A stretch of 64,000 bases of DNA. It comes from an uncultured Bacteroidota bacterium. Its GTDB lineage: Bacteria > Bacteroidota > Bacteroidia > Chitinophagales > Chitinophagaceae. Below, in pieces: positions 1 through 64,000 of this stretch. How positions within the stretch are numbered: the stretch's first letter is position 1; each line of letters begins with the position of its first letter. The notes beneath the pieces are model-generated. The model did not search any database, had not been told where the DNA came from, and was given only the letters and a program-made list of their open reading frames with translations. The stretch is taken from positions 1-64,000 of the forward strand of contig CAILLK010000028.1 in the NCBI GenBank assembly GCA_903835005.1. The letters are read 5' to 3'. Made by a program: the position numbers and the translations under genes.

Positions 1-497
1 AGGATGTTTGACCGATGCTGAAGGCATCGTATGTTTTAATTGCAATACTGGTAATCGAAACAATAAGTTGATAATCTGATCAATAAGCTCCGAACTCACA
101 ATAAATTATGCTTAGAATAAATAGTTATGAGCTAAGGGTTGCTCAGCAGAGAACTCCCAATTCCACAAAGTATGGGATAAGATGATATAATAGTAAAATG
201 ATTTATATTATTATAGCAGTTGTTACCGCTGAGGATCTGAAATTGGCAATACGCAAATGCAGCATTGCAAAATTTATTAGTCTGCCTTGAAAAGTATACT
301 ATGTCAGGGGTATTTTAATTATGGTTTATGATCATTCCTGAAAACTTTATTTATTAGCCTTAAATTGATTAATGATAGTTCAAGTCAAAACTCCCCTCTA
401 TTATTTATCTTGCACCACAATTCAATATTGCTAAAGTGGTTTCTGCTACAGAAGATAACTTTAGGATTAATACTTACGGATTTAGATTAGATATAAA
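1..497. other. Intergenic region upstream of metG
   Basis: No convincing gene is seen in these 497 bases. A small hairpin, CGATGC-TGAAG-GCATCG at 13-29, could be the terminator of a gene lying left of the window, but only a weak T-rich tail follows. The rest is AT-rich with short chance reading frames. No TAnnTTTG promoter element was found close to metG, so its promoter is unassigned. Confidence 0.5.
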
Positions 498-2624
498 ATG
501 GACTATAAAAGATACCTGATTACCGCTGCTCTTCCTTATGCCAATGGACCCGTACATATAGGCCACCTGGCTGGCTGCTACCTGCCAGCCGATATTTATG
601 CACGCTACCAGAGGGCACGGAAAAGAGATGTGAAATTTGTTTGCGGCAGCGATGAGCATGGCGTGCCTATCACCATCCGGGCCATGAAGGAAGGGATCAC
701 ACCCCAGGATGTGGTAGATAAATACAATACTATTATCAAAGAAAGCTTCGCTGCCATGGGCATCTCTTTCGATATTTATTCCCGCACCTCAAATGCTATT
801 CACCACGATACTTCGCAGGCCTTCTTCACCAAACTATTTAACGATGGTGTTTTTGAAGAGCGCGAAAGTGAGCAATATTACGATGAGTCAAAAGACATAT
901 TCCTTGCCGACAGGTACATTTTAGGCACCTGCCCGGTATGCGGCAATGAAAACGCTTATGGCGACCAGTGCGAGCGTTGCGGCAGTTCATTATCTCCCGA
1001 GCAGTTACTCAATCCGCGCAGCGCCCTCAGCAGTGCTGTGCCCATAAAAAAGAAAACAAAACACTGGTATTTCCCGCTCGATAAATATGAGCCCTGGCTG
1101 AAAGAATGGATTGTAGATGGCAAAAAAGATTCGTGGAAACCCAATGTATATGGTCAGTGCAAAAGCTGGCTGGACAGCGGCCTGCAACCCCGTGCCATGA
1201 CCCGCGACAGCACATGGGGAGTGCCGGTTCCTTTGACCGATGCCAAAGGCAAAGTATTGTATGTGTGGTTCGATGCACCTATCGGCTATATCAGCGCTAC
1301 CAAAGAACTGACGAATCAATGGAGCGACTACTGGTGCAATGAAGATACCAAACTCGTTCACTTTATTGGTAAAGATAATATCGTATTTCATTGCATCATT
1401 TTCCCGGCCATGCTCAAAGCCCATGGTGGCTTTGTGCTGCCCGATAATGTGCCTGCCAATGAATTCCTCAACATTGAAGGTGAAAAGGTCTCTACCTCCC
1501 GCAACTGGGCTGTATGGGTAAACGAATACATCACCGATTTCCCCGATCAGCAGGACACCCTTCGCTATGTGCTCTGTGCCAATGCGCCGGAAACCAAGGA
1601 CAATGACTTCACCTGGAAAGATTTTCAGGAACGTACCAATAATGAGCTCGTATCTAAATTTGGCAATTTTGTCAACCGCACCTTTGTGCTCATGCACAAA
1701 TTATGCAATGGAAAAGTGCCGCCTGTTAAGGATGAACTGATCAATGATGCCGACAGGCAGCTTGCTGAAGAAATAAAACTGGCAAAAACCAAAGTAGAGA
1801 ATTGCCTGGAGAACTACAAGTTCAGGGATGGCTTGTTTGAAGTAATTGACCTGGCCAACAAAGGCAATAAATACCTGCAGGATAATGCTCCCTGGAGCCT
1901 CTCTAAAACTCCGGAAATGCAATTGGAAAATCAGGGACGAATCGACATTTGCCTCCATCTCTGCCTCCAGCTTACAGCCAACCTTGCAATACTGGCTAAT
2001 CCCTTCCTGCCATTTACAGCAGGCAGGATGTGCAAAATGATGAAGGTAGTTGATCGTATGCTGGACTGGGAAAATGCCGGAAAAATAAATCTGCTTAAGA
2101 TTGGCTACTCCCTCCGTGCCCCTGAATTACTCTTCCGCAAAATAGAAGATACAGAAGTGGCTGAACAGGTAGAAAAATTAAGGAATAATTTAAAACAGAC
2201 TACATCTCAGAAAATGGAACAAAATACTCCCCCGGTGGTCGCTGAAATTACCCCGCAGCCAAAATCAGAGGAAACACTTGCGGCGCCAGCTCAGAAACCC
2301 GAAATTAACATTGATGAATTTTCAAAAATGGACCTGCGCGTTGGTACAATTATTAAAGCCGAAAAGGTAGAAAAGGCCGATAAACTGCTGAAGCTGGAAC
2401 TGGACATGGGCAATGAAATCAGAACAGTTGTATCTGGTATTGCATTGCATTTCAAACCGGAAGAAATTATAGGTAAGCAGGTAACAGTTGTTGCCAACCT
2501 TGCCCCGCGCAAGATGCGCGGCATAGAAAGCCGGGGAATGATACTAATGGCACAAAACGGCGATGGCCGCCTTATATTTGTTTCGCCCGTCGGTGTAGCT
2601 GATAATGGGAGTGAGGTGAGGTAA
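498..2624 (+). CDS. metG: Methionyl-tRNA synthetase with C-terminal tRNA-binding domain
   Basis: Cytoplasmic class I aminoacyl-tRNA synthetase that charges tRNA-Met. The HIGH signature is at residues 20-23 (PVHIGH). A zinc knuckle with two CxxC pairs (CPVC, CERC) lies near residues 144-161. The KMSKS loop appears as KVSTS in the segment GEKVSTSRNWAVW, a variant known in this MetG subgroup. After a Pro/Gln/Lys-rich linker (about 570-600) comes a Trbp111/EMAP-type OB-fold that begins near EFSKMDLRVGTI. This domain binds tRNA and dimerises the enzyme. The length of 708 residues fits a full synthetase plus this appended domain. The gene appears to stand alone, and an inverted-repeat element begins 5 bases after its stop. 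Confidence 0.97.
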   Translation: MDYKRYLITAALPYANGPVHIGHLAGCYLPADIYARYQRARKRDVKFVCGSDEHGVPITIRAMKEGITPQDVVDKYNTIIKESFAAMGISFDIYSRTSNAIHHDTSQAFFTKLFNDGVFEERESEQYYDESKDIFLADRYILGTCPVCGNENAYGDQCERCGSSLSPEQLLNPRSALSSAVPIKKKTKHWYFPLDKYEPWLKEWIVDGKKDSWKPNVYGQCKSWLDSGLQPRAMTRDSTWGVPVPLTDAKGKVLYVWFDAPIGYISATKELTNQWSDYWCNEDTKLVHFIGKDNIVFHCIIFPAMLKAHGGFVLPDNVPANEFLNIEGEKVSTSRNWAVWVNEYITDFPDQQDTLRYVLCANAPETKDNDFTWKDFQERTNNELVSKFGNFVNRTFVLMHKLCNGKVPPVKDELINDADRQLAEEIKLAKTKVENCLENYKFRDGLFEVIDLANKGNKYLQDNAPWSLSKTPEMQLENQGRIDICLHLCLQLTANLAILANPFLPFTAGRMCKMMKVVDRMLDWENAGKINLLKIGYSLRAPELLFRKIEDTEVAEQVEKLRNNLKQTTSQKMEQNTPPVVAEITPQPKSEETLAAPAQKPEINIDEFSKMDLRVGTIIKAEKVEKADKLLKLELDMGNEIRTVVSGIALHFKPEEIIGKQVTVVANLAPRKMRGIESRGMILMAQNGDGRLIFVSPVGVADNGSEVR

Positions 2625-2629
2625 AACAC

Positions 2630-2881
2630 ACCCCTGACCCCCAAAGGGGAACCATGCATTTTGCTCTTGTTTTATTTTCAACTGTTGATAACAATTATGC
2701 AATACTATATTGAAAAAAAATCGAGATCGGAAGATTATTGAAAAGTAGTTGAATTTATAGTTTAATTTTAGCCTTAAATTGCTTCAAAACAAACTAAAAA
2801 ATAATTTAGCCCAATTACATAACTAAAGCTGAAATTCGGGGACCTGGCTAATTGCATGGTTCCCCTTTAGTGGGCAGGGGT
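2630..2881. repeat. MITE-like element with 29-bp imperfect terminal inverted repeats
   Basis: The left arm (2630-2658) and the reverse complement of the right arm (2853-2881) match at 26 of 29 positions. Both begin ACCCCTG and end AAAGGGGAACCATGCA. They bracket 194 AT-rich bases with no reading frame of note. The element fills almost the whole gap between metG and the adaptor gene, so the promoter of the adaptor gene probably lies inside it. No target-site duplication is obvious. It could be a non-autonomous transposon remnant or a dispersed palindromic repeat. Confidence 0.6.
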
Positions 2882-2895
2882 TTAATTTTTTTTCT

Positions 2896-4227
2896 ATGAA
2901 ATCAAAAAGAATCTGGTGGATAGTCATTATAAGTATCATCCTGATCGTTATCCTGATAGCGGTAGCCAGAAACAGTGAAACTGATGCAGTTAAGGTAGCT
3001 GTTGAAAAAGCAGCCTTGCATACTATTACCGAAACCGTAACGGCCAGTGGCAAAATTTATCCCGAAACGGAGGTGAAGATTGCTCCTGAAGTTAGTGGCG
3101 AGATCACTCAGTTGGATATTCACGAGGGCGATAGTGTCATCAAAGGCCAGGTATTGGTAAAAATCAATCCTGCCATTTATAATTCAATGGTCAGCCAGGC
3201 ATCAGCATCTGTTGAGCAGTCAAAAGCGAGCGAAGACAACAGCAAGCAGATGATGGCCCAGGCCGAGTCGCAATTTCTGCTGGCAGAGGCCACCTATAAA
3301 CGCAATAAGAAACTTTTCGACCAGAAGGTGATATCTCAGCTGGAGTTTGAGCAGGGCGAGGCTTCATTTAAATCCGCCAAAGCAGCCTGGGATGCCGCCA
3401 AAGCATCTACTGCTGGAGGTAAATATGGAATACAGGGAGCTCAGGCCAACCTGACTACTGCCCGGGAAAACTTGTTGAAAACAACAGTTGTTGCGCCTAC
3501 ATCGGGTATCATTTCCGAATTACTTATAAAAAAAGGCGAGCGGGTATTAGGTACGGCCCAGATGGCGGGAACTGAAATGCTTACCATAGCCGACATGAGC
3601 CGTATTGAAGTACGTGTTGATGTGAGCGAAACAGATATCTCTAAAGTGAAAATAGGTGATACAACGCTTATTGACGCTGATGCCTACCGTAACCGGAAGT
3701 TTAAGGGACTGGTTTCAAAGATTGCAGTGAGCAGTACCAAATCCGGTGCCTCATCAGGCACCAGTACCGACCAGGTTACCAATTATACTGTTTATATCCT
3801 CATTCTGTCTTCAAGTTATGCCGATCTGTCGGCTAAAATGGGTAAAGGTAAATTCCCTTTCAAACCTGGTATGTCGGCATCAGTAGAGATACAGACCAAC
3901 CGGCAGGATAATATACTCTCTGTACCCGTTAATGCCGTTACTACCCGCGACTGGTCAGATAGCATAAAGAATAAAATCATTTCCCAGTCAGCCAGCGATA
4001 ACATCCGGCAGGTAGTATTTGTTTATGACTCAAAAACCCAAATGGTCGAAATACGGGATGTGAAAACCGGCTTGCAGGATAATAAATACCTGCAGGTAAC
4101 CGAGGGCCTTAAGGAAAACGAAGAAGTAGTTATAGCCCCCTATGGTGCCATAGCCCGCACGCTGAAGGATAAAACAAAAGTAAAAACCGTTGCGAAGGAT
4201 CAGTTGTTTGAAGCTAAAAAGGAATAA
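2896..4227 (+). CDS. RND/MacA-type efflux periplasmic adaptor (HlyD-like membrane fusion protein)
   Basis: An inner-membrane-anchored periplasmic adaptor that would link an inner-membrane pump to an outer-membrane channel. It has one N-terminal membrane anchor (about residues 6-25). A lipoyl/barrel-sandwich half-motif (EVSGEITQLDIHEGDSVIKG) follows. An alpha-hairpin rich in Ala, Gln and Lys spans about 100-190, the second barrel half-motif starts near VVAPTSGII, and a beta-barrel and membrane-proximal domain end the protein. The length of 443 residues suits the MacA/AcrA group. No pump or ABC subunit lies next to it; the downstream gene is on the other strand. Partners must be encoded elsewhere. 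Confidence 0.88.
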   Translation: MKSKRIWWIVIISIILIVILIAVARNSETDAVKVAVEKAALHTITETVTASGKIYPETEVKIAPEVSGEITQLDIHEGDSVIKGQVLVKINPAIYNSMVSQASASVEQSKASEDNSKQMMAQAESQFLLAEATYKRNKKLFDQKVISQLEFEQGEASFKSAKAAWDAAKASTAGGKYGIQGAQANLTTARENLLKTTVVAPTSGIISELLIKKGERVLGTAQMAGTEMLTIADMSRIEVRVDVSETDISKVKIGDTTLIDADAYRNRKFKGLVSKIAVSSTKSGASSGTSTDQVTNYTVYILILSSSYADLSAKMGKGKFPFKPGMSASVEIQTNRQDNILSVPVNAVTTRDWSDSIKNKIISQSASDNIRQVVFVYDSKTQMVEIRDVKTGLQDNKYLQVTEGLKENEEVVIAPYGAIARTLKDKTKVKTVAKDQLFEAKKE

Positions 4228-4239
4228 AATTGGAAAAAA

Positions 4240-4263
4240 GGGATTACTGCGATTATAAATCCC
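4240..4263 (-). terminator. Rho-independent terminator of the lipocalin-like lipoprotein gene
   Basis: On the minus strand a GGGATT/AATCCC stem with a 12-base loop is followed directly by TTTTTT. It lies 15 bases beyond the lipoprotein stop codon and also sits just after the convergent adaptor gene. Confidence 0.55.
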
Positions 4264-4277
4264 CTCCGGAAATCACA

Positions 4278-4718
4278 CTAATTTTTATTGAAATAGAGCC
4301 CTTCTGTTATTTTAGTGCCTGTATCTGTAACGTATGTCCTTGTCCAGACCATATAGTCTGCATTGATTACCATAATAAAATATGCAAAAGTATCATGGGT
4401 TGCTGAACCCCACCATAAGGAGTCGCCGGCAAATACTTTATAACTGAAATTTTCTTTGATACCTTCTTGTTTATTCCAGTTTTCAATATCAAAACCGGTA
4501 CCATTTTCATTAAAAGTCCATTCCCAGTCTTCGGCTTTAGGCAAAGTATCGAATACAAGTGGGGCATTACCATTGTCGGGGGCGAACTGTGTTAATTTCC
4601 ATTTTCCCTGCATTTTGCCCGAAACAGAAGAGGGGCCTTCCGTTTTATTACAGGCAATGAGTTCTGCTGCAAGGCAAATTACAAACAATACAAATAATAC
4701 TGTTCTATTTCTGTTCAT
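4278..4718 (-). CDS. Lipocalin-like lipoprotein, uncharacterised
   Basis: A 146-residue predicted lipoprotein. The hydrophobic signal ends in a lipobox (AELIAC, Cys at about residue 23). The mature part opens with GKWKLTQF, the 'G.W.l' start seen in small Bacteroidota lipocalin-like/DUF5004-type lipoproteins. It then shows alternating beta-rich segments with many aromatic residues. The ligand is unknown. A promoter element lies 50 bases upstream and a terminator follows, so it is probably transcribed alone. Confidence 0.7.
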   Translation of the reverse strand: MNRNRTVLFVLFVICLAAELIACNKTEGPSSVSGKMQGKWKLTQFAPDNGNAPLVFDTLPKAEDWEWTFNENGTGFDIENWNKQEGIKENFSYKVFAGDSLWWGSATHDTFAYFIMVINADYMVWTRTYVTDTGTKITEGLYFNKN

Positions 4719-4768
4719 AATAAAACCTCAAAGGTTCGGATAGGTTAATTACAAGATTTTCAGCATAG

Positions 4769-4776
4769 CAAATTTA
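4769..4776 (-). promoter_or_regulatory. Promoter -7 element for the 4278-4718 lipoprotein gene
   Basis: Minus-strand TAAATTTG matches the Bacteroidota TAnnTTTG element, 50 bases before the ATG. Confidence 0.45.
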
Positions 4777-4887
4777 CAAATAATTATTACACAAAAACCT
4801 TGCCAGATTCTTAAGTCAGAAAAAATAATATTTGGTATCCATAAATGCCTTTCAGGCCAAATTCTATAATACTGTTCCTCTACATTA

Positions 4888-6486
4888 CTACAGCACCACC
4901 TGCTGAACAAGCTTACTCTTTTCAGGATAATCGGTATTATAATGCAACCCCCTGCTCTCTTTCCTGAACTGCGCCCCTTTTACTATCAGGTAACCTATAG
5001 TGATCAGGTTCCTGAGTTCGCATAGTTGGGGCGAAAGTGTAGTGGTTTTATAAAGCTCTTCAGTTTCGCCATGTAATAAGTCTATCCGGCTCATGGCACG
5101 TTCAAGGCGGGTATCATTGCGCACAATGCCCACATAGTCGCTCATTACCAGTTGCAGTTCCTTCAGGCTCTGGGTAATTAATATCATCTCTTTGGGCTTA
5201 TTGGTTCCACCGGCATTCCAGTCAGGCACAGCATCATTAAAAGGTATGTGATCCAGCCGGTTGCCCATATCTTCTGAACATCTGTGTGCAAATACCAATG
5301 CCTCCAGCAACGAATTGGAAGCCAGCCGGTTGGCCCCATGCAGTCCTGTGCTCGAACACTCTCCGCAGGCATACAGGTTAAGAATAGACGACCTGCCCAT
5401 CTCATCGGTTTTGATCCCGCCACAGCAATAATGTGCTGCCGGGGCTACAGGTATCATTTGTTCAAATACATCAATACCTATCTCCATACAGCGGGCGTAG
5501 ATATTCGGGAAATGCGCCTTAAATTTAGCATGGTCCATACCCCTGCAGTCCAGGTACACATGTTCGGTTCCAGTGCGTTTCATCTCGCTGTCTATGGCAC
5601 GGGCCACCACATCACGCGGCGCCAGGTCGGCACGCACATCATATTCCGGCATAAAAGCCACACCTTCCTTATTGCGCAGTATACCTCCATCGCCACGCAC
5701 TGCTTCTGTGATCAGAAACGACGGGCTTACCCCAGCCTCATAAAGAGCCGTAGGGTGAAACTGGATAAACTCCATGTTCTCAATACGCCCTTTAGCCCTG
5801 TAGGTCATGGCAATACCATCGCCTGTTGCTATCTTTGGATTGGTTGTGGTACGGTATACCTGCCCAACTCCACCACTGGCCATCAATGTGAACCTGGCCA
5901 GTATCTTTTCAATATTGCTGGTATTCAGGTTCAAGGCATAAACACCATAGCAGGTTATATCCGGGGTCGACTTGGTAACCAGGTACCCAAGGTGGTGCTG
6001 GGTAATTATATCCACCACAAACCAGTGGTTGTAGATATGTATATTGGGGTATTGCCGGGTCTCTTCCACCAGCGCCCTTTCAATTTCGAACCCGGTTATA
6101 TCCTTATGGTGCAGTATCCTGAATTCAGAATGTCCACCTTCCTTGCCCCGCATAAATTCCCCTTCCTTATCGGTATCAAAACTTGCACCCCATTCTATAA
6201 TTTCATTCACCCGCAAAGGCCCTTCCTTCACTACAATCTCCACCACTTTCTCATTACACAAGCCATCACCGGCTACAAGGGTATCTTCAATGTGCTTTGC
6301 AAAACTATCATGCTCCAGGTCATTTACTACCGCGATACCCCCCTGGGCATACTTGGTATTGGTTTCATCGGTGTTGGCTTTGGTAAGTATAGTAATTGTC
6401 TTATCCGGAAATCTGCGCGCTGTCTTTACTGCAAACGTAAGCCCTGCTATCCCCGACCCAATAATCAGAAAATCTGTTTTAAGCAT
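4888..6486 (-). CDS. nadB: L-aspartate oxidase
   Basis: Flavoprotein of the cytoplasm that oxidises L-aspartate to iminoaspartate, the first step of NAD de novo synthesis. The N-terminal dinucleotide-binding motif is GSGIAG (residues 10-15). The family FAD/substrate segment TKYAQGGIAVV follows near residue 45. The C-terminal half has the succinate-dehydrogenase/NadB hallmark HGANRLASNSLLE and a preceding CGGIKTDEMG. The length of 532 residues is normal for NadB, and the missing [Fe-S] or cytochrome partner genes argue against a fumarate reductase. nadA and nadC are not in the window. A TACTTTTG promoter element lies 29 bases upstream. Confidence 0.95.
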   Translation of the reverse strand: MLKTDFLIIGSGIAGLTFAVKTARRFPDKTITILTKANTDETNTKYAQGGIAVVNDLEHDSFAKHIEDTLVAGDGLCNEKVVEIVVKEGPLRVNEIIEWGASFDTDKEGEFMRGKEGGHSEFRILHHKDITGFEIERALVEETRQYPNIHIYNHWFVVDIITQHHLGYLVTKSTPDITCYGVYALNLNTSNIEKILARFTLMASGGVGQVYRTTTNPKIATGDGIAMTYRAKGRIENMEFIQFHPTALYEAGVSPSFLITEAVRGDGGILRNKEGVAFMPEYDVRADLAPRDVVARAIDSEMKRTGTEHVYLDCRGMDHAKFKAHFPNIYARCMEIGIDVFEQMIPVAPAAHYCCGGIKTDEMGRSSILNLYACGECSSTGLHGANRLASNSLLEALVFAHRCSEDMGNRLDHIPFNDAVPDWNAGGTNKPKEMILITQSLKELQLVMSDYVGIVRNDTRLERAMSRIDLLHGETEELYKTTTLSPQLCELRNLITIGYLIVKGAQFRKESRGLHYNTDYPEKSKLVQQVVL

Positions 6487-6515
6487 AAATTAATTTTCCA
6501 TTAAGAAAACGGGTA

Positions 6516-6523
6516 CAAAAGTA
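6516..6523 (-). promoter_or_regulatory. Promoter -7 element for nadB
   Basis: Minus-strand TACTTTTG, 29 bases before the nadB ATG, fits TAnnTTTG. Confidence 0.5.
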
Positions 6524-6559
6524 TGGGTTAATAATATCAAGTCCCTTAAAATACAATTA

Positions 6560-7615
6560 TTATACAAAATACGGGCTTACATCTATTCTCTGCGTCCTTG
6601 CTTTTAAAAAGACTATCACTTCCTCATCACTCTTAAACCGGTCGCCGATATTTACGAAATTACGCGCCAGAAGATCATACCTGTTGCGTACCAGATAAAG
6701 GAATACATGCAGAAAATGAATACCATCAAAAACTACTGCATTATTATCGGCATATTCATGGATGGTTTGTCTGAAATAGGTAGGGTGTTCGGTCCAGTGA
6801 ATATTTGAGTCTATATGATGACTGATATGGTAGCCATCATTCCAGCATTTCACATTGTACTTTGTATTGATGCAGGTAACACTGTTTTTATAGGCATTGT
6901 TGGGGTCGGCGGCATCTACAAATGCATGCTGTGCCCAGTTTCCGGTCATTGCAATAATGCGGAATGTAAAGAAAGGCAATATAAATACAACGAGAGTTGC
7001 CGGCCAATTGATAAAACACAAACCAATGCACATAGCAAAAAACAGCAATTCACCGCGCACTGAGCGGTAAAGCAGGCGTTTGCGCTTTTTCCGAACAAAA
7101 TAGCTGCACAGGTGATAAATTCCCATGAACAGAAAAGTGCCCATATATATGGTGAAATCTTTGAGGGAATCGCGCTGAAATCTCATAGTTGAACTTTCAT
7201 CTTCGGGCATATTATTTTCCGGATGGTGCATGCCTACATGGTGAGCATAATAGGTTTCGGGGGTCTGTCCGAAAAAAGGGCCTATAATCCAGGGCAAATA
7301 AAAATTCAGCAAACTATACTTTTGTTTGAACCATGCCCTGTGACTGGTGCAATGCATCATAAGGCCGTATGGACCCTTAAATACCACATTATTGAAATAC
7401 TGGTATGCTATTGCAGCCACCCACCAAAGCCATACCGGTACACCCGGTATGAATAAGATTGCGGCAAGCGGAATCAAGATAGCAGAGATTTTAATAGTCA
7501 GGTAAACAAATGGTAAATCCCGCTCATCGCGTATCATGGATGCAAAAAAACGATCTGAACTAGTGGCTGGTTTTGGCGTACTACTAGGATCCGTGATCCC
7601 GGATAAAATCTTCAT
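6560..7615 (-). CDS. Membrane fatty-acid desaturase family protein
   Basis: Integral-membrane di-iron desaturase/hydroxylase of 351 residues. Three histidine clusters are visible: HCTSH (88-92), HHVGMHH (125-131) and, in the last third, HISHHIDSNIHWTEHP. These would hold the two irons. Hydrophobic segments lie near residues 40-78, 100-115, 150-175 and 185-225, the usual membrane layout. It probably acts on lipid acyl chains, but the substrate cannot be read from sequence and a sphingolipid or carotenoid substrate is possible. No redox partner gene is adjacent. Confidence 0.85.
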   Translation of the reverse strand: MKILSGITDPSSTPKPATSSDRFFASMIRDERDLPFVYLTIKISAILIPLAAILFIPGVPVWLWWVAAIAYQYFNNVVFKGPYGLMMHCTSHRAWFKQKYSLLNFYLPWIIGPFFGQTPETYYAHHVGMHHPENNMPEDESSTMRFQRDSLKDFTIYMGTFLFMGIYHLCSYFVRKKRKRLLYRSVRGELLFFAMCIGLCFINWPATLVVFILPFFTFRIIAMTGNWAQHAFVDAADPNNAYKNSVTCINTKYNVKCWNDGYHISHHIDSNIHWTEHPTYFRQTIHEYADNNAVVFDGIHFLHVFLYLVRNRYDLLARNFVNIGDRFKSDEEVIVFLKARTQRIDVSPYFV

Positions 7616-7770
7616 ATAATAAAGTATAGTCAGCGCGCAAGGTAAGGATATTTTTAAGTTCTGTAGCTAAAACTGGTAGTTAGGGTTTCAATAAAATCTG
7701 AAAGGGGGCATCAAAAATTATAATACTAAACCATCTTATTTGCAGATACTGAAGCATTTCTGTAAAATAA

Positions 7771-7798
7771 TCAGCCCGGAAGATTTATTCCGGGCTGA
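7771..7798 (-). terminator. Strong hairpin terminator after the DegT-family operon
   Basis: A perfect 11-bp stem (TCAGCCCGGAA / TTCCGGGCTGA) with a 6-base loop. On the minus strand it is followed by TTATTTTA. It lies 62 bases past the stop of the small membrane protein gene. Confidence 0.65.
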
Positions 7799-7859
7799 CT
7801 ACAAGAATACCAGTAAATTATGCTACACTGAAACACTGGCTAAATAAGAAGCATCAGCG

Positions 7860-8249
7860 CTATTCTCCACCGCTTTTATTCTCCAGTTTATCCATCCAGT
7901 TCATTTCCGGCTCTTTCTTATCGGGCTTGCGATCCAGCATATACCGGATAAACAGGTAGCCACCAAAACCTATCAGCTCATACAGCACCATCCTTAGCGG
8001 ATAGTCTGTAAAAACCTGGTTTACTTTATTGGCGAGGTCCATGCTTTCTTTATAGCTGAAAGTCGTATATCCTGCAAGATTAATGGAATCCCGGCAAAGG
8101 ACCACAATAACAAAATACATCCCGAAAAACAGGGCACAGAATGTAGCAGCAAAGCTGAGCAGGCCCCACTTCATGGCGCTCAGCCCCTTTGTCTTTGCCC
8201 TCATCCCGTTCCGGTAAGAGAGGTATCCTATTATCAGCAGATCAAACAT
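7860..8249 (-). CDS. Small membrane protein, unknown function
   Basis: A 129-residue protein not recognised by family. It has a hydrophobic N-terminus (about 1-10), a clear membrane segment near residues 25-52 and another near 88-108. The tail is charged and rich in Lys, Asp and Glu (RKPDKKEPEMNWMDKLE). It starts 3 bases after the DegT-family stop codon, so the two genes are almost certainly co-transcribed and translationally coupled. A possible role is as a membrane partner or anchor for the same pathway; this is inference from position only. Confidence 0.7.
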   Translation of the reverse strand: MFDLLIIGYLSYRNGMRAKTKGLSAMKWGLLSFAATFCALFFGMYFVIVVLCRDSINLAGYTTFSYKESMDLANKVNQVFTDYPLRMVLYELIGFGGYLFIRYMLDRKPDKKEPEMNWMDKLENKSGGE

Positions 8250-8252
8250 AGA

Positions 8253-9458
8253 TTATATTGTTTTCATGAATTCAGTAACACTCTCCATTACATGGTTTAT
8301 CTGTGCATCACTTAGTCCGTGATGACAGGCCATGAGCATTCCGCCGCGCATCACTTTATCCGATTCCGGATAACCACCTTTAGCTACCTTGCTTGGCAGA
8401 TGCTTAAAGCCAGGCTGGCGCAGTATATTGCCGGTAAATACTGTACGGGTCATAATGTTCCTCTTTTCAAGGAAAATCTGCATATCCCGGCGGATGAATG
8501 GTGCAGTTTCCCGAAGGGTAGTGGCAAAAGCCAGCCAGCCCGTGCGCGAATTAGGCAATTGATTTGGTAATATAAAAAACTCCTCATATTGCTCAAAGAA
8601 TTTCCTCATGCGGGTATAATTCTCAGTGCGGATATCCAGGTTTTTGCCCAGCTTATCCAGTTGCACCAGCCCGAAAGCTGCGCCCATTTCCGAAGGCTCA
8701 ATATTATATCCTGGCTCCTCAAACACGAATTTCGCATCATATGGTATGCCATCTACTTCTACATTAAAGCGGTTTTCAATCTTTTCACTTTCCACAAATA
8801 GTGATGAACTTCTGCCCCAGCTTCTCAGCAGGCGGCCACGGTTGTAAAATGCATCTGTATTCACACACAGCATACCGCCATTACCACCACAGTTAATGAT
8901 ATGCGATCCGTAAAAGCTGGTTGTACTCATATCGGTAAAGCGCCCGCTCGATGCGCCGTCAATCTCCGCACCTAAAGTATCGGCGCTATCTTCCAGCACA
9001 AACAGGTTATGCCTGTCGGCAATTTCCCGTAGTTGTTTCCAGTCGGGCAGGTTCCCTATCAGGTTGGGTATCACCATCGCCTTGGTTTTGGGGGTAATCA
9101 TCTCCTCCACTTTACTGGCATCGGTGTTGTAAGTACCTGGTTCCACATCCACAAATGCTGGTATCCAACCCTTTTTCACGAGCGGAGCTACAGTAGTAGA
9201 GAAAGTCAGAGCAGGTGTAATAATTTCAGAGCCAGCCTCATAATTCATCAGGTCGGCAGCCAGGTACAGGGCCGATGAACCACTGTTCACCATAATACCC
9301 GATTTCTTGTTATAAAGTGCAGCTACACGCTCTTCCATTTCGCGTACATGCTTGCCCATCTGGGTAGAGGTGCGTAATACATTAACCACGGCGGCTATTT
9401 CTTCTTCGCCATGAACTGTTCTGCCATAAGGCACATGGATATAATCTGTTTGTACCAT
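8253..9458 (-). CDS. DegT/DnrJ/EryC1/StrS-family PLP enzyme, sugar 3-dehydratase (ColD/E1)-like
   Basis: Fold-type I PLP enzyme of the sugar aminotransferase family, 401 residues. The cofactor-nitrogen Asp is in LEDSAD (D157). The position that normally holds the Schiff-base Lys reads SFYGSHIINC, with His186 in place of Lys. That replacement is the hallmark of the 3-dehydratases ColD (GDP-4-keto-6-deoxymannose) and RfbH/E1, which remove a hydroxyl instead of transferring an amino group. Other stretches resemble ColD in spacing, such as EPGYNIEPSEMGAAFG and the earlier IPNLIGNLPDW. The Cys set of an E1 [2Fe-2S] centre was not evident, which favours ColD-type chemistry. No sugar-nucleotide genes flank it. 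The general family is secure and the dehydratase role is inferred. Confidence 0.82.
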   Translation of the reverse strand: MVQTDYIHVPYGRTVHGEEEIAAVVNVLRTSTQMGKHVREMEERVAALYNKKSGIMVNSGSSALYLAADLMNYEAGSEIITPALTFSTTVAPLVKKGWIPAFVDVEPGTYNTDASKVEEMITPKTKAMVIPNLIGNLPDWKQLREIADRHNLFVLEDSADTLGAEIDGASSGRFTDMSTTSFYGSHIINCGGNGGMLCVNTDAFYNRGRLLRSWGRSSSLFVESEKIENRFNVEVDGIPYDAKFVFEEPGYNIEPSEMGAAFGLVQLDKLGKNLDIRTENYTRMRKFFEQYEEFFILPNQLPNSRTGWLAFATTLRETAPFIRRDMQIFLEKRNIMTRTVFTGNILRQPGFKHLPSKVAKGGYPESDKVMRGGMLMACHHGLSDAQINHVMESVTEFMKTI

Positions 9459-9475
9459 TTATAAAGATTAGGCAG

Positions 9476-9483
9476 CAAATTTA
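9476..9483 (-). promoter_or_regulatory. Promoter -7 element for the DegT-family operon
   Basis: Minus-strand TAAATTTG, 17 bases before the ATG, implying a very short leader. Confidence 0.5.
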
Positions 9484-9787
9484 AGGGTTATGCTCCAATT
9501 AATTACGTTAATTAAGGTTATTGAGAATAAATGTTGTTTGTGGTTTTAATGGGGGACGACAAAGCATTTATGATATTATTCAGGAAGAGATATTCCACTT
9601 TTCTGCTTTAACTTTTTATTGAATAACGAAATATCACATTCAGACATATAGAATTCCTTGTGTCATTCAGAATTAAATGACTATAGCCATATCAATCGTT
9701 AAATTTTTAAATAGTTATATTAGACTTATAAAATAATCTGTTACAAAAATGTTTTGAATTATATTAGATCACAAAATGCTCAACACC
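9484..9787. other. Divergent intergenic region
   Basis: About 300 AT-rich bases between two divergent genes. The DegT-operon promoter is at its left edge. No gene, repeat or clear promoter for the right-hand gene was seen. Confidence 0.4.
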
Positions 9788-10210
9788 ATGGATTTTTCAG
9801 AACTCGTTAAGGAGAAAACTAATGAAGAACTGATGATTATTTTCACAGACTATCATAGTTACCAACCTGAAATGGTTGCAGCAGTAACAGAGGAATTGCA
9901 AGCCAGAAATGTTGACCTGACGCAACTTCTGGCTCAAAGAAGTGAGCTTGAACTAGAGGATGAAGAACAAATGGCTAAAGGAAGAAAAGGGAATATGCTA
10001 TATCTTATTTTTTGTTTTATAGCCAGCTTGCTGGGCGGTTTTGCGGGTGTTATAGGTGGGTACATTTATGCTTATTCTAAAACCCGCAGCAAAGCAGGAC
10101 AAAAATATTATGTATATAATAAGCAAACAAGGCAATATGGAACGCTAATTTTCTGGATTGGCATATCCGTATTTGTACTGGCTTTATTTTCGTGGCTGAA
10201 GCAATACTAG
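9788..10210 (+). CDS. Small membrane protein with helical N-terminal domain, unknown function
   Basis: A 140-residue protein if started at the second ATG (9788); an ATG at 9776 would add MLNT. The N-terminal segment (ELVKEKTNEELMIIF, then YQPEMVAAVTEELQARN) is an acidic helical module seen ahead of membrane segments in Bacteroidota proteins. Two membrane helices follow (about residues 70-96 and 121-140), separated by a Lys/Tyr/Gln-rich loop. Nothing identifies a function. It is upstream of serA on the same strand but separated by nearly 200 bases with a separate promoter. Confidence 0.65.
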   Translation: MDFSELVKEKTNEELMIIFTDYHSYQPEMVAAVTEELQARNVDLTQLLAQRSELELEDEEQMAKGRKGNMLYLIFCFIASLLGGFAGVIGGYIYAYSKTRSKAGQKYYVYNKQTRQYGTLIFWIGISVFVLALFSWLKQY

Positions 10211-10320
10211 ACATTAAAAAATTCTGGCAGTAAAAAAGTTTCACCAGCCACTCAGGTTTTATGAGGAAAGCACATTAGCGATTGAGGAAGTTATTTTATG
10301 CTTACTAAGTTTACAACAGA

Positions 10321-10328
10321 TATATTTG
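10321..10328 (+). promoter_or_regulatory. Promoter -7 element for serA
   Basis: TATATTTG, 77 bases before the serA TTG start; the long leader is unlike most others in the window. Confidence 0.4.
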
Positions 10329-10405
10329 CATTAGATTATTCGCAGAAACTACGCAGTTTTTTAAGTGCTAATTGATTTGCCTGCTTTAAAATAATCTCAA
10401 CTCTA

Positions 10406-11635
10406 TTGAGCAGGACAAGTTATCCGAAAAATAAAATCAACATCCTGCTTCTTGAAAATATCAATCCGGGAGCGATACAGGTATTTAAGGAGCATGGATA
10501 TGAACGTATAACTGCCCTGAAAGGTGCATTGACGGAGGATGAATTACTGAACTGCGTCGGAAATATACATATACTCGGTATCCGCTCAAAAACACAGATA
10601 ACAGCCAAAGTAATTGAGGCATCCGAAAAGCTGCTTGGATTGGGTTGCTTTTGCATAGGCACAAACCAGGTAAACCTTACTGCTGCAATGCGTAAGGGAG
10701 TTGCCGTGTTCAATTCGCCCTATTCCAATACCCGTTCAGTAGCCGAGCTGGTGATAGGTGCAGCAATTATGCTGATAAGAAGTATTCCCGAAAAAAACAG
10801 GCTGGCTCATGAAGGCATCTGGATGAAGGAAGCCAGCAACAGCCACGAACTAAGGGGAAAAACGCTAGGTATTATTGGTTATGGCAATATTGGCAGCCAG
10901 GTGAGTGTAATGGCGGAGAGTCTGGGGATGAAGGTTGTGTATTACGATACACAGAAGAAACTGCCGCTGGGCAATGCTGTTGTGGTGGCTCACCTGACTG
11001 AATTGCTGCAATGTGCCGATATTGTCACCATTCATACACCAGGAATAGCCTCTACCCATAATCTGATCAGCAGGAAGCGTATATCTGAATTCAAGAAGGG
11101 GGCAATACTAATTAATTATGCCCGCGGAGAGGTGGTGGATCTTAATGCATTAAAAACCGCCCTTGAAAAAGGAAATTTGTCGGGTGCGGCAATTGATGTT
11201 TATCCTGATGAGCCGGCAGCCAATGGCGATCCTTTCGATTGCCCGTTACGGCACCTGCCCAATGTGCTGCTTACGCCCCACATAGGTGGCAGTACTGAAG
11301 AGGCGCAGGTGAATATTGGGCTAGATGTAAGCACCAGATTGATTCAGTTTGCCGAAACGGGTATTACCAGCGGCTCTTTATCTATACCCGAATTAAATCC
11401 GCCTGTGCAGGAAAACACACACCGGATACTGCATATACATAAAAACGTTCCGGGGGTACTGGCTGAGATCAATGCAGCGCTTTCAGGGCACGGTATAAAC
11501 ATATTAGGTCAGTATCTTAAAACTAATCAGGATGTAGGGTATGCCGTACTGGATATTGGCGCTGAAGTATCTAAGGATGCCGCTGAACTGCTTCGGCATG
11601 TGAAAGAGACGATAAAGGTGCGGGTGGTTTATTGA
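10406..11635 (+). CDS. serA: D-3-phosphoglycerate dehydrogenase
   Basis: NAD-dependent enzyme that oxidises 3-phosphoglycerate, the first committed step of serine synthesis. The substrate-binding domain flanks a Rossmann core with GYGNIGSQ near residues 156-163. The conserved Arg is in YARGEVVD and the catalytic His in LTPHIGGSTEEAQ. A C-terminal ACT domain (RILHIHKNVPGVLAEINAAL, last 75 residues or so) gives the usual serine feedback site. The 409-residue length and domain order match the E. coli-type enzyme. The start chosen is TTG, because no ATG lies between it and the conserved region. A G/T-rich repeat abuts the stop codon. Confidence 0.93.
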   Translation: MSRTSYPKNKINILLLENINPGAIQVFKEHGYERITALKGALTEDELLNCVGNIHILGIRSKTQITAKVIEASEKLLGLGCFCIGTNQVNLTAAMRKGVAVFNSPYSNTRSVAELVIGAAIMLIRSIPEKNRLAHEGIWMKEASNSHELRGKTLGIIGYGNIGSQVSVMAESLGMKVVYYDTQKKLPLGNAVVVAHLTELLQCADIVTIHTPGIASTHNLISRKRISEFKKGAILINYARGEVVDLNALKTALEKGNLSGAAIDVYPDEPAANGDPFDCPLRHLPNVLLTPHIGGSTEEAQVNIGLDVSTRLIQFAETGITSGSLSIPELNPPVQENTHRILHIHKNVPGVLAEINAALSGHGINILGQYLKTNQDVGYAVLDIGAEVSKDAAELLRHVKETIKVRVVY

Positions 11636-11676
11636 GAATTTGGGATTTTGGAATTTGGGATTTTGGGATTTTGGAA
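11636..11676 (+). repeat. G/T-rich short repeat directly after serA
   Basis: Tandem-like units of GGGATTTTGGAATTT type begin at the first base after the serA stop. The same sequence family, on the same strand, recurs at 15951-16035, where it overlaps the 3' end of another gene. Confidence 0.6.
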
Positions 11677-11748
11677 AATATCCCATACCAACTCTTACAT
11701 CTCCTTGCTGCTCTAATGAAAAGACGGTTAATTATTTCGAATTTTACC

Positions 11749-12000
11749 TTATGCAGCCTTATCATTTTTTACTGATTCCAGGCGTTTCCTTTTCCTTGCA
11801 GCAGAGCGTTTCTTTTTCTCTGCATCCTGGCGTTTCATAATTCTTATTTCCATACGGGTGCAGCTATCAATATAATCCTGCACATCTTTATAAAAGCCTT
11901 GTTCTACCATCCATTTGGCTTCGCTCAACTCTTCAGGAGTTACAATCTCATACCGGTAATCGGCGTATTTGTCGGTTTTTTCAATTTTCTTTGTAACCAT
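11749..12000 (-). CDS. Small basic protein, second gene of a toxin-antitoxin-like pair
   Basis: An 83-residue protein with no recognised family. The first half is acidic and helical (YEIVTPEELSEAKWMVEQGF). The second half is strikingly basic, ending in Lys/Arg-rich repeats (KKKRSAARKRKRLESV), which could bind nucleic acid. Its start overlaps the upstream small gene by 20 bases in another frame. It also has its own TAAATTTG element 24 bases upstream, inside the neighbour. Size, overlap and extra promoter all resemble the antitoxin half of a toxin-first module such as HigBA. This is inference, and no DNA-binding fold is evident. Confidence 0.6.
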   Translation of the reverse strand: MVTKKIEKTDKYADYRYEIVTPEELSEAKWMVEQGFYKDVQDYIDSCTRMEIRIMKRQDAEKKKRSAARKRKRLESVKNDKAA

Positions 12001-12271
12001 AACGATAACATGTTATCACTATTGCAAATTTAGTGGTTAATAAGAATACAACCTTATATTTTATTCCATTTATTATATTATATGCGAACCATCGGCTTCC
12101 ATTATCCTGTTCAAAATAAGTACACGTTTTCAGTAGCTTTGAGATTTGCAGAAATTTGAGGTCATGGTTTTCATTTCTATTTATGTAATTATTTAATATG
12201 TGATCGCAATAAAGCGAAATCCATTTAATTTCTACGGTGCGGTTACGAATTTTAATTTTTGCATTTTCCAT
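11981..12271 (-). CDS. RelE/DUF4258-like small protein, possible toxin
   Basis: A 96-residue basic protein started at the ATG at 12271. A longer version beginning at 12298 is unlikely because a promoter element covers 12296-12303. The C-terminal half runs as two beta strands (KYKVVFLLTTKFAIVITCYR). This recalls the last strands of the RelE/ParE and DUF4258 folds, where a hydrophobic pair of strands ends in a basic residue. The N-terminal part (KIRNRTVEIKWI then helices) is compatible. No catalytic set could be fixed. It overlaps the following gene by 20 bases. A toxin role is a guess from size, fold pattern and arrangement. Confidence 0.55.
   Translation of the reverse strand: MENAKIKIRNRTVEIKWISLYCDHILNNYINRNENHDLKFLQISKLLKTCTYFEQDNGSRWFAYNIINGIKYKVVFLLTTKFAIVITCYRYGYKEN
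12025..12032 (-). promoter_or_regulatory. Internal promoter -7 element for the 11749-12000 gene
   Basis: Minus-strand TAAATTTG inside the upstream gene, 24 bases before the ATG of the second gene. A perfect palindrome GATAACATGTTATC (12004-12017) lies between the two, where an operator would sit, although it is also coding sequence. Confidence 0.4.
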
Positions 12272-12295
12272 TGATACTGATCGTTTGCAGCAAAA

Positions 12296-12303
12296 CAAAT
12301 ATA
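12296..12303 (-). promoter_or_regulatory. Promoter -7 element for the small-gene pair
   Basis: Minus-strand TATATTTG, 24 bases before the ATG at 12271; it decides the start of that gene. Confidence 0.5.
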
Positions 12304-12499
12304 TGATTCAAAATTTGAAATATTATCAATTAGAAAGCCAATCTCACAAATGAATCAGGGCGTTTATAGATTTTAGATAGACTGATTCAAAAAAAAAATT
12401 GCTTATTGATGTCGTTCTTTAAATCAACACCAATACAGTACTGTCTTCAGCCTGGATCGTAAAAGCATTATTTGAATTGTAAGCCACTTTGTAAAAGCC

Positions 12500-13114
12500 T
12501 TATTTCCCCTTCTTCCTGCTGTTTATTTCATCTCGTATATTGATGGCGCGCACATAGTCTTCCTGTTCCAGTACTTTTTGCAGCAGGGCATTCAGCTCAT
12601 CAAGGCTCATATTTTTGATGTCCTTGTCTATATTGCCTTTACCGCTTACAGGTACTTTGCCGGGCTTGGGGCCTGCGGTGGGTTCTACGGTTGTTGCTTC
12701 GGGCTGCTCAAGATAAAGGCCGGCAGTTTCAAGTATGTTTTCGTAAGTATAAATTTTGCAGGTAAACCTCACGGCCATTGCCAGTGCATCGGATGTGCGG
12801 GAGTCAATTTCTATAGTTTCGCCATTGTGATGGCAGATAAGCTTGGAGAAGAATATACCTTCCTCCAGTTTGTATATAAGCACTTCAGATAGCTCAATAC
12901 CAAAAGTGGTCATAAAGTTGGCAAACAGATCATGAGTGAGGGGGCGGCTGGGCTGCATGCGCTCCAGGGCTACAGCAATAGCCTGAGCTTCAAATCCACC
13001 AATAACTATGGGCAGCCTGCGCAGACCGTCTACTTCTCCCAGCACCACTGCATACGAATGTGTTTGTGTGATACTATGCGATAAAGCAACGATCTCTAGT
13101 TCTATTTTATTCAT
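12500..13114 (-). CDS. Bifunctional nuclease-domain (DUF151) protein with C-terminal UVR motif
   Basis: A 204-residue cytoplasmic protein. Residues 1-135 are a BFN/DUF151 domain, shown by LPIVIGGFEAQAIAVALE near 35-52 and the segment IEIDSRTSDALAMAVRF near 100-116. A Pro/Glu/Gly-rich linker follows. The end (SLDELNALLQKVLEQEDYVR) is a UVR (UvrB/C interaction-type) helix pair. This domain order is a common Bacteroidota arrangement. Members of the family have been linked to nuclease activity and stress responses, but the exact role is not established. A promoter element lies 46 bases upstream. Confidence 0.85.
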   Translation of the reverse strand: MNKIELEIVALSHSITQTHSYAVVLGEVDGLRRLPIVIGGFEAQAIAVALERMQPSRPLTHDLFANFMTTFGIELSEVLIYKLEEGIFFSKLICHHNGETIEIDSRTSDALAMAVRFTCKIYTYENILETAGLYLEQPEATTVEPTAGPKPGKVPVSGKGNIDKDIKNMSLDELNALLQKVLEQEDYVRAINIRDEINSRKKGK

Positions 13115-13160
13115 TTTCTTTTAGTACTAAGTCTTTAGTCGAAAGTATTTAGTCTTCTTT

Positions 13161-13168
13161 CAAAAGTA
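13161..13168 (-). promoter_or_regulatory. Promoter -7 element for the DUF151 gene
   Basis: Minus-strand TACTTTTG, 46 bases before the ATG. Confidence 0.45.
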
Positions 13169-13301
13169 ATTTCCTGAGGAAAAATGCTAAATATCAGCTG
13201 TTTAATTACCGTGTGAAGGTAATGAATTTTATAAAATTATCTTATGCCGCAAATCAGTTGGCTGTATGCGCTAATTTTCAATCTCTTAGAATCAATTATT
13301 T

Positions 13302-13336
13302 AAAGTGTTCCACACCTCAGAGGTGTAGAACACTTT
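13302..13336 (-). terminator. Long hairpin after the topoisomerase gene
   Basis: A 16-bp stem with one mismatch (AAAGTGTTCCACACCT pairing with AGGTGTAGAACACTTT) closes on a 3-base loop. It lies 6 bases beyond the parC-like stop codon. The stem is longer than a usual terminator and the T-tail is poor. It may therefore be a dispersed palindromic repeat that also serves to end or protect the transcript. Confidence 0.5.
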
Positions 13337-13341
13337 ATATC

Positions 13342-15855
13342 CTAAAACAGTTTCAGCTCACTTTCATCCTCCCCGTCTACCGGTTTTGGCACCAGCGAAA
13401 TCTCTTTCAGATCCTCACCTGCCAGGTAGCTGCCTATTGTTTTCCAGCCGGTTACATCCACCGTTTCGTGCAGCGGTATTATCTCTTCCTTCATTTCGGT
13501 TTTCTTTTTTCCGGTGCGCACTATAACCACCGGCTCCTGCATGGTAGTTACCAGCTCCAGGTAATTGCCATCTTCTTCTTTGATAAAAGCATATTTGCTT
13601 TTCAAAGTCATGCTCTCAATCAGGAACCGCTTTACATTGAAGTGTTTTGATTTTGCTTCAAAATAGATAGCAGTTACCACTTTATCGCGGTGAAACTTCT
13701 CAATAAGCATCACATTGTCATTATCATACCTGTTGGTGAGTTCAAAGTCGGTTAGTTCGTAAGTGCCGTCTTTATAAAATACAATGACGCGGTCTTTTTC
13801 ATCAAACCTGCCCAGGAGCATACCATTGCCATCTTTATTCAGCCGGCCTATGGTGTCATCATACCATATTTGCGGGGCGGAGAGGGTAGAGCGGCCTTTT
13901 TCTTTAAACCGTACGCTTTTTACCGGATACTTGGTTACCTGGTTGCCCTGAGCCCCCCGGCCTTTTATTTCCAGTTCTTCGAAGTAGTAATCGAATACTT
14001 TGCTGCGGGCCTTGCTGCCGGGTTGAAGGGTAATGGTTATAACCTCAGCTTCCCCGTTGGGATTTACAGAGAAGTAAAGGATTTTACTGCCAGGGTTGCC
14101 CTTAGTAATGTCGTATTCCTTATCGCGGGTTACCCCCGTTACGTTAAAGCGCTTGCCGTAGGTGATGCCCGACTTACCATCCATATACAACAGGTTGTAG
14201 GTGGTGCGCTCATCGTTTTTCTGATGCACTGCTACATGGGTAATGTCCTTGCCCACAAAGGTTTTATCGGAAACTTTGGACACCAGCATCTTCCCATCCT
14301 TACGGAACACAATTATATTGTCGAGGTCGGAACAATCGAATGCGAATTCATCTTTTTTGAGGCTGGTACCTATAAAGCCTTCCTTTTTATTGACGTATAA
14401 TTTGGTATTGGCTATGGCTACAATATTGGCGTTGATGTTTTCAAACGGCCTTATTTCTGTTTTGCGCTCGCGGCCTTTACCATATTTCTTCAGCAGGTTT
14501 TCGTAATAGCGGATGGCATAATCGTTGAGGTTTTCTATGTGATTTCTCACCTCAGCAATATCGGCCTCCACACCCCTGATGTGTTCATCGGCCTTGAATG
14601 CATCGTATTTTGAAATACGTTTGATCCGTATTTCAGTGAGCCTGGTTATATCCTCAATAGTTACCTCGCGGCGCAGCAGCCTTTTGTAGGGTTTCAGGCC
14701 ATCATCTATTGCTTTGAGCACGCCCTCCCAGGTGGTTTGTTCTTCAATATCGCGGTAAATGCGTTTCTCTATGAAGATCTTTTCAAGCGATGAGTAATGC
14801 CAGTCTTCATTCAGTTCGCCCAGCTTTATTTCCAGTTCGCGCAACAGGAGCATTTTGGTATGTTCTACCGAATGCCGGAGCATATCGCTGGCACCTACAA
14901 ATTTTGGCTTATCGCCTATAATAATACAGGCGTTGGGTGATATAGATATTTCACAGTCTGTAAACGCATATAGCGCATCAATGGTCTGATCGGTAGATAC
15001 ACCGGGGGCCAGTACCACTGTCAGTTCTACTTCCTTTGCTGTATTATCGGTAACGCTTTTTATTTTTATTTTGCCGTTTTCGTTGGCTTTGAGTATGCTT
15101 TCGGTGAGAGCAGTGGTGTTGATGCCATAAGGCACACTCCGTATGGCTACCGTTTTTTTGTCTACCTCTTCTATTTTTGCGCGCACCCTCACTTTTCCGC
15201 CCCTTGCGCCATCGTTGTAGTTGCTTACATCAATCATGCCGCCATACATAAAGTCGGGGAAGAGTTCAAACTTGCGGCCTTTCAGGTGTTTGATGGCGGC
15301 ATCTATCAGTTCGCAGAAGTTATGGGGCAATATTTTGGTGCTCAGGCCCACGGCAATGCCATCGGTGCCTTGTGCCAGCAAAAGCGGGAACTTCATAGGC
15401 AGCGTTACCGGCTCATTCTTGCGGCCATCGTAGCTCAGTTGCCATTCGGTTGTTTTGCCATTGAAGGCTACTTCCAATGCGAATTTGGAAAGACGGGCCT
15501 CAATATACCTTGCCGCAGCCGCAGGGTCGCCGGTGCGCACATCGCCCCAGTTACCCTGTGTGTCCATCAGCAGGTCTTTCTGTCCCAGGCCCACAAGGGC
15601 GTCGCCTATAGATGCATCGCCATGCGGGTGGTACTGCATACTCTGGCCTATAATATTGGCCACCTTATTGAAACGGCCATCATCCATTTCCTTCATGGCA
15701 TGGAGAATGCGCCGCTGAACAGGCTTAAGACCGTCTTCCATTGCAGGCACAGCCCGCTCAAGTATCACATAGCTGGCATAGTCCAGAAACCAGCTCTGGT
15801 ACATCTCATTAATCATTACCGCGTTCTGCCCGGCAAAATCATTCAGTTCATTCAT
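13342..15855 (-). CDS. parC: Type IIA topoisomerase subunit A (topoisomerase IV ParC / GyrA-like)
   Basis: Breaks and rejoins DNA as the A subunit of topoisomerase IV (or a second gyrase). The winged-helix breakage-reunion domain holds QSMQYHPHGDASIGDALVGL (71-90). The catalytic Tyr is Y117 in AAARYIEARLS. A coiled coil and the C-gate (about 330-470) precede a C-terminal beta-pinwheel-type region (about 490-800) whose GyrA-box is not evident. That absence favours ParC over GyrA. At 837 residues it is within the family range. No parE neighbour is present in the window. Promoter element 28 bases upstream. Confidence 0.93.
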   Translation of the reverse strand: MNELNDFAGQNAVMINEMYQSWFLDYASYVILERAVPAMEDGLKPVQRRILHAMKEMDDGRFNKVANIIGQSMQYHPHGDASIGDALVGLGQKDLLMDTQGNWGDVRTGDPAAAARYIEARLSKFALEVAFNGKTTEWQLSYDGRKNEPVTLPMKFPLLLAQGTDGIAVGLSTKILPHNFCELIDAAIKHLKGRKFELFPDFMYGGMIDVSNYNDGARGGKVRVRAKIEEVDKKTVAIRSVPYGINTTALTESILKANENGKIKIKSVTDNTAKEVELTVVLAPGVSTDQTIDALYAFTDCEISISPNACIIIGDKPKFVGASDMLRHSVEHTKMLLLRELEIKLGELNEDWHYSSLEKIFIEKRIYRDIEEQTTWEGVLKAIDDGLKPYKRLLRREVTIEDITRLTEIRIKRISKYDAFKADEHIRGVEADIAEVRNHIENLNDYAIRYYENLLKKYGKGRERKTEIRPFENINANIVAIANTKLYVNKKEGFIGTSLKKDEFAFDCSDLDNIIVFRKDGKMLVSKVSDKTFVGKDITHVAVHQKNDERTTYNLLYMDGKSGITYGKRFNVTGVTRDKEYDITKGNPGSKILYFSVNPNGEAEVITITLQPGSKARSKVFDYYFEELEIKGRGAQGNQVTKYPVKSVRFKEKGRSTLSAPQIWYDDTIGRLNKDGNGMLLGRFDEKDRVIVFYKDGTYELTDFELTNRYDNDNVMLIEKFHRDKVVTAIYFEAKSKHFNVKRFLIESMTLKSKYAFIKEEDGNYLELVTTMQEPVVIVRTGKKKTEMKEEIIPLHETVDVTGWKTIGSYLAGEDLKEISLVPKPVDGEDESELKLF

Positions 15856-15883
15856 TAAAGGCCCCGCAAAATTTTAAGTGATG

Positions 15884-15891
15884 CAAATTTA
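15884..15891 (-). promoter_or_regulatory. Promoter -7 element for parC
   Basis: Minus-strand TAAATTTG, 28 bases before the parC ATG; it overlaps the last codons of the next gene upstream. Confidence 0.5.
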
Positions 15892-16656
15892 TTTATTGCT
15901 GGCTAAAGTTAGCAAGTATTTTATGCACAGGCTGGGGGATAATAGAGAATCGGGAATTTGGGATTTGGAATGCGTAAATTTCGAATATGTGAATTTCTTT
16001 TTTGGGATTTTGGGATTTGGATTTAGAATTTTTTCTATTCCAAAAATCGCTGCTTTTTTGCACCATGTAACATAGTGGTTTTCTACATTGAAAATGTATT
16101 CTGGAAGGGAGGATTGGATGAGTACCGGTACTTTTTTGCCATTGAGCGTAGCTGGTTTGAAGGCTGGGGCAGTGGTAAGTAAGGTATCTATAATAGAATC
16201 ATAATTTAAGGACCGTACAGTCTGGTCTTTCATTTTGTATTTCAAGCCGTCAAAACTATAGTAAACAACTTTACCTTTTTCATCCAAGATAATATAATGC
16301 AGGTAAAGCCGGAGCAAACCCTCATCTATCCATTTCAAATTGGGATCGGTCTTTACCTTATTAATCAGATAATCATCCAATGATTTATTGGCAGGCAAAG
16401 CTGATTTAGAAACCTTATCTGATGTATATATCTTCTTGCCATTAATACTAACCGGCTGTTGGAATTCTAATACTTTTATAGTCTCATCTCCTGTCACTGG
16501 ATCTGTTACGACAATAGTATCCGTCATGCCCAGGTATGCCAGACCGAAGTGATTATTCTTGTAGATTACTTCATCACCCAGCCTTACAAATAACTCCTGG
16601 CTCTGGGCAATTGCTGAAGCGACCAGGAAAAAGGAAATAATTGGCAAATTTTTCAT
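15889..16656 (-). CDS. Secreted protein of unknown function with a repeat-derived C-terminal tail
   Basis: A 255-residue protein with a signal peptide (MKNLPIISFFLVASAIAQS). The body is beta-rich, with a paired-strand stretch (GKVVYYSFDGLKYKMKDQTV) and a later Pro/Val-rich segment (KPATLNGKKVPVLIQSSLP). It has the flavour of a TonB-like C-terminal domain but is not clearly one. From about residue 205 the protein is encoded by the G/T-rich repeat and reads as low-complexity Asn/Pro/Lys/Ser. The ancestral stop was probably earlier and the repeat seems to have extended the frame. The last codons overlap the parC promoter. Confidence 0.65.
   Translation of the reverse strand: MKNLPIISFFLVASAIAQSQELFVRLGDEVIYKNNHFGLAYLGMTDTIVVTDPVTGDETIKVLEFQQPVSINGKKIYTSDKVSKSALPANKSLDDYLINKVKTDPNLKWIDEGLLRLYLHYIILDEKGKVVYYSFDGLKYKMKDQTVRSLNYDSIIDTLLTTAPAFKPATLNGKKVPVLIQSSLPEYIFNVENHYVTWCKKAAIFGIEKILNPNPKIPKKKFTYSKFTHSKSQIPDSLLSPSLCIKYLLTLASNK
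15951..16035 (+). repeat. G/T-rich short repeat within the 3' end of the secreted-protein gene
   Basis: Degenerate units of GGGATTTTGGGATTTGGATT type, related to the repeat at 11636-11676 and on the same strand. Antisense reading gives the Asn-Pro-Lys-Ile-Pro tail of the protein encoded here. Confidence 0.6.
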
Positions 16657-16672
16657 GTGAATTTATTTATAT

Positions 16673-16680
16673 CAAAGATA
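16673..16680 (-). promoter_or_regulatory. Promoter -7 element for the 15889-16656 gene
   Basis: Minus-strand TATCTTTG, 16 bases before the ATG. Confidence 0.5.
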
Positions 16681-16788
16681 ATGCAATAAGCAAGGGAATG
16701 CAATAGAAATAACTCGACAATAAAGAATGCTGCAAATTATTATTTTCTATAAAGACATAGAGCAGTAATTTATGTAATATCAAGGGGG

Positions 16789-17700
16789 TTATGGTGAATG
16801 CAAATAATCACTTTCAGTTGAAGGTGGAGTACCTAAACCACCAAAATTAAAGGAATAATTCAGGCTTGCGCTATCGGTAATATAATTGTAATATAGCCAT
16901 GGGCCTGATACCGGGTTGCCAAAAAAGGAGCTATTTCCTGTAGACAATGAAGCATTATAAGATAATTCATTTTCAAGAAATGAAATGTTCGAAGCATCAA
17001 CGAAAGTGACAGGGAACGAATCATTTGTTACCGCATAGCGGGTGGAATCGGCAGCGCCATAACGGCTGTAAATTATTTTATAACCGCTCCAGTTTCTGAT
17101 GTTATCGAAAAGGTGTTTATAAACCGGCGCAGGATAAATTTGAATAGTTTTAGTCTGGATAGTGGAGCTGTCGTTGTTGATTTCCACACTAATGGTGAAA
17201 GTGCCATTTACTGAATAAGAATGGCATGGGCCCGGAGCAACTGATTTTGAACCATCTCCGAAATACCAAAGAAAAGTATTGCCTGTGGTTGACTGATAAA
17301 TAAAATTGAAACATATTTGATCTCCGGTAATTTGATTCCCGGAATAATTGAAAAGAAATGAGGGCAGAACCACAATTTGTTTGCTAAACTTATGTGTGCT
17401 GTCATTATTTACGATTAAAGAAATGGTAAATATTCCCGAACTGGTATATGCATAGCTATTTGTAGTTGCATTCCAGTAACTGATATACTTTGTATTACCA
17501 TCACCAAAATTCCAGAAAAGATTTATGGCGCTTGTGGCGTTTACATATAGATCGAAATATTGTCCCTGTATTACCGTATCGGGGCAGGTGAAACTATAAT
17601 TTTGTGAAGTATTGTTATTTGATTTTTTGCAAGCCCAATTTATTCCACAGAGAAATAATGGTAGCAGGATTAAAAAATATATGTAATTAAGTCGTTTCAT
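16789..17700 (-). CDS. PKD-domain lipoprotein
   Basis: A 303-residue exported lipoprotein with lipobox INWAC (Cys24). Two PKD repeats are visible: INLFWNFGDGNTKYISYWNA near residues 57-76, and FLWYFGDGSKSVAPGPCHSY near 143-162. Each keeps the family WxFGDG core and ends in strands such as GTFTISVEI. The remaining 100 residues, after IQIYPAPVYKHLFDNI, carry no recognised domain. PKD modules usually mediate protein or glycan contacts on the cell surface. No T9SS sorting domain is present; anchoring is by lipid. Confidence 0.75.
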   Translation of the reverse strand: MKRLNYIYFLILLPLFLCGINWACKKSNNNTSQNYSFTCPDTVIQGQYFDLYVNATSAINLFWNFGDGNTKYISYWNATTNSYAYTSSGIFTISLIVNNDSTHKFSKQIVVLPSFLFNYSGNQITGDQICFNFIYQSTTGNTFLWYFGDGSKSVAPGPCHSYSVNGTFTISVEINNDSSTIQTKTIQIYPAPVYKHLFDNIRNWSGYKIIYSRYGAADSTRYAVTNDSFPVTFVDASNISFLENELSYNASLSTGNSSFFGNPVSGPWLYYNYITDSASLNYSFNFGGLGTPPSTESDYLHSP

Positions 17701-17770
17701 TTAAGGCGGATTAATGAGTTGTGCCGCAATAATCATGCCATTAATTTAGATATAGAAATATAATCAAAAA

Positions 17771-17794
17771 ATCCCGCACCTCTCAGTGCAGGAT
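17771..17794 (-). terminator. Rho-independent terminator of sodA
   Basis: Minus-strand stem ATCCTGCAC/GTGCGGGAT (one T-G wobble) with a 6-base loop, followed by TTTTTT, 23 bases past the sodA stop. Confidence 0.75.
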
Positions 17795-17817
17795 TCTGAA
17801 ATCAACCTCAAAAATTC

Positions 17818-18420
17818 TTATTTCGCTGCTGCGTAATTGGCACTTACCACATCCCAGTTGATCACGTTCCAGATAGCTTTAAGGTAATCCGGGCGGCGGT
17901 TCTGGTAGTGCAGGTAGTAAGCATGTTCCCATACATCTATGCCCAGAATGGGTGTGCCTTTTACTTCGGCAATATCCATTAGCGGATTGTCCTGGTTTGC
18001 TGTAGAACTTACGGTGAGTTTACCATCTGTAACAGTGAGCCATGCCCAGCCACTGCCGAAGCGGGTAGCGCCTGCGGTATTCATTTTTTCTTTAAGTCCG
18101 TCCAGGTTTCCGAAAGCCGCATCAATAGCCGCTGCCAGCTCAGCAGATGGCTTTGAGCTGTGGCCGCTGAGAAGGGTCCAGAACAAAGAATGATTGTAGT
18201 GACCACCGCCGTTGTTGCGCACAGCAGCAGGGTATTTCGAAATATTCGCCATCAGTTCTTCCAGCGTTTTATTTTCGCCATCAGTGCCTGCAAGGGCTTT
18301 GTTCAGGTTATCTACATAAGCCTGGTGGTGCTTGTCGTGATGTATCTGCATGGTCATCGCATCTATGTGCGGTTCCAGTGCATCGAAGGCATAGCCTAAA
18401 GGGGGGAGTGTAAATGCCAT
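17818..18420 (-). CDS. sodA: Superoxide dismutase, Mn-type (possibly cambialistic)
   Basis: Converts superoxide to oxygen and hydrogen peroxide. The metal ligands are H27 (MQIHHDKHH), H77 (HYNHSLFW), and D162 and H166 ([11 protein letters not shown]). The outer-sphere residues are a Gly in NNGGGHYNH and Q143 in TANQDNPLM. This is the pattern of manganese enzymes rather than iron ones, where the Gln sits in the first motif. At 200 residues it is normal in length. No signal peptide is seen, so it is cytoplasmic. It has its own promoter element and terminator, so it is probably monocistronic. Confidence 0.95.
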
Positions 18421-18448
18421 AATCTTTATTTTTTTAATTTTAGTAAGC

Positions 18449-18456
18449 CAAAGTTA
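18449..18456 (-). promoter_or_regulatory. Promoter -7 element for sodA
   Basis: Minus-strand TAACTTTG, 28 bases before the ATG, with a TTG about 21 bases further upstream as a possible -33 box. Confidence 0.55.
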
Positions 18457-18621
18457 CGGCAAACCAGACTGAAATAGCAATGATGTAAATAAGGAAAATG
18501 CATAGGGGTATAAATAAAGGGCGCATGAAGGAGAATGGTCAAAGCATGGTTAAAGATATTTATTGGAATGCTGTGTGTTGCAAGCGCAACAACTTACCAT
18601 CAATAATTTTATCATCAGGCC

Positions 18622-19329
18622 TCATCCCCTCGGAACCCGCCCGCAGCCGGCAAAATATTTATGCCAGTAATCCTCATTCAGGCTGCTGATCATGACACCG
18701 CCGGTGGTGGAGGAATGAACAAAGAAATCGTGGCCCAGATATACACCCACATGGGTGATATGCTTGCTGTGGATATGAAAGAAAACCAGGTCTCCCTCTT
18801 TGGCATCAGCCGGGCGTCTGATGCGGGTGCAGTCATCAAACTGTTCCCTGGAAGTGCGCGACAGGTCAATCCCATATACTTCGCCATATAGTTTCTGGGC
18901 GAATCCGGAGCAGTCTATGCCCTCGTTATCGGTGCCTCCCAGCCGGTAATTGGTGCCATACCATTTATCAATAAACTGGTACAATGCATTATTGTTGATT
19001 TCTTTGGGCTTTACACCGAGTATCCCGGCATACTTCTCCCGGATGGTATTCGTAATAGGTTTGGCAGGTTTTACTTCCGTATTTACGGTAACCGGTAACT
19101 GAGTTGTATGTGGTTTCGGTTTAGCTGCAGTAATGGGTTTTGAGAACTTTTTAGGGTCAATAGCATTATCCTTAACATGATTCTTGTTGTGAGGGGCAAT
19201 GGCTATATCATTAATAAATTTTGGCCTGGAAGTCCTGGTTGTGGCTGCTTTTTGTGTGGTATGGCAGCTCGTAAGCAACAATGAAAAAACAAGAGAGACA
19301 AAAGTGAACAATATCCGCAATCTATTCAT
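18622..19329 (-). CDS. NlpC/P60-family peptidoglycan endopeptidase, lipoprotein
   Basis: Envelope cysteine peptidase (C40) that likely cuts stem peptides of peptidoglycan. The start at 19329 is chosen because it opens a lipoprotein signal (lipobox LLLTSC) and because a promoter element at 19350-19357 excludes the ATG-less region further upstream. A basic, Thr/Pro-rich linker runs to about residue 110. The catalytic domain then shows the Cys in EGIDCSGFAQKL, the His in ITHVGVYLG and a third polar residue in FFVHSST. The domain ends GCGRVPRG. The length of about 235 residues is typical of Spr/NlpC lipoproteins. Confidence 0.9.
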   Translation of the reverse strand: MNRLRILFTFVSLVFSLLLTSCHTTQKAATTRTSRPKFINDIAIAPHNKNHVKDNAIDPKKFSKPITAAKPKPHTTQLPVTVNTEVKPAKPITNTIREKYAGILGVKPKEINNNALYQFIDKWYGTNYRLGGTDNEGIDCSGFAQKLYGEVYGIDLSRTSREQFDDCTRIRRPADAKEGDLVFFHIHSKHITHVGVYLGHDFFVHSSTTGGVMISSLNEDYWHKYFAGCGRVPRG

Positions 19330-19349
19330 AGGCATGTTCATTTGAGGTG

Positions 19350-19357
19350 CAAAAGTA
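19350..19357 (-). promoter_or_regulatory. Promoter -7 element for the NlpC/P60 gene
   Basis: Minus-strand TACTTTTG, 20 bases before the ATG at 19329. Confidence 0.5.
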
Positions 19358-19608
19358 AAAAATATTGGTTTAACCAGCAAACACCCTGACGTTACAATAT
19401 GAAAATATATTTATGAAAGAAACTGCAATTCCTGATTCTGGTCATTTTTACAAGAAAAGGAGGAATTGATGCATACAATATGCTATTTCTTTCAGTAATT
19501 TTATAGAGACATACGCGGCGGTTAATTTGTTCCCGGCTCAGAAGCCCCGTTTAAAGTAATTTTCAGATGATCTCTGCGTAATTATTAGTTAACTTAAAAA
19601 ACTAAATT

Positions 19609-21747
19609 ATGCCAGAATTTGACAGTAACCACGTAAAAAACATTGTGCTGCTCGGCCACTCCGGCAGCGGGAAAACCACGCTTGCGGAAAGCATGTTGTT
19701 TCAGGCGGGCCTCATACAACGCAGGGGCAGTATAGAAGAAAAAAACACGACCGGAGATTATACCGATCTTGAAAAAGAAAGAGGCAATACCATATTCTCA
19801 AAACTGCTTCACGCTCCCTGGAGGGGTTATAAAATCAATATTCTTGATACTCCGGGTTATGACGATTTCTCGGGCGAAACCATCAGTGCACTCAGGGTTG
19901 CTGATACCGGTGTTATCCTGCTTAATGCCAGCGCAGGAGTAGAAGTGGGTACCGACATTATATGGGAATATACAGAGCAGTTTAAAACACCAACCATATT
20001 TGTGGTCAATAAGCTGGACCACGGGAAAGCCGATTTCGACCAGACTATACAGGACGCTAAAAATCATTTTGGTAATCATGTGGTAGTGGTGCAATACCCG
20101 GTTAATGCGGGTCCCGGTTTTAATGCCATTATTGATGTATTGAACATGGTGATGTATAAATACACTGTGGAAAATGCAAAGCCTGAAAAATTGCCCATTC
20201 CCGATAATGAAAAAGCCCGGGCAGAAGAACTGCATAAGGAACTTATAGAGTCCATAGCATCGAATGACGAGACGCTGATGGAAAAATATTTTGATCAGGG
20301 CGAGCTGACTGAGGATGAAATGAAGGCCGGCCTGCACCTGAGCATGACGAAGCATGAATTGTTTCCGGTATTCTGTGCATCGGCCTTACAAAATAAGGGT
20401 GTTGCCAGGCTGATGAGCTATTTAGATAATGTGGTGCCGCCTGCCTGTGAGATGCCCGCCCAGCAACTTAAAGATGGTGGTACGCTGGAATGCGACAGCA
20501 AGGGGCCGGTATGTATTTTTATATACAAAACAGTAAATGAGCCGCACATAGGTGAGCTCAGTTACTTCAAAGTTTATTCGGGCACTGTAAGGAGCGGAAT
20601 GGAACTGGTAAATGAGAGTACCGGCGTTACCGAAAAGCTGAACCAGCTTTATGTGATGGAGGGTAATAAACGCATTAATGTAAATGAGCTGATAGCGGGT
20701 GATATAGGCGCCACGCTGAAACTGAAGAACACCCATGTGAACAATACCCTGCATGAAAAAGGCAAGCAGCTGGAACTGCAGCCCATCATTTTCCCCGAAC
20801 CTACACTGAGTGTGGCGCTGGCAAATAATAAAAAGGGCGAGGAAGAAAAACTGGCATCGGCACTGCATCAGCTGAAGGAGGAAGACCCTACCATAAGGGT
20901 AGAAGTATCGGCCGAACTGAGTCAGACCTTGCTCCACTGCCATGGCGATATGCACCTTTCGGTAATCAAATGGAAGTTACTTAATCAATACCATCTCGAT
21001 GTCCATTATATGAAGCCCAAGGTAGCTTACCGCGAAACTATAAGGAGCAGCGCTGAGGCGCTTTACCGGCATAAAAAACAATCGGGCGGATCGGGGCAAT
21101 TTGGTGAAGTAAGCATTCGTCTCGAGCCGTGGTATGAGGGTATGCCCGAACCCACTGACCTTAACGTGCGCGGCAAGGAAATAATAGACCTGCCATGGGG
21201 TGGTAAACTGGTTTATTATAATTGTATTGTGGGCGGGGTAATAGACGCCCGGTTTATACCCTCTGTTCTCAAAGGCGTAATGGAAAAGATGCACAGCGGG
21301 CCTATTACGGGATCGTATGTGATAGATGTGCGGTTGTGTCTGTATGATGGCAAGATGCACCCGGTAGACAGTAACGACCTTTCGTTTAAGATAGCCGGTA
21401 TGATGGCATTTAAGGATGCCTTCAACAGGGCCAATCCTCTGCTCATGGAGCCGGTTATGGCGCTTGAAGTGTTATGCCCTGATGATGTAACAGGCAACAT
21501 ACTGGGAGACCTGCAGATGCGCAGGGGAATAATGGAAGGTTTTGATACAGAAGGGCATTTTACCGTGATCCGCGCCAAGGTACCTCATGCCGAAACCTAC
21601 CAGTATGCCACTGCCTTGCGCAGCCTCACCCAGGGCCGGGCCAGGTTCAGAATGAAGTTTGACCATTATGCACCGGTATCGCCCGACCTTCAAAAGAAAC
21701 TTACAGAGACTTACAAGAAGGAGGTTCCGGAAATGGCAGAGGCTTGA
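19609..21747 (+). CDS. Elongation factor G-like GTPase (EF-G2 type)
   Basis: A 712-residue translational GTPase with the five-domain EF-G layout. The P-loop is GHSGSGKTT (16-24), where canonical EF-G has GHIDAGKTT. Switch II is DTPGYDDF and the G4 motif is NKLDHGKADFD. Domain II, a domain III-V region and the domain IV segment KKQSGGSGQFGEV are all present. The altered P-loop and the longer switch I (TTGDYTDLEKERGNTI) place it with the EF-G2 group found beside a canonical fusA in many bacteria. Its specific role is not settled. It is not near ribosomal protein genes, which fits a paralogue rather than the main factor. Confidence 0.88.
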   Translation: MPEFDSNHVKNIVLLGHSGSGKTTLAESMLFQAGLIQRRGSIEEKNTTGDYTDLEKERGNTIFSKLLHAPWRGYKINILDTPGYDDFSGETISALRVADTGVILLNASAGVEVGTDIIWEYTEQFKTPTIFVVNKLDHGKADFDQTIQDAKNHFGNHVVVVQYPVNAGPGFNAIIDVLNMVMYKYTVENAKPEKLPIPDNEKARAEELHKELIESIASNDETLMEKYFDQGELTEDEMKAGLHLSMTKHELFPVFCASALQNKGVARLMSYLDNVVPPACEMPAQQLKDGGTLECDSKGPVCIFIYKTVNEPHIGELSYFKVYSGTVRSGMELVNESTGVTEKLNQLYVMEGNKRINVNELIAGDIGATLKLKNTHVNNTLHEKGKQLELQPIIFPEPTLSVALANNKKGEEEKLASALHQLKEEDPTIRVEVSAELSQTLLHCHGDMHLSVIKWKLLNQYHLDVHYMKPKVAYRETIRSSAEALYRHKKQSGGSGQFGEVSIRLEPWYEGMPEPTDLNVRGKEIIDLPWGGKLVYYNCIVGGVIDARFIPSVLKGVMEKMHSGPITGSYVIDVRLCLYDGKMHPVDSNDLSFKIAGMMAFKDAFNRANPLLMEPVMALEVLCPDDVTGNILGDLQMRRGIMEGFDTEGHFTVIRAKVPHAETYQYATALRSLTQGRARFRMKFDHYAPVSPDLQKKLTETYKKEVPEMAEA

Positions 21748-21926
21748 GGTGGTTGATAGGTGATAGGTAAGAGTGAGCGGAATAGCGATTTATTGATTGT
21801 TCATTATTTGGTTAATCCCATTATAGTATCCGATAATCATGGAATCCTCTGCAGCTTTTAGAAGATCAGGACTCAGACTATAACTAAGTCCTGCTCTTCA
21901 GTTTATTTGATCATAGAAGATTTTAT

Positions 21927-22185
21927 TTATTGATAATGAAGCCGGTATTGAATAATATGAAGTGCATTGGCCTTTACCGCATAGATTAATCAGTGTTCAT
22001 TGGTTATTCTCCTGCTCCATTATCCTGAAGAATCCCCTTTGGAGCGGTTCTGGTTTGCCAATTCCTTTGAATGGTGAACGTAATGTGTCCTTTATTAATT
22101 CATTGATGTGGCTGAGGCTTTTCCGATCTTCAGTTTGCCAGTAAAGATTATCTTCCCAAGCTTTTGTTTGCCAAGTTAGATCTAT
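21927..22185 (-). pseudogene. Decayed YoeB-like mRNA interferase gene
   Basis: Reading the minus strand gives a clear YoeB toxin: LTWQTKAWEDNLYWQTEDRK, then INELIKDTLRSPFKGIGKPE, and after a one-base frameshift near 22038 WSRRITNEH, a stop, then LIYAVKANALHIIQYRLHY. These follow E. coli YoeB almost in register. The start codon has become ATA (22183-22185), one base is inserted, and TAA and TGA stops interrupt the second half (the TGA replaces the Arg after EEH in YoeB). It follows the antitoxin remnant directly, as in intact yefM-yoeB operons. It cannot make active toxin. Confidence 0.85.
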
Positions 22186-22440
22186 CTATTCCTCTATGAG
22201 ATTATGTTTGAAAGATATGCCTTTGTTCATTTCTTCAATTGCTTCATCCAGTCTGGTTCGGTTAGCTTTATTGCTCACAAGATGGAATGTTTCAGCCATA
22301 GCATTGTTTTCTTCCATATCTATGACTACTCTGTTTTTTCCCTTGGTTCGGGAAACAACAACAATTTCTTTATCATCATTTACAGGATTCAGGTTTTAGG
22401 TAAGATCATCACGGAATTCGGAATAAGCTATTACGCTCAT
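22186..22440 (-). pseudogene. Decayed YefM/Axe-like antitoxin gene
   Basis: Minus-strand translation from the ATG at 22440 reads MSVIAYSEFRDDLT, a TAA stop at codon 15 (22396-22398), then on in frame to a TAG at 22186 (84 residues in all). The YSEFRDDL box, the central VVSRTKGKNRVVIDMEENNA and the end RTRLDEAIEEMNKG are the hallmarks of YefM/Phd antitoxins. Only one inactivating change is seen, so the antitoxin decayed less than the toxin. Internal ATGs could still give a C-terminal fragment. Confidence 0.85.
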
Positions 22441-22753
22441 AGTGGAAGTTTTGAACTACGAATTTTGCGATTATTCTTGAATTTTAATTCATAAGAAAAG
22501 CAGTGGGGGGCAAGGGAGCATTTGAAAAGTTTAGTTTCTGTTTAATATCGAGCTTTATAAAGGATGGAATTTTTTTATTGCAGCTTTACTGTTATTTGAA
22601 TACCAGAAACCGACATCTAAGATGGCAGATATTTAGTGTAATAATAGGTTGTAAGTTAATGAATCGTTTTTAATTTAAACAGCATTTGCACATTATGATT
22701 GTGTTTTCATCATGTATTCATAAGTACATTTGTAACTCAATCAGTTTAGATTT
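22441..22753. other. Intergenic region upstream of the Rossmann-fold gene
   Basis: About 310 AT-rich bases. It holds the promoter element at 22725-22732 and presumably the old promoter of the dead toxin-antitoxin operon. Nothing else is recognised. Confidence 0.4.
22725..22732 (+). promoter_or_regulatory. Promoter -7 element for the 22754 gene
   Basis: TACATTTG, 21 bases before the ATG, with a TTG 23 bases upstream. Confidence 0.5.
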
Positions 22754-23413
22754 ATGAAAATACGGGCAATAATAACCGGGGCGACAGGTATGGTGGGTGA
22801 AGGTGTACTATTGGAATGCCTGGCAAGCAATGATGTGGAGCAGGTGCTGGTCATCAACCGGAAACCGGGAGGGTTTTCTCACCCGAAACTGCGGGAAATT
22901 ATTCATAAAGACTTCTTCGACCTGGCTCCAATTGAGCAGCAACTGAGCGGTTATAATGCCTGTTTTTTCTGCCTGGGAATATCATCCGTTGGTATCAGCA
23001 AGGAGGATTATCATCGCACAACATACGACCTCACCCTTAATGTGGGGCAGTTATTGGCACGGCTGAATCCGGAGATGACTTTTTGTTACGTTTCGGGTAA
23101 AAGCACGGATAGTACCGGGCAAAGCCGGATGGCCTGGGCACGTGTGAAGGGCGCTACAGAAAATGCATTGCTGAAACTTTTTAAAAACGGATACATGTTC
23201 CGGCCGGGCTTTATGAAGGCAACACCAGGACAGAAAAATGTAAAAAGCTATTACAGCTACTTCGCCTGGATGTATGCTCCGGGAAGAGTGCTTTATCCTT
23301 CAGGTTTCTGCACCTTGCAGGAAGTGGGGCAGGCAATGATCAATGCTGCAATTAAAGGCTGCATTAAGCATGTACTGGAAGTGAAGGACATTGTAGATCT
23401 GGCAAAAAAGTGA
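22754..23413 (+). CDS. NAD(P)-binding Rossmann-fold protein (epimerase/oxidoreductase-like)
   Basis: A 219-residue cytoplasmic protein. The N-terminus is a nucleotide-binding fold with ITGATGMVGEG (residues 7-17) and an acidic/basic end of strand 2 (VLVINRKPGG) that suggests NADP(H). The catalytic region reads YVSGKSTDSTGQSRMAWARV followed by KGATENALL, resembling the atypical SDR HTATIP2/YbjT-like group rather than sugar epimerases. The substrate is unknown. It ends 11 bases from a convergent gene. Confidence 0.75.
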   Translation: MKIRAIITGATGMVGEGVLLECLASNDVEQVLVINRKPGGFSHPKLREIIHKDFFDLAPIEQQLSGYNACFFCLGISSVGISKEDYHRTTYDLTLNVGQLLARLNPEMTFCYVSGKSTDSTGQSRMAWARVKGATENALLKLFKNGYMFRPGFMKATPGQKNVKSYYSYFAWMYAPGRVLYPSGFCTLQEVGQAMINAAIKGCIKHVLEVKDIVDLAKK

Positions 23414-23424
23414 GGTTGTATTAA

Positions 23425-26400
23425 TTACCTTATCAGGGTAAGATCGCCTTTAAGCAAATGCGATTTTCCCTGTAGTGTGTAATTGATCATATAAAAGAAC
23501 GTGCCTAAACCTTGCTTTACACCATTATATTCGCCATCCCATCCAGAATAGATGTCCGTAGTATGAAATACCCTTTCACCCCAGCGGTTATAAATACTTA
23601 GTGAGAAATTTCTGATCATTTTAAGATCGCCAACCACACGGGCGTAATCATTCAGATTGTCGCCATTCGGTGTAAATGCCGACGGGAACCACAGATCACA
23701 AGGTTCAATAGCTACATTAATTGAATCGGATGTAATGCCGCATTGGTTAGAGACTGTGGCATAGTACAAACCTGCACTTGTTACTACTATACTTTTTCCG
23801 TTTTGTCCGTTACTCCAAACAGTATAAGCGTCATTTGTTGTCAGTGTGATTTCTTCACCCTTGCAAAGTACCGTATCTGGCCCCAGGAATACCGGATCAG
23901 GCTTGGGTATGGTGGTTAAAATCATTGAGCCTGAGCCCGTGCATCCCTGGTCGGTTACTTTTAGCAGGTAGGTTCCGGCAGCAGAAACCGATATGGAAGA
24001 ATCTGTACTTCCATTACTCCAGCTGTAGCTGACACCAGCTGGTTCGGGCGAGCCGAGAATGATTTGAATGCCCTGGCATACTGAAGTATCTGTCCTTAAA
24101 GTAACAACAGGAACAGGGTTAATGGCAACATGGAATGTATCGGATAGAAAAGAATCACAACCCCTGCTAATATTGACCCAATAAGTACCACTGAGATTTA
24201 CCGCAATACCCTGTGTACTGCTGCCCAGGCTCCAGAGCCAGCTATTGCCATCTGGCGCAACCAGCAACATTGAACCCTCTGTGCTGCAGATACTGGTATC
24301 ATTGGATTCATATAAACTGTCAGGAGCCTTTACCAATATATAAATGCTGTCCGTTGCTGTGCATACAGGCTGGAAGGAAATATCATCAATGGCAAAATCA
24401 TTGCCCGATGCGGCCGTTTGCTGGTCATTGATGCAGATTCCTGCTGAGGTACTCGAGCCGCTGTACCAGGTGGTAAAGAATTGCGTCCATACCCCATCAG
24501 CATGAGGGAAGGAAAAAGCCGGACCGATTAATGTGCCATTTATTTTGAACTGTATTATTGGCAAATTGGTTGCCGTGTCGGACGACCAGTTGGCAAACCA
24601 TGACGAAAAATCATACCACGTATCGGGAGTAACGGGTAGGGTTTCGCACCAAACGTCAATCGGGGATGATGCGCCGTTTATAGCCATCATATTGCCTGTG
24701 CCGGATGTATGATCAGCAAACGATGCAGCGCCGGGATGATCCAGGTGGGGATTGGTCGTTATTGCATATACACCCGCCGGAACCAGCGAACCGGGACCTG
24801 ATACATAAGGATAAGCGCTGGAGAACCCCGTATTGCCGGCACTGAAATCGCCGTTAACTACAAGGTTGTCATTGGTAATTGACTGAACGGTAAGTGCATA
24901 CCAGCCTGAAGAATTGGCTGTTACCACAGGATTGAGTACAGTGGAAGAAGACAAACCAGATGAAGGTGTCCAAAGCATACTGAGAACAGAATTGGTTCCT
25001 GAAAGTGAAGCCGGGATAGTATATGTGGCGTTTTTACACAGCGCTATTGAATCCGGCATTGAAAGAGAGTCGCAGGTGGTAACCACCACAGGGCAGGTGC
25101 ACGTAGAATCAGTTTCTGAAAGTATAGAACTGGTACCGGTTGCTGATGAAACAGTTCCGTATATGGTGAGACCGGTTGGGTTGATAGCCGGATAGGAAAC
25201 GTTGAAGTTAGATGCCGTAATATTTAGAGTATGTGCACCGGCACTTAAATATACTGTTTGTGTAAAATGGGTATACATACTGTAATTGGATGCAAGTATT
25301 GAAGGCGGCTGAGAAAATAAAAGTGGAACGCCATCCATGTCTGAGGAAGTAATGTAATTATCATTAGCAATATAGCAGTCAATAGTAATGCTATCCGAAC
25401 TACATAATTTGAAAGGTCGGCCCAAAGTCATATTATAAGCAGTTACTCCAGTACCATCTGTATAATAATAGTTGGAATTAAGGCAACTGATCCAGCCTGA
25501 AAGAGGGGAGGAGGGAGTCAGCCAGCCAACAGCCTGGGTTATTACGTCAGCCTGGTTGCCCGGCAGGACCTCTACTAGCCCAGTCAGAGAAGTTGCAGCA
25601 ATTGCGGATGCAACTCCTGGTGTAACTGCAGAAAGTTTCCATTTCGGATCAGGTACAGGAGTAGCTCCATTGGCCCCGCCTGTTACAGCCAAGCCCGAAA
25701 CAGGGTCATAACCGGTATTGATAACCAGAGAATTTACCTGGCAGGGTAGTGGTGGCGCACAAAAAGAGCCGGTAACCAGGTTGATATTTTTTATCAGCTG
25801 GTTGGAACAGGCAGCTCCTGTGCCGCCTGAGAAACCCCAACCAATGGCGGTCGGTGTAGTAAAAACAGATGCATAATCATATACGCTGGACAAACGCAGG
25901 GTATCATTGTAAAATACCTGCAAAGTATGGGTAAGCGGGCACCAGGTAATTTTGTAGTCATGAAAAACGCCATCCTTGACATTGGTAGTGGATGGCGAAA
26001 TGGCAATAGGGCCGGTAACCGGGGTGGTCGGTACTGCATTCAGGCAAATGGCTGTATGATCGGTACCTGGAATATCATCGAAATAAGGATTAAAAGAATT
26101 ATCAAAAATATCGAATTCTACACCGAATGAATTAATGAAATCAGGATCGGCCGGGCCGCCTATTATATTGTAATAGCCAAGATAGGCATCGGTAGAATTT
26201 ACAGATGCAGGTGTGATATACTGACCGAAAACTACCGCCATACCATCGGCGCCGGGCGGAACTGCCTGATCGAAACTTGCCTGGAAAGTGAGTACGAAAC
26301 TAACCGAAAAATCGATGGTGGTGGTGCACCAGAATGCCCCTTTATGCCCCCCGCCACACATGGAGGCAGGAGTGAGATTATATTCGCCGGGCGTTACAAC

Positions 26401-26490
26401 AGTTGCTATGCCAACAGGTGCTGAAAATACCTGCCCGGATACTTTGCAACCCATGCATATCAATGCAATGAGCAGATATAGGTTTTTCAT
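23425..26490 (-). CDS. Secreted L-type-lectin-like protein with gliding-motility-type (CHU_C) C-terminal domain
   Basis: A 1021-residue cell-surface protein. A signal peptide (MKNLYLLIALICMGC...) is followed by a bacterial L-type lectin-like domain (about 25-245). Its strands include FSVSFVLTFQASF, PGADGMAVVFGQ and GVEFDIFDNSFNPYFDD, typical of sugar-binding jelly rolls. Then come a linker, Ig/PKD-like segments and a jelly-roll-like middle region. Three similar Ig-like repeats precede the end (VCQGIQIILG, LCKGEEITLT). The final 85 residues (FPSAFTPNGDNLND, then YNRWGERVFHT) are the type B T9SS sorting domain. It is probably exported by T9SS and displayed to bind glycans; the ligand is unknown. 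Confidence 0.85.
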   Translation of the reverse strand: MKNLYLLIALICMGCKVSGQVFSAPVGIATVVTPGEYNLTPASMCGGGHKGAFWCTTTIDFSVSFVLTFQASFDQAVPPGADGMAVVFGQYITPASVNSTDAYLGYYNIIGGPADPDFINSFGVEFDIFDNSFNPYFDDIPGTDHTAICLNAVPTTPVTGPIAISPSTTNVKDGVFHDYKITWCPLTHTLQVFYNDTLRLSSVYDYASVFTTPTAIGWGFSGGTGAACSNQLIKNINLVTGSFCAPPLPCQVNSLVINTGYDPVSGLAVTGGANGATPVPDPKWKLSAVTPGVASAIAATSLTGLVEVLPGNQADVITQAVGWLTPSSPLSGWISCLNSNYYYTDGTGVTAYNMTLGRPFKLCSSDSITIDCYIANDNYITSSDMDGVPLLFSQPPSILASNYSMYTHFTQTVYLSAGAHTLNITASNFNVSYPAINPTGLTIYGTVSSATGTSSILSETDSTCTCPVVVTTCDSLSMPDSIALCKNATYTIPASLSGTNSVLSMLWTPSSGLSSSTVLNPVVTANSSGWYALTVQSITNDNLVVNGDFSAGNTGFSSAYPYVSGPGSLVPAGVYAITTNPHLDHPGAASFADHTSGTGNMMAINGASSPIDVWCETLPVTPDTWYDFSSWFANWSSDTATNLPIIQFKINGTLIGPAFSFPHADGVWTQFFTTWYSGSSTSAGICINDQQTAASGNDFAIDDISFQPVCTATDSIYILVKAPDSLYESNDTSICSTEGSMLLVAPDGNSWLWSLGSSTQGIAVNLSGTYWVNISRGCDSFLSDTFHVAINPVPVVTLRTDTSVCQGIQIILGSPEPAGVSYSWSNGSTDSSISVSAAGTYLLKVTDQGCTGSGSMILTTIPKPDPVFLGPDTVLCKGEEITLTTNDAYTVWSNGQNGKSIVVTSAGLYYATVSNQCGITSDSINVAIEPCDLWFPSAFTPNGDNLNDYARVVGDLKMIRNFSLSIYNRWGERVFHTTDIYSGWDGEYNGVKQGLGTFFYMINYTLQGKSHLLKGDLTLIR

Positions 26491-26828
26491 ACAGGGCTAT
26501 GTTTAAAAAGGTAAAAGTAAATTTAAAGTTAAAAAACAAATAAACATATCCAATGCAGTATTATTTTAAAGAAAAACCGGGAATCATCCTTTAAAGACAT
26601 GTAGGATTTATGATTGGTTAGGAATAGAAAGACAAAATTTCATCGTTCCGCCTTTCTAATTGAATTTCAAAATTACTGATGTTTTTTGTTTCAATATCCT
26701 GCAAAATCAATATTATGGGCTGGTTTTGCAAGTTACGTTTGTGGAGTATTGTTCTTCAGGTGTTTATATACACATAAAAAACCCTCCGGAATATGGGAGG
26801 GCTTTGTATTATAATTAATTGTTGTTAT
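26491..26828. other. Intergenic region between two minus-strand genes
   Basis: An AT-rich gap holding the terminator at 26782-26801 and, presumably, the promoter of the lectin-like gene. No TAnnTTTG match was found close to that start. No reading frame of interest. Confidence 0.4.
26782..26801 (-). terminator. Rho-independent terminator of the DUF2723 gene
   Basis: Minus-strand stem CCCTCC/GGAGGG with an 8-base loop, followed by TTTTTTA, 27 bases past the stop. Confidence 0.75.
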
Positions 26829-29800
26829 TTATTGATCATCACCTCCGCTGTCTCTGGCTCCGCCCTTGGTGTTGAGCAGGTCTTTTACTTTTGGGCCCAG
26901 GGCCTGCATCTTGCCATAGATAGATTTTGCCAGTACACTATCACCGGCCTGGTAGGCTGTGCTGCTCAATGACTGCATAATCTGGAACTGCTGCTTCACT
27001 TCATCGGCCATCTGCGCTTTGCCATCATCACTCAGCGATGCTACCCAGTTTACATCGTCTACAGCATTCCGCACCAGTTTTTCAGTGAGCTTGCCTCCTT
27101 TATCCAATGCGCCTGCATGGTAGTAGGCTGCTGCTATAAAGTAGGCAGTATAATCGTAAGCGTAAGAGTGCTCTGTGATGCCTGCCATAATCTTATCAAG
27201 CACCTGTATGGCTTTGTCTTTCTTACCCTCAGTGGTGAGCTGGTTGGCTATAAAAGAGCCATCCATGCGGTAGGTTACAAATTCATGCCTGTTTGGCTCA
27301 TCAAAGTATACGTCATTCCGTTCGCCGCCTCCCCATATGAACTTGTTCATATAAAGGTCGTAGCTCTTCTCGGTATTGATAGTACCCAGTACCTGCGGAT
27401 TAACCTTATTCGCATCGGTATACTTAAACGGCATAAGGCGGTACACATTACCCTCCATATGCAGATAGTCGCCTGTGCCACCGTAATCGCCCTGGCGCAG
27501 CCCTGCATCAAAATAGAGCGGGCGTTTCCAGCCTTCCCTTGCCACAGCAGCTATGATATTGAGAATAGCCAGGTCGCTCTTATAAGCGGTTTGTTTAGGG
27601 TAAACAAACTTCATTTCGGTAGTTATTCGCCCGGTATCTTCGGCATGTACCAGGCCGCGGTCTATCAGTGAATCTTTGCTCAGCGTATTCACAAAGAAGT
27701 TTTTGGCTGGCATATAATTCATTGGTTCGCCTCTGCGAGGGTCTTTCTTTGATGGATCATCGCTGTTCATAAATGCACAGATCTCCTCCAGGTTGAAATA
27801 TTTATCTTCTGGTATGCGGGGATCCTTCATGTAGGAAATGTAATTGTGATGGTCGCCTATATAGTCCTTCTTTTTCCAGATCATAGGCACAGCATCGGCA
27901 TCATTGATACGGTAATTGAGCTGGTCTACATACCAGTCTATACCCAGCAGGCTGGTATTAATGATACGCACATCTTTGCGGAACCCTTCCACTTCCTGTA
28001 TGTACCAAAGCGGATAAGTCTGGTTATCACCGAATGTAAAGAGTACGGCATTTGGCGCACAACAGGATAGGGTATTGAAAGCCACGGCACGTGCCAATGT
28101 CTTGTGCGACCTGTCGTGATCGGCCCATTCTACTTTAGCCATAAGTGCCGGAACTGCAAGGAAGCAGATGGCAATGGCGCCATAAGTAGCCAGTGGACCG
28201 TTGGTAAGTTTTCGCAGCCATTGGGCTACAAGTATTACTCCAAGCCCTATCCATATAGTAAAGGTATACGTACAGCCGGCAAAGGCATAATCCCGCTCAC
28301 GGGGCTGCAATGGGGGCATATTGAGGTAAATGCCAATGGCCGCACCCGTGAAGAAGAACAGGGTGAGCACAATAATACCATCCTTCTTGTTTCGGTTAAA
28401 CTGGTAAATGATACCAATAATACCAAGAATGAACGGAAGGAAGTACAATTTGTTATGGGCGTCATTATCGCTCATGCCCGATCCCATTTTGTCGGTATCG
28501 CCCAGGCCGCGAAGCTGATCGATGAAGGTAATCCCCGAGCACCAGTTCGCCCTTTGCGGGTCTCCCTGGCCTTCAATATCATTCTGCCGGCCGGCAAAGT
28601 TCCACATAAAGTAGCGCCACCACATCCAGTCCATCTGGTACCCTATGAAGTATTTCATATTGTCCAGCCCTGTTGGCTCATCATTTGGCCCCAGGTTCAG
28701 GTATTGCCGGTAAAAGTTGACGTGATTGGCTTCGTTGTTGTCATAAATTCGGGGGAAGAAGTGTTTCTGGTCGCCGTCATATTCGGCTTCAATTTTCTTG
28801 CCTACCTGCACATAGCGGTCTTTGCCATCTATTTTCTCCTGGGTATAAAGTTTGCCGGAGGTATCAAGGCCGGTCCAGGTGCTGGTAAAATACTGGCCGA
28901 AAAGCAGTGGCTGCTGGCCAAACTGTTCCCTGTCTACATAGTCAAGGAAGTTGATCGGGTTATCCGGATTGGTCATATCAATCGGCACATCGGCGCGGGA
29001 GCGAATGATAGCAGAAAAATAGGCCGAATAACCAATAATGATAAATATGGTACACAGCGTGCTGACGTGCAGTACATACCACCCCTTATTTTTGGCAAGA
29101 AACAATAAACCCACCAGTATAGCCGTAACCAGGCACAGGAAGAATATTGCTCCCGTATCGAATGATGTGCTCAGGCTGTTGGTGAAATAAATATCGAACC
29201 ACGATGCAAATTTGGGTATGTATTGAATAATTCCAAACTGTACAAAAGCCAGAACCACGCAACCAACTATAAATGCGAGTATAGTGCCTTTTAAATCTAC
29301 CTTAAACTTACGGAAGTAATAAACCATGGCTACTGCCGGTATTGTAAGGAGGTTGAGCAGATGCACGCACACTGAAACTCCTACAAGGTAGGCTATGAGT
29401 ACCAGCCAGCGGTCGGCGTACTTATTATCTGCAGCACGTTCCCATTTCAGCACTGCCCAGAAGGTAATTGCGGTAAAGAAAGATGAAGTACCATAAACTT
29501 CGGCCTCAACGGCTGAGAACCAGAAAGTATCAGAGAAGGTATAAGCCAGTGCGCCTACAAGGCCTGCGCCCATAATCTGCATGGTCTGGTCGTTATCGGG
29601 CTCAACTTCGCCCGGAGCAACCAGTTTTTTTGCAAAATGGGTTATCGACCAGAAAAGGAATAATATGGAGAGTGCGCTGGTAAGAGCTGAAAGAAAATTG
29701 ATATAAGTAGCAGCGCCTACAGTTCCTAATGTACTTACAGACGGTGCGCCGGTAGCAGCGCCACCTCCGGCCATCAATGAGAAAACACGCTGAACCATCA

Positions 29801-29969
29801 TGAAAAATGGTGCGCCGGGTGAGTGGCCCACTTCAAGTTTATAGGCGCAGGAAAGAAACTCGCCGCAGTCCCAGAAACTGACCGTGGGCTCCATGGTCTT
29901 CCAGTAGACAAATAAAGCGATTGCACCCGTGATCCAACCAACCAGGTTGTTAATTTTACGATAGTTCAT
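26829..29969 (-). CDS. DUF2723 polytopic membrane protein (glycosyltransferase-like)
   Basis: A 1046-residue inner-membrane protein of the DUF2723 family, common in Bacteroidota and distantly related to GT-C protein O-mannosyltransferases. The N-terminal 40% carries about ten membrane helices. Between helices 1 and 2 it has the conserved acidic loop FWDCGEFLSCAYKLEVGHSP, which in GT-C enzymes holds catalytic acidic residues. A central loop contains GLDNMKYFIGYQMDWMWWRY. The last 400 residues are soluble, periplasmic and helical, ending in TPR-like segments (EGKKDKAIQVLDKIMAG). A role in O-glycosylation of exported proteins is plausible but unproven for this family. Confidence 0.85.
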   Translation of the reverse strand: MNYRKINNLVGWITGAIALFVYWKTMEPTVSFWDCGEFLSCAYKLEVGHSPGAPFFMMVQRVFSLMAGGGAATGAPSVSTLGTVGAATYINFLSALTSALSILFLFWSITHFAKKLVAPGEVEPDNDQTMQIMGAGLVGALAYTFSDTFWFSAVEAEVYGTSSFFTAITFWAVLKWERAADNKYADRWLVLIAYLVGVSVCVHLLNLLTIPAVAMVYYFRKFKVDLKGTILAFIVGCVVLAFVQFGIIQYIPKFASWFDIYFTNSLSTSFDTGAIFFLCLVTAILVGLLFLAKNKGWYVLHVSTLCTIFIIIGYSAYFSAIIRSRADVPIDMTNPDNPINFLDYVDREQFGQQPLLFGQYFTSTWTGLDTSGKLYTQEKIDGKDRYVQVGKKIEAEYDGDQKHFFPRIYDNNEANHVNFYRQYLNLGPNDEPTGLDNMKYFIGYQMDWMWWRYFMWNFAGRQNDIEGQGDPQRANWCSGITFIDQLRGLGDTDKMGSGMSDNDAHNKLYFLPFILGIIGIIYQFNRNKKDGIIVLTLFFFTGAAIGIYLNMPPLQPRERDYAFAGCTYTFTIWIGLGVILVAQWLRKLTNGPLATYGAIAICFLAVPALMAKVEWADHDRSHKTLARAVAFNTLSCCAPNAVLFTFGDNQTYPLWYIQEVEGFRKDVRIINTSLLGIDWYVDQLNYRINDADAVPMIWKKKDYIGDHHNYISYMKDPRIPEDKYFNLEEICAFMNSDDPSKKDPRRGEPMNYMPAKNFFVNTLSKDSLIDRGLVHAEDTGRITTEMKFVYPKQTAYKSDLAILNIIAAVAREGWKRPLYFDAGLRQGDYGGTGDYLHMEGNVYRLMPFKYTDANKVNPQVLGTINTEKSYDLYMNKFIWGGGERNDVYFDEPNRHEFVTYRMDGSFIANQLTTEGKKDKAIQVLDKIMAGITEHSYAYDYTAYFIAAAYYHAGALDKGGKLTEKLVRNAVDDVNWVASLSDDGKAQMADEVKQQFQIMQSLSSTAYQAGDSVLAKSIYGKMQALGPKVKDLLNTKGGARDSGGDDQ

Positions 29970-29990
29970 GTTTAAATATTAGTATAGCGA

Positions 29991-29998
29991 CAAAAATA
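29991..29998 (-). promoter_or_regulatory. Promoter -7 element for the DUF2723 gene
   Basis: Minus-strand TATTTTTG, 21 bases before the ATG. Confidence 0.5.
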
Positions 29999-30206
29999 GC
30001 AAAAAGAAGTTGATTAGTGGAAGGGAGTGCAAGTTAATTGAGGTTAATAAAGAGATAGGGGATAAGTTGTCTGGCGGATATATGGATGGGTTGACAGATT
30101 GAAATTTCTATTTGATTTTATAATCAGCCTGTTTATTTCAGATTTTCACTTCAGCGTGCCTGATATTTGTAGTAATAATTTGTGAGGAGCTTCATCAAAA
30201 ACAGTT

Positions 30207-30214
30207 TATTTTTG
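30207..30214 (+). promoter_or_regulatory. Promoter -7 element giving a nearly leaderless transcript
   Basis: TATTTTTG ends only 7 bases before the ATG at 30222, so transcription should begin at or next to the start codon. Confidence 0.45.
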
Positions 30215-30221
30215 TGTGCTT

Positions 30222-30770
30222 ATGGATATTCTGGAAACATGCCTCGAGGTGGTTAAATACACCATTCCTGCTTTGGTCGTAATGGCTACTAGTTATATGA
30301 TTGTGAAGAAGTTCCTCGTTTCCCAGATGCAACGGAAACAAATAGCTTTATTTAAAGATACGCAGGATATTACCATGCGGCTGAGGCTTCATGCATATGA
30401 GCGCATGGTGTTGTTCCTGGAGCGCATCAGTCCCCGGACACTGGTGGCCCGGGTCTTCGATCCTTCCATGACGGCCTATGAGCTGCAGGTATCTATTACT
30501 ATGACCATCCGCACTGAATTTGAGCATAATCTCTCGCAGCAGATATATGTTACCAGGAATGCATGGGAAACTGTGAAGGGGGTAAAAGAGCAGGAAATAA
30601 ACATGTACAACCAGATTGCTAAGTCTATGGACCCGAATGCTACAGCCAAGGATTATCATGCTCGCATAATGGGTTTCATTCTCAAATCGGAAGAAGACCT
30701 CCCAACCGATGTAGCATTGAAAATCATCAATGATGAAGTAAGAAAAGTGATGTCTTTTGAGGGAATATAG
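30222..30770 (+). CDS. Conserved Bacteroidota membrane-anchored protein, unknown function
   Basis: A 182-residue protein with one N-terminal membrane helix (about 10-28, VVKYTIPALVVMATSYMIV). A long, highly charged helical cytoplasmic region follows (MQRKQIALFKDTQDITMRLR, YERMVLFLERISP). The ATG at 30222 is preferred over a GTG at 30216 because the promoter element ends at 30214. I recognise the sequence type as one conserved across Bacteroidota without assigned function. It sits alone between divergent and same-strand neighbours. Confidence 0.75.
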   Translation: MDILETCLEVVKYTIPALVVMATSYMIVKKFLVSQMQRKQIALFKDTQDITMRLRLHAYERMVLFLERISPRTLVARVFDPSMTAYELQVSITMTIRTEFEHNLSQQIYVTRNAWETVKGVKEQEINMYNQIAKSMDPNATAKDYHARIMGFILKSEEDLPTDVALKIINDEVRKVMSFEGI

Positions 30771-30928
30771 TCCTGCCGGAATGCAATTATCTTATCTCAC
30801 AAATTGGTTTCTTCAGGACTGATCATTCTTTGATGTCTTAGTTAATAGGTTTCAGCAGTTATTTTTAATCTTCCCATTTTGTTTTAATTTGTTAAAGAAA
30901 ACTTAAAGCATTTCTTGTCTTTTGTATT

Positions 30929-30944
30929 TACGAAATTATTCGTA
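30929..30944. promoter_or_regulatory. BlaI-type operator O1
   Basis: Near-perfect dyad TACGAAATTATTCGTA. It overlaps the first two bases of the -7 element at 30943-30950. Its partner O2 differs by one base in the centre and lies exactly 24 bases away, centre to centre. Spacing by about two helical turns favours cooperative binding of a dimeric repressor such as the BlaI-like protein encoded just downstream. Confidence 0.75.
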
Positions 30945-30950
30945 GGTTTG
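30943..30950 (+). promoter_or_regulatory. Promoter -7 element for the BlaI/M56 operon
   Basis: TAGGTTTG, with TTG at 30922-30924 as the -33 box (18-base spacer). The element lies between the two operators, so a bound repressor would cover it. Confidence 0.7.
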
Positions 30951-30952
30951 TG

Positions 30953-30968
30953 TACGAAATAATTCGTA
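30953..30968. promoter_or_regulatory. BlaI-type operator O2
   Basis: Dyad TACGAAATAATTCGTA, placed at the expected transcription start and just upstream of the BlaI-like gene. See O1 for spacing and meaning. Confidence 0.75.
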
Positions 30969-30995
30969 AAGTTAATCGTTAGATTATAAAGGCAA

Positions 30996-31385
30996 ATGAC
31001 CACAACAATAAAACCAACCGACAGCGAACTGGAAATACTCAACATTCTATGGGACAAAGGCCCCAGTACCGTGCGCGATGTGCATGAAGTGCTGGAGAAG
31101 AGCAAGGATGCCGGCTATACTACCACACTTAAACTCATGCAGATAATGCACGACAAGGGCCTGCTGAAAAGAGACGCCAGCAACAAAAGCCATGTATATA
31201 CCGCTATTGTATCGCAGGAAAAAACCCAGGGCCAACTGGTGAAACGCATGATAGATAATGTATTTAACGGTTCGGCATCGCAATTGGTGATGCAAGCCTT
31301 GGGGCACCACAAAGCCAATAAAGAAGAACTGGAAGAGATAAAGAAGTACCTGGATGAAATGGAAAAGAAGACAAACAATTCTTAA
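30996..31385 (+). CDS. BlaI/MecI-family transcriptional repressor
   Basis: A 129-residue winged-helix repressor that would bind the two dyads upstream and be inactivated by its partner protease. Motifs fit the family: PTDSELEILNILWDKGPSTV (residues 7-26) opens the first helices, YTTTLKLMQIMHDKGLLKRD (39-58) is the recognition helix and wing, and the C-terminal part after GQLVKRMIDNVFNGSASQL is the dimerisation region where BlaI is normally cleaved. It is followed after 19 bases by the M56 peptidase gene, forming an autoregulated operon. What it controls beyond itself cannot be told from this window. Confidence 0.92.
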   Translation: MTTTIKPTDSELEILNILWDKGPSTVRDVHEVLEKSKDAGYTTTLKLMQIMHDKGLLKRDASNKSHVYTAIVSQEKTQGQLVKRMIDNVFNGSASQLVMQALGHHKANKEELEEIKKYLDEMEKKTNNS

Positions 31386-31404
31386 CAGATAAAAAAACAC
31401 CCTT

Positions 31405-33252
31405 ATGAGCACGATCTCACAAACAACCACAATACTGGCTAATTCAATGGCGTGGGCGCTGATACATTCGCTCTGGCAGGGTTTACTGCTGTTTGCCCTT
31501 TTATTTGTACTGCTTAAAACTGTTCCCGGCTTCGGCGTCAGGATTAGATACTATCTATCCTTCGGGGCTTTTACCGCATTATTTGTGTGGTTTGGGGAAA
31601 CGTGGGTAAGTCAGTTTGAACGGTTGAAGGGGATGTTTGAACTAAATTACGGAAGCATGGATGTGGCACCCATGCAAATAATCATCAGCGATATTAAACC
31701 TGTGAGTGAGCCGGTGGCGGTCGTTTCAGCGCCATCATTCAGCAGCCAGTTGCTGCATTTTATTGAGCAGAATGTACCCGTAATCATGACCATCTATATG
31801 GCAGGGCTGGGATTTATGCTGTTGCGGTTTGTGATTAATATTTATTCCTTAAGGGCATTAAGAACACAGGGCATCAGTGGGCCTGACAACCAATGGAATG
31901 AGCTGGTAGAAGTGTGGAGCAGGCGGTTTGCCATCAGCAGGCCGGTGAAATTATTTCTTTCTGCAAAGATCAATGTGCCGATGATGCTGGGAACCATGAA
32001 ACCGGTGATACTGCTGCCCATAGCCACAATTAACCACCTCACTACAGAACAGGTAGAAACCATATTGCTGCACGAACTGGTGCATATAAAGCGCCATGAC
32101 TACCTTTTGAATATGCTGCAGACCGCCGGAGAAACCATATTGTTCTTCAATCCATTTGTATGGCTGATATCCCAAATCATAAGGCGGCACCGGGAGGATT
32201 GCTGCGATGATCTGGTGGTGGACAATACTGCAAGCCCGATGCAATATGCACAGGCACTCGTAATGCTTGAGCAGGGCAGGAGAGAGGAGCAACAACTGGC
32301 GCTGGCGGCTACCGGGAATAAGAATCAGTTGCTGGACCGGATAAAAAGGATTGTTGAAATGAAGAAGAACAGGCCGGGGTATGGGCAATTGAGTATTCTA
32401 ATGGTTGCCTTTATTGTGCTGGCTATTATTGTGGCCATGTGCACATTTACGCCTTCAATGGCACAGAAGGCTAAAGGAGATAAGAGCGATACAGCTAAGA
32501 AGAAGCCATTAATTGAAAACAAGCTTACCACAAACGATTGTGGTAGTAAGGAAACATCCATCCAGAATGAAAATAAACTGCAGAAACAGGTAAAGGCATT
32601 TGGCAGTAAGGAGGAAATGAAAAGGATAGATGATTCGATTGCTGAGGAGCAGCGTTACCTTGCTGCCTTGCATAATCCCGATACCACAAAAATCTCTATT
32701 ACCACTAAAGATGGCACTAATATAGAAGCAGCCTTATTTGATGATCCATTAAAAATGAACCGGATTTTTAAAAGTGTTCATTCTGTTTTTAAAAAACAAC
32801 TTAATGATGAAGAATTGAGGACAGAGTTAGATAAAGCAATACGAACAGCATATAAAGACATCAGCAGCCAGCAATTGGATATACTGATCGTGAAAACAAT
32901 TGATAAGTTCATTTCTAGGCAAAGGCAAAATGATCTTAAGAGTGAAGGGTTTATGAAAATGATTGCAGCATATAAAAAAGACTATTTAGATAGCTTTAAA
33001 ATTACAATCAATGCAGAAAATGACACATTCCAGGAAATTAACCATATAAAAAATTTGTGTCAATGCAACTTTACTTATCCGGTCATGTATGTAGCACAGA
33101 AGGTTAATGGCCAATTGTATCTGAATGAGAAAAAGCAGTCCAAAGCATTATTGGATAAATATGGAAGTTCTTTTCAAGAAGGAAAGGGAATTAAAACTTA
33201 TTTTTTGGGAAATAGTAAGAATATGGTAGATATGGTAGATAAAGGGTATTAA
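31405..33252 (+). CDS. BlaR1/MecR1-like M56 metallopeptidase sensor without a penicillin-binding domain
   Basis: A 615-residue membrane protease paired with the BlaI repressor. Membrane helices occur near residues 12-40, 45-65, 110-140 and 330-350. The zinc site is HELVH (about 223-227, in ILLHELVHIKRHDY). A downstream Glu lies in RRHREDCCDDLVV. After the last helix, where BlaR1 carries a beta-lactam-binding sensor domain, this protein has about 260 residues of charged, Lys-rich sequence with no SxxK or other penicillin-binding signature. It is therefore not a beta-lactam receptor. The signal it senses is unknown. Confidence 0.85.
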   Translation: MSTISQTTTILANSMAWALIHSLWQGLLLFALLFVLLKTVPGFGVRIRYYLSFGAFTALFVWFGETWVSQFERLKGMFELNYGSMDVAPMQIIISDIKPVSEPVAVVSAPSFSSQLLHFIEQNVPVIMTIYMAGLGFMLLRFVINIYSLRALRTQGISGPDNQWNELVEVWSRRFAISRPVKLFLSAKINVPMMLGTMKPVILLPIATINHLTTEQVETILLHELVHIKRHDYLLNMLQTAGETILFFNPFVWLISQIIRRHREDCCDDLVVDNTASPMQYAQALVMLEQGRREEQQLALAATGNKNQLLDRIKRIVEMKKNRPGYGQLSILMVAFIVLAIIVAMCTFTPSMAQKAKGDKSDTAKKKPLIENKLTTNDCGSKETSIQNENKLQKQVKAFGSKEEMKRIDDSIAEEQRYLAALHNPDTTKISITTKDGTNIEAALFDDPLKMNRIFKSVHSVFKKQLNDEELRTELDKAIRTAYKDISSQQLDILIVKTIDKFISRQRQNDLKSEGFMKMIAAYKKDYLDSFKITINAENDTFQEINHIKNLCQCNFTYPVMYVAQKVNGQLYLNEKKQSKALLDKYGSSFQEGKGIKTYFLGNSKNMVDMVDKGY

Positions 33253-33362
33253 ATGTAATATTTAAAAATGGTTATTATTTATTTTGAATTGAATTTATAT
33301 GATAAAATAATTATTTACTGCATTTTCAATGTGTATCATGCTTGTGCGGAATAATAAAAAAG

Positions 33363-33387
33363 GAGCCGGACAATTAAAATCCGGCTC
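33363..33387. terminator. Bidirectional terminator between the M56 gene and yidC
   Basis: A perfect 8-bp stem GAGCCGGA/TCCGGCTC with a 9-base loop. A-rich sequence precedes it and T-rich sequence follows, so it can end both convergent transcripts. Confidence 0.75.
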
Positions 33388-33407
33388 TATTTTCTATTAA
33401 ATGTTCT

Positions 33408-35279
33408 TTATTTCTTACCAATCCTCGGTGGCACTTTCCCTTTTTCGGCCTGCATTTTCTGCATCTCTTCCAGCCGTTGCGCCCATTTGGATTGGGTAGG
33501 AGGTTTGTTTTTATTCTCTTGTAACTGGGCGTGTATCGCCTTTTCGTTAATGAAATATTTCTGAATGATAAACTGCTGTGCTATACTCAGCAGATTCGAG
33601 AAGGTGTAATAGAAAGTAAGCGCTGCTGCCATCTTATTGAATACGCCCATCAGTATCACCGGGAAGATAAACGGCATATACTTCAGCATCGGATTGTTGG
33701 GGTCCTGAGGGGTCATGTTCCGGTTATATATAGCCAGGAACATACTTGATGCGGTCATCAGCAAAGTAAACAGGCTCACATGATTACCATAAACCGAGGA
33801 GAGAAAGGGTATATTGGTCGTCCAGCTCAGGATGCTGTCGTAGGTCGAAAGGTCATCGCACCACAGGAAGTGCTGCTGCCTGAACTCAATAAACGACGGG
33901 AACATATAATACATGGAGAGCAATATGGGCAACTGGAACAACATAGGCAAACATCCCCCCAGCGGATTAACCCCTGCAGAGCGGTACAGCTTCATCTGCT
34001 CCATACTGAACTTCTGCTGGTCATCGCCAATTTTGGCACGCAGGGCATCCAGTTCCGGCTTCATTACCCTCATTTTTGCCGATGACAGGTAGCTTTTATA
34101 AGTGAAAAACGACAGTATCAGCCTGATGAAAATGGTCATCAGCATAATAACCACCGCATAATTTTTTACAATACTGGCCAGGAAGTAGAAGATAGGAATA
34201 AGTGCAAACTTATTGATATATTTCACAAAGGCCATAATGCCATAGCCCAGCGGCACCATATCTTCCATGCTTATTTTATAGCTCTGCAGGGTATGGTAAT
34301 CGTTAGGGCCTATAAACCAGCGCAGCGATGCGGTATTGGTGGTGCCGCCATTCCTGAGCGGTAACTGCAATTGTGCCTGATTCACAGCCACAATACTGGA
34401 GTCATCTGGCTTTATCATGAACTTGGTGTCCATTTTAGTAAACCCTTCATCACAAATCAGCACCGTACTGAAATATTGTTTCCTGAAACCAAGCCATTGC
34501 GACAACCCATCATTATGTTTTAGTGTTTCTTCATCCTTGATAGTAAAATAATCGCCGTCTCCGTTTTTATTGTGCCAGTATATCTGTGTCGACCCGCCCC
34601 TTGCACCCTGGCGTTCGGTAGTTATGTCTTTTTCGGTATGCAACCCTGCAGTTTGCCAGTATAGCGGCAGGTTGGCAGCTGTGAGGCCGGTGAGCACAAT
34701 ATTGCAGCTCATCATATAGTCGTCGGCTGGCAGGGTATAAATGATATCTACTTTCTTACCCGCTCCCAGATCTGCAGCAAAATCAACAGTTTTATCACCA
34801 TTTGGCAGGTTTTGTATTACCGGCACAAAATATAGATCAGCTGTAGATTTGCCATTATCAAAAGGCAGAATGGCGCTGAACTGGTTACCTCGGCCGTTGA
34901 ACAGGAATAAGGGCTTCTTCTCGTAAGTTTTATAATCCTTCAGGTTGGCAGCAACAGGGTAGGCACCCTTGCTGGTAAACTGCAGCGATAGTTTTTTGTT
35001 CTCAAGTGTCACCATTTCGGCCTGGCCATGGTAAGATGCAGGCTGAGATTTTATCATAGCCTCGGTAGCAGAGTCTTTTACCGGGGCATTACCGGCTTTG
35101 CTGGTGTCAGCAATAGCTTTACTGCTGTCTACTATTGGGCGCGGATGAGCTATAGCATAGGCTACAGAATCCGCTCTTTTGTGTTCAAAATATAACGATT
35201 GTTCATGCTGGTTGTAGAACAGGTACCCTACGGCCAAAAGGAGTAAAAGAGCAAAGCCAATAACTTGGTTACGATCCAT
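33408..35279 (-). CDS. yidC: Membrane protein insertase YidC
   Basis: Inserts and folds inner-membrane proteins, alone or with SecYEG. The N-terminal anchor (residues 5-20) is followed by a large periplasmic beta-sandwich domain (about 80-340) as in Gram-negative YidC. The conserved insertase core (about 360-570) includes MEQMKLYRSAGVNPLGGCLP and LPILLSMYYMFPSFIEFRQQ. The tail after the last helix is basic (about 590-623), as expected for ribosome contact. The length of 623 residues is usual for Bacteroidota. Promoter element 20 bases upstream; terminator shared with the convergent M56 gene. Confidence 0.96.
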   Translation of the reverse strand: MDRNQVIGFALLLLLAVGYLFYNQHEQSLYFEHKRADSVAYAIAHPRPIVDSSKAIADTSKAGNAPVKDSATEAMIKSQPASYHGQAEMVTLENKKLSLQFTSKGAYPVAANLKDYKTYEKKPLFLFNGRGNQFSAILPFDNGKSTADLYFVPVIQNLPNGDKTVDFAADLGAGKKVDIIYTLPADDYMMSCNIVLTGLTAANLPLYWQTAGLHTEKDITTERQGARGGSTQIYWHNKNGDGDYFTIKDEETLKHNDGLSQWLGFRKQYFSTVLICDEGFTKMDTKFMIKPDDSSIVAVNQAQLQLPLRNGGTTNTASLRWFIGPNDYHTLQSYKISMEDMVPLGYGIMAFVKYINKFALIPIFYFLASIVKNYAVVIMLMTIFIRLILSFFTYKSYLSSAKMRVMKPELDALRAKIGDDQQKFSMEQMKLYRSAGVNPLGGCLPMLFQLPILLSMYYMFPSFIEFRQQHFLWCDDLSTYDSILSWTTNIPFLSSVYGNHVSLFTLLMTASSMFLAIYNRNMTPQDPNNPMLKYMPFIFPVILMGVFNKMAAALTFYYTFSNLLSIAQQFIIQKYFINEKAIHAQLQENKNKPPTQSKWAQRLEEMQKMQAEKGKVPPRIGKK

Positions 35280-35299
35280 GAAAAGGTAAAAATGAGGCG

Positions 35300-35307
35300 C
35301 AAAGGTA
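35300..35307 (-). promoter_or_regulatory. Promoter -7 element for yidC
   Basis: Minus-strand TACCTTTG, 20 bases before the ATG. Confidence 0.55.
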
Positions 35308-35411
35308 GGGTATTTAAGTTTATCTCTAAAAGCCTTTGCCGACTATATGCCATAACTGACCGAAAAACCATCTTATATAATTGTTACTGATCGAATATTT
35401 AAATTCAATAT

Positions 35412-35690
35412 TTATCTATTAAGTATCTCCTGCTTACATTTTATCAGATCCGTATCTTTAGCCAGCTTATCTATATGCGCCAGCATATCTTCTTCCTCGG
35501 GGTATTTTTTAGCCATTTTATCAAACAGGCAATCACAATATACTTTGGCTACCGAGTCGTTCGGCGCCCAGTCTTTAATTGCAGTTTCGGTGCATGCGGT
35601 AAAGAAGGCACGTTTATCTTCTTCATCCCATTTCTCCTTACAAGATGAAATAGTTATAAGAACCAACAAAATTAATAGCGTGGATTTCAT
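35412..35690 (-). CDS. Small Cys-containing lipoprotein, unknown function
   Basis: A 92-residue predicted lipoprotein with lipobox TISSC (Cys17). The mature part is helical and acidic, with Cys at FFTACTETA, VYCDCLFDKM and LIKCKQEIL, so that disulfides or metal binding are possible. The DCLFDKMAKKYP segment resembles small secreted Bacteroidota proteins of no known role. No operon partner is obvious; the yidC start is 133 bases away across a gap on the same strand. Confidence 0.65.
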   Translation of the reverse strand: MKSTLLILLVLITISSCKEKWDEEDKRAFFTACTETAIKDWAPNDSVAKVYCDCLFDKMAKKYPEEEDMLAHIDKLAKDTDLIKCKQEILNR

Positions 35691-35873
35691 TTTATCAGCA
35701 TTTGTGCATGTAAATGTTAAAGGTAGAAACTAAATTAGGGAATGACAGGGTTTTTTCAGTAACCTCAATTGAAAATTGACAATAAGTATAAATCTGGCCA
35801 TTGCGGCCCTGAAAAAGTCTTTTGCTGACCTCGCCTTTGTGCCTCCGCATGAGAATTATTTGATCCGTTTTAT

Positions 35874-36410
35874 TCAGGCTAATTGATACAAATCCGGCAG
35901 GTTGCGTCCATACCCATCATAATCCAGCCCATAGCCCACCACAAATTTATCTTCAATCTCAAATGCCGTATAGTCTGCCTTTACATCATATTTCAATGCT
36001 CCGGGTTTTGTCAGAAAAACTGCAATAGCAACAGATGCGGGCTGTCGGTTATAAATCTCAGGCAGGAAAGCGCTTAGCGTTTTGCCGGTATCTATAATGT
36101 CCTCAATAATAATAATGTGCCTTCCCTTCAGGCTTTCTTCCAGCCCTATAGCGGTTACCACATGGCCTGTTGTGGATGTGCCTTTGTAAGATGCCAGTTT
36201 TATAAACGATATTTCCGCATCAATACTAAGCCCGCGGAAAAGATCGGCGGCAAATATAAATGACCCGTTAAGTATTCCCAGAAATAAAGGGTTCTTATCT
36301 TTATAGGCTGTATTTATGGCGCTTGCTATTTCTTTTACCCGGCTGGCAATGGCATCCTTCTTAATAAAAGGTACAAAAGTTTTATCGTAAATAGAAACGG
36401 AATCAGCCAT
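35874..36410 (-). CDS. hpt: Hypoxanthine phosphoribosyltransferase
   Basis: Purine salvage enzyme of the cytoplasm that joins hypoxanthine (or guanine) to PRPP. The PRPP-binding motif IIIIEDIIDTGKTL is near residues 95-108. The upstream flexible loop region ISFIKLASYKGTSTTG and the end DYDGYGRNLPDLY match HPRT proteins. At 178 residues the length is standard. It is flanked by unrelated genes and seems monocistronic. Confidence 0.94.
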   Translation of the reverse strand: MADSVSIYDKTFVPFIKKDAIASRVKEIASAINTAYKDKNPLFLGILNGSFIFAADLFRGLSIDAEISFIKLASYKGTSTTGHVVTAIGLEESLKGRHIIIIEDIIDTGKTLSAFLPEIYNRQPASVAIAVFLTKPGALKYDVKADYTAFEIEDKFVVGYGLDYDGYGRNLPDLYQLA

Positions 36411-36538
36411 TAATTGTGCAAGGTTTTAAAAGACATTATTAGTTTATTCTTAGTGCACTTTCATTATTAATTTATGAATCACTGCTCTTTGTGATATCCT
36501 TGGTTGCCTTTATGCTAAAACCTGAATTTTATTAGCTA

Positions 36539-38224
36539 TTACTCTTTTACCTGCAGGTTCTGACCAATCGTGATATGCCCGTCCATTTTATTCCACTTCA
36601 TCAGTTGATCCAGTGTAATATTATTGCTTTTGGCAATCCCGAATGCCGTATCACCTCTTTTCACGGTATAAAATTTCTCCTGTTTCCCGGCTGCATTCAT
36701 TTGTGCAGGTGCAGGTTTGGCCGGTGCTGCCTTGGGTGCCGCATTTTTATGATCCAGTGCATTCGACATACTATCAAGGAAAGCTTCAAACTGCGGATCT
36801 GGTTCTATTTTCCCGGTTGTTTTCGTTGTTTTTGATTCAGTATTGGTTGCTGCCGGTTTCGGCTTAGGTATTTCTATATAATCAGAGCTGGTTTGAGCTA
36901 CCTGCTCCTCATTAACTACAATTGAATTTCTGTTGTGTGCCGTTAATTCACTCACATTTACCACAGGCTTTTGGAGCGCCGGATTTTGCAACTCAAGAAT
37001 GGTGCCTGGTATTGGCTCCTCATTAGGGTTCAGGAGGTTTAGTTCTCTCAGGCTTTTCAACTGTATTCCTTCTTCCTGGGCCACCATCAGCAGGCTTTCC
37101 CCCTCTTTTACCTCGTGCCGGGCGTTTACTCCTTTTGTAAGCTTGTGCTCGAGGTATACATACATATTAAAAGGAATAGGCCCGTCTTGCAAATCATTTA
37201 TCATCAGCAGCTGCTGGTAGGTTTTATGATACTTCATGGCATATTGCAGTATCAGTTCATCCTTATAGGCAAAAAACGCCTGCAGCCCGTTTACAATCAC
37301 AATATGGTTTTCATTCACAGGTTTTTTCTCCGCTTTTGCTATCGGCACAGCATTGGTAGTTGCAGCAACAGTTGGCACGGCAACCGGTTTAGGGCGATTG
37401 ATTTTTAAAGTGTCGGTATGAGCTTCAGCTATAGGTTTGGCAACTGAAGCAACAGGCAGTCCAATTGTCATTATTGTGGTATCGGTTCTGGCTATCTGCT
37501 TGGCAATGGGGGGTGTTACTACGTTTGCAGGATGCATAATCGCCTTTTTAGCGCTGTCAGCAATTTGCGCTAGGGTGCTACCAGTCGCTGGTGCAATGGG
37601 AGTGGTGTTAAAAGGTACTGGCTTTTCAGCAGTATCTCTTACCTGCATCACCTTAATTTCCTGTTCCGACTCTGCCAGTTGGTCCTGCCTCAGCGAACTA
37701 TCGAGTGCAGTATAGGTATAGTCCTGTAGTTTGAAATCTTCAATTATTTTTATCAGTTGCTCGGCATAGGTCGGGCTGGTAGCATAGCCGCATTTTCGCA
37801 GGCATTTGGCCCAGGCAGCATAATCTGTTTGCGGCAATACCAGCAAGGGAGCATAGCGCGGATTATTGAGCAGCAGTGCCGAGTGATCGCTATAAGACTC
37901 AGCCGCGCAGGTATATTTCTTGAAATGCTCATTAGGCGCATCATCATCGTGCTTGTAATAAGGTCCTTGCCAGCCATTTTTGCATTTTATTCCAAAGTGG
38001 TTATTGGCTTCGGTCATCAGTTCGCTGGCCCCTGCTTCGGTTTCCAGTATTCCCTGGCCCAAAGTTATAGATGCCGGAATTCCCGATTTTTTTTGTTCCA
38101 GTATGGCAAGTGTAGCGTATTGATCAATATATTTTTTCGCCCTTGCCACATAGCCGGGACTCTGAGCATAGGCCCAAGCAGATAAAAACATTATGGTAAT
38201 GCAGAAAAGTGTAATTTTTCTCAT
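36539..38224 (-). CDS. Secreted glucosaminidase with LysM domains
   Basis: A 561-residue peptidoglycan hydrolase. A signal peptide (MRKITLFCITIMFLSAWAYA) precedes a mannosyl-glycoprotein endo-beta-N-acetylglucosaminidase domain (about 22-165). The catalytic Glu is in LGQGILETEAGAS, followed by NNHFGIKCKNGW and, later, the aromatic patch YGYATSP-type region. A long Pro/Ala/Thr linker carries two degenerate LysM-like units (from ARHEVKEGESLL and the one starting near NGLQAFFAYKDE). A clear LysM ends the protein (KFYTVKRGDTAFGIAKSNNI). The substrate is cell-wall glycan. It likely helps in cell separation or wall turnover. Confidence 0.9.
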   Translation of the reverse strand: MRKITLFCITIMFLSAWAYAQSPGYVARAKKYIDQYATLAILEQKKSGIPASITLGQGILETEAGASELMTEANNHFGIKCKNGWQGPYYKHDDDAPNEHFKKYTCAAESYSDHSALLLNNPRYAPLLVLPQTDYAAWAKCLRKCGYATSPTYAEQLIKIIEDFKLQDYTYTALDSSLRQDQLAESEQEIKVMQVRDTAEKPVPFNTTPIAPATGSTLAQIADSAKKAIMHPANVVTPPIAKQIARTDTTIMTIGLPVASVAKPIAEAHTDTLKINRPKPVAVPTVAATTNAVPIAKAEKKPVNENHIVIVNGLQAFFAYKDELILQYAMKYHKTYQQLLMINDLQDGPIPFNMYVYLEHKLTKGVNARHEVKEGESLLMVAQEEGIQLKSLRELNLLNPNEEPIPGTILELQNPALQKPVVNVSELTAHNRNSIVVNEEQVAQTSSDYIEIPKPKPAATNTESKTTKTTGKIEPDPQFEAFLDSMSNALDHKNAAPKAAPAKPAPAQMNAAGKQEKFYTVKRGDTAFGIAKSNNITLDQLMKWNKMDGHITIGQNLQVKE

Positions 38225-38541
38225 CTATTTCTGATTTACTAATATTATAAAAAGGAGCCGTTGCAAAAATACGAATGTTCTATGGGAATTGCTGTTAAAA
38301 AACCGTAAAATTGAAATCACGGCTTACTCAGCTTCTTTTTCCTGTATTCTGCAACTGATTTGGGGTAAATTATTAGGTGATGCAATTGTATTCTATTGCA
38401 TTTTTTATACTTTGGCTGGTATACAATAAAAACAATTTTTTTTTGGAATAAAAGTAGTTGAACAAGGGCATAAAGACACCAACATTCCTCATTAAAGTCC
38501 CGAAACAAGATCCCTGATTTCCATCGGGTGTTATTCAATGT
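38225..38541. other. Intergenic region around 38.4 kb
   Basis: A gap of 317 bases. It holds the glucosaminidase promoter (38264-38271) and a small hairpin ATGCAAT/ATTGCAT (38380-38401) followed by TTTTTT on the plus strand. A 73-codon minus-strand frame (38317-38538) fills part of it but has no recognisable coding features and was not accepted as a gene. Confidence 0.4.
38264..38271 (-). promoter_or_regulatory. Promoter -7 element for the glucosaminidase gene
   Basis: Minus-strand TATTTTTG, 39 bases before the ATG. Confidence 0.45.
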
Positions 38542-39150
38542 TTACCACTCATCATTTCTTCTTTTCCCAATATGCTCCTCAACTTTAGCGCTGCAAAAGG
38601 CTTCGAAAGCTTCCAGGTTTACCTCCGGCACAGTAACGCTCCATTGAAAAAGATGATTATCAAGGCAATTGATAGTGAGGGTTCCGTATTTCAGTACTAT
38701 GATATCCACCTCGCTCCAGGGTATAAACCTGCGGCGCACCACAGGCAATCTCAGGCCGTTATCATCCACACAGATATATAATTTGCCACCTGCATTCCGT
38801 TCCCAGAAAATTGCAAATAAAAGTGCTGCGCTCAATCCGCCAAAAATAACAATAGGGAACTTCCATTGCATTAATAATGAGTATATTGCAAAAGCAGTTG
38901 CAATAATCAGTTCAACTACCCTGAGTATCGGATTTATTTTTTTATCGTTTAACCAGCTATTCCTGAAAATGGTTAAACCCAGCAGCGATAGCCCGGCCAG
39001 CAATATAGCAAGGCCCCAAATCGGGATAGTATAATTATAGATGGTAATGATAGCCCCGGCGCCAATAAATGCAAATGAACTCACTAAATGCAAAGTGGTT
39101 ACCTGGTGAGGTTTTACTTTACTATCGGCAAGCAGCAGGTTATATTCCAT
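38542..39150 (-). CDS. Membrane protein with PH-like C-terminal domain, unknown function
   Basis: A 202-residue protein with four membrane helices in two pairs (about 22-42, 46-64, 85-103, 106-121). The soluble C-terminal part (LYICVDDNGLRLPVVRRRFI, then PWSEVDIIVLKYGTL) reads like a bacterial PH-type beta domain, in which a Trp-Ser-Glu/Asp-Val turn is common. It may be a membrane-surface adaptor. The transcript is predicted to be leaderless because the -7 element ends 4 bases before the ATG. No obvious operon partner. Confidence 0.7.
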   Translation of the reverse strand: MEYNLLLADSKVKPHQVTTLHLVSSFAFIGAGAIITIYNYTIPIWGLAILLAGLSLLGLTIFRNSWLNDKKINPILRVVELIIATAFAIYSLLMQWKFPIVIFGGLSAALLFAIFWERNAGGKLYICVDDNGLRLPVVRRRFIPWSEVDIIVLKYGTLTINCLDNHLFQWSVTVPEVNLEAFEAFCSAKVEEHIGKRRNDEW

Positions 39151-39154
39151 TATG

Positions 39155-39162
39155 CAAAAGTA
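39155..39162 (-). promoter_or_regulatory. Promoter -7 element giving a leaderless transcript
   Basis: Minus-strand TACTTTTG, only 4 bases before the ATG at 39150. Transcription should start at or inside the start codon. Confidence 0.5.
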
Positions 39163-39195
39163 AGGATTGAAGAAAAGAAACCATTTGGCCTGATG

Positions 39196-40401
39196 TTATT
39201 GCGATTTCATGATTTCATGCCCCATTTTGTCGCGCTTGGTTTGCAGGTAAAAAGCATTGTGTTCATTGGCTTTTATTTCTATCGGCACATTATCTACTAT
39301 TTCCAGCCCGTAACCAACAATACCAGCCCGCTTTTTGGGGTTATTGGTCATCAGCCTCATTTTCGATACACCCAGATGCCTTAATATCTGGGCCCCCACA
39401 CCATAGTCGCGCTGATCTGTTTTAAAACCCAGAGCCAGGTTGGCCTCAACAGTATCCTTACCTTCCTCCTGTAGTTTATAAGCCTTCAGTTTATTAAACA
39501 GGCCTATGCCCCTTCCTTCCTGGTTCATATACAGCACTATACCTTTACCTTCCCGTTCCACCATCTCCATCGCAGCCACCAGCTGATCGCCGCAATCGCA
39601 ACGCAGCGAATGCAGGATATCGCCGGTAAAGCAGGAGCTGTGCACCCTTACCAGCACCGGTTCATCTTTTTCCCATTCTCCTTTTACGAGGGCCAGATGG
39701 GTTTCACCCGTATTGGTTTGCTTAAAGGCCACCAGTTCAAAATTGCCGTGCTTGGTAGGCATATGCACCCTTACCTCTTCTTTTATAAGGGTTTCTGTCT
39801 GAAGCCGGTAATGAATGAGGTCTTTTATAGAAATGATCTTCAGATCAAATTTTCTGGCAATTTCCAGCAACTGGGGCAGGCGCGCCATGGTGCCATCATC
39901 ATTCATAATCTCCACCAGCACACCGGCTGGTTCAAAACCCGCCAGCCGGGCAAGGTCCACTGTGGCCTCCGTATGGCCGGCCCTTCTCAGCACTCCTTCA
40001 TCCTTAGCCCGCAGCGGGAAGATATGTCCTGGTCGTCCCAGATCTTCAGGCTTTGTAGCCGGGTCAATCAGCGCCTGCACCGTTTTGGCCCTGTCGGGTG
40101 CAGAGATTCCTGTAGTGCAGCCATTACCTATCAGATCTACAGAAACGGTAAAGGGTGTCTGGTGCAGTACCGTATTATTTTCCACCATCAGGTTCAGGTG
40201 CAGTTCTGCGCAGCGGGTTTCGGTAAGCGGGGCACATATTAACCCCCTCCCGAATTTCGACATAAAATTGATGATCTCCGGAGTTACATTCCTGGCGGCA
40301 GTTACAAAGTCGCCTTCATTTTCCCTGTCTTCATCATCCACTACAATCAGCAGTTTCCCGAGTTTCAGGTCTTCTAAGGCGGATTCTATTGTATTAAGCA
40401 T
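39196..40401 (-). CDS. ribBA: Bifunctional 3,4-dihydroxy-2-butanone-4-phosphate synthase / GTP cyclohydrolase II
   Basis: Catalyses the two entry reactions of riboflavin synthesis. The N-terminal DHBP synthase (about 1-200) has the acidic loop [17 protein letters not shown] and [14 protein letters not shown]. The C-terminal GTP cyclohydrolase II (about 205-400) has the zinc Cys set in [20 protein letters not shown] and the GTP-binding [10 protein letters not shown] final [14 protein letters not shown] matches the family. The length of 401 residues is normal for the fusion. Both active-site sets look intact. Promoter element 45 bases upstream. Other rib genes are not in the window. Confidence 0.96.
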
Positions 40402-40446
40402 ATATTATAGCAAGTATATTATGTATCTGAATTAATTTGTAAAATG

Positions 40447-40454
40447 CAAAGGTA
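40447..40454 (-). promoter_or_regulatory. Promoter -7 element for ribBA
   Basis: Minus-strand TACCTTTG, 45 bases before the ATG. No FMN riboswitch was recognised in this short leader. Confidence 0.5.
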
Positions 40455-40584
40455 CGATCATTAATGTTGTCTTCTTTATCCTCAATGCCATGCGATCATT
40501 TTTTTCAATGCCTGTATGGATATTCCGGATCCTTATCTGAAAATATTTTTTCTGCATCTTTCCAAACATTTCTATCTTGGCAGT

Positions 40585-42009
40585 ATGGTTTTCAGCAGTA
40601 TTGTTTTTATTTTCTATTTTCTGCCCCTGTTTTTCCTGGTTTATTTCCTGGCCGATAAGCGATATAAGAATGCTGTTATTCTGTGTGGCAGTATTTTCTT
40701 CTATGCCTGGGGTGCCCCTCAGTTTATTTTCGTAATCCTGGCCACTACTGTTATTGATTTCTATGTAGTGCGGCACATGTCGCAAACTACCCGGAAGGCC
40801 CCCCGCAAACTATTACTTTGCCTTTCATTGTGCATCAATCTGGGCTTGCTCGTTTATTTCAAGTACAGCAATTTCTTTGTCGAAAATGTAAACCTGCTTT
40901 TTCATCATTTCGGCATCAAAACCCTTTCCTGGACCAAACTTGTACTACCTATTGGTATCTCATTTTACACTTTCGAGACACTTACTTATGTGGTTGATGT
41001 GTACCGGGGAGTACATAAACCACTGAAAAACTTCTGGGATTACCAGTTATACATCATCCTTTTCCCCAAATTAATTGCCGGGCCCATCATCCGGTTTCAT
41101 GAATTTGCCGACCAGATATATGATCATATCAATAATGAAAGTACCGAACTCAGGCTCAGAGGCATGTACCGTTTTTTTATTGGTTTGGCAAAAAAAGTAT
41201 TGATTGCCAATGTGCTGGGTGTTACCGCTGAGGTTGTTTTCGGATTGCCGGCAAATCTGCTCAGTACTTCTGCTGCCTGGTTTGGTGCGCTTAATTATAC
41301 CTTCCAGATCTATTTCGACTTTTCGGGCTACTCAGATATGGCCATCGGCCTTGGCCTCATGATGGGTTTCCGTTTTCCCGAGAATTTCAATAACCCCTAT
41401 ACCGCAGTCTCCATCACCGATTTCTGGCGCCGTTGGCATATCACACTGGGTGCATGGATGCGCAACTACCTGTATATTCCGCTTGGCGGCAACAGGGTCA
41501 ACAGCAAAATGCGGCTGTATTTCAATTTGTGGCTGGTTTTTCTGGCATCCGGTTTGTGGCATGGCGCCGCATGGGGGTTTATTATCTGGGGCGCATATCA
41601 TGGTCTTTTCCTGGTGCTGGAGCGGTTATTTCTGGGCAGGTGGCTGGAAAAACTGGGCAAAGCATCTGTTATCTATACTTTTATTGTAGTGCTTGCAGGC
41701 TGGGTGTTTTTCCGCACAGAGCAGCTTTCCAATGCACTTTCTTACCTGCACAGTATGTTTACCTGGCAACCCGATAAAAGCTTCTGGCAACCCAACCGCG
41801 AAAATGTAGTTATGCTTTGCATGGCCATTTTCTTTTCATTTTTCACCCTTACAAGCTGGGGCGACCGGATACACCAGAGGATATTTTATAGCAATTATTC
41901 CATCAAACTGCACTATGCCATGACGTTTGCAACAATTCTGCTGCTCATTATTTGTGCCGGCCGGATCACCGTTTCTACTTTCAATCCTTTTATCTATTTC
42001 AGGTTTTAA
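40585..42009 (+). CDS. MBOAT-family membrane O-acyltransferase (AlgI-like)
   Basis: A 474-residue polytopic inner-membrane enzyme of the AlgI/DltB type, which moves acyl groups onto exported polysaccharide or other envelope acceptors. The ATG at 40585 (MVFSSIVFIFYFLPLF) is chosen because AlgI-type proteins start with this hydrophobic stretch; a longer start at 40516 adds an unrelated segment. Family motifs include LPIGISFYTFETLTYVVDVY, FWRRWHITLGAWMRNYLYIP and the catalytic His in SGLWHGAAWGFIIWG (about residue 326). The usual SGNH-type partner (AlgJ/AlgX-like) is not adjacent, so the acceptor is unknown. Confidence 0.92.
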   Translation: MVFSSIVFIFYFLPLFFLVYFLADKRYKNAVILCGSIFFYAWGAPQFIFVILATTVIDFYVVRHMSQTTRKAPRKLLLCLSLCINLGLLVYFKYSNFFVENVNLLFHHFGIKTLSWTKLVLPIGISFYTFETLTYVVDVYRGVHKPLKNFWDYQLYIILFPKLIAGPIIRFHEFADQIYDHINNESTELRLRGMYRFFIGLAKKVLIANVLGVTAEVVFGLPANLLSTSAAWFGALNYTFQIYFDFSGYSDMAIGLGLMMGFRFPENFNNPYTAVSITDFWRRWHITLGAWMRNYLYIPLGGNRVNSKMRLYFNLWLVFLASGLWHGAAWGFIIWGAYHGLFLVLERLFLGRWLEKLGKASVIYTFIVVLAGWVFFRTEQLSNALSYLHSMFTWQPDKSFWQPNRENVVMLCMAIFFSFFTLTSWGDRIHQRIFYSNYSIKLHYAMTFATILLLIICAGRITVSTFNPFIYFRF

Positions 42010-42110
42010 TAAGCAGATAATTGCTGTAATTTACCTTTAATTCTATCCGCATTACTAATTGTCTTTGCGGTTATAGTTGTTTGCTGCTTTTTTTATGATT
42101 GGTATTACTT

Positions 42111-43385
42111 TTAATCAGTGATTTTATACCTGGCCTGCTCAGCAAGTAGTGCAATAGAAATAAAATTGGCGGTTACCATCAGGTAAGTATAGGGTACCAG
42201 TATAAACGCCAGAAATACACTCAGGTATATCTTTAATGAGGCCATCAAAAATACATTGGTATTTATACGTTTTCTATTGAGCCAGTACCACCCGCCCATA
42301 AGTGCCAGGCTCAGGCTTAGCATAAACATAAACATTATTTTATAATATCGATACCCTTCTACAAGCAGGCCGTTTTTGTATTTTTCAAAAAATAAATAGG
42401 CAAATCCTGTTCCATCGAATAAATGCATGGGATGGTTATCATAACTGAAATGGAGCCATTCATTATAGGGCAAGGTTTCATAATCTTTAAGTGAATGCCC
42501 CAGCGACGACCAATCTCTACTCAGGAAAGGTATTATATAGATGAAGCAGATGGCAAGTACAGTTACCGCAGATGTTTTCAGCAGTGCTTTTTTATTGCCT
42601 GAAATAATCAATACAAACGCCCACAAGGGTAACCAGAGCAGCACAAAATACCTCGATAACAGACATATGGCTATCGCCATTCCGGTAAGCACATAATTCT
42701 TCTGGTTCAGGCTCATCAGCAGCAGCATATAGTAGCCTGCAACCATTATCTCTATCGTTACGCTGATCACCGACGGGTACTGAAAAGTTATGAGTGCATA
42801 AATTGCGGTAAACAAAACCGGTATCAGCAATTGCATCTGTAAATTCCTGCTTCTCATGCTGCGATACATAACAATAAAAGCAGCAGTTGTCCAGATCCCG
42901 AATGAGACCGTTCTGTAATCAAAATGAAAGTATTCTGACAGGGTATAGGGCAGCCAGTGCATGGGTAAATAATTGGATATCCTGTGTATGGTGATCGGTA
43001 CCAAAACATCCTTTCCATACGGGTATCCGCCCGCCAGCAGGGTTTTTGCCATCAGTTGCACTGCAGGTATAATGTCTGAACTTAATTCATACTTCCATGT
43101 TTTTATTAGTTGAATGGTTAATTCATTGAGCAATAAAAAACAACCTGCAAATAGCAAGAGCAGTGCGGTTTTTCGTTTGGCAGCAGGGTAGTCATACACC
43201 TGCAGCGGACCAGCATTGATGAATTTTGCCAGCACCGTTATTCCTATCAGCACAGATGTGGCAAAATAACCAAATGCATTTACCGTCTGGCTGGTAATAT
43301 TGTATTTATGGAAAATCCACAGAAACAGATTTTCAAATAGTATAAGGATGACGATGATGGCATTATAGCGCTGTGCTCTGGTCAT
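42111..43385 (-). CDS. Polytopic membrane protein, possible GT-C-type glycosyltransferase
   Basis: A 424-residue integral membrane protein with roughly ten hydrophobic helices spread over its length and short loops. The largest loop, near residues 125-160, reads LLAGGYPYGKDVLVPITIHR and ends in YLPMHWLPYTL. This arrangement, a first long external loop with polar and aromatic residues, recalls GT-C glycosyltransferases of the GT87/ArnT type. The usual acidic pair after the first helix was not located, so the assignment is weak. It neighbours no sugar genes except the convergent MBOAT. Confidence 0.6.
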   Translation of the reverse strand: MTRAQRYNAIIVILILFENLFLWIFHKYNITSQTVNAFGYFATSVLIGITVLAKFINAGPLQVYDYPAAKRKTALLLLFAGCFLLLNELTIQLIKTWKYELSSDIIPAVQLMAKTLLAGGYPYGKDVLVPITIHRISNYLPMHWLPYTLSEYFHFDYRTVSFGIWTTAAFIVMYRSMRSRNLQMQLLIPVLFTAIYALITFQYPSVISVTIEIMVAGYYMLLLMSLNQKNYVLTGMAIAICLLSRYFVLLWLPLWAFVLIISGNKKALLKTSAVTVLAICFIYIIPFLSRDWSSLGHSLKDYETLPYNEWLHFSYDNHPMHLFDGTGFAYLFFEKYKNGLLVEGYRYYKIMFMFMLSLSLALMGGWYWLNRKRINTNVFLMASLKIYLSVFLAFILVPYTYLMVTANFISIALLAEQARYKITD

Positions 43386-43591
43386 AATATTTGTTAGTCA
43401 TTCAATACAAATTGATCCGGGATAGATTCCAAAGATATATTTATTATCGGGTGCACCCAATTATACTGCAGCAATTAAAGTTTCGTGAAATAATCATCAT
43501 CACTCTGGCTGGCGCTGGCTTAGGTAATCAGCGTTATCTGTATTCCATTCCTGCCAGCGCAGTAAACCCACTTCTTTACTTCTTTCTTTAT

Positions 43592-43599
43592 TACCTTTG
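43592..43599 (+). promoter_or_regulatory. Promoter -7 element for the ABC permease gene
   Basis: TACCTTTG, 27 bases before the ATG at 43627; it rules out an earlier start at 43597. Confidence 0.55.
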
Positions 43600-43626
43600 C
43601 CCCCGCAATCACTTTTCAACTTTCCA

Positions 43627-44724
43627 ATGTCGACATACAGTAATGCGCATGCCATGCGCTCATTAATAAGGGCCAGCCTGCAGGCGATACTCAAAACCCC
43701 GTCGGCTATATTTTTTGCCTTCGCATTTCCATTGATATTTATTCTCGTTTTCGGGTTCATGAGCAATGGGTCTTCCTTTCACATCAGCGTAGCGGCAGCG
43801 CCGGGCAGCGACACCACCAGCCCGTTATACAGCATTATGCGCCAGGTGCCTGTGCTGAAATGGACAGACAAGGATACCACTACCATCAATAAACTGCTGA
43901 AGCAGGGCGATATCACGGCTACAATAGCCATTCAGAAACAGCCCGAGGGCAGCCATCCGGCATATAAAATCATCATCAATGCCGCATCTTCAGAGGTAGA
44001 CAGGGCAGCCCAGTTGAAAAACATACTTGGCGGCATAGTGCAGAACATGGACCCCGAAATTCAGAAACGGCAGAACGAAATTGTAAGTATAGATACCCAT
44101 ATATCTGCGGTGCGCGATTATAAAACCATCGATTTTATATTGCCCGGGCAGCTGAGTTTTTCATTGCTGGCTTCGGGAGTATTTGGCACTGCATTTGTAT
44201 TTTTCAATCTGCGGCAAACGCTGGTACTCAAAAGGTTCTTTGCCACACCGGTGCGCAAAGAGATCATTGTCATCAGCGAGGGCATAGCCCGCATGTTGTT
44301 TCAGCTGGTAAGCGTGGTGGTCATTATTTGTATAGGTTATTTTGTATTCGGTTTCACCCTGTACAATGGTATTTTTACCTTCCTCAATATGTTTATCACC
44401 TGTGCCCTGTCCATACTTATATTTATGGGTTTTGGCTTTATAGTAGGGAGTGTAGCCAAGAGCGATGCAACCATACCCATAGTATCCAATATGATTGTAA
44501 TGCCCCAGATGCTGCTCTCCGGCACTTTCTTCTCAATAGATAATTTCCCGGCGTGGATGCAGCCCTTCTGCAAAGCTCTGCCCCTCAGTTTCCTCAATGA
44601 TGCCCTCCGCAAAATGTCGTTTGAAGGCGCCAGTATGTGGACCCAGCGCCTGGATATACTCGCATTGCTGGTATGGGGAGTGGTCATTTATGCCGTTGCC
44701 GGGAAGACGTTTAAGTGGGAGTAG
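43627..44724 (+). CDS. ABC-2-type transporter permease
   Basis: A 365-residue inner-membrane subunit of an ABC exporter. One helix near residues 25-45 (AIFFAFAFPLIFILVFGF) is followed by a soluble periplasmic domain (about 50-165). Five further helices come after GQLSFSLLASGVFGTAFVFF, with the ABC-2 signature region MPQMLLSGTFFSIDNFP near residue 300. The layout matches the ABC2_membrane_3 (YhgE/CcmB-like) type. No ATPase gene is adjacent, which is unusual for this class, so the partner must be encoded elsewhere. The next gene is convergent. Confidence 0.88.
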   Translation: MSTYSNAHAMRSLIRASLQAILKTPSAIFFAFAFPLIFILVFGFMSNGSSFHISVAAAPGSDTTSPLYSIMRQVPVLKWTDKDTTTINKLLKQGDITATIAIQKQPEGSHPAYKIIINAASSEVDRAAQLKNILGGIVQNMDPEIQKRQNEIVSIDTHISAVRDYKTIDFILPGQLSFSLLASGVFGTAFVFFNLRQTLVLKRFFATPVRKEIIVISEGIARMLFQLVSVVVIICIGYFVFGFTLYNGIFTFLNMFITCALSILIFMGFGFIVGSVAKSDATIPIVSNMIVMPQMLLSGTFFSIDNFPAWMQPFCKALPLSFLNDALRKMSFEGASMWTQRLDILALLVWGVVIYAVAGKTFKWE

Positions 44725-44751
44725 AAGCCTGAATCCCGCTCTCAAGCTCCC

Positions 44752-45210
44752 TTACTCTGCGCCTTCATAGCCTGTATCATCAAGCAGGTTACGGCCATCG
44801 GCGGCGGTAGTAGCCAGGATGTCGCAGCGGTTGTTCCATTTGTTGTCGGCATGGCCTTTTACCCATACAAATCTGATCTTGTTTTTGCGGTAGCATTTCA
44901 GGAATGCCTGCCAGAGGTCGGCATTTTTTTTGCCGGCATAGTTTTTCTTTTCCCAGCCGAACACCCATTTTTTCTCTACAGAATTAACGATGTATGCTGA
45001 ATCGGTATAGATGGTTATTTCCAGGTTATCGCGCTTGAGGAGCTGCAGGGCGGCAATTACCGCCATCAACTCCATGCGGTTGTTGGTGGTGTGCTTGTAG
45101 CCCTGCGATATTTCCTTGATGGTAGCGCCCCAATGGAGTACTGCTCCGTAGCCTCCCGGACCGGGATTGCCACGAGCAGCGCCATCGGTGTATATAGTTA
45201 GTTGAGACAA
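44752..45210 (-). CDS. rnhA: Ribonuclease HI
   Basis: Degrades RNA in RNA-DNA hybrids. The four acidic metal ligands are D9 (IYTDGAARGNPGPGGYG), E47 (NNRMELMAV), D70 (IYTDSAYIVN) and D130 (NNRCDILA); the catalytic His is H120 (VKGHADNKWN). The basic protrusion KKWVFGWEKKNYAGKK (80-95) binds the hybrid. The 152-residue length is standard. The upstream region holds 960 bases of short repeats instead of a normal promoter region; no TAnnTTTG element was found near the start. Confidence 0.96.
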   Translation of the reverse strand: MSQLTIYTDGAARGNPGPGGYGAVLHWGATIKEISQGYKHTTNNRMELMAVIAALQLLKRDNLEITIYTDSAYIVNSVEKKWVFGWEKKNYAGKKNADLWQAFLKCYRKNKIRFVWVKGHADNKWNNRCDILATTAADGRNLLDDTGYEGAE

Positions 45211-45260
45211 TAATTGAATTTATATTGAGTGAAAATATCCTGATTTGCGATTTTCAGCAA

Positions 45261-45296
45261 AAGCCTGCAAAAATCTGCAAAAACCTGCAAAAAACT
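45261..45296. repeat. 10-bp tandem repeat with phased A-tracts
   Basis: Three units of AAxCTGCAA type with period 10 (45261-45290) plus a degenerate fourth. Each unit carries an A5-6 run, so A-tracts recur once per helical turn. This phasing bends DNA. Confidence 0.65.
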
Positions 45297-45347
45297 GATT
45301 TTTTTGCAAAAAAAATCTCCCGCACAGGAGTGCCTTGAGCCTTACAA

Positions 45348-45452
45348 AAATTTCCCATTTGCATCACTCAACTTCCCAACAGCTTCACTAAATTACCCAT
45401 TTGCTTCACTAAATTACCCATTTGCTACCCAAAAATTGCCCATTTGACTTCC
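45348..45452. repeat. 21-bp tandem repeat, heptad-coding in pattern
   Basis: Five units of 21 bases (starts at 45348, 45369, 45390, 45411 and 45432), best seen as AAATTACCCATTTGCTTCAC with variations. Twenty-one bases is seven codons. On the minus strand the middle units read as repeated GNLVKQM-type heptads in one frame and SEANG in another, interrupted by stops. It looks like decayed coding repeat. Confidence 0.65.
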
Positions 45453-45581
45453 CATTCTGGCCCGAAATTTCCCATTTTGTGAATATCTGAATGGTGCAAA
45501 TTATTATTTTTCAGTAATATACTTTTTTATTGAATTATTTTTTTTCTTTGTTGTTGATTGCTGCTTTTATATAATTGAAAA

Positions 45582-45701
45582 ATGAAATTATCGCACTGTA
45601 CAACAAGGAAGAGAATAATTAAGCAGGGTTTAGGGTATAATGGAAAATATGTTACTGTAATTATTATACTTAATATGCTGATTATCTTATTTTATAAATA
45701 A
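45582..45701 (+). CDS. Possible 39-residue membrane microprotein
   Basis: The frame opens MKLSHCTTRKRIIKQG and ends in a hydrophobic stretch (YVTVIIILNMLIILFYK), a basic-then-hydrophobic pattern like a small membrane protein. No promoter element or Shine-Dalgarno sequence was seen and the surroundings are repeat-rich, so chance is a real alternative. Confidence 0.2.
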   Translation: MKLSHCTTRKRIIKQGLGYNGKYVTVIIILNMLIILFYK

Positions 45702-45718
45702 ATATTAGTATGGAAAAC

Positions 45719-45840
45719 GGGGTATAATGAGAGTATAAAAGGGTATATTTAGGTATAAAAAGGTATAAAAAGGTATAAAAAGGTATAAAAAGGTATAAAA
45801 AGGTATAAAAAGGTATATTCCGGGTATAATAGGGTATACT
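45719..45840. repeat. 10-bp tandem repeat AGGTATAAAA
   Basis: Six perfect copies (45751-45810) with degenerate copies on both sides, to about twelve units. Each unit has a TATAAAA core, so A-tracts recur every 10 bases. A hydrophobic minus-strand frame over it (45682-45921) is a by-product of the repeat. Confidence 0.8.
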
Positions 45841-46018
45841 GATAAGTGGAATTCTTGGAAAAATGGAGAAAAGCAGTTTCATAGTTAAATGATTTAGTTT
45901 TATTGGTGAAATTTGGGTCAAAGGTAAAATTAAAAATTGGAAATTCCTAATTATTTAGCATATTTATTTTTTGGGTGGCTGAATATACGATAATAGGAAA
46001 ATTTGTGCAAACGCGAAT

Positions 46019-46050
46019 GAGTGGAACGAACGAGTGGAACGAACGAGTGA
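46019..46050. repeat. 13-bp tandem repeat
   Basis: Two full copies and a partial third of GAGTGGAACGAAC. A GCAGCG-GGA-CGCTGC hairpin follows about 12 bases later. Confidence 0.6.
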
Positions 46051-46171
46051 AATTTATAATTCGGCAGCGGGACGCTGCAACATATTAGGGTAGCGCGATG
46101 CTTCGACCAGTATCTAATTTTTTTGAATTACAACCTTAGACCTGTGGAGTAGACTCGTCGCAGACTTAAAA

Positions 46172-46987
46172 TTATTTATAACCGAAATAATCGTTGTACC
46201 ACTTAAAATGATTCATGATGGAATCACAGACATCTCTGCCTAAAATCTGGATAGCATTGGAGGGTTTCATTTCGAGGGAGGGGCGAATGGTGTGAAGGCC
46301 GGCTATACCATAAACTTCATCATCTTCTTTGGTGGTTTGGGGTATGTTGTTGAAGTCGTGCTGAAACTCGGGAATTTCGAGATAGTTATATACCCGCTTC
46401 ATTTGCTGCTCGGGGTAGAGGCATAGGTCTTCGTAACGGATAAAGAGCATTTTCTTATCTATGCCCTGCCTGATGGCTTCGGCGAGGCGCTCTATTGCCA
46501 GGCCTATGGGTGGTGTCTGCAGCCAGATATCTGCACGCTTTGGGGTGCTGGTGCCTTGCATATTACCATGATTGACTATAGGATTGGATTTATGAGGATT
46601 GCTGCGAAACATTTTCTCCATTGAGGCTACAATATCGGGTAAAGACCTTACCATGCAAATCATTTTGGGGTTGGGATAGAAGCTGTCTATAAAACCATAG
46701 TGGGCAAAGTGGCCCCGGGATTTATCGAGAATAAATTGCTTATCGGTTATGGCGTTGTAATAGCCTTTTATGCCTTCGAGGCAGAAGCCGAAGAAGGCCT
46801 TTTTCATGGTTTCGGCATCCTGGGCTTTAAATTCAGGGCTTTCGGTGTAATTGTGCCTGGCGGCAAAGATCAATTCCAGCAAGCCGCTGGTGGGTGATGC
46901 ATAGAATCTTGGGTCCTGACTGATAATATTCTGGAAAACGGTGCTGCCGACACGTGGCAGGGAGGACTGGAAGAAGATTTTGTCCAT
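46172..46987 (-). CDS. Sulfotransferase family protein
   Basis: A 271-residue PAPS-dependent sulfotransferase. The 5'-phosphosulfate loop is at the N-terminus (FFQSSLPRVGSTVFQN, residues 5-20). The 3'-phosphate-binding region is MICMVRSLPDIVASMEKMF, holding the conserved Arg and Ser. The later segment KKMLFIRYEDLCLYPEQQMK matches the RYEDL signature of the family. It likely sulfates a carbohydrate or lipid of the cell surface. No signal peptide is seen, so it works in the cytoplasm. Downstream in the same orientation as the glycosyltransferase-like/FkbM gene, but separated from it by a 240-base gap with a structured repeat. Confidence 0.88.
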   Translation of the reverse strand: MDKIFFQSSLPRVGSTVFQNIISQDPRFYASPTSGLLELIFAARHNYTESPEFKAQDAETMKKAFFGFCLEGIKGYYNAITDKQFILDKSRGHFAHYGFIDSFYPNPKMICMVRSLPDIVASMEKMFRSNPHKSNPIVNHGNMQGTSTPKRADIWLQTPPIGLAIERLAEAIRQGIDKKMLFIRYEDLCLYPEQQMKRVYNYLEIPEFQHDFNNIPQTTKEDDEVYGIAGLHTIRPSLEMKPSNAIQILGRDVCDSIMNHFKWYNDYFGYK

Positions 46988-47042
46988 TTTTTTATAGTTA
47001 GTCTAAAGTCGTGAGTAGTTAGTATAAAGTTTATTTTATTTT

Positions 47043-47197
47043 ATGCCCCAGCGGGGCTGTCTGTTTGTAGTAGTAAACAGCCAAATTCTGATATGCCCCG
47101 TAGCGGGCTATCCTATTCACACCCGGGATAGCCACCTACGGGGCATAACCCATTTTACTGATTTTATTGCTACAAACAGATAGCCTCTATGAGGCAA
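47043..47197. repeat. Structured repeat: outer inverted repeat enclosing a long hairpin
   Basis: Outer arms (about 47043-47076 and 47163-47197) share TCTGTTTGTAG and flanking GCC...GGC in inverse orientation. Between them is a hairpin whose stem pairs ATGCCCCGTA (47093-47102) with TACGGGGCAT (47137-47146), and GGCTATCC (47106-47113) with GGATAGCC (47126-47133). It resembles REP-type elements that are moved by IS200-like/RAYT transposases. Confidence 0.65.
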
Positions 47198-47228
47198 CCA
47201 GCAATTTATAAATAATCGGTTTTCACCA

Positions 47229-48863
47229 TTAATTCTCTGAACGGATATAAATTGTATTTGCTTCATAATCGAAGCCGTTGAGCTCGAAGGAGGATTTGAG
47301 TTCTTTAAAGCCAAGACCTTCGAGGTAGGCATCTATATCAGGTTTGAGGGTATGACCTTCGTAGTAGGGTTTGAGGCCTACTTCGGTCATGATGATTTTT
47401 GTGTTTTTGAGTATCTTTTTTGCTCCCTGAAGCACCAGCAATTCTGAACCCTGAGCATCCATCCAGAGTATATCCACTTCTTTTACATTATTTGTTTTGC
47501 ACCAGTTATCCAAAGTGTCGGCTTTTACAGTAATTGCTTTTTGTAATGAATGTTCGCCATTGCCGTTTACATTTAACTCGCTGTTGAATTTAAACATGGA
47601 TGAAAAGCCCTCGTCTATATTCGGATGGATTCCTTTCCCGACTACATAAAAAGGAACATCTCCCGGCTCATTGCTTAATGCTATATTATGCACATGGATA
47701 CGATTCTTTTTTTGTTCGTCCAATTGGTTATGCCTGTTTACACACAATTCATAGGATTCAGGAACCGGCTCAAAAGCATCAATTTTAGCCTCTTTAAAAA
47801 CTGAGGAGAATTCCATACTCTGCCCCAGGTGCCAACTGCCTATATCAACCACCTGTTTAATATTGCTTAAGTCAATGTGCCCGGCAAGATGCCTGAGCCG
47901 TTGGGTAACCACATTATTTTCCTGCTGAATTTTTTCTTTGATATACACATTTTTTACCGCCGCAGATTTCCCTTCGTAACTTATTTCATTTCTCAGTGCT
48001 TCAATTATTTCATCGGCATTGTATATCTCTCTTTCATTGTTGTAAGGAAACTCTGTGGGCTGACCGGAAATATTGTATTTGCTGAGTACTGAATATCTTA
48101 ACTCCGGCTTATTGGGCGGAGTGGCTGCCAGTATGTTGTGGTGCATATCGTAACCAAAACGATTAACTACCTGCTGATCGAGCATGCATACTACTGAAGG
48201 CTTGCCGAGGGCTGCGGCTGCATGCTGAGCGAAACTATCTATAAATAACCGTTTTACGCTTTTACTGATCAATACCGCGATGCCCCGGAAACCCAGATTT
48301 TCAGGCACTGTGATCACGTTCTTTAATTCTAACTGATCGGGACGGCGAATGTGCACAATAGTGTATTGCTGAGCAAAAACATTGACAATTTTCTGTGCAG
48401 TGGCCTGTGGAATATCGCGTGGCCAGGAATATTTATTGGGCTGATCTCTGGCTCCGCCGCTTGTCTGAATAACCATTAGAGGCTTCTCTGCGCCAAACTG
48501 ATTGCCGAAAAAATTAAACTCCCTGTCATTGATATGCAATTTCGGCATATCGTCATTGTATGATAGGCCGAACATATCGCACCACACTTTGATAACATGC
48601 GTATCTCCCTTTATAAAGTTTGTTTCGAGGTATGGATTGTGCGCCAATATGCGATATTCCTTACCTTCAATATACTGCTCATAGAAGTAGCGCATATCGT
48701 TGAAGTTAAAGGCTTTCATATCCGGATTACCTAGAAACACCTCTGGGTAGCCACAAATGACAATCAGATCATCTTTTGGGTATTGCTTTTTGATGGCTTT
48801 GCAAACTGCGGTTGAAGCTATGCATTTACCAATGCCGCCGTCTATCTGGAAGATAATGTTCAT
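47229..48863 (-). CDS. Fusion of a GT9-like glycosyltransferase-type domain and an FkbM methyltransferase
   Basis: A 544-residue cytoplasmic protein with two parts. Residues 1-300 look like a heptosyltransferase/GT-B-type domain: it opens MNIIFQIDGGIGKCIASTAV, has a second Rossmann-like half with the C-terminal nucleotide-site pattern SFAQHAAAALGKPSVVCMLD, and lacks a membrane segment. After a helical linker, residues 325-544 are an FkbM methyltransferase: the SAM motif is VVDIGSWHLGQSMEF (about 346-360), then AFEPVPESYELC, and the acidic VDILWMDAQGSELLVLQGA. The fusion suggests that a sugar is added and then O-methylated on the same glycan. Neighbours are a sulfotransferase and surface proteins. 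Confidence 0.85.
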   Translation of the reverse strand: MNIIFQIDGGIGKCIASTAVCKAIKKQYPKDDLIVICGYPEVFLGNPDMKAFNFNDMRYFYEQYIEGKEYRILAHNPYLETNFIKGDTHVIKVWCDMFGLSYNDDMPKLHINDREFNFFGNQFGAEKPLMVIQTSGGARDQPNKYSWPRDIPQATAQKIVNVFAQQYTIVHIRRPDQLELKNVITVPENLGFRGIAVLISKSVKRLFIDSFAQHAAAALGKPSVVCMLDQQVVNRFGYDMHHNILAATPPNKPELRYSVLSKYNISGQPTEFPYNNEREIYNADEIIEALRNEISYEGKSAAVKNVYIKEKIQQENNVVTQRLRHLAGHIDLSNIKQVVDIGSWHLGQSMEFSSVFKEAKIDAFEPVPESYELCVNRHNQLDEQKKNRIHVHNIALSNEPGDVPFYVVGKGIHPNIDEGFSSMFKFNSELNVNGNGEHSLQKAITVKADTLDNWCKTNNVKEVDILWMDAQGSELLVLQGAKKILKNTKIIMTEVGLKPYYEGHTLKPDIDAYLEGLGFKELKSSFELNGFDYEANTIYIRSEN

Positions 48864-48917
48864 AAAAGTTGTCTGAACTATGATTTATAATGATTTTAAG
48901 GTGGGCTATAATTAGTA

Positions 48918-50291
48918 TTACTCCTTTACTATTTTTCTTACTATTACTTTACCATCATTGCCTATTATCTTTACTATATACATCCCCTCCGGCAGGCCGG
49001 CAATATTAACTTCTGCTTTTTCGATGTCATAGATTTGTGAAAACACTGTTTGACCTATGAAGTTGGAGATGACTACTCCTTCTATTTTCACCTCTCCCAT
49101 GGAGTCGCCGCAAGAGGTCGTAATAGTTATAGAGCTATAGGCTGGGTTTGGATAAATACTGACTTCGTTAGTTGTTGTTGTTTTTACATTAAGGCTTGCA
49201 CTATCGAAATTCGAAAATGGATCGCAAGATGGCTCGAATGTTACTTTACGAATTCTATTGTAATTTATCAGTGTAATGTATAAATTATTACATCTGTCAA
49301 GCGCAATTCCGCATGGTGTAAAAATTGCTGCTGCAGTAGCGGGCCCTCCATCGCCCGTATCAACATCTATCCCATTACCTGCCACACAATGTAATATACC
49401 CGATGTATCTACTTTATATACTCTTAAATTGGTACTTTCGTCAACAATAAACAGATTGTGGCTTGAATCAAATTTAAGATACGAAGCTCCTATTTGAGCG
49501 TTTGTAGCTGGGATTCCGTCTCCTATATACGTAGGTAAACCATTACCTGCAAAAGTGGAGATTATGCCCGCAGTGTTTACTTTCCGCACCCTTGAATTAC
49601 CGTCGGCAATGTATATATTTCCTGAGTCGTCGGCTGTAACCCCGGTCGGGCCATATAATTGTGCAGCAGTAGCTGCAATTCCATCACCATTATAACCGGC
49701 AACGCCTGTGCCAGCAAATGTTGATATTATGCCCGATGTATTTATCTTTCTGATTTTTGGGTTATCCAACTCCGCTAAGTATAAATTACCATGTTTATCG
49801 AAACAAATTTCATTGACATTAGTTATTTGTGCCGCTGATGCAGGGCCACCATCACCTATAGATCCGGACGTGCCATTACCGCAAATTGTATTAATTATTC
49901 CTGTGATAATATCTATTCTCCTAATAGCAAAATTATATACATCTACTACAAAAATATTTCCTGCTGTATCTAATGTAATATCTTCAAGACTGTGAAATCT
50001 TGCAGAAGTTGCTTGGCCACCATCGCCACTATAACCACCAAAACCTGTACCTGCAATTGTAGTTATAATACCATTGGTATCAATTCTGCGAATCCTGTTG
50101 GCTGCTCCGGAAGCCACAAAAAACACACCATTTTTACTAAAAGTGCAGCCACAAGGATCATCAATATATGCTGCTGTTGCTGGTCCTCCATCTCCTAGTA
50201 CGGGGGCACAAGAAGCACAACCTGCGTATTCAGTTATTAACTGCGCATTTGATAAAAAGGGCAACAATAAAAAAAGTATTACGTATTTCAT
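48918..50291 (-). CDS. Secreted NHL-repeat protein with T9SS sorting domain
   Basis: A 457-residue exported protein. The ATG at 50291 (MKYVILFLLLPFLSNAQ) is chosen because it opens the signal peptide; any longer start adds a segment of low quality. Seven NHL-type beta-propeller repeats follow (about 20-375), each with a GDGGPATAA-type turn (for example GDGGPASAAQ) and a hydrophobic strand pair such as NLYLAELDNPKIRKIN. A type A T9SS sorting domain closes it (VSIYPNPAYSSITITT to KIVKE). Such propellers usually bind proteins or glycans outside the cell. The gene upstream of it ends 8 bases away, so they form an operon. A paralogue is at 59061-60488. Confidence 0.87.
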   Translation of the reverse strand: MKYVILFLLLPFLSNAQLITEYAGCASCAPVLGDGGPATAAYIDDPCGCTFSKNGVFFVASGAANRIRRIDTNGIITTIAGTGFGGYSGDGGQATSARFHSLEDITLDTAGNIFVVDVYNFAIRRIDIITGIINTICGNGTSGSIGDGGPASAAQITNVNEICFDKHGNLYLAELDNPKIRKINTSGIISTFAGTGVAGYNGDGIAATAAQLYGPTGVTADDSGNIYIADGNSRVRKVNTAGIISTFAGNGLPTYIGDGIPATNAQIGASYLKFDSSHNLFIVDESTNLRVYKVDTSGILHCVAGNGIDVDTGDGGPATAAAIFTPCGIALDRCNNLYITLINYNRIRKVTFEPSCDPFSNFDSASLNVKTTTTNEVSIYPNPAYSSITITTSCGDSMGEVKIEGVVISNFIGQTVFSQIYDIEKAEVNIAGLPEGMYIVKIIGNDGKVIVRKIVKE

Positions 50292-50299
50292 AATATCAA

Positions 50300-50839
50300 T
50301 TATATTATCTTGATATAAAGTGGTAATGCGTCTGTTGGTGATGGTGGAGTGGAAGCTGCAAATATTGTCCATTTGGCCAATCCAGCAGTATACATCGTCG
50401 GTGTATTTTGGATAATCAAGCAATTGGCATGGAATGCGCAATCTGCGGCAGAGGTAATACCGTAACCCGATGCGCTTGACCAATTATGAGTAACTAAATT
50501 GCACTGACCAGAGATGATACTTGAATAATTTCCTGAGATTGTATTACCTCCATTACCACCGCTTCCGGGAGCGGTTCCACCACCAATTAAAACTGACGAA
50601 TAATTTCCTGTTACTTTGTGACATGCGCCTCCTAGAATAGAAGAATAAACACCGGAAACAGTATTACTACTACCATTAATAACAGTAGAAAAACTATTTG
50701 ATGCTGTATTTGTTAAGCCGTTACCAATAAATGAACAATTACCTGATGCCGTGTTGCTGAATATTGTATCAGCCCATTGAAAAAAGGGACGGGGTATTGT
50801 GCTGGAACTTTTGTGTACCTTGCCTGGTTGTTTTATCAT
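50300..50839 (-). CDS. YadA-head/Hep_Hag-like surface protein, short
   Basis: A 179-residue protein built of beta-roll repeats of Hep_Hag/YadA-head type: TASGNCSFIGNG, TVSGVYSSILGG and TISGNYSSIISGQ, about 14 residues per unit, over residues 28-125. The end (PSPTDALPLYIKII) is not of the stalk or anchor type. No signal peptide, coiled-coil stalk or membrane anchor is visible, so it may be truncated or depend on another secretion route. Its stop is 8 bases before the NHL gene, suggesting a shared transcript. Confidence 0.7.
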   Translation of the reverse strand: MIKQPGKVHKSSSTIPRPFFQWADTIFSNTASGNCSFIGNGLTNTASNSFSTVINGSSNTVSGVYSSILGGACHKVTGNYSSVLIGGGTAPGSGGNGGNTISGNYSSIISGQCNLVTHNWSSASGYGITSAADCAFHANCLIIQNTPTMYTAGLAKWTIFAASTPPSPTDALPLYIKII

Positions 50840-51226
50840 TGATTTCTGACTTTATACAATAAAATTATGCTATTTTGGAAATATAACAATAATTTCTGCA
50901 TTTTTTTTGAAGTACTTAATTGTTTATAAGTTCAGAACTCCTTACCTATATCTGCTTTGGATATTTATTCGCAGATTGAAACTACTATAATGTAAAAAAA
51001 AATACATCAACCTTGCCCCTCCCGATGGAAAATCGGGATAGACTTTCGCTCACCCACAAAACCGTCGCGGCAAGGGGGAATACGCCATCAAGCTCATTTG
51101 ACTTCATCACTATTTTCAACAAAAATGCTGCAATACAAACTGCAAGAGATCAGGAGTTCTGAGTTTAAGGATTGGTGCGAATGGGATTAACTGTAAATTC
51201 TACTGCCAACTGTAAATAACCACCTA
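50840..51226. other. Intergenic region with nested palindromes
   Basis: A gap of 387 bases between the OmpA gene and the surface cluster. It contains the palindromic element at 51011-51075. The rest is AT-rich with no accepted gene. Confidence 0.4.
51011..51075. repeat. Nested palindromic element
   Basis: Outer arms CCTTGCC (51011-51017) and GGCAAGG (51069-51075); an inner hairpin TCCCGAT/ATCGGGA (51020-51026, 51032-51038) lies inside the left side. It resembles the palindromic intergenic repeats common in this phylum. Confidence 0.5.
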
Positions 51227-52813
51227 CTATTCAATAATAAACTCCACACGCCTGTTTTTCAACCGGCCTTCTTCGGTATCATTGGTAGTTATAGGCCGCT
51301 CGCCGCCATATCCGGCGGTTTTCAGCCTGCTGCCGGCCACGCCATGGGCTACCAGGTATTTCTTCACCGCTATTGAGCGCTTCTGCGATAGCGTTTTGTT
51401 GAACTGGGCGCTGCCTTTATTGTCGGTATGGCCGTTTATCTGCAGCTTGTAGGCAGGGTTGTTCTTCATCAGCTTCACCACATTATCCAATATAGGGTAG
51501 GAGCTTTTCTGTATTATATCCTTGGATGTTTCAAAATTTACCCCCTCTATGGCCTCCTTCAATATCTTCTTCTCTTCTTCTTTCAGCTCCACAGGTTTAG
51601 GCTGTTCGGGCGCTGGTTCAGGGGCGGTTATTTGTTTTGGCGTATCGGGTGGCGGTGGTGATGCTGGCTGCGGCGCTTTTACCGTATCTATCGTTTTTGG
51701 TGCAGCCACCGATGTATCGGTAGCTGGCTCTGCTACCGAATCGGTCACTTCTTCTTTATGTTTTCTTCTGCGTTTTTTGGCCTTGTTGGTTGCTTTAACT
51801 ATCGAATCTTTATATGCCTGCTCTGCCTGCCCGGCGCTGTCTAATGAGGCCAGGCTGTCCAGGTTGAACTTAGCTGCATTCTTATCTACAATATCACTGA
51901 ATTCAGCCACTCCGGGCCCGCCTAGGGTATCATTATTAACCGCTTTTAATGGTGCGTTTGCGCCCAGCTCGTCCATATGCTGGAACCAGGGCAGCATGGT
52001 TACTATTTTTCTTTCCTTACGGAACAATGGGTTCATCCGGGTTGTGGGCAGCGTAAAACCGATACTGGCGATCACCTCGCGCGTGGCAAGGTTCTGGCTG
52101 GCTGTTCCGTCATAGATCTGCAGGCCATCCATCATGGCATAATCATACTTGGCAGCAACTTCCACATATACATAGCGGTACAAAGTAACTCTTACCGCAG
52201 CTTCAAAGCCATAATCCCAGCCGCCCCAGGTGAGTGCAGGGCCATCGAGCGGGTTAACGGGCAGGTTGCTGTGAAAATGAGGCATTACCGGCCCTATACC
52301 CCCCTTACCCAAAACATCGACAGAGACATCGGAAGTATTGGCCCGGTATACCCGCCACCTTTTTACTAAATTGATCAGGAATAGATTGAGCCCGTCGAAA
52401 TAGTAATAAGAGCCATTCTTTATAGAGAATTTTGCAGTGGAGTGCACATTAATCATATTGTTTACCAGCCCGTTGATGGATACAACCGACCCATCGGCTA
52501 TGGTATACTTTACCGGATCGTAGTTGAGCTCCAACCCCAGATCCTGCCATTCGTTGAAATAATAGCCCAGGCGATAATTTAATAAAAGCGGACTGAGCGC
52601 GGAATTGGTTTTATCATTACCCTTTGCCTTGTACAGGTCATAGCTGTTGCCGAGCTCATCCTGAACAATATGTATAGTGCTGTTGTTGTACCAGGCTTTG
52701 TTATCGCCAACACTGAAATACACGGAACCCTGCTGGGCATAGGAAGGGGTAGTATATGTGAATAATACAAATAACAGTATTAGTACTCCGTGAAGTGTAT
52801 TAATCGTTCGCAT
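51227..52813 (-). CDS. OmpA-family outer-membrane protein with Pro-rich linker
   Basis: A 528-residue envelope protein. The start at 52813 (MRTINTLHGVLILLFVLF) opens the signal peptide and is preferred because a promoter element at 52832-52839 excludes the longer start at 52843. The N-terminal 270 residues look like an outer-membrane beta-barrel region (alternating strands, for example YRYVYVEVAAKYDYAMMDG). Then comes a Lys/Arg- and Pro-rich linker. The C-terminal 110 residues are a peptidoglycan-binding OmpA domain, with LQINGHTDNKGSAQFNKTLS and GERPITTNDTEEGRLKNRRV. It tethers the outer membrane to the wall. Confidence 0.92.
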   Translation of the reverse strand: MRTINTLHGVLILLFVLFTYTTPSYAQQGSVYFSVGDNKAWYNNSTIHIVQDELGNSYDLYKAKGNDKTNSALSPLLLNYRLGYYFNEWQDLGLELNYDPVKYTIADGSVVSINGLVNNMINVHSTAKFSIKNGSYYYFDGLNLFLINLVKRWRVYRANTSDVSVDVLGKGGIGPVMPHFHSNLPVNPLDGPALTWGGWDYGFEAAVRVTLYRYVYVEVAAKYDYAMMDGLQIYDGTASQNLATREVIASIGFTLPTTRMNPLFRKERKIVTMLPWFQHMDELGANAPLKAVNNDTLGGPGVAEFSDIVDKNAAKFNLDSLASLDSAGQAEQAYKDSIVKATNKAKKRRRKHKEEVTDSVAEPATDTSVAAPKTIDTVKAPQPASPPPPDTPKQITAPEPAPEQPKPVELKEEEKKILKEAIEGVNFETSKDIIQKSSYPILDNVVKLMKNNPAYKLQINGHTDNKGSAQFNKTLSQKRSIAVKKYLVAHGVAGSRLKTAGYGGERPITTNDTEEGRLKNRRVEFIIE

Positions 52814-52831
52814 AGCATTATTATAATCAGG

Positions 52832-52839
52832 CAAAAATA
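52832..52839 (-). promoter_or_regulatory. Promoter -7 element for the OmpA gene
   Basis: Minus-strand TATTTTTG, 18 bases before the ATG at 52813. Confidence 0.5.
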
Positions 52840-52932
52840 ACATTTTTTATATTACAATCAACATAAAGTAATCGCTATAGTGTAAATATTGAACCCGCAG
52901 GCTGATAGTGAAATAGCCGGTATTCACAAGCA

Positions 52933-53598
52933 TCAGGGAAGCGATAAAAGTATATTGGAATTTAAGGTGCCCGGTATAGAAAGTGAATCAGTGGTAATGG
53001 AATGGCCATCGCTGAATTTGGCAATAATTACCGAATTAAATACCCATTTGTAATAACCCACACCATAAGCCTGCCTGTCGGCCTGGAGCGAAACCTGCTC
53101 AACAGTCTGCTCAGGAGTACCATAATTCACAGTAAGGTAGTTGACCGGATATACATCTATATTGGATACCTGCAGAAAGAAGTAGTCTGCTCCAACATTT
53201 AACTGGTGGGTGAATGGCGTGCCATTTGCCGGAAAAATATCGCTTAACGCCCACGAATAAACATTGCCATACAGACCATGGGTTGATGCGCTGCCTGTGG
53301 CTGTGGTACCGGGTGTGCCATAAAGCGCTTCGGTAGCGCCGGGAGGCACATTCAGAGTGGTTCCGTTAAAGGTGATGCTCACATTGGTATAGGTATTGTT
53401 CTGATAATAGAGCGCTATTAAATCGCAACGGGACCCTGAAAAACCGGTGGCACAGGAGCACGAACCGGAAACGCAAGTGCCGCCATTATTGCAGGTAACA
53501 CCAGCGCATTTGTTCTTAGCGCAGGCAGCAAAAAGGATAGCAGCAAAAGTGGCTATAGTCAGGAATCCGGCTGCAGACAGGAGTCTTATTTGCCTCAT
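52933..53598 (-). CDS. Lipoprotein with an EGF-like domain
   Basis: A 221-residue predicted lipoprotein. A signal ends at lipobox LFAAC (about residue 26). Directly after it is a six-Cys EGF-like module (CAGVTCNNGGTCVSGSC then CATGFSGSRC), rare in bacteria but known in some Bacteroidota. The remaining 160 residues are beta-rich and Thr/Tyr/Asn-rich with no recognised domain. The first ATG overlaps the preceding gene's stop by 4 bases (ATGA-type overlap), so translation is coupled to the haem-binding protein. The function is unknown. Confidence 0.75.
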   Translation of the reverse strand: MRQIRLLSAAGFLTIATFAAILFAACAKNKCAGVTCNNGGTCVSGSCSCATGFSGSRCDLIALYYQNNTYTNVSITFNGTTLNVPPGATEALYGTPGTTATGSASTHGLYGNVYSWALSDIFPANGTPFTHQLNVGADYFFLQVSNIDVYPVNYLTVNYGTPEQTVEQVSLQADRQAYGVGYYKWVFNSVIIAKFSDGHSITTDSLSIPGTLNSNILLSLP

Positions 53599-54107
53599 TT
53601 GCCGGCATTTTTAAGTGAGTCAGCCACCCATTTATCACTGATCTGCTTAGAGAGGGTAGTGGCCCAGTCAATGATCATCTGCTTTTCATGGTCGGTAAGG
53701 GCTGCATCTTTATGTATCCAGGTATAGCTATCCAGCGGCATACCACCTTCTTTTACCTCTCTGGCTATCTTTTTAAGCTTTTTAGCTTGCTTTGGCAGGG
53801 TGCGCTTACCATATTCAGAGAAGTTCAGTTCCTTTTTGCCTTCTGTGATATGGTCATTGAGCCACCAGGCTACGGGCTGTATATTATTGTACCAGGGGTA
53901 GCGGGTATTATTGCTGTGACAGTCGTAGCAGGCCTTAGCCAGAATCTGGTTCACACTGTCGGGTATCGGGTACATGCTGTTCATATCCAGCGGTGTTATC
54001 GCTGCATTTACATTTTTCTCCGGACGGATAAACTGTATTACAGCGAGTATTACCAGCAGTGCAATCATCACCCTTTTAAGGATACCTTTTATTTTACCTT
54101 TTGTCAT
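53595..54107 (-). CDS. Haem-binding domain protein, membrane-anchored
   Basis: A 170-residue protein with one N-terminal membrane helix (VMIALLVILAVIQFI). The mature part has a single CxxCH haem site (ACYDCHSNNTRYPWYNNIQP), as in the Haem_bd family. Aromatic residues and HITEGKKELNFSEYGKRTL follow, which is typical. The ATG at 54107 is used; a TTG at 54116 would add three residues. It is likely exported and carries c-type haem, perhaps for electron transfer. It sits in an operon with a prohibitin-like protein, a DUF2846-like protein and an EGF-like lipoprotein. Confidence 0.85.
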   Translation of the reverse strand: MTKGKIKGILKRVMIALLVILAVIQFIRPEKNVNAAITPLDMNSMYPIPDSVNQILAKACYDCHSNNTRYPWYNNIQPVAWWLNDHITEGKKELNFSEYGKRTLPKQAKKLKKIAREVKEGGMPLDSYTWIHKDAALTDHEKQMIIDWATTLSKQISDKWVADSLKNAGK

Positions 54108-54164
54108 AGGGCACAAATTAAATAATCTGGCTAAAAAATTATGTTATTTTATTGAGCCGGGCAA

Positions 54165-54896
54165 CTAATGAATATCGTAGAGGTATCTGACCTCGTTTAT
54201 TTTTTTCTTTTTGCCACCTTTTTCAAATTCCTTAGCGCCGGTCTCTTTATTCATTAATTCCAGGGCTGGTATCATCCTTATCTCTCCCTTTCCTAGTCCG
54301 CACCTTATATAGTATACTTCCCCGTTTTTTACGTCCAGCTTCAGGTCAGTGCGTTTTCCGGTTTCGGCCCAAAGATTTATTGTGCCCTGCCTGTATATTT
54401 TTACGGAATCCCTAGATTTGCTTTTTATCCGGCAGATAACCGAATCGTTGTCCAGGTGCAGATTATAGCTTGCCTCCAGAGCCAGTGTGTCTGCCAGCCT
54501 GTAAATGCACAGCAAGGCGTAGCCGGGGTTCTGTTTATCAGCGTTTATACTCTTTTCTGGTTGGGCAAGCTTATAACCGGGCATATCTTTCACAAAATAA
54601 ACATCAGCCTCAATTTTGTAGCACTTACTGATAAATGCAGGTGCAACCAATTGGGTTATTTTTACGAGGTTACCACCCATTTTCCTGGCTTTTGCCTTAG
54701 CTGACTGGATGAGTTCTACGTAATCACAATCGGTAGCTGTGGCGTTATTACCGGCTTTAATGGATCCCAGTTTTCTGGCATCGGCGGGTGCAGCCATTTT
54801 CACAGGCAGCACTATTATACTATCCGGTGCAGTCTGGCATAAGGCTGCAGAACCAGAAGACAGAAAAGCTAAAATAATCCACAACAGCAGTTTCAT
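54165..54896 (-). CDS. Secreted DUF2846-like protein
   Basis: A 243-residue exported protein with signal peptide MKLLLWIILAFLSSGSAALC. The N-terminal half has the YdgH/RcsF-like pattern (DCDYVELIQSAKAKARKMGG). The second half reads as a DUF2846-type domain (YALLCIYRLAD then GTINLWAETGKRTDLKLDV), a family of small beta domains on bacterial exported proteins. Cys residues in each part may form disulfides. It begins 20 bases after the prohibitin-like gene, so they are co-transcribed. Function unknown. Confidence 0.7.
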   Translation of the reverse strand: MKLLLWIILAFLSSGSAALCQTAPDSIIVLPVKMAAPADARKLGSIKAGNNATATDCDYVELIQSAKAKARKMGGNLVKITQLVAPAFISKCYKIEADVYFVKDMPGYKLAQPEKSINADKQNPGYALLCIYRLADTLALEASYNLHLDNDSVICRIKSKSRDSVKIYRQGTINLWAETGKRTDLKLDVKNGEVYYIRCGLGKGEIRMIPALELMNKETGAKEFEKGGKKKKINEVRYLYDIH

Positions 54897-54916
54897 GGCC
54901 CTTTTAATTCTGTATT

Positions 54917-55819
54917 TTATTTTGCATCCAGTATCATTGGCGTACTGCCCTTGCCCATGATGATCATTTTGGCATTGGTGGATGCGGCCAGTTCTTTCAT
55001 GGTTTTGATTTGTTCATATTGCAACTGCTTATCGGTAAGGTTTTCGCTGATGATGCGCTGATAGTCGGCTATACCCTGTGCTTCCACTCTTTTGCGGTCG
55101 GCTTCCTGGCGCTCTTTCTGCAAAACAAACTGCATTTTCTGGGCTTCCTGCTCCGCGTTTATTTTCGATTCAATAGCATTTTTCACAGAAGTAGGCAGGG
55201 CAATATTCCTGATAAGCAGGTTCTCCAGCAGCAGTCCGCGCTTTTTGAATTCAGCTTCAATAGATTTATAAATACGTGCCTGAAATTCATCCCGCTTGGT
55301 GGAGTAAAGAGAAACAGCATCGTAATAAACAGCATTGTCCCGTATAAGTGTCCGGGAGATAGGCCGCACTATTTTGTCTTTATAATCGAGGCCGGTTTCT
55401 TTAAAGAGATTGGGAGCATCATCGGGCACAACCCGGTAAAGTACGGTAAGGTCGATAGTTACCTCCAGTCCGTCGGCGCTCAGCACACGTATGGCATCAT
55501 CGCCCAGCTTGTCGCCTTCGTTATGCACACCGCTCATGGTGTAGTTCTGGGTACGTGTTTCCACCATTTCCACATCTACCAGGGGATCAATCAGGTGTAA
55601 TCCGCTGTTCAATATATCAGATTGCACATGGCCATATAGTTTCTGAACACCAATGTGCCCAGCATCGACCTGAATAACAGAAGCCATTAAAATGCCTACA
55701 AGCATGAGTATAGCCCCGATACCCATAGCTGGTTTACCGAAAACCTGGATTTTGTCATTAACCTTTGAGAGTATACGTCCGGCTATCAGAATGATGATAC
55801 CGATGATAAAAAAGCCCAT
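54917..55819 (-). CDS. Prohibitin/SPFH-domain membrane protein
   Basis: A 300-residue SPFH/Band 7 protein. Two N-terminal hydrophobic stretches (about residues 2-15 and 31-50) precede the SPFH domain (about 50-220). Its marks include HIGVQKLYGHVQSDILNSGL and IDLTVLYRVVPDDAPNLFKE. A coiled coil of charged residues follows (EAQKMQFVLQKERQEADRKR). Such proteins form large rings on the membrane and act as scaffolds or protease regulators. It is first in a four-gene run to 52933, with a promoter element 17 bases upstream. Confidence 0.9.
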   Translation of the reverse strand: MGFFIIGIIILIAGRILSKVNDKIQVFGKPAMGIGAILMLVGILMASVIQVDAGHIGVQKLYGHVQSDILNSGLHLIDPLVDVEMVETRTQNYTMSGVHNEGDKLGDDAIRVLSADGLEVTIDLTVLYRVVPDDAPNLFKETGLDYKDKIVRPISRTLIRDNAVYYDAVSLYSTKRDEFQARIYKSIEAEFKKRGLLLENLLIRNIALPTSVKNAIESKINAEQEAQKMQFVLQKERQEADRKRVEAQGIADYQRIISENLTDKQLQYEQIKTMKELAASTNAKMIIMGKGSTPMILDAK

Positions 55820-55836
55820 AATTTTGAATTGAAATG

Positions 55837-55844
55837 CAAAAGTA
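55837..55844 (-). promoter_or_regulatory. Promoter -7 element for the prohibitin operon
   Basis: Minus-strand TACTTTTG, 17 bases before the ATG. Confidence 0.55.
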
Positions 55845-55893
55845 GATGGATTATCTGGTAACTGTAAAAATGATTTCCTTAATTTTATAACCT

Positions 55894-57048
55894 ATGAGCG
55901 GTATGCAGAAAATTGCAGTTATTTTATTCTTTCCCTTATCCTGTTTTTTCGGGTTGCAGGCAGACGCACAGGTTGCAATTGATTCTGTCAATAACCAAAA
56001 GGTGTTTGATTCATTAACCAGTTGTGCCAATAAGGGTAATGTAGCCTGTAAAGTAGCACTGGGCCAGGCATATTCCCGCAGCAAGGATTATATGAATGCC
56101 ATGAGCTGGTTTGTAGAAGCCGCCAATGAAAAGAACACAGATGCCGAATGCAATATCGGTGTGCTTTATGAGAGTGGCCTGGGGGTTCCCAAAGATATTG
56201 GTAAAGCTATTCTGTGGTTTACAAAAAGTGCCAATCATGGCAATATAGTTTGCCAGTGCCGGCTGGGCAATCTTTACGAAACCGAACTGGGCGAGCACCA
56301 TGCTTATACCGAGGCTTTGAAATGGTATAAGCGGGCATCCGACAGCGGCAATACGGGCGCTATGATCAGCGTAGCCAGAATGTATGAAGGAGGTATTGGG
56401 GTAAACCAAGACTTTGATTTTGCAGCAGTTTATCTTAGGCGTGCCGCAGATCTTAAGGATGGCCTGGCCGAGGGCAGGCTGGGGTGGTATTATGAACATG
56501 GTTTAATTTCTGTCCCCGATACTGTGGAAGCTGTAAAGTGGTATCGCCGGTCGGCCGAGCATGGCGATGGCGCCGGCGCCGATAATTTTGGCCGGATGTA
56601 TTACTTTGGTTATGGTGGTTTGAAGGTGGACTATAATGAAGCTGTGAAATGGTTTATAAAGGCAAAGGATGAAGGTAACCCGCTTGCCTGTTATGTGCTG
56701 GGCCAGATTTATGAAGCCGGCGTGGGAGACATTAAGCAGGACAGCGCCGAGGCTTTCCATATGTTCAGCCTTGGCGCCGAAGGGGGGCATCCTGCCTCGG
56801 CCTGGAAAACCGGCATCTATTACGAACAAGGAAAAGTAGTACCCAAAAATGACAGCATTGCAGCTGCCTTCTACGATAAAGCACAGGCATTGGGCAACCT
56901 GCGTGCCAGAGGCAACCTGGGCATAATGCTGTGGGAGGGCAGGGGAGTTAAAAAAGACAAAGATAAAGGCAAGCTGTACCTGGGCCAGGCCGCCGCCGGT
57001 GGGCTTGATGAGTATAAAAAATACATGGACCGCAAAGGAATAAAGTAG
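55894..57048 (+). CDS. Secreted Sel1-repeat protein
   Basis: A 384-residue exported protein. The signal peptide (MQKIAVILFFPLSCFFGL) follows ATGs at 55894 and 55903; the second gives a tidier start. The rest is a solenoid of about nine Sel1 repeats of 36-38 residues, each with the GxxYExGxG-type turn (VLYESGLGVPKD, RMYEGGIGVNQD and RMYYFGYGGLKVD) and an A-W/F-KA-A-helix pattern. Sel1 solenoids bind other proteins and are often tied to secretion or signalling. No partner is obvious here. Confidence 0.88.
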   Translation: MSGMQKIAVILFFPLSCFFGLQADAQVAIDSVNNQKVFDSLTSCANKGNVACKVALGQAYSRSKDYMNAMSWFVEAANEKNTDAECNIGVLYESGLGVPKDIGKAILWFTKSANHGNIVCQCRLGNLYETELGEHHAYTEALKWYKRASDSGNTGAMISVARMYEGGIGVNQDFDFAAVYLRRAADLKDGLAEGRLGWYYEHGLISVPDTVEAVKWYRRSAEHGDGAGADNFGRMYYFGYGGLKVDYNEAVKWFIKAKDEGNPLACYVLGQIYEAGVGDIKQDSAEAFHMFSLGAEGGHPASAWKTGIYYEQGKVVPKNDSIAAAFYDKAQALGNLRARGNLGIMLWEGRGVKKDKDKGKLYLGQAAAGGLDEYKKYMDRKGIK

Positions 57049-57106
57049 AATCGTGCACTTCTCCTGCCAAAACCAGTACTATGCATATTAAACCACCCGC
57101 CTATAG

Positions 57107-57114
57107 TACATTTG
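57107..57114 (+). promoter_or_regulatory. Promoter -7 element for the 57131 gene
   Basis: TACATTTG, 16 bases before the ATG. Confidence 0.55.
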
Positions 57115-57130
57115 TCCTATAATTTTATAA

Positions 57131-57727
57131 ATGGAAATGACAGTTGCAGAAAAATCCGGATGTATTATTGCCATAGTGATTCAGTTGGGGGTGATCATCT
57201 ATTTTGTAAGGCGCAGCAGGAAAATCAGAAATGAATCAGCAATTCCGGAGGCCGCCCCCGATACTTATGAAGGTATGAGAAGCCTGGCATTAAAAGTTAC
57301 TGCTGATCATCTCAAGCTGACCATACCTGCAAATACAACCCTTGTTTATGGGGTAATCATGGACTGGAACCTGAACGAATCAGTAATGACACTGGCGGCC
57401 TATATTACCGGCGCTGCCAACCTCTACTTAAGTACCGGTGAGGGTTTCAGCGGCGGAGGCAAGCACCCATCTGTGGGCGAGGCAGCAGCGGCTTTTGTAG
57501 CAGGTGCGCAGGAATACCTGGGTCGGGCAATGCCTGTAACCACCACAGATTTGCCGCCCAAAGGCTGCATCCGTTTTTACCTCCTCACCAATAAAGGCCT
57601 TTTTGCCGCACAGGAGCCTATGGCTCATTTTGAAGATGCATCGTCGCCATGGCTGCGGCTTTTTGATTCTGGCAGTGAAGTGATTAAAGAGATACGCAGC
57701 AACAGGAATGTATTGATACCCGAATGA
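57131..57727 (+). CDS. Membrane-anchored protein of unknown function
   Basis: A 198-residue protein with a single N-terminal helix (IIAIVIQLGVIIYFVRR). The soluble region, after a Pro/Glu linker, has strands such as TLVYGVIMDWNLNESVMTLA and a Gly-rich turn YLSTGEGFSGGGKHP, then a helix. The end is GCIRFYLLTNKGLFAAQEPM. No known domain was recognised. It is 21 bases ahead of a GNAT acetyltransferase, so the two are probably co-transcribed from the promoter at 57107. Confidence 0.7.
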   Translation: MEMTVAEKSGCIIAIVIQLGVIIYFVRRSRKIRNESAIPEAAPDTYEGMRSLALKVTADHLKLTIPANTTLVYGVIMDWNLNESVMTLAAYITGAANLYLSTGEGFSGGGKHPSVGEAAAAFVAGAQEYLGRAMPVTTTDLPPKGCIRFYLLTNKGLFAAQEPMAHFEDASSPWLRLFDSGSEVIKEIRSNRNVLIPE

Positions 57728-57748
57728 CAGCAGATACCGCAACAGATT

Positions 57749-58246
57749 ATGATCAGGGATGCACAAACCGGAGACCTCGAAGCTATAACCACTATCTATA
57801 ACCAGGCTATAGATGCCCGGTTTCAAACATGCTTTACCGAGCCACTGAAAAGCGAAGAAAGGCTCGGCTGGTTACAGCAGCACATGGCAGACGGCTACCC
57901 GGTACTGGTATATGAGCTGGATAACCGGGTGGCTGGGTGGCTCAGCATCAGCCCCTACAGGCAGGGCCGCAATGCCTTGAAGTATGCTGTAGAAATCAGT
58001 TATTTTCTACACCACGACTATCAGCGAAAAGGAATTGGCACTATGCTCCTCAGTCATGCCATCAGCCGCTGCCGCGATCTGGGATACAAAACTCTGCTGG
58101 CTATACTCCTCGACCGCAACACCGCCAGCATTAGGCTGCTTGAAAAAGCCGGCTTTGAGCGATGGGGATTCCTGCCCGGTATTGCGGAGTTCGATGGGGT
58201 AGCATGCGGACAATATTATTACGGGCTTTTGGTAAATCAGGTATAA
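57749..58246 (+). CDS. GNAT-family N-acetyltransferase (phosphinothricin acetyltransferase-like)
   Basis: A 165-residue cytoplasmic enzyme that transfers acetyl from acetyl-CoA to an amine. The start MIRDAQTGDLEAITTIYNQA matches the PAT/YncA subgroup. Acetyl-CoA-binding motif A is HDYQRKGIGTMLLSHAI (about residues 91-107). Motif B and the C-terminus follow NTASIRLLEKAGFERWG. The full domain is present and ends in GLLVNQV. The acceptor is unknown; detoxification of amino-acid analogues is one possibility. It is second in a likely two-gene operon. Confidence 0.88.
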   Translation: MIRDAQTGDLEAITTIYNQAIDARFQTCFTEPLKSEERLGWLQQHMADGYPVLVYELDNRVAGWLSISPYRQGRNALKYAVEISYFLHHDYQRKGIGTMLLSHAISRCRDLGYKTLLAILLDRNTASIRLLEKAGFERWGFLPGIAEFDGVACGQYYYGLLVNQV

Positions 58247-58394
58247 GCTAAAGATTTAGTTTCCAGCTTCATTGCTGCTATTTAGCATTATTGCAGAACC
58301 TGCCCAAATGGATGTAATTGGCTCCTGAAGACTGGTAATGTGCGACTATGATCCTTGCCTTGCCGGATGGTTTGTGTTATGGATATTGGGTTAT

Positions 58395-58955
58395 TTAATC
58401 AATAAAGGTTTTTCTAAATTTATTATCTGAATCTGTTTTAATTACTTCATTCCATAACGATTCTAAACTAACATAACTGCCGGGGTATTTTATTCTCACA
58501 TTTTTTATAGACTGCCTGATTTCATTATTGTCGCATACAATCAGAATCACATATCCGAAGCCGGTAGAGATTCTATCCAAAGTAATTACACCTACTTTAC
58601 TGAATATGGCAAGGTCATTCAATACATTAATTAATTTTAGTTCTAAATAATTATCTGTAACCTTAATTTGGCCTTTTATTCTTTCTATGTCTTTTATCGA
58701 ATTGTCTACCGTTAAAGTATTATTGATGCATGCATTAATCAGTTCGTCTGTATCCTTGTCATAAATCCTGTCTGCAATTTTCATATAAACATCAAATTCC
58801 GCAATTTTATTCGAGCTGTCAATACTTACCTGTGTTTTCTTCAATGTTTTGTAGGCATAAATTAATGCTATTGCAGCAATTACCGAACCTACAAAAGTGC
58901 CAATGGAGCTCAATACATTCCATCCCGGCCAGTTAATGTCAATACATAAAGTCAT
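58395..58955 (-). CDS. Membrane-anchored coiled protein, unknown function
   Basis: A 186-residue protein with a single hydrophobic segment near the N-terminus (about 15-38, SSIGTFVGSVIAAIALIYAY). A Lys/Gln-rich soluble region follows with helical segments (KTQVSIDSSNKIAEFDVYMK, RISTGFGYVILIVCDNNEIR). This pattern (short outer end, one membrane helix, soluble tail) is common among small DUF4760-like proteins. No function could be assigned. Only the neighbour at 59061 shares its strand, about 100 bases away. Confidence 0.6.
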   Translation of the reverse strand: MTLCIDINWPGWNVLSSIGTFVGSVIAAIALIYAYKTLKKTQVSIDSSNKIAEFDVYMKIADRIYDKDTDELINACINNTLTVDNSIKDIERIKGQIKVTDNYLELKLINVLNDLAIFSKVGVITLDRISTGFGYVILIVCDNNEIRQSIKNVRIKYPGSYVSLESLWNEVIKTDSDNKFRKTFID

Positions 58956-59060
58956 GATTTTTAATTTTTGTTTAAGTTAATTAATAAATTTACATTTGTA
59001 TAATAAATAATGCCTGCCGGAGGTTTAATCCATTTAAAAAGGTATAATAAAAATGATACT

Positions 59061-60488
59061 CTATTCAGCAATAATTATTTTAGTATTCCATTGTCCTTCC
59101 TCTGTAGTTGCATTAATGAAATAGATTCCGCTTAATTTACCCATTTTTATGGTAGATGGCTTATTTGTTTCGGTTACTACTTTTTGAACTGTTTTTCCCA
59201 AAACATCAGTAATGGTAACCTGCACTTCGCAGTTGGTTTTTGAAGTCAGGTTTACAGTAATTGTACCTGTATACGAAGGGTTAGGAAAAATAGTAAGTCG
59301 GGAACTCCCGGTGCCGGAAATACCCCCCACAAATGTATGATCAACAGGCGGCTGCGGGCCTACACGCCTGATGACATCATTCAGCCGGTCGCAGATATAC
59401 ATCCGGTGATAGAGGTCGAAAGCAACTCCTTGTGGCAGATATAACTCAGCATTTATAGCCAGGCTGTCATCGCCACTGTATCCTCCGGTAGCTCCACCAG
59501 AACCATACCCGAACCCATCGCCTGCAACAGTGGTAATAATACCGGTTACATGATTTACTTTGCGAACTACATTGTTATAGTAATCCGAGATATAAAGGTT
59601 GTTCGAATCATCAAAATTAACTCGGGTGGGGGAGTCAAGCAGTGCTGCAGTTGCAAGGCCGCCATCGCCGGTGTAGCCGGCAGTCGCAGAACCGGCATAA
59701 GTGCTGATAATTCCTGTCTTTGTCACTTTGCGTATAGCATTATTGTGCGAGTCGGCAATAAAAAGGTTGCCTGCGGTATCAACTGCAACCCCTATTGGCA
59801 GACTTAAATCGGCAGCGGTAGCTGGCCCTCCATCGCCACTATACCCGGCCGTAGCGTTACCACCGGCCACCGTAGTAATAGTACCAGAGGTATTAATTTT
59901 ACGTATGGCATTGTTATGGTCGTCTGCAATATAGATGTTGCCGGCTTTATCAATGGCAATGCCTACCGGGTTATTCAGTCTGGCATCAGTAGCTGCGCCT
60001 CCGTCACCCAGGTAGCCTGCTACGCTGTGATTGCCGGCTATAGTACTGATAATACCCGATGGTGTTACCATGCGCACTACATGGTTGTAGCCATCGGCAA
60101 ATATAATATTGCCAGTGGCATCCACAGCAAGGCCAAAGGGCCCGTTTAGCTCAGCGCTGGTAGCAGGCCCGCCATCACCTGTAAATCCGCCGCCGCCGCC
60201 AGTACTTCCTGCGCCATAGCCGTTACCAGCCACAGTAGTAATGATACCGAAAGTATCTACTTTCCTGATTACGTTATTGATAAAGTCAGTTATGTACAGG
60301 TTCCATGAGGCATCAAATGCAATATCCGATGGACCACGCATATTTGCATCGGTAGCCGGTCCGCCATCTCCTGAATAACCTGGGGTAGCTCCAATTCCAG
60401 CAAAGGTGATAATGTATTGGCCCTTTGCGCCGGTTGCTGTGAACAATAAAAATGCAATAAATATTAATGAAATTAACGAATGTCTCAT
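59061..60488 (-). CDS. Secreted NHL-repeat protein with T9SS sorting domain
   Basis: A 475-residue exported beta-propeller protein. The signal peptide is MRHSLISLIFIAFLLFTATG. Six to seven NHL repeats (about 25-370) carry GDGGPATDA- or GDGGPATAA-type turns (the second is GDGGPATSAE) and strand pairs such as NIYIADDHNNAIRKIN. A type A T9SS sorting domain ends it (LTIFPNPSYTGTITVNL to KIIIAE). It is a paralogue of 48918-50291, with the same domain order but different spacing, about 9 kb away. The promoter element is 14 bases upstream. Confidence 0.88.
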   Translation of the reverse strand: MRHSLISLIFIAFLLFTATGAKGQYIITFAGIGATPGYSGDGGPATDANMRGPSDIAFDASWNLYITDFINNVIRKVDTFGIITTVAGNGYGAGSTGGGGGFTGDGGPATSAELNGPFGLAVDATGNIIFADGYNHVVRMVTPSGIISTIAGNHSVAGYLGDGGAATDARLNNPVGIAIDKAGNIYIADDHNNAIRKINTSGTITTVAGGNATAGYSGDGGPATAADLSLPIGVAVDTAGNLFIADSHNNAIRKVTKTGIISTYAGSATAGYTGDGGLATAALLDSPTRVNFDDSNNLYISDYYNNVVRKVNHVTGIITTVAGDGFGYGSGGATGGYSGDDSLAINAELYLPQGVAFDLYHRMYICDRLNDVIRRVGPQPPVDHTFVGGISGTGSSRLTIFPNPSYTGTITVNLTSKTNCEVQVTITDVLGKTVQKVVTETNKPSTIKMGKLSGIYFINATTEEGQWNTKIIIAE

Positions 60489-60502
60489 GCCTGCTGTTTT
60501 TA

Positions 60503-60510
60503 CAAAAATA
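60503..60510 (-). promoter_or_regulatory. Promoter -7 element for the 59061-60488 gene
   Basis: Minus-strand TATTTTTG, 14 bases before the ATG; a very short leader is implied. Confidence 0.5.
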
Positions 60511-60573
60511 AAATTTATGCCGAAATATTTTATCCGAAATTTTGGGAATCTATCATTCGATGTTCGGGACAGG

Positions 60574-61569
60574 CTAATTCAGTCGTTGAATGTACCCATA
60601 ATACCTTGGATCATTTTTGCCATCCGGCATTTCATTATATGCCCGGTAAAGCAGGGCCCGGTTGTATTTGTCAATACCGGTAAATAAGGAGCCGACTATT
60701 TTCTGCATTTCATTGTTCTCTTTTTTCAGTTCCACTGTGTCCGAAACCTTAACAGTTGTTATATACATTATCATAGGCGCGAAATGATGATCCACTACTT
60801 CATAATGAATATTGAATATAGATGGCTTGCTCGCCAGCTGTGATACACTTACCGGAAAAGTATACCTGGCTTTGGTTTTAGCCAAAAGAGAATCACTGTA
60901 TTGCCTCATCTCCGCAGCTTTATCAAAAGTGAAAATACCGCCTCCGGGATTCATGCAATGATCTGATAAAGTCTGGATATTGTAGGCATCCATAAGGTCT
61001 CCGCAGGTTTCCAACTTTTGAGAATACTTGTAAGCCGCTATTGCATCCATACGGTTAAGGCTATAATCTTCACCCATTAAATTCAAAATCTTCCATTTCC
61101 CGTTATCTTTAACATAAATAAGTGTAATCATTACTTCATTCAGAGAATCGCCGGATGTTACCATTGAAGCAAATATCTCTTTATCAGGCACGAGGAATTT
61201 TAAGTGATATGCATTGTCTCCCTTTCCTGAAGAAATAAGGATTGTATCTTTCGGGTCCTGTCGCTTAATATAAAAATCATCAAATTTTTTATAAGCGCGT
61301 CCTCTTACTACCTTCTGTATTTGGGGTAAAAACTTTTGTTCAAATGCCGGCTGAATTCTGGATTTCAGACTATCAGAAAATAACTGGCTGAGCATTTCAT
61401 AGTTGTCTTCTCTAAGATATTCATATACCTGGAGGTTCATCTTTTCCATAGATGCCCTGAGAGCGGGTTCTATCTTTTCATTTTTAAAAACTCCCGCGCC
61501 AGATATGCCCCTGGTACACGAAAAGAACATGACGCACATAAACACCAAAACCGGGAAATTTAATTTCAT
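60574..61569 (-). CDS. Lipoprotein of unknown function
   Basis: A 331-residue predicted lipoprotein with lipobox MFFSC (Cys18). The mature part mixes helical segments (EPALRASMEKMNLQVYEYLR) and paired strands (NEVMITLIYVKDNGKWKILN), which looks like one NTF2-like or SnoaL-type alpha+beta unit. A second helical part follows. The function is unknown, and no operon partner is close. Confidence 0.65.
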   Translation of the reverse strand: MKLNFPVLVFMCVMFFSCTRGISGAGVFKNEKIEPALRASMEKMNLQVYEYLREDNYEMLSQLFSDSLKSRIQPAFEQKFLPQIQKVVRGRAYKKFDDFYIKRQDPKDTILISSGKGDNAYHLKFLVPDKEIFASMVTSGDSLNEVMITLIYVKDNGKWKILNLMGEDYSLNRMDAIAAYKYSQKLETCGDLMDAYNIQTLSDHCMNPGGGIFTFDKAAEMRQYSDSLLAKTKARYTFPVSVSQLASKPSIFNIHYEVVDHHFAPMIMYITTVKVSDTVELKKENNEMQKIVGSLFTGIDKYNRALLYRAYNEMPDGKNDPRYYGYIQRLN

Positions 61570-61660
61570 TGCTGAATAATTTATGTGGTAAGGTAGAATT
61601 AATAAATTATACCAGCATTTTTATTTAGTCATACCACATTTTAAGCCAGAAATAACGAGT

Positions 61661-62782
61661 TTAGCTTACCCTGTATAGCACACCTCTTTCCTTCAGATAA
61701 TTCATTACAAACTCAAAACAAGCCTCATCCTTGCTAACCAGTTCCGGCGGGAAAACACCCTTTTCTGTAAATAGTTTATTCATGATCAGGTGGAGGGTGG
61801 CATTGCAGGTATAGCCAGTGGTGCGACTCATAGATGAGGTCTGAGTTGTGGCATCATACTCATCAAATAAGGTATAGGTTATAGATTTGGGCAAACCATT
61901 CTGCTGTCCGCTCACTATAATTTTCATCAGCGTAAACTCCGCCTCATCAGCGTCCAGTTTCCATTGGTTTTTTAGTACTGCTGATGTGAAATCTAAAGGC
62001 GAGATATTGTAGCCATTCACATTGATCTTATTTTCATCAAAAAAACCACCTTTCATCATAGCCTTAATAAGGTCTATATGGCCGGGATAGCGAAGGGTTT
62101 TCTCCTTCATATCCGGAATATGGCTCATAGTATACAGTATAGACCGCAGCCCGTCGGTATTAAATGATTCAAGAGTGCCGACTTCTTCAAAGTCTATCAG
62201 TTCCGGTTCACTCAGTGCGGGCCTGGTTACAATACGCCCGTTTTCCATAAGCCTTGCCGGTCGGGTATATTCTTCTATCACATCAACAGGGGAGAAAGGC
62301 GCTTTGTATTCAAAAGGTTTTATGCGCTGTTTTGGCAAACCGCCCACCATGCATTCAAATGAGGTTACTTCCATTTGTGTATTAAGGTACCCCAATACGT
62401 AATTGCTCATGCCGGGTGCCACTCCGCAATCTACTATTGCGGTAACATTATTTTCCTTAGCCAGAGCATCCAGATCCCTTGCATCCTCCGGAAAGAAAGA
62501 GATATCTGCTACATCCTTTTGTGCTCTGATTACCGCTTCCAGCGCCCTATAACCCATACAGCCCGGCACCGCAAGTACCACAAAATCGAAGCCCGATAAT
62601 AGTTCGGAATAATTATAATATTCACACAGATCGGCCTGAACGGTTTTTAGTTCTGGTTCTTTCGAGGTTAGTATTGCCAATGAATCACAACAGATGTCAA
62701 AGGAGGTAACATCATATTGTTTGCAGAGGTCAATTGCCATAGTGCGGCCGACCATACCTGCACCGAGTACTGCGATTTTCAT
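61661..62782 (-). CDS. Saccharopine dehydrogenase-like oxidoreductase
   Basis: A 373-residue cytoplasmic enzyme. The N-terminal Rossmann fold has MKIAVLGAGMVGRTMAIDLC with the GxGxxG motif at 7-12. After FFPEDARDLDALAKE, the catalytic domain starts with CGVAPGMSNYVLGYLN, a signature of saccharopine-dehydrogenase/lysine-dehydrogenase-type proteins. The later DEYDATTQTSSMSRTTGYTC resembles other members. It could act on lysine, saccharopine or a related amino acid. The exact substrate is not decided. Confidence 0.85.
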   Translation of the reverse strand: MKIAVLGAGMVGRTMAIDLCKQYDVTSFDICCDSLAILTSKEPELKTVQADLCEYYNYSELLSGFDFVVLAVPGCMGYRALEAVIRAQKDVADISFFPEDARDLDALAKENNVTAIVDCGVAPGMSNYVLGYLNTQMEVTSFECMVGGLPKQRIKPFEYKAPFSPVDVIEEYTRPARLMENGRIVTRPALSEPELIDFEEVGTLESFNTDGLRSILYTMSHIPDMKEKTLRYPGHIDLIKAMMKGGFFDENKINVNGYNISPLDFTSAVLKNQWKLDADEAEFTLMKIIVSGQQNGLPKSITYTLFDEYDATTQTSSMSRTTGYTCNATLHLIMNKLFTEKGVFPPELVSKDEACFEFVMNYLKERGVLYRVS

Positions 62783-62848
62783 TATTGGTTATTTTGGATG
62801 TAAGGTACTAAGCAATGGTTAAAAAAGATTGTTTGCATAATTGCAAAT

Positions 62849-63145
62849 CTAATGCTTCCAAAAAGGCTTCATACTGGTGTTGAATATTCTCAGAATTTGA
62901 ATGAACATTGCTTTTTCATTGATTTTATAAAAGATCAGAAAAGGGAAAGTAGGAGTATTCGCAGCTCTGACATTATTATAGCGTATTGAGTATATTCTTG
63001 GATTGTTAGCTAACTTCCTTAAAATCATATCAATCTCAATTGCCATCCTTTTTCCCAGCCCTTCAAGTTTTGTATTATAATAATCAACAGCTTTTCTTAA
63101 ATCTGAGTTTGCGGCAGGGGTTATATATACAATATAGTTGGTCAT
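62849..63145 (-). CDS. RelE/ParE-family toxin
   Basis: A 98-residue basic protein with the ParE/RelE fold: an N-terminal strand (YIVYITPAANSDLRKAVDYY), a helical hairpin (LGKRMAIEIDMILRKLANNP), then strands ending FPFLIFYKINEKAMFIQILR. This end matches ParE toxins, which target gyrase or ribosome-bound mRNA depending on subfamily. The active-site set is not decisive. In most such modules the toxin starts within a few bases of the antitoxin, but here 213 bases intervene and a third frame lies in the gap. Confidence 0.82.
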   Translation of the reverse strand: MTNYIVYITPAANSDLRKAVDYYNTKLEGLGKRMAIEIDMILRKLANNPRIYSIRYNNVRAANTPTFPFLIFYKINEKAMFIQILRIFNTSMKPFWKH

Positions 63146-63210
63146 TATATGTTTCCGATAATCTACTAAAATTATAGGATAATTTTATGTATTTTCCTCT
63201 GTTAGCTTTT

Positions 63211-63333
63211 TTATGGTTTGTCAAGACTGTCAAGCGCATTCATGAGATAACAAATAAAGGTAATAATAGTTACTAAAATCAAAGAAACCATTACAATAAC
63301 AAAGGACTTTACTATGTTCCATTTATTGTTCAT
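63211..63333 (-). CDS. 40-residue membrane microprotein inside the toxin-antitoxin operon
   Basis: The frame encodes MNNKWNIVKSF, a hydrophobic helix (VIVMVSLILVTIITFICYLM) and NALDSLDKP. This is a classic single-pass membrane peptide with a basic N-terminal end and acidic tail. It starts 25 bases after the antitoxin stop and ends 65 bases before the toxin start, on the same strand. Too short to be convincing by length alone, it is supported by the helix pattern and position. No known family was recognised. Confidence 0.5.
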   Translation of the reverse strand: MNNKWNIVKSFVIVMVSLILVTIITFICYLMNALDSLDKP

Positions 63334-63358
63334 TATTAGGTTTTTAATTCGAAATTCT

Positions 63359-63571
63359 TCAATCAAGATATTGCTTCTTGATATCATCCCACTTCAGCAT
63401 ATAATCGGGATTTGCTTCGATAGCGATTAATTCTGCATCCAATGCATCTTTCTGCCATTGAGGTAAATCAGTTTTTATTTCGGTTTCTATTTCATGCCAT
63501 TCTTCAATAGATATAAATACCCCTACCGGGTTTCCTTGTTTGTCATAAGTATATTGAGGATGTATGTTCAT
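63359..63571 (-). CDS. Phd/YefM-type or similar antitoxin
   Basis: A 70-residue acidic protein, MNIHPQYTYDKQGNPVGVFI at the N-terminus, then SIEEWHEIETEIKTDLP and a C-terminal acidic helix with Trp and Asp residues. The pattern of a short DNA-binding-like beta part plus a long acidic toxin-binding helix matches addiction-module antitoxins paired with RelE/ParE toxins. The ATG at 63571 is preferred over a GTG at 63580. An inverted repeat upstream could be its operator. Confidence 0.75.
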   Translation of the reverse strand: MNIHPQYTYDKQGNPVGVFISIEEWHEIETEIKTDLPQWQKDALDAELIAIEANPDYMLKWDDIKKQYLD

Positions 63572-63587
63572 TTCTATCACTATTTAA

Positions 63588-63599
63588 TGTAAAATTACA
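63588..63599. promoter_or_regulatory. Possible operator of the toxin-antitoxin operon
   Basis: Inverted repeat TGTAA-AA-TTACA, 16 bases upstream of the antitoxin ATG. Autoregulation by the antitoxin is the usual scheme. Confidence 0.35.
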
Positions 63600-63708
63600 G
63601 CAATTTATCAATAATAATTCAAGTCATTTCTGATAAAATAGCGCCTTGTAATTGAATATTGGGTTTTGCGTTTTTTTCGCCGTATTTTGCAGCCCAATTC
63701 TCCAGATT

Positions 63709-64000
63709 ATGAATTTCCAGCTTACAGAAGAACATAAAGCGGTGCGGCAGGCTGCACGCGATTTCGCAAAGAATGAATTACTACCCGGCGTAATAGAGCG
63801 CGACGAAAAAATGAAATTTCCCGCCGAACAGATCAAAATGCTGGGCGAACTTGGTTTCATGGGTATGATGGTTGACCCTAAGTATGGTGGTTCAGGCATG
63901 GACACTATATCATATGTGCTTGCAATGGAAGAGATTTCCAAGATTGATGCGTCGGTATCGGTTTGTATGAGCGTAAATAACTCACTGGTATGTTGGGGCC
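63709..64000 (+). CDS. Acyl-CoA dehydrogenase, N-terminal part (runs off the window)
   Basis: The first 97 residues of a flavin acyl-CoA dehydrogenase, MNFQLTEEHKAVRQAARDFA then KYGGSGMDTISYVLAMEEIS. This is the usual all-helical N-terminal domain, with the FAD/substrate region yet to come. It catalyses the first step of fatty-acid beta-oxidation, or a branched-chain equivalent; chain length cannot be judged from this part. A near match to the promoter element (TATTTTG) lies about 20 bases upstream. Confidence 0.9.
   Translation, partial: MNFQLTEEHKAVRQAARDFAKNELLPGVIERDEKMKFPAEQIKMLGELGFMGMMVDPKYGGSGMDTISYVLAMEEISKIDASVSVCMSVNNSLVCWG

Follow-up and report, generated by a model that had tools for sequence, protein, structure and literature searches.

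BlaI-M56 pairs, in which a gene for a BlaI-type repressor adjoins one for an M56 membrane metalloprotease, are common in Bacteroidota. In the portions of the literature that our search covered, we found no paper on the operators or targets of Bacteroidota BlaI-M56 pairs. One such pair lies in the DNA analysed here, a 64,000-nucleotide stretch from an uncultured member of the Chitinophagaceae (hereafter the window), and it raises the questions of which DNA elements control the pair and to what the resulting circuit responds.

Two dyads flank the promoter of a blaI-M56 pair

A sequence-only reading of the window had described two near-identical 16-bp dyads, 24 bases apart, around the blaI-M56 promoter, with a -7 element between them that partly overlaps the first dyad and with TTG 18 bases upstream. 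This anatomy can be read directly from the window:

30921-30924, + strand: TTTG resembling a -33 element, with 18 bases from TTG to the TA of the -7 element
30929-30944, no strand assigned: putative operator 1, TACGAAATTATTCGTA, between -33 and -7, its final TA common to the -7 element
30943-30950, + strand: TAGGTTTG, which fits the -7 consensus of the primary sigma factor in Bacteroidota, between the dyads
30953-30968, no strand assigned: putative operator 2, TACGAAATAATTCGTA, covering the expected transcription start
30996-31385, + strand: blaI-like repressor gene, 129 aa, PF03965 Penicillinase_R (Pfam E 3.7e-29)
31405-33252, + strand: M56 (BlaR1-type) membrane metalloprotease gene, 615 aa, PF05569 (E 5.5e-35)
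32071-32085, + strand: HELVH zinc motif of the M56 protein, an in-frame HExxH

Both dyads read TACGAANNNNTTCGTA; they are spaced 24 bp start to start with a gap of 8 bp, and 27 bp separate operator 2 from the blaI ATG at 30996. The overlap with the first dyad consists of the shared TA of TAGGTTTG. The available text of PMC7366714 gives TAnnTTTG at -7 together with TTTG near -33 as the Bacteroidota promoter consensus, and TAGGTTTG and TTTG are both present here. A sigma-70 scan flagged no promoter at the site, as expected for a Bacteroidota promoter. In the gap where M56 and yidC converge, a terminator-like hairpin at 33363-33387 was called on the minus strand; it would serve yidC and was therefore left out of the operon parts.

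The repressor belongs to PF03965 (101.8 bits against a cut-off of 22.6) and is related by sequence to the solved MecI (1okr, 1sd6) and BlaI (1sd4) proteins. Its neighbour belongs to PF05569 (121.4 bits against 31), carries HELVH and adjoins blaI; it scored below every NCBIfam BlaR1/MecR1 cut-off (NF000326, 111.2 bits against 400). As in the staphylococcal BlaI-BlaR1 and MecI-MecR1 systems, a BlaI/MecI repressor thus adjoins an M56 membrane protease, and the dyads share with the staphylococcal ones a length of 16 bp and outer TA..TA ends. The two arrangements differ in that here blaI and M56 follow one another on the same strand, the periplasmic part is a different one, no beta-lactam sensor was found among the Pfam domains of the M56 protein (no penicillin-binding domain) and no beta-lactamase gene was seen at the locus. 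They also differ in the half-site, TACGA here as against the BlaI/MecI operator core TACA/TGTA given in the available text of PMC7253601, and neither dyad matches the BlaI/CopY core TACANNTGTA. The same source describes two palindromic sites upstream of the operon controlled by CopY of Enterococcus hirae, a repressor of the same superfamily (PMC7253601). CopY/CopR resembles the present system in that pairing but not in the consensus RNYKACANNYGTMRNY, which is not matched here, nor in the CXC metal motif, which is absent from the 129-aa repressor; the latter also scored below the CopY copper repressor model (TIGR02698, 58.8 bits against a cut-off of 121.95).

Both dyads are conserved at related blaI loci

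Relatives of the repressor were collected from named genomes, and the best 80 of 242, 64-95% identical, were retained. Upstream sequence was available for 79 of these loci (all except L037), giving 80 aligned rows with the window included. Both dyads recur in 79/79 related loci, and twins accompany blaI in named genera such as Pedobacter, Parapedobacter, Chitinophaga and Taibaiella. Across the 80 rows the dyads are 24 bp apart in 77, 25 bp in two and 23 bp in one, and the 24 core bases contain no mismatch in 75 rows and one mismatch in five. Between the dyads, TAnnTTTG is found in 74/80 rows and TAnnTT in all 80; TTG stands 17-19 bases upstream of the -7 TA in 69/80 loci. Conservation falls off directly outside the dyads and promoter elements, and in the flanks of the 80 loci (540,725 positions, leaving aside the 160 bp that precede blaI) no site was found at up to one mismatch. 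The sample is biased to close relatives and rich in Pedobacter, and L050 and L055 represent one duplicated region, so the 80 loci, themselves the best 80 of 242, do not amount to 80 independent events.

Inverted repeats that are transcribed could form hairpins, and the conserved element might then be a feature of the leader RNA, a hairpin or attenuator, rather than an operator. Across the 80 rows the half-sites are fixed and each dyad varies in its four central bases, operator 1 lies between -33 and -7 and hence outside the transcript from this promoter, and no Rfam match was obtained, all of which makes an RNA element barely credible compared with a pair of operators bound by protein.

Among the 26 nearest blaI orthologues of a further genome set, 25 carry one or more exact copies of TACGA-N6-TCGTA in the 200 bp before the gene, the remaining orthologue (L180) having no site at all. 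Exact pairs precede only 6 of the 26, and many blaI genes in genomes where the periplasmic tail of M56 is split off (see below) retain just one good site. When position was ignored, the exact motif occurred 51 times in 60 family genomes and the reversed pattern likewise 51 times (summed by hand); mere counting thus reveals nothing of a regulon, while position and pairing do carry a signal. In long Pedobacter contigs the blaI-M56 pair often lies ~4-8 kb from a contig end (L049, L051, L054, L059, L071 and others), an arrangement that a long repeat such as an rRNA operon, conserved in the neighbourhood, might produce.

Paralogous repressors are associated with different dyads

The genome containing the window has five PF03965 genes, and no TACGA dyads were found upstream of the four other blaI paralogues. 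Two paralogues (L019 and L020) are preceded by AACTA-N6-TAGTT dyads 25 bp apart around TACCTTTG and TACATTTG, respectively (read by eye). The same layout with another half-site would insulate the circuits from each other, and the contrast of ACGA with ACTA half-sites suggests a way in which a single genome could keep its paralogous BlaI circuits separate. The proteins also differ in the recognition-helix region, which we take to be the DNA-contacting part of BlaI: it reads YTTTLKLMQIM in the window's repressor and HKNTVATILKTL in L019 and L020. Both dyads, the distance between them and the intervening promoter are all conserved, and the paralogues have different dyads; these two facts support the earlier proposal that the dyads are operators of the adjacent BlaI.

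A second source of TACGAA twins bears on this assignment. In a genus that we guess from its sequences to be Hymenobacter-like, twins spaced by 24 bp occur in 3 of 26 genomes (L103, L226 and L227, at 1501-1540 in each), and all three lie between a MarR gene and a gene for a CarboxypepD_reg/Plug outer-membrane receptor. These twins may be MarR operators that arose by convergence, or they may mark one more target of BlaI, and a 24-bp twin was accordingly rejected as a signature of BlaI only. Identical twins beside MarR genes in three of three cases are what one would expect if the dyads at blaI-M56 belonged to a different regulator, perhaps one of the MarR family, acting from elsewhere in the genome. 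Against such a regulator, the twins travel with blaI in 80 loci across named genera, and the dyads of the paralogues keep the layout while changing the sequence, which is what a dedicated site for each BlaI would produce. We therefore consider control by a foreign regulator very improbable and retain the adjacent BlaI as the likely ligand of the dyads. A second BlaI clade (L221, L224, L225) has TACGAA-N4-TTCCTA or its mirror upstream, beside M56 proteins that carry the tail.

The blaI-M56 operon is the sole target found in the window's genome

The motif had also been put forward as a means of finding the regulon. We searched the whole genome (5,896,925 bases in 163 contigs), using the reversed pattern as control. 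Exact TACGAA-N4-TTCGTA occurs twice, in the window as in the genome as a whole; both copies stand at the blaI promoter, and the control gave no exact copy, so that the random scatter which would have counted against the motif is absent at zero mismatches. The looser core TACGA-N6-TCGTA added one genome copy, inside an open frame (control, two). Four sites have one mismatch, three of them inside open frames (L003, L005, L006) and one where two frames converge, between their 3' ends (L004). With two mismatches allowed, 131 matches compare with 335 for the control, and degenerate copies are therefore not enriched. No second target was found in this genome among the exact, looser-core and one-mismatch sites; the blaI-M56 operon is the sole target found there. 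A broad regulon was rejected for this genome. As a guide to the regulon the motif thus led to blaI-M56 only in its own genome, and to a second gene in related genera, which encodes the periplasmic part of M56 as a standalone protein.

The periplasmic part of M56 is encoded separately in other genera

The relevant parts of the window's M56 protein are:

32356-33249, + strand: last membrane helix and periplasmic part of M56, a standalone protein in other genera
33025-33249, + strand: C-terminal tail module of M56, the sole tail match in its own genome

Several exact motif copies in the 60 family genomes precede genes for secreted proteins that end like the window's M56. These standalone proteins are membrane-anchored and align to M56 model positions ~310-605, that is, to the last helix and the periplasmic part. 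A tail profile of 22 rows, one of which is a standalone protein, matched in 37 of the 60 family genomes. Among 18 standalone loci with complete upstream sequence, all 18 have a site at up to one mismatch and 16 have a pair; of 33 such sites in the 57,385 bp of these loci, 32 fall in the upstream stretches.

A broader search matched the tail in 130 of 244 genomes at E <=1e-9. From it a later set of 68 loci was assembled, comprising every match with an open frame of 240-351 aa whose genome was not among the first 60, together with L228 from a separate search; the genera of some of these genomes are also represented in the first set. Within a fixed 200 bp before the guessed start, a site was found in 62/68 loci and the reversed pattern in 0/68. 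Pairs were present in 54/68, spaced by 23 bp in 28, 22 bp in 24 and 24 bp in two. Five of the six misses proved on inspection to have a pair near the gene (67/68): in L257 it lies ~0.3 kb upstream, and in the other four the guessed start was misplaced, too deep inside the gene or too far outside it. No site was found near the tail gene of L314, which is a second copy in its genome. Elsewhere in these loci, 125,678 positions contain 13 sites, ten of which are the pairs of the five rescued misses.

The tail is carried on an M56 protein with HExxH in 22 genomes, and no tail match of standalone size (240-351 aa) was found in these at E <=1e-9; G415 and G420 have weaker tail matches on small frames without sites. 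Conversely, 15 genomes have a standalone gene together with an M56 beside the blaI orthologue (frames of 498-715 aa) that gives no tail match. Two exceptions involve paralogous systems: in G444 a standalone gene coexists with a tailed M56 that adjoins a second blaI, and G436 has a blaI-M56-tail operon of a second type. The tail thus comes in two arrangements, as part of the protease, which is the case in the window, or on a gene of its own behind the same operator. Most M56 proteins of Pedobacter have another C-terminal end, so the circuit itself can do without the tail module. No site accompanies the weak tail matches in L216, L218 and L219. In L231 and L234 the tail occurs on short single-helix proteins of other families, which by eye look like anti-sigma-type proteins and have no TACGA sites, and in L220 (284-3736) the M56 of a second blaI pair has about five tandem tail modules in a 1150-aa frame.

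A model for autorepression and release

On this evidence we propose, at a probability of roughly 0.9, that the dyads are paired BlaI operators at BlaI's own promoter, that BlaI bound to both would repress blaI-M56, and that M56 would relieve the repression. Autorepression is what the anatomy of operators and promoter predicts. One BlaI dimer would sit between -33 and -7, overlapping the -7 element, and a second over the start point; bound at both dyads, the dimers would exclude RNA polymerase and shut the promoter. Sites 24 bp apart lie on different faces of the helix (~2.3 turns), which makes simple occlusion likelier than a continuous filament. A periplasmic signal would then activate M56 through its periplasmic part, and the activated protease would inactivate BlaI, as BlaR1 does in staphylococci, and open the promoter; output of the operon would climb until BlaI shut the promoter again. 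Where the periplasmic part has a gene of its own that these operators also precede, the circuit would control the supply of its own periplasmic partner.

The protease step is the part of the model most exposed to an alternative, namely that BlaI represses the operon and M56 spares it, derepression coming about through a ligand or another protease. Staphylococcal BlaI is cleaved at N101-F102, a pair that aligns with Q100-A101 of the window's BlaI, and this difference, like the lack of any matched beta-lactam sensor domain, would fit such a scheme. It is harder to reconcile with the in-frame HExxH and M56 fold, with the conserved blaI-M56 pairing and with QALG, which is invariant at the aligned scissile position in 16/16 aligned BlaI proteins. 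We regard this alternative as unlikely, albeit the most serious of those considered, and favour release of BlaI repression by M56.

The tail module occurs on membrane pyrophosphatases

The structure of the tail is predicted with confidence, that of the whole periplasmic part poorly (mean pLDDT 56.6). The model of a tail homologue 23% identical to the window's tail (L028; mean pLDDT 89.8) has the order alpha-beta-beta-alpha-beta-beta. Tails of three proteins gave no convincing coverage in Pfam at E <=1, only low-complexity coiled-coil matches below the cut-offs, and a Foldseek search of the PDB gave 0 of 302 matches at E <=0.001 (best E 0.37).

In 11 of 16 blaI loci from a wider set, a membrane H+-pyrophosphatase gene (PF03030) precedes blaI on its strand at a distance of up to ~3 kb, and in eight of these 11 no frame longer than 300 aa intervenes between it and blaI; no such gene was found in the window or the 80 relative loci. 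In nine genomes the C-terminus of a membrane H+-pyrophosphatase is itself the tail module (L209-L215, L223, L237), an end that we take to be periplasmic, and three of these tailed enzymes lie beside blaI-M56. The operator ties the protease to a module that elsewhere stands alone or forms the end of a proton pump.

Tentatively, then, these genes may belong to an undescribed envelope circuit of Bacteroidota, a doubtful reading in which a small periplasmic module is common to M56, to a BlaI-repressed standalone copy of the protease's anchor and periplasmic part, and in some genera to the pyrophosphatase encoded near blaI, and in which the circuit would monitor the envelope or the pumping of ions, not beta-lactams. 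The free copy would act as a feedback partner, competing with the protease or presenting the signal to it; in the window's lineage this partner would be fused into the protease, and the circuit would close on itself. The twin operators point to a small, apparently unstudied signalling circuit, their conserved position supplies a testable regulon for a common type of gene pair, and what BlaR1-like proteases without a beta-lactam sensor sense becomes directly testable. A BlaI regulator with targets outside beta-lactam resistance has a parallel in mycobacteria, where, according to the available text of PMC12565901, BlaI (Rv1846c) represses Rv1303, a gene co-transcribed with ATP synthase genes. 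That case differs in phylum, and the link to an energy enzyme is here a genomic one, made by the pyrophosphatase genes near blaI and by the tail module.
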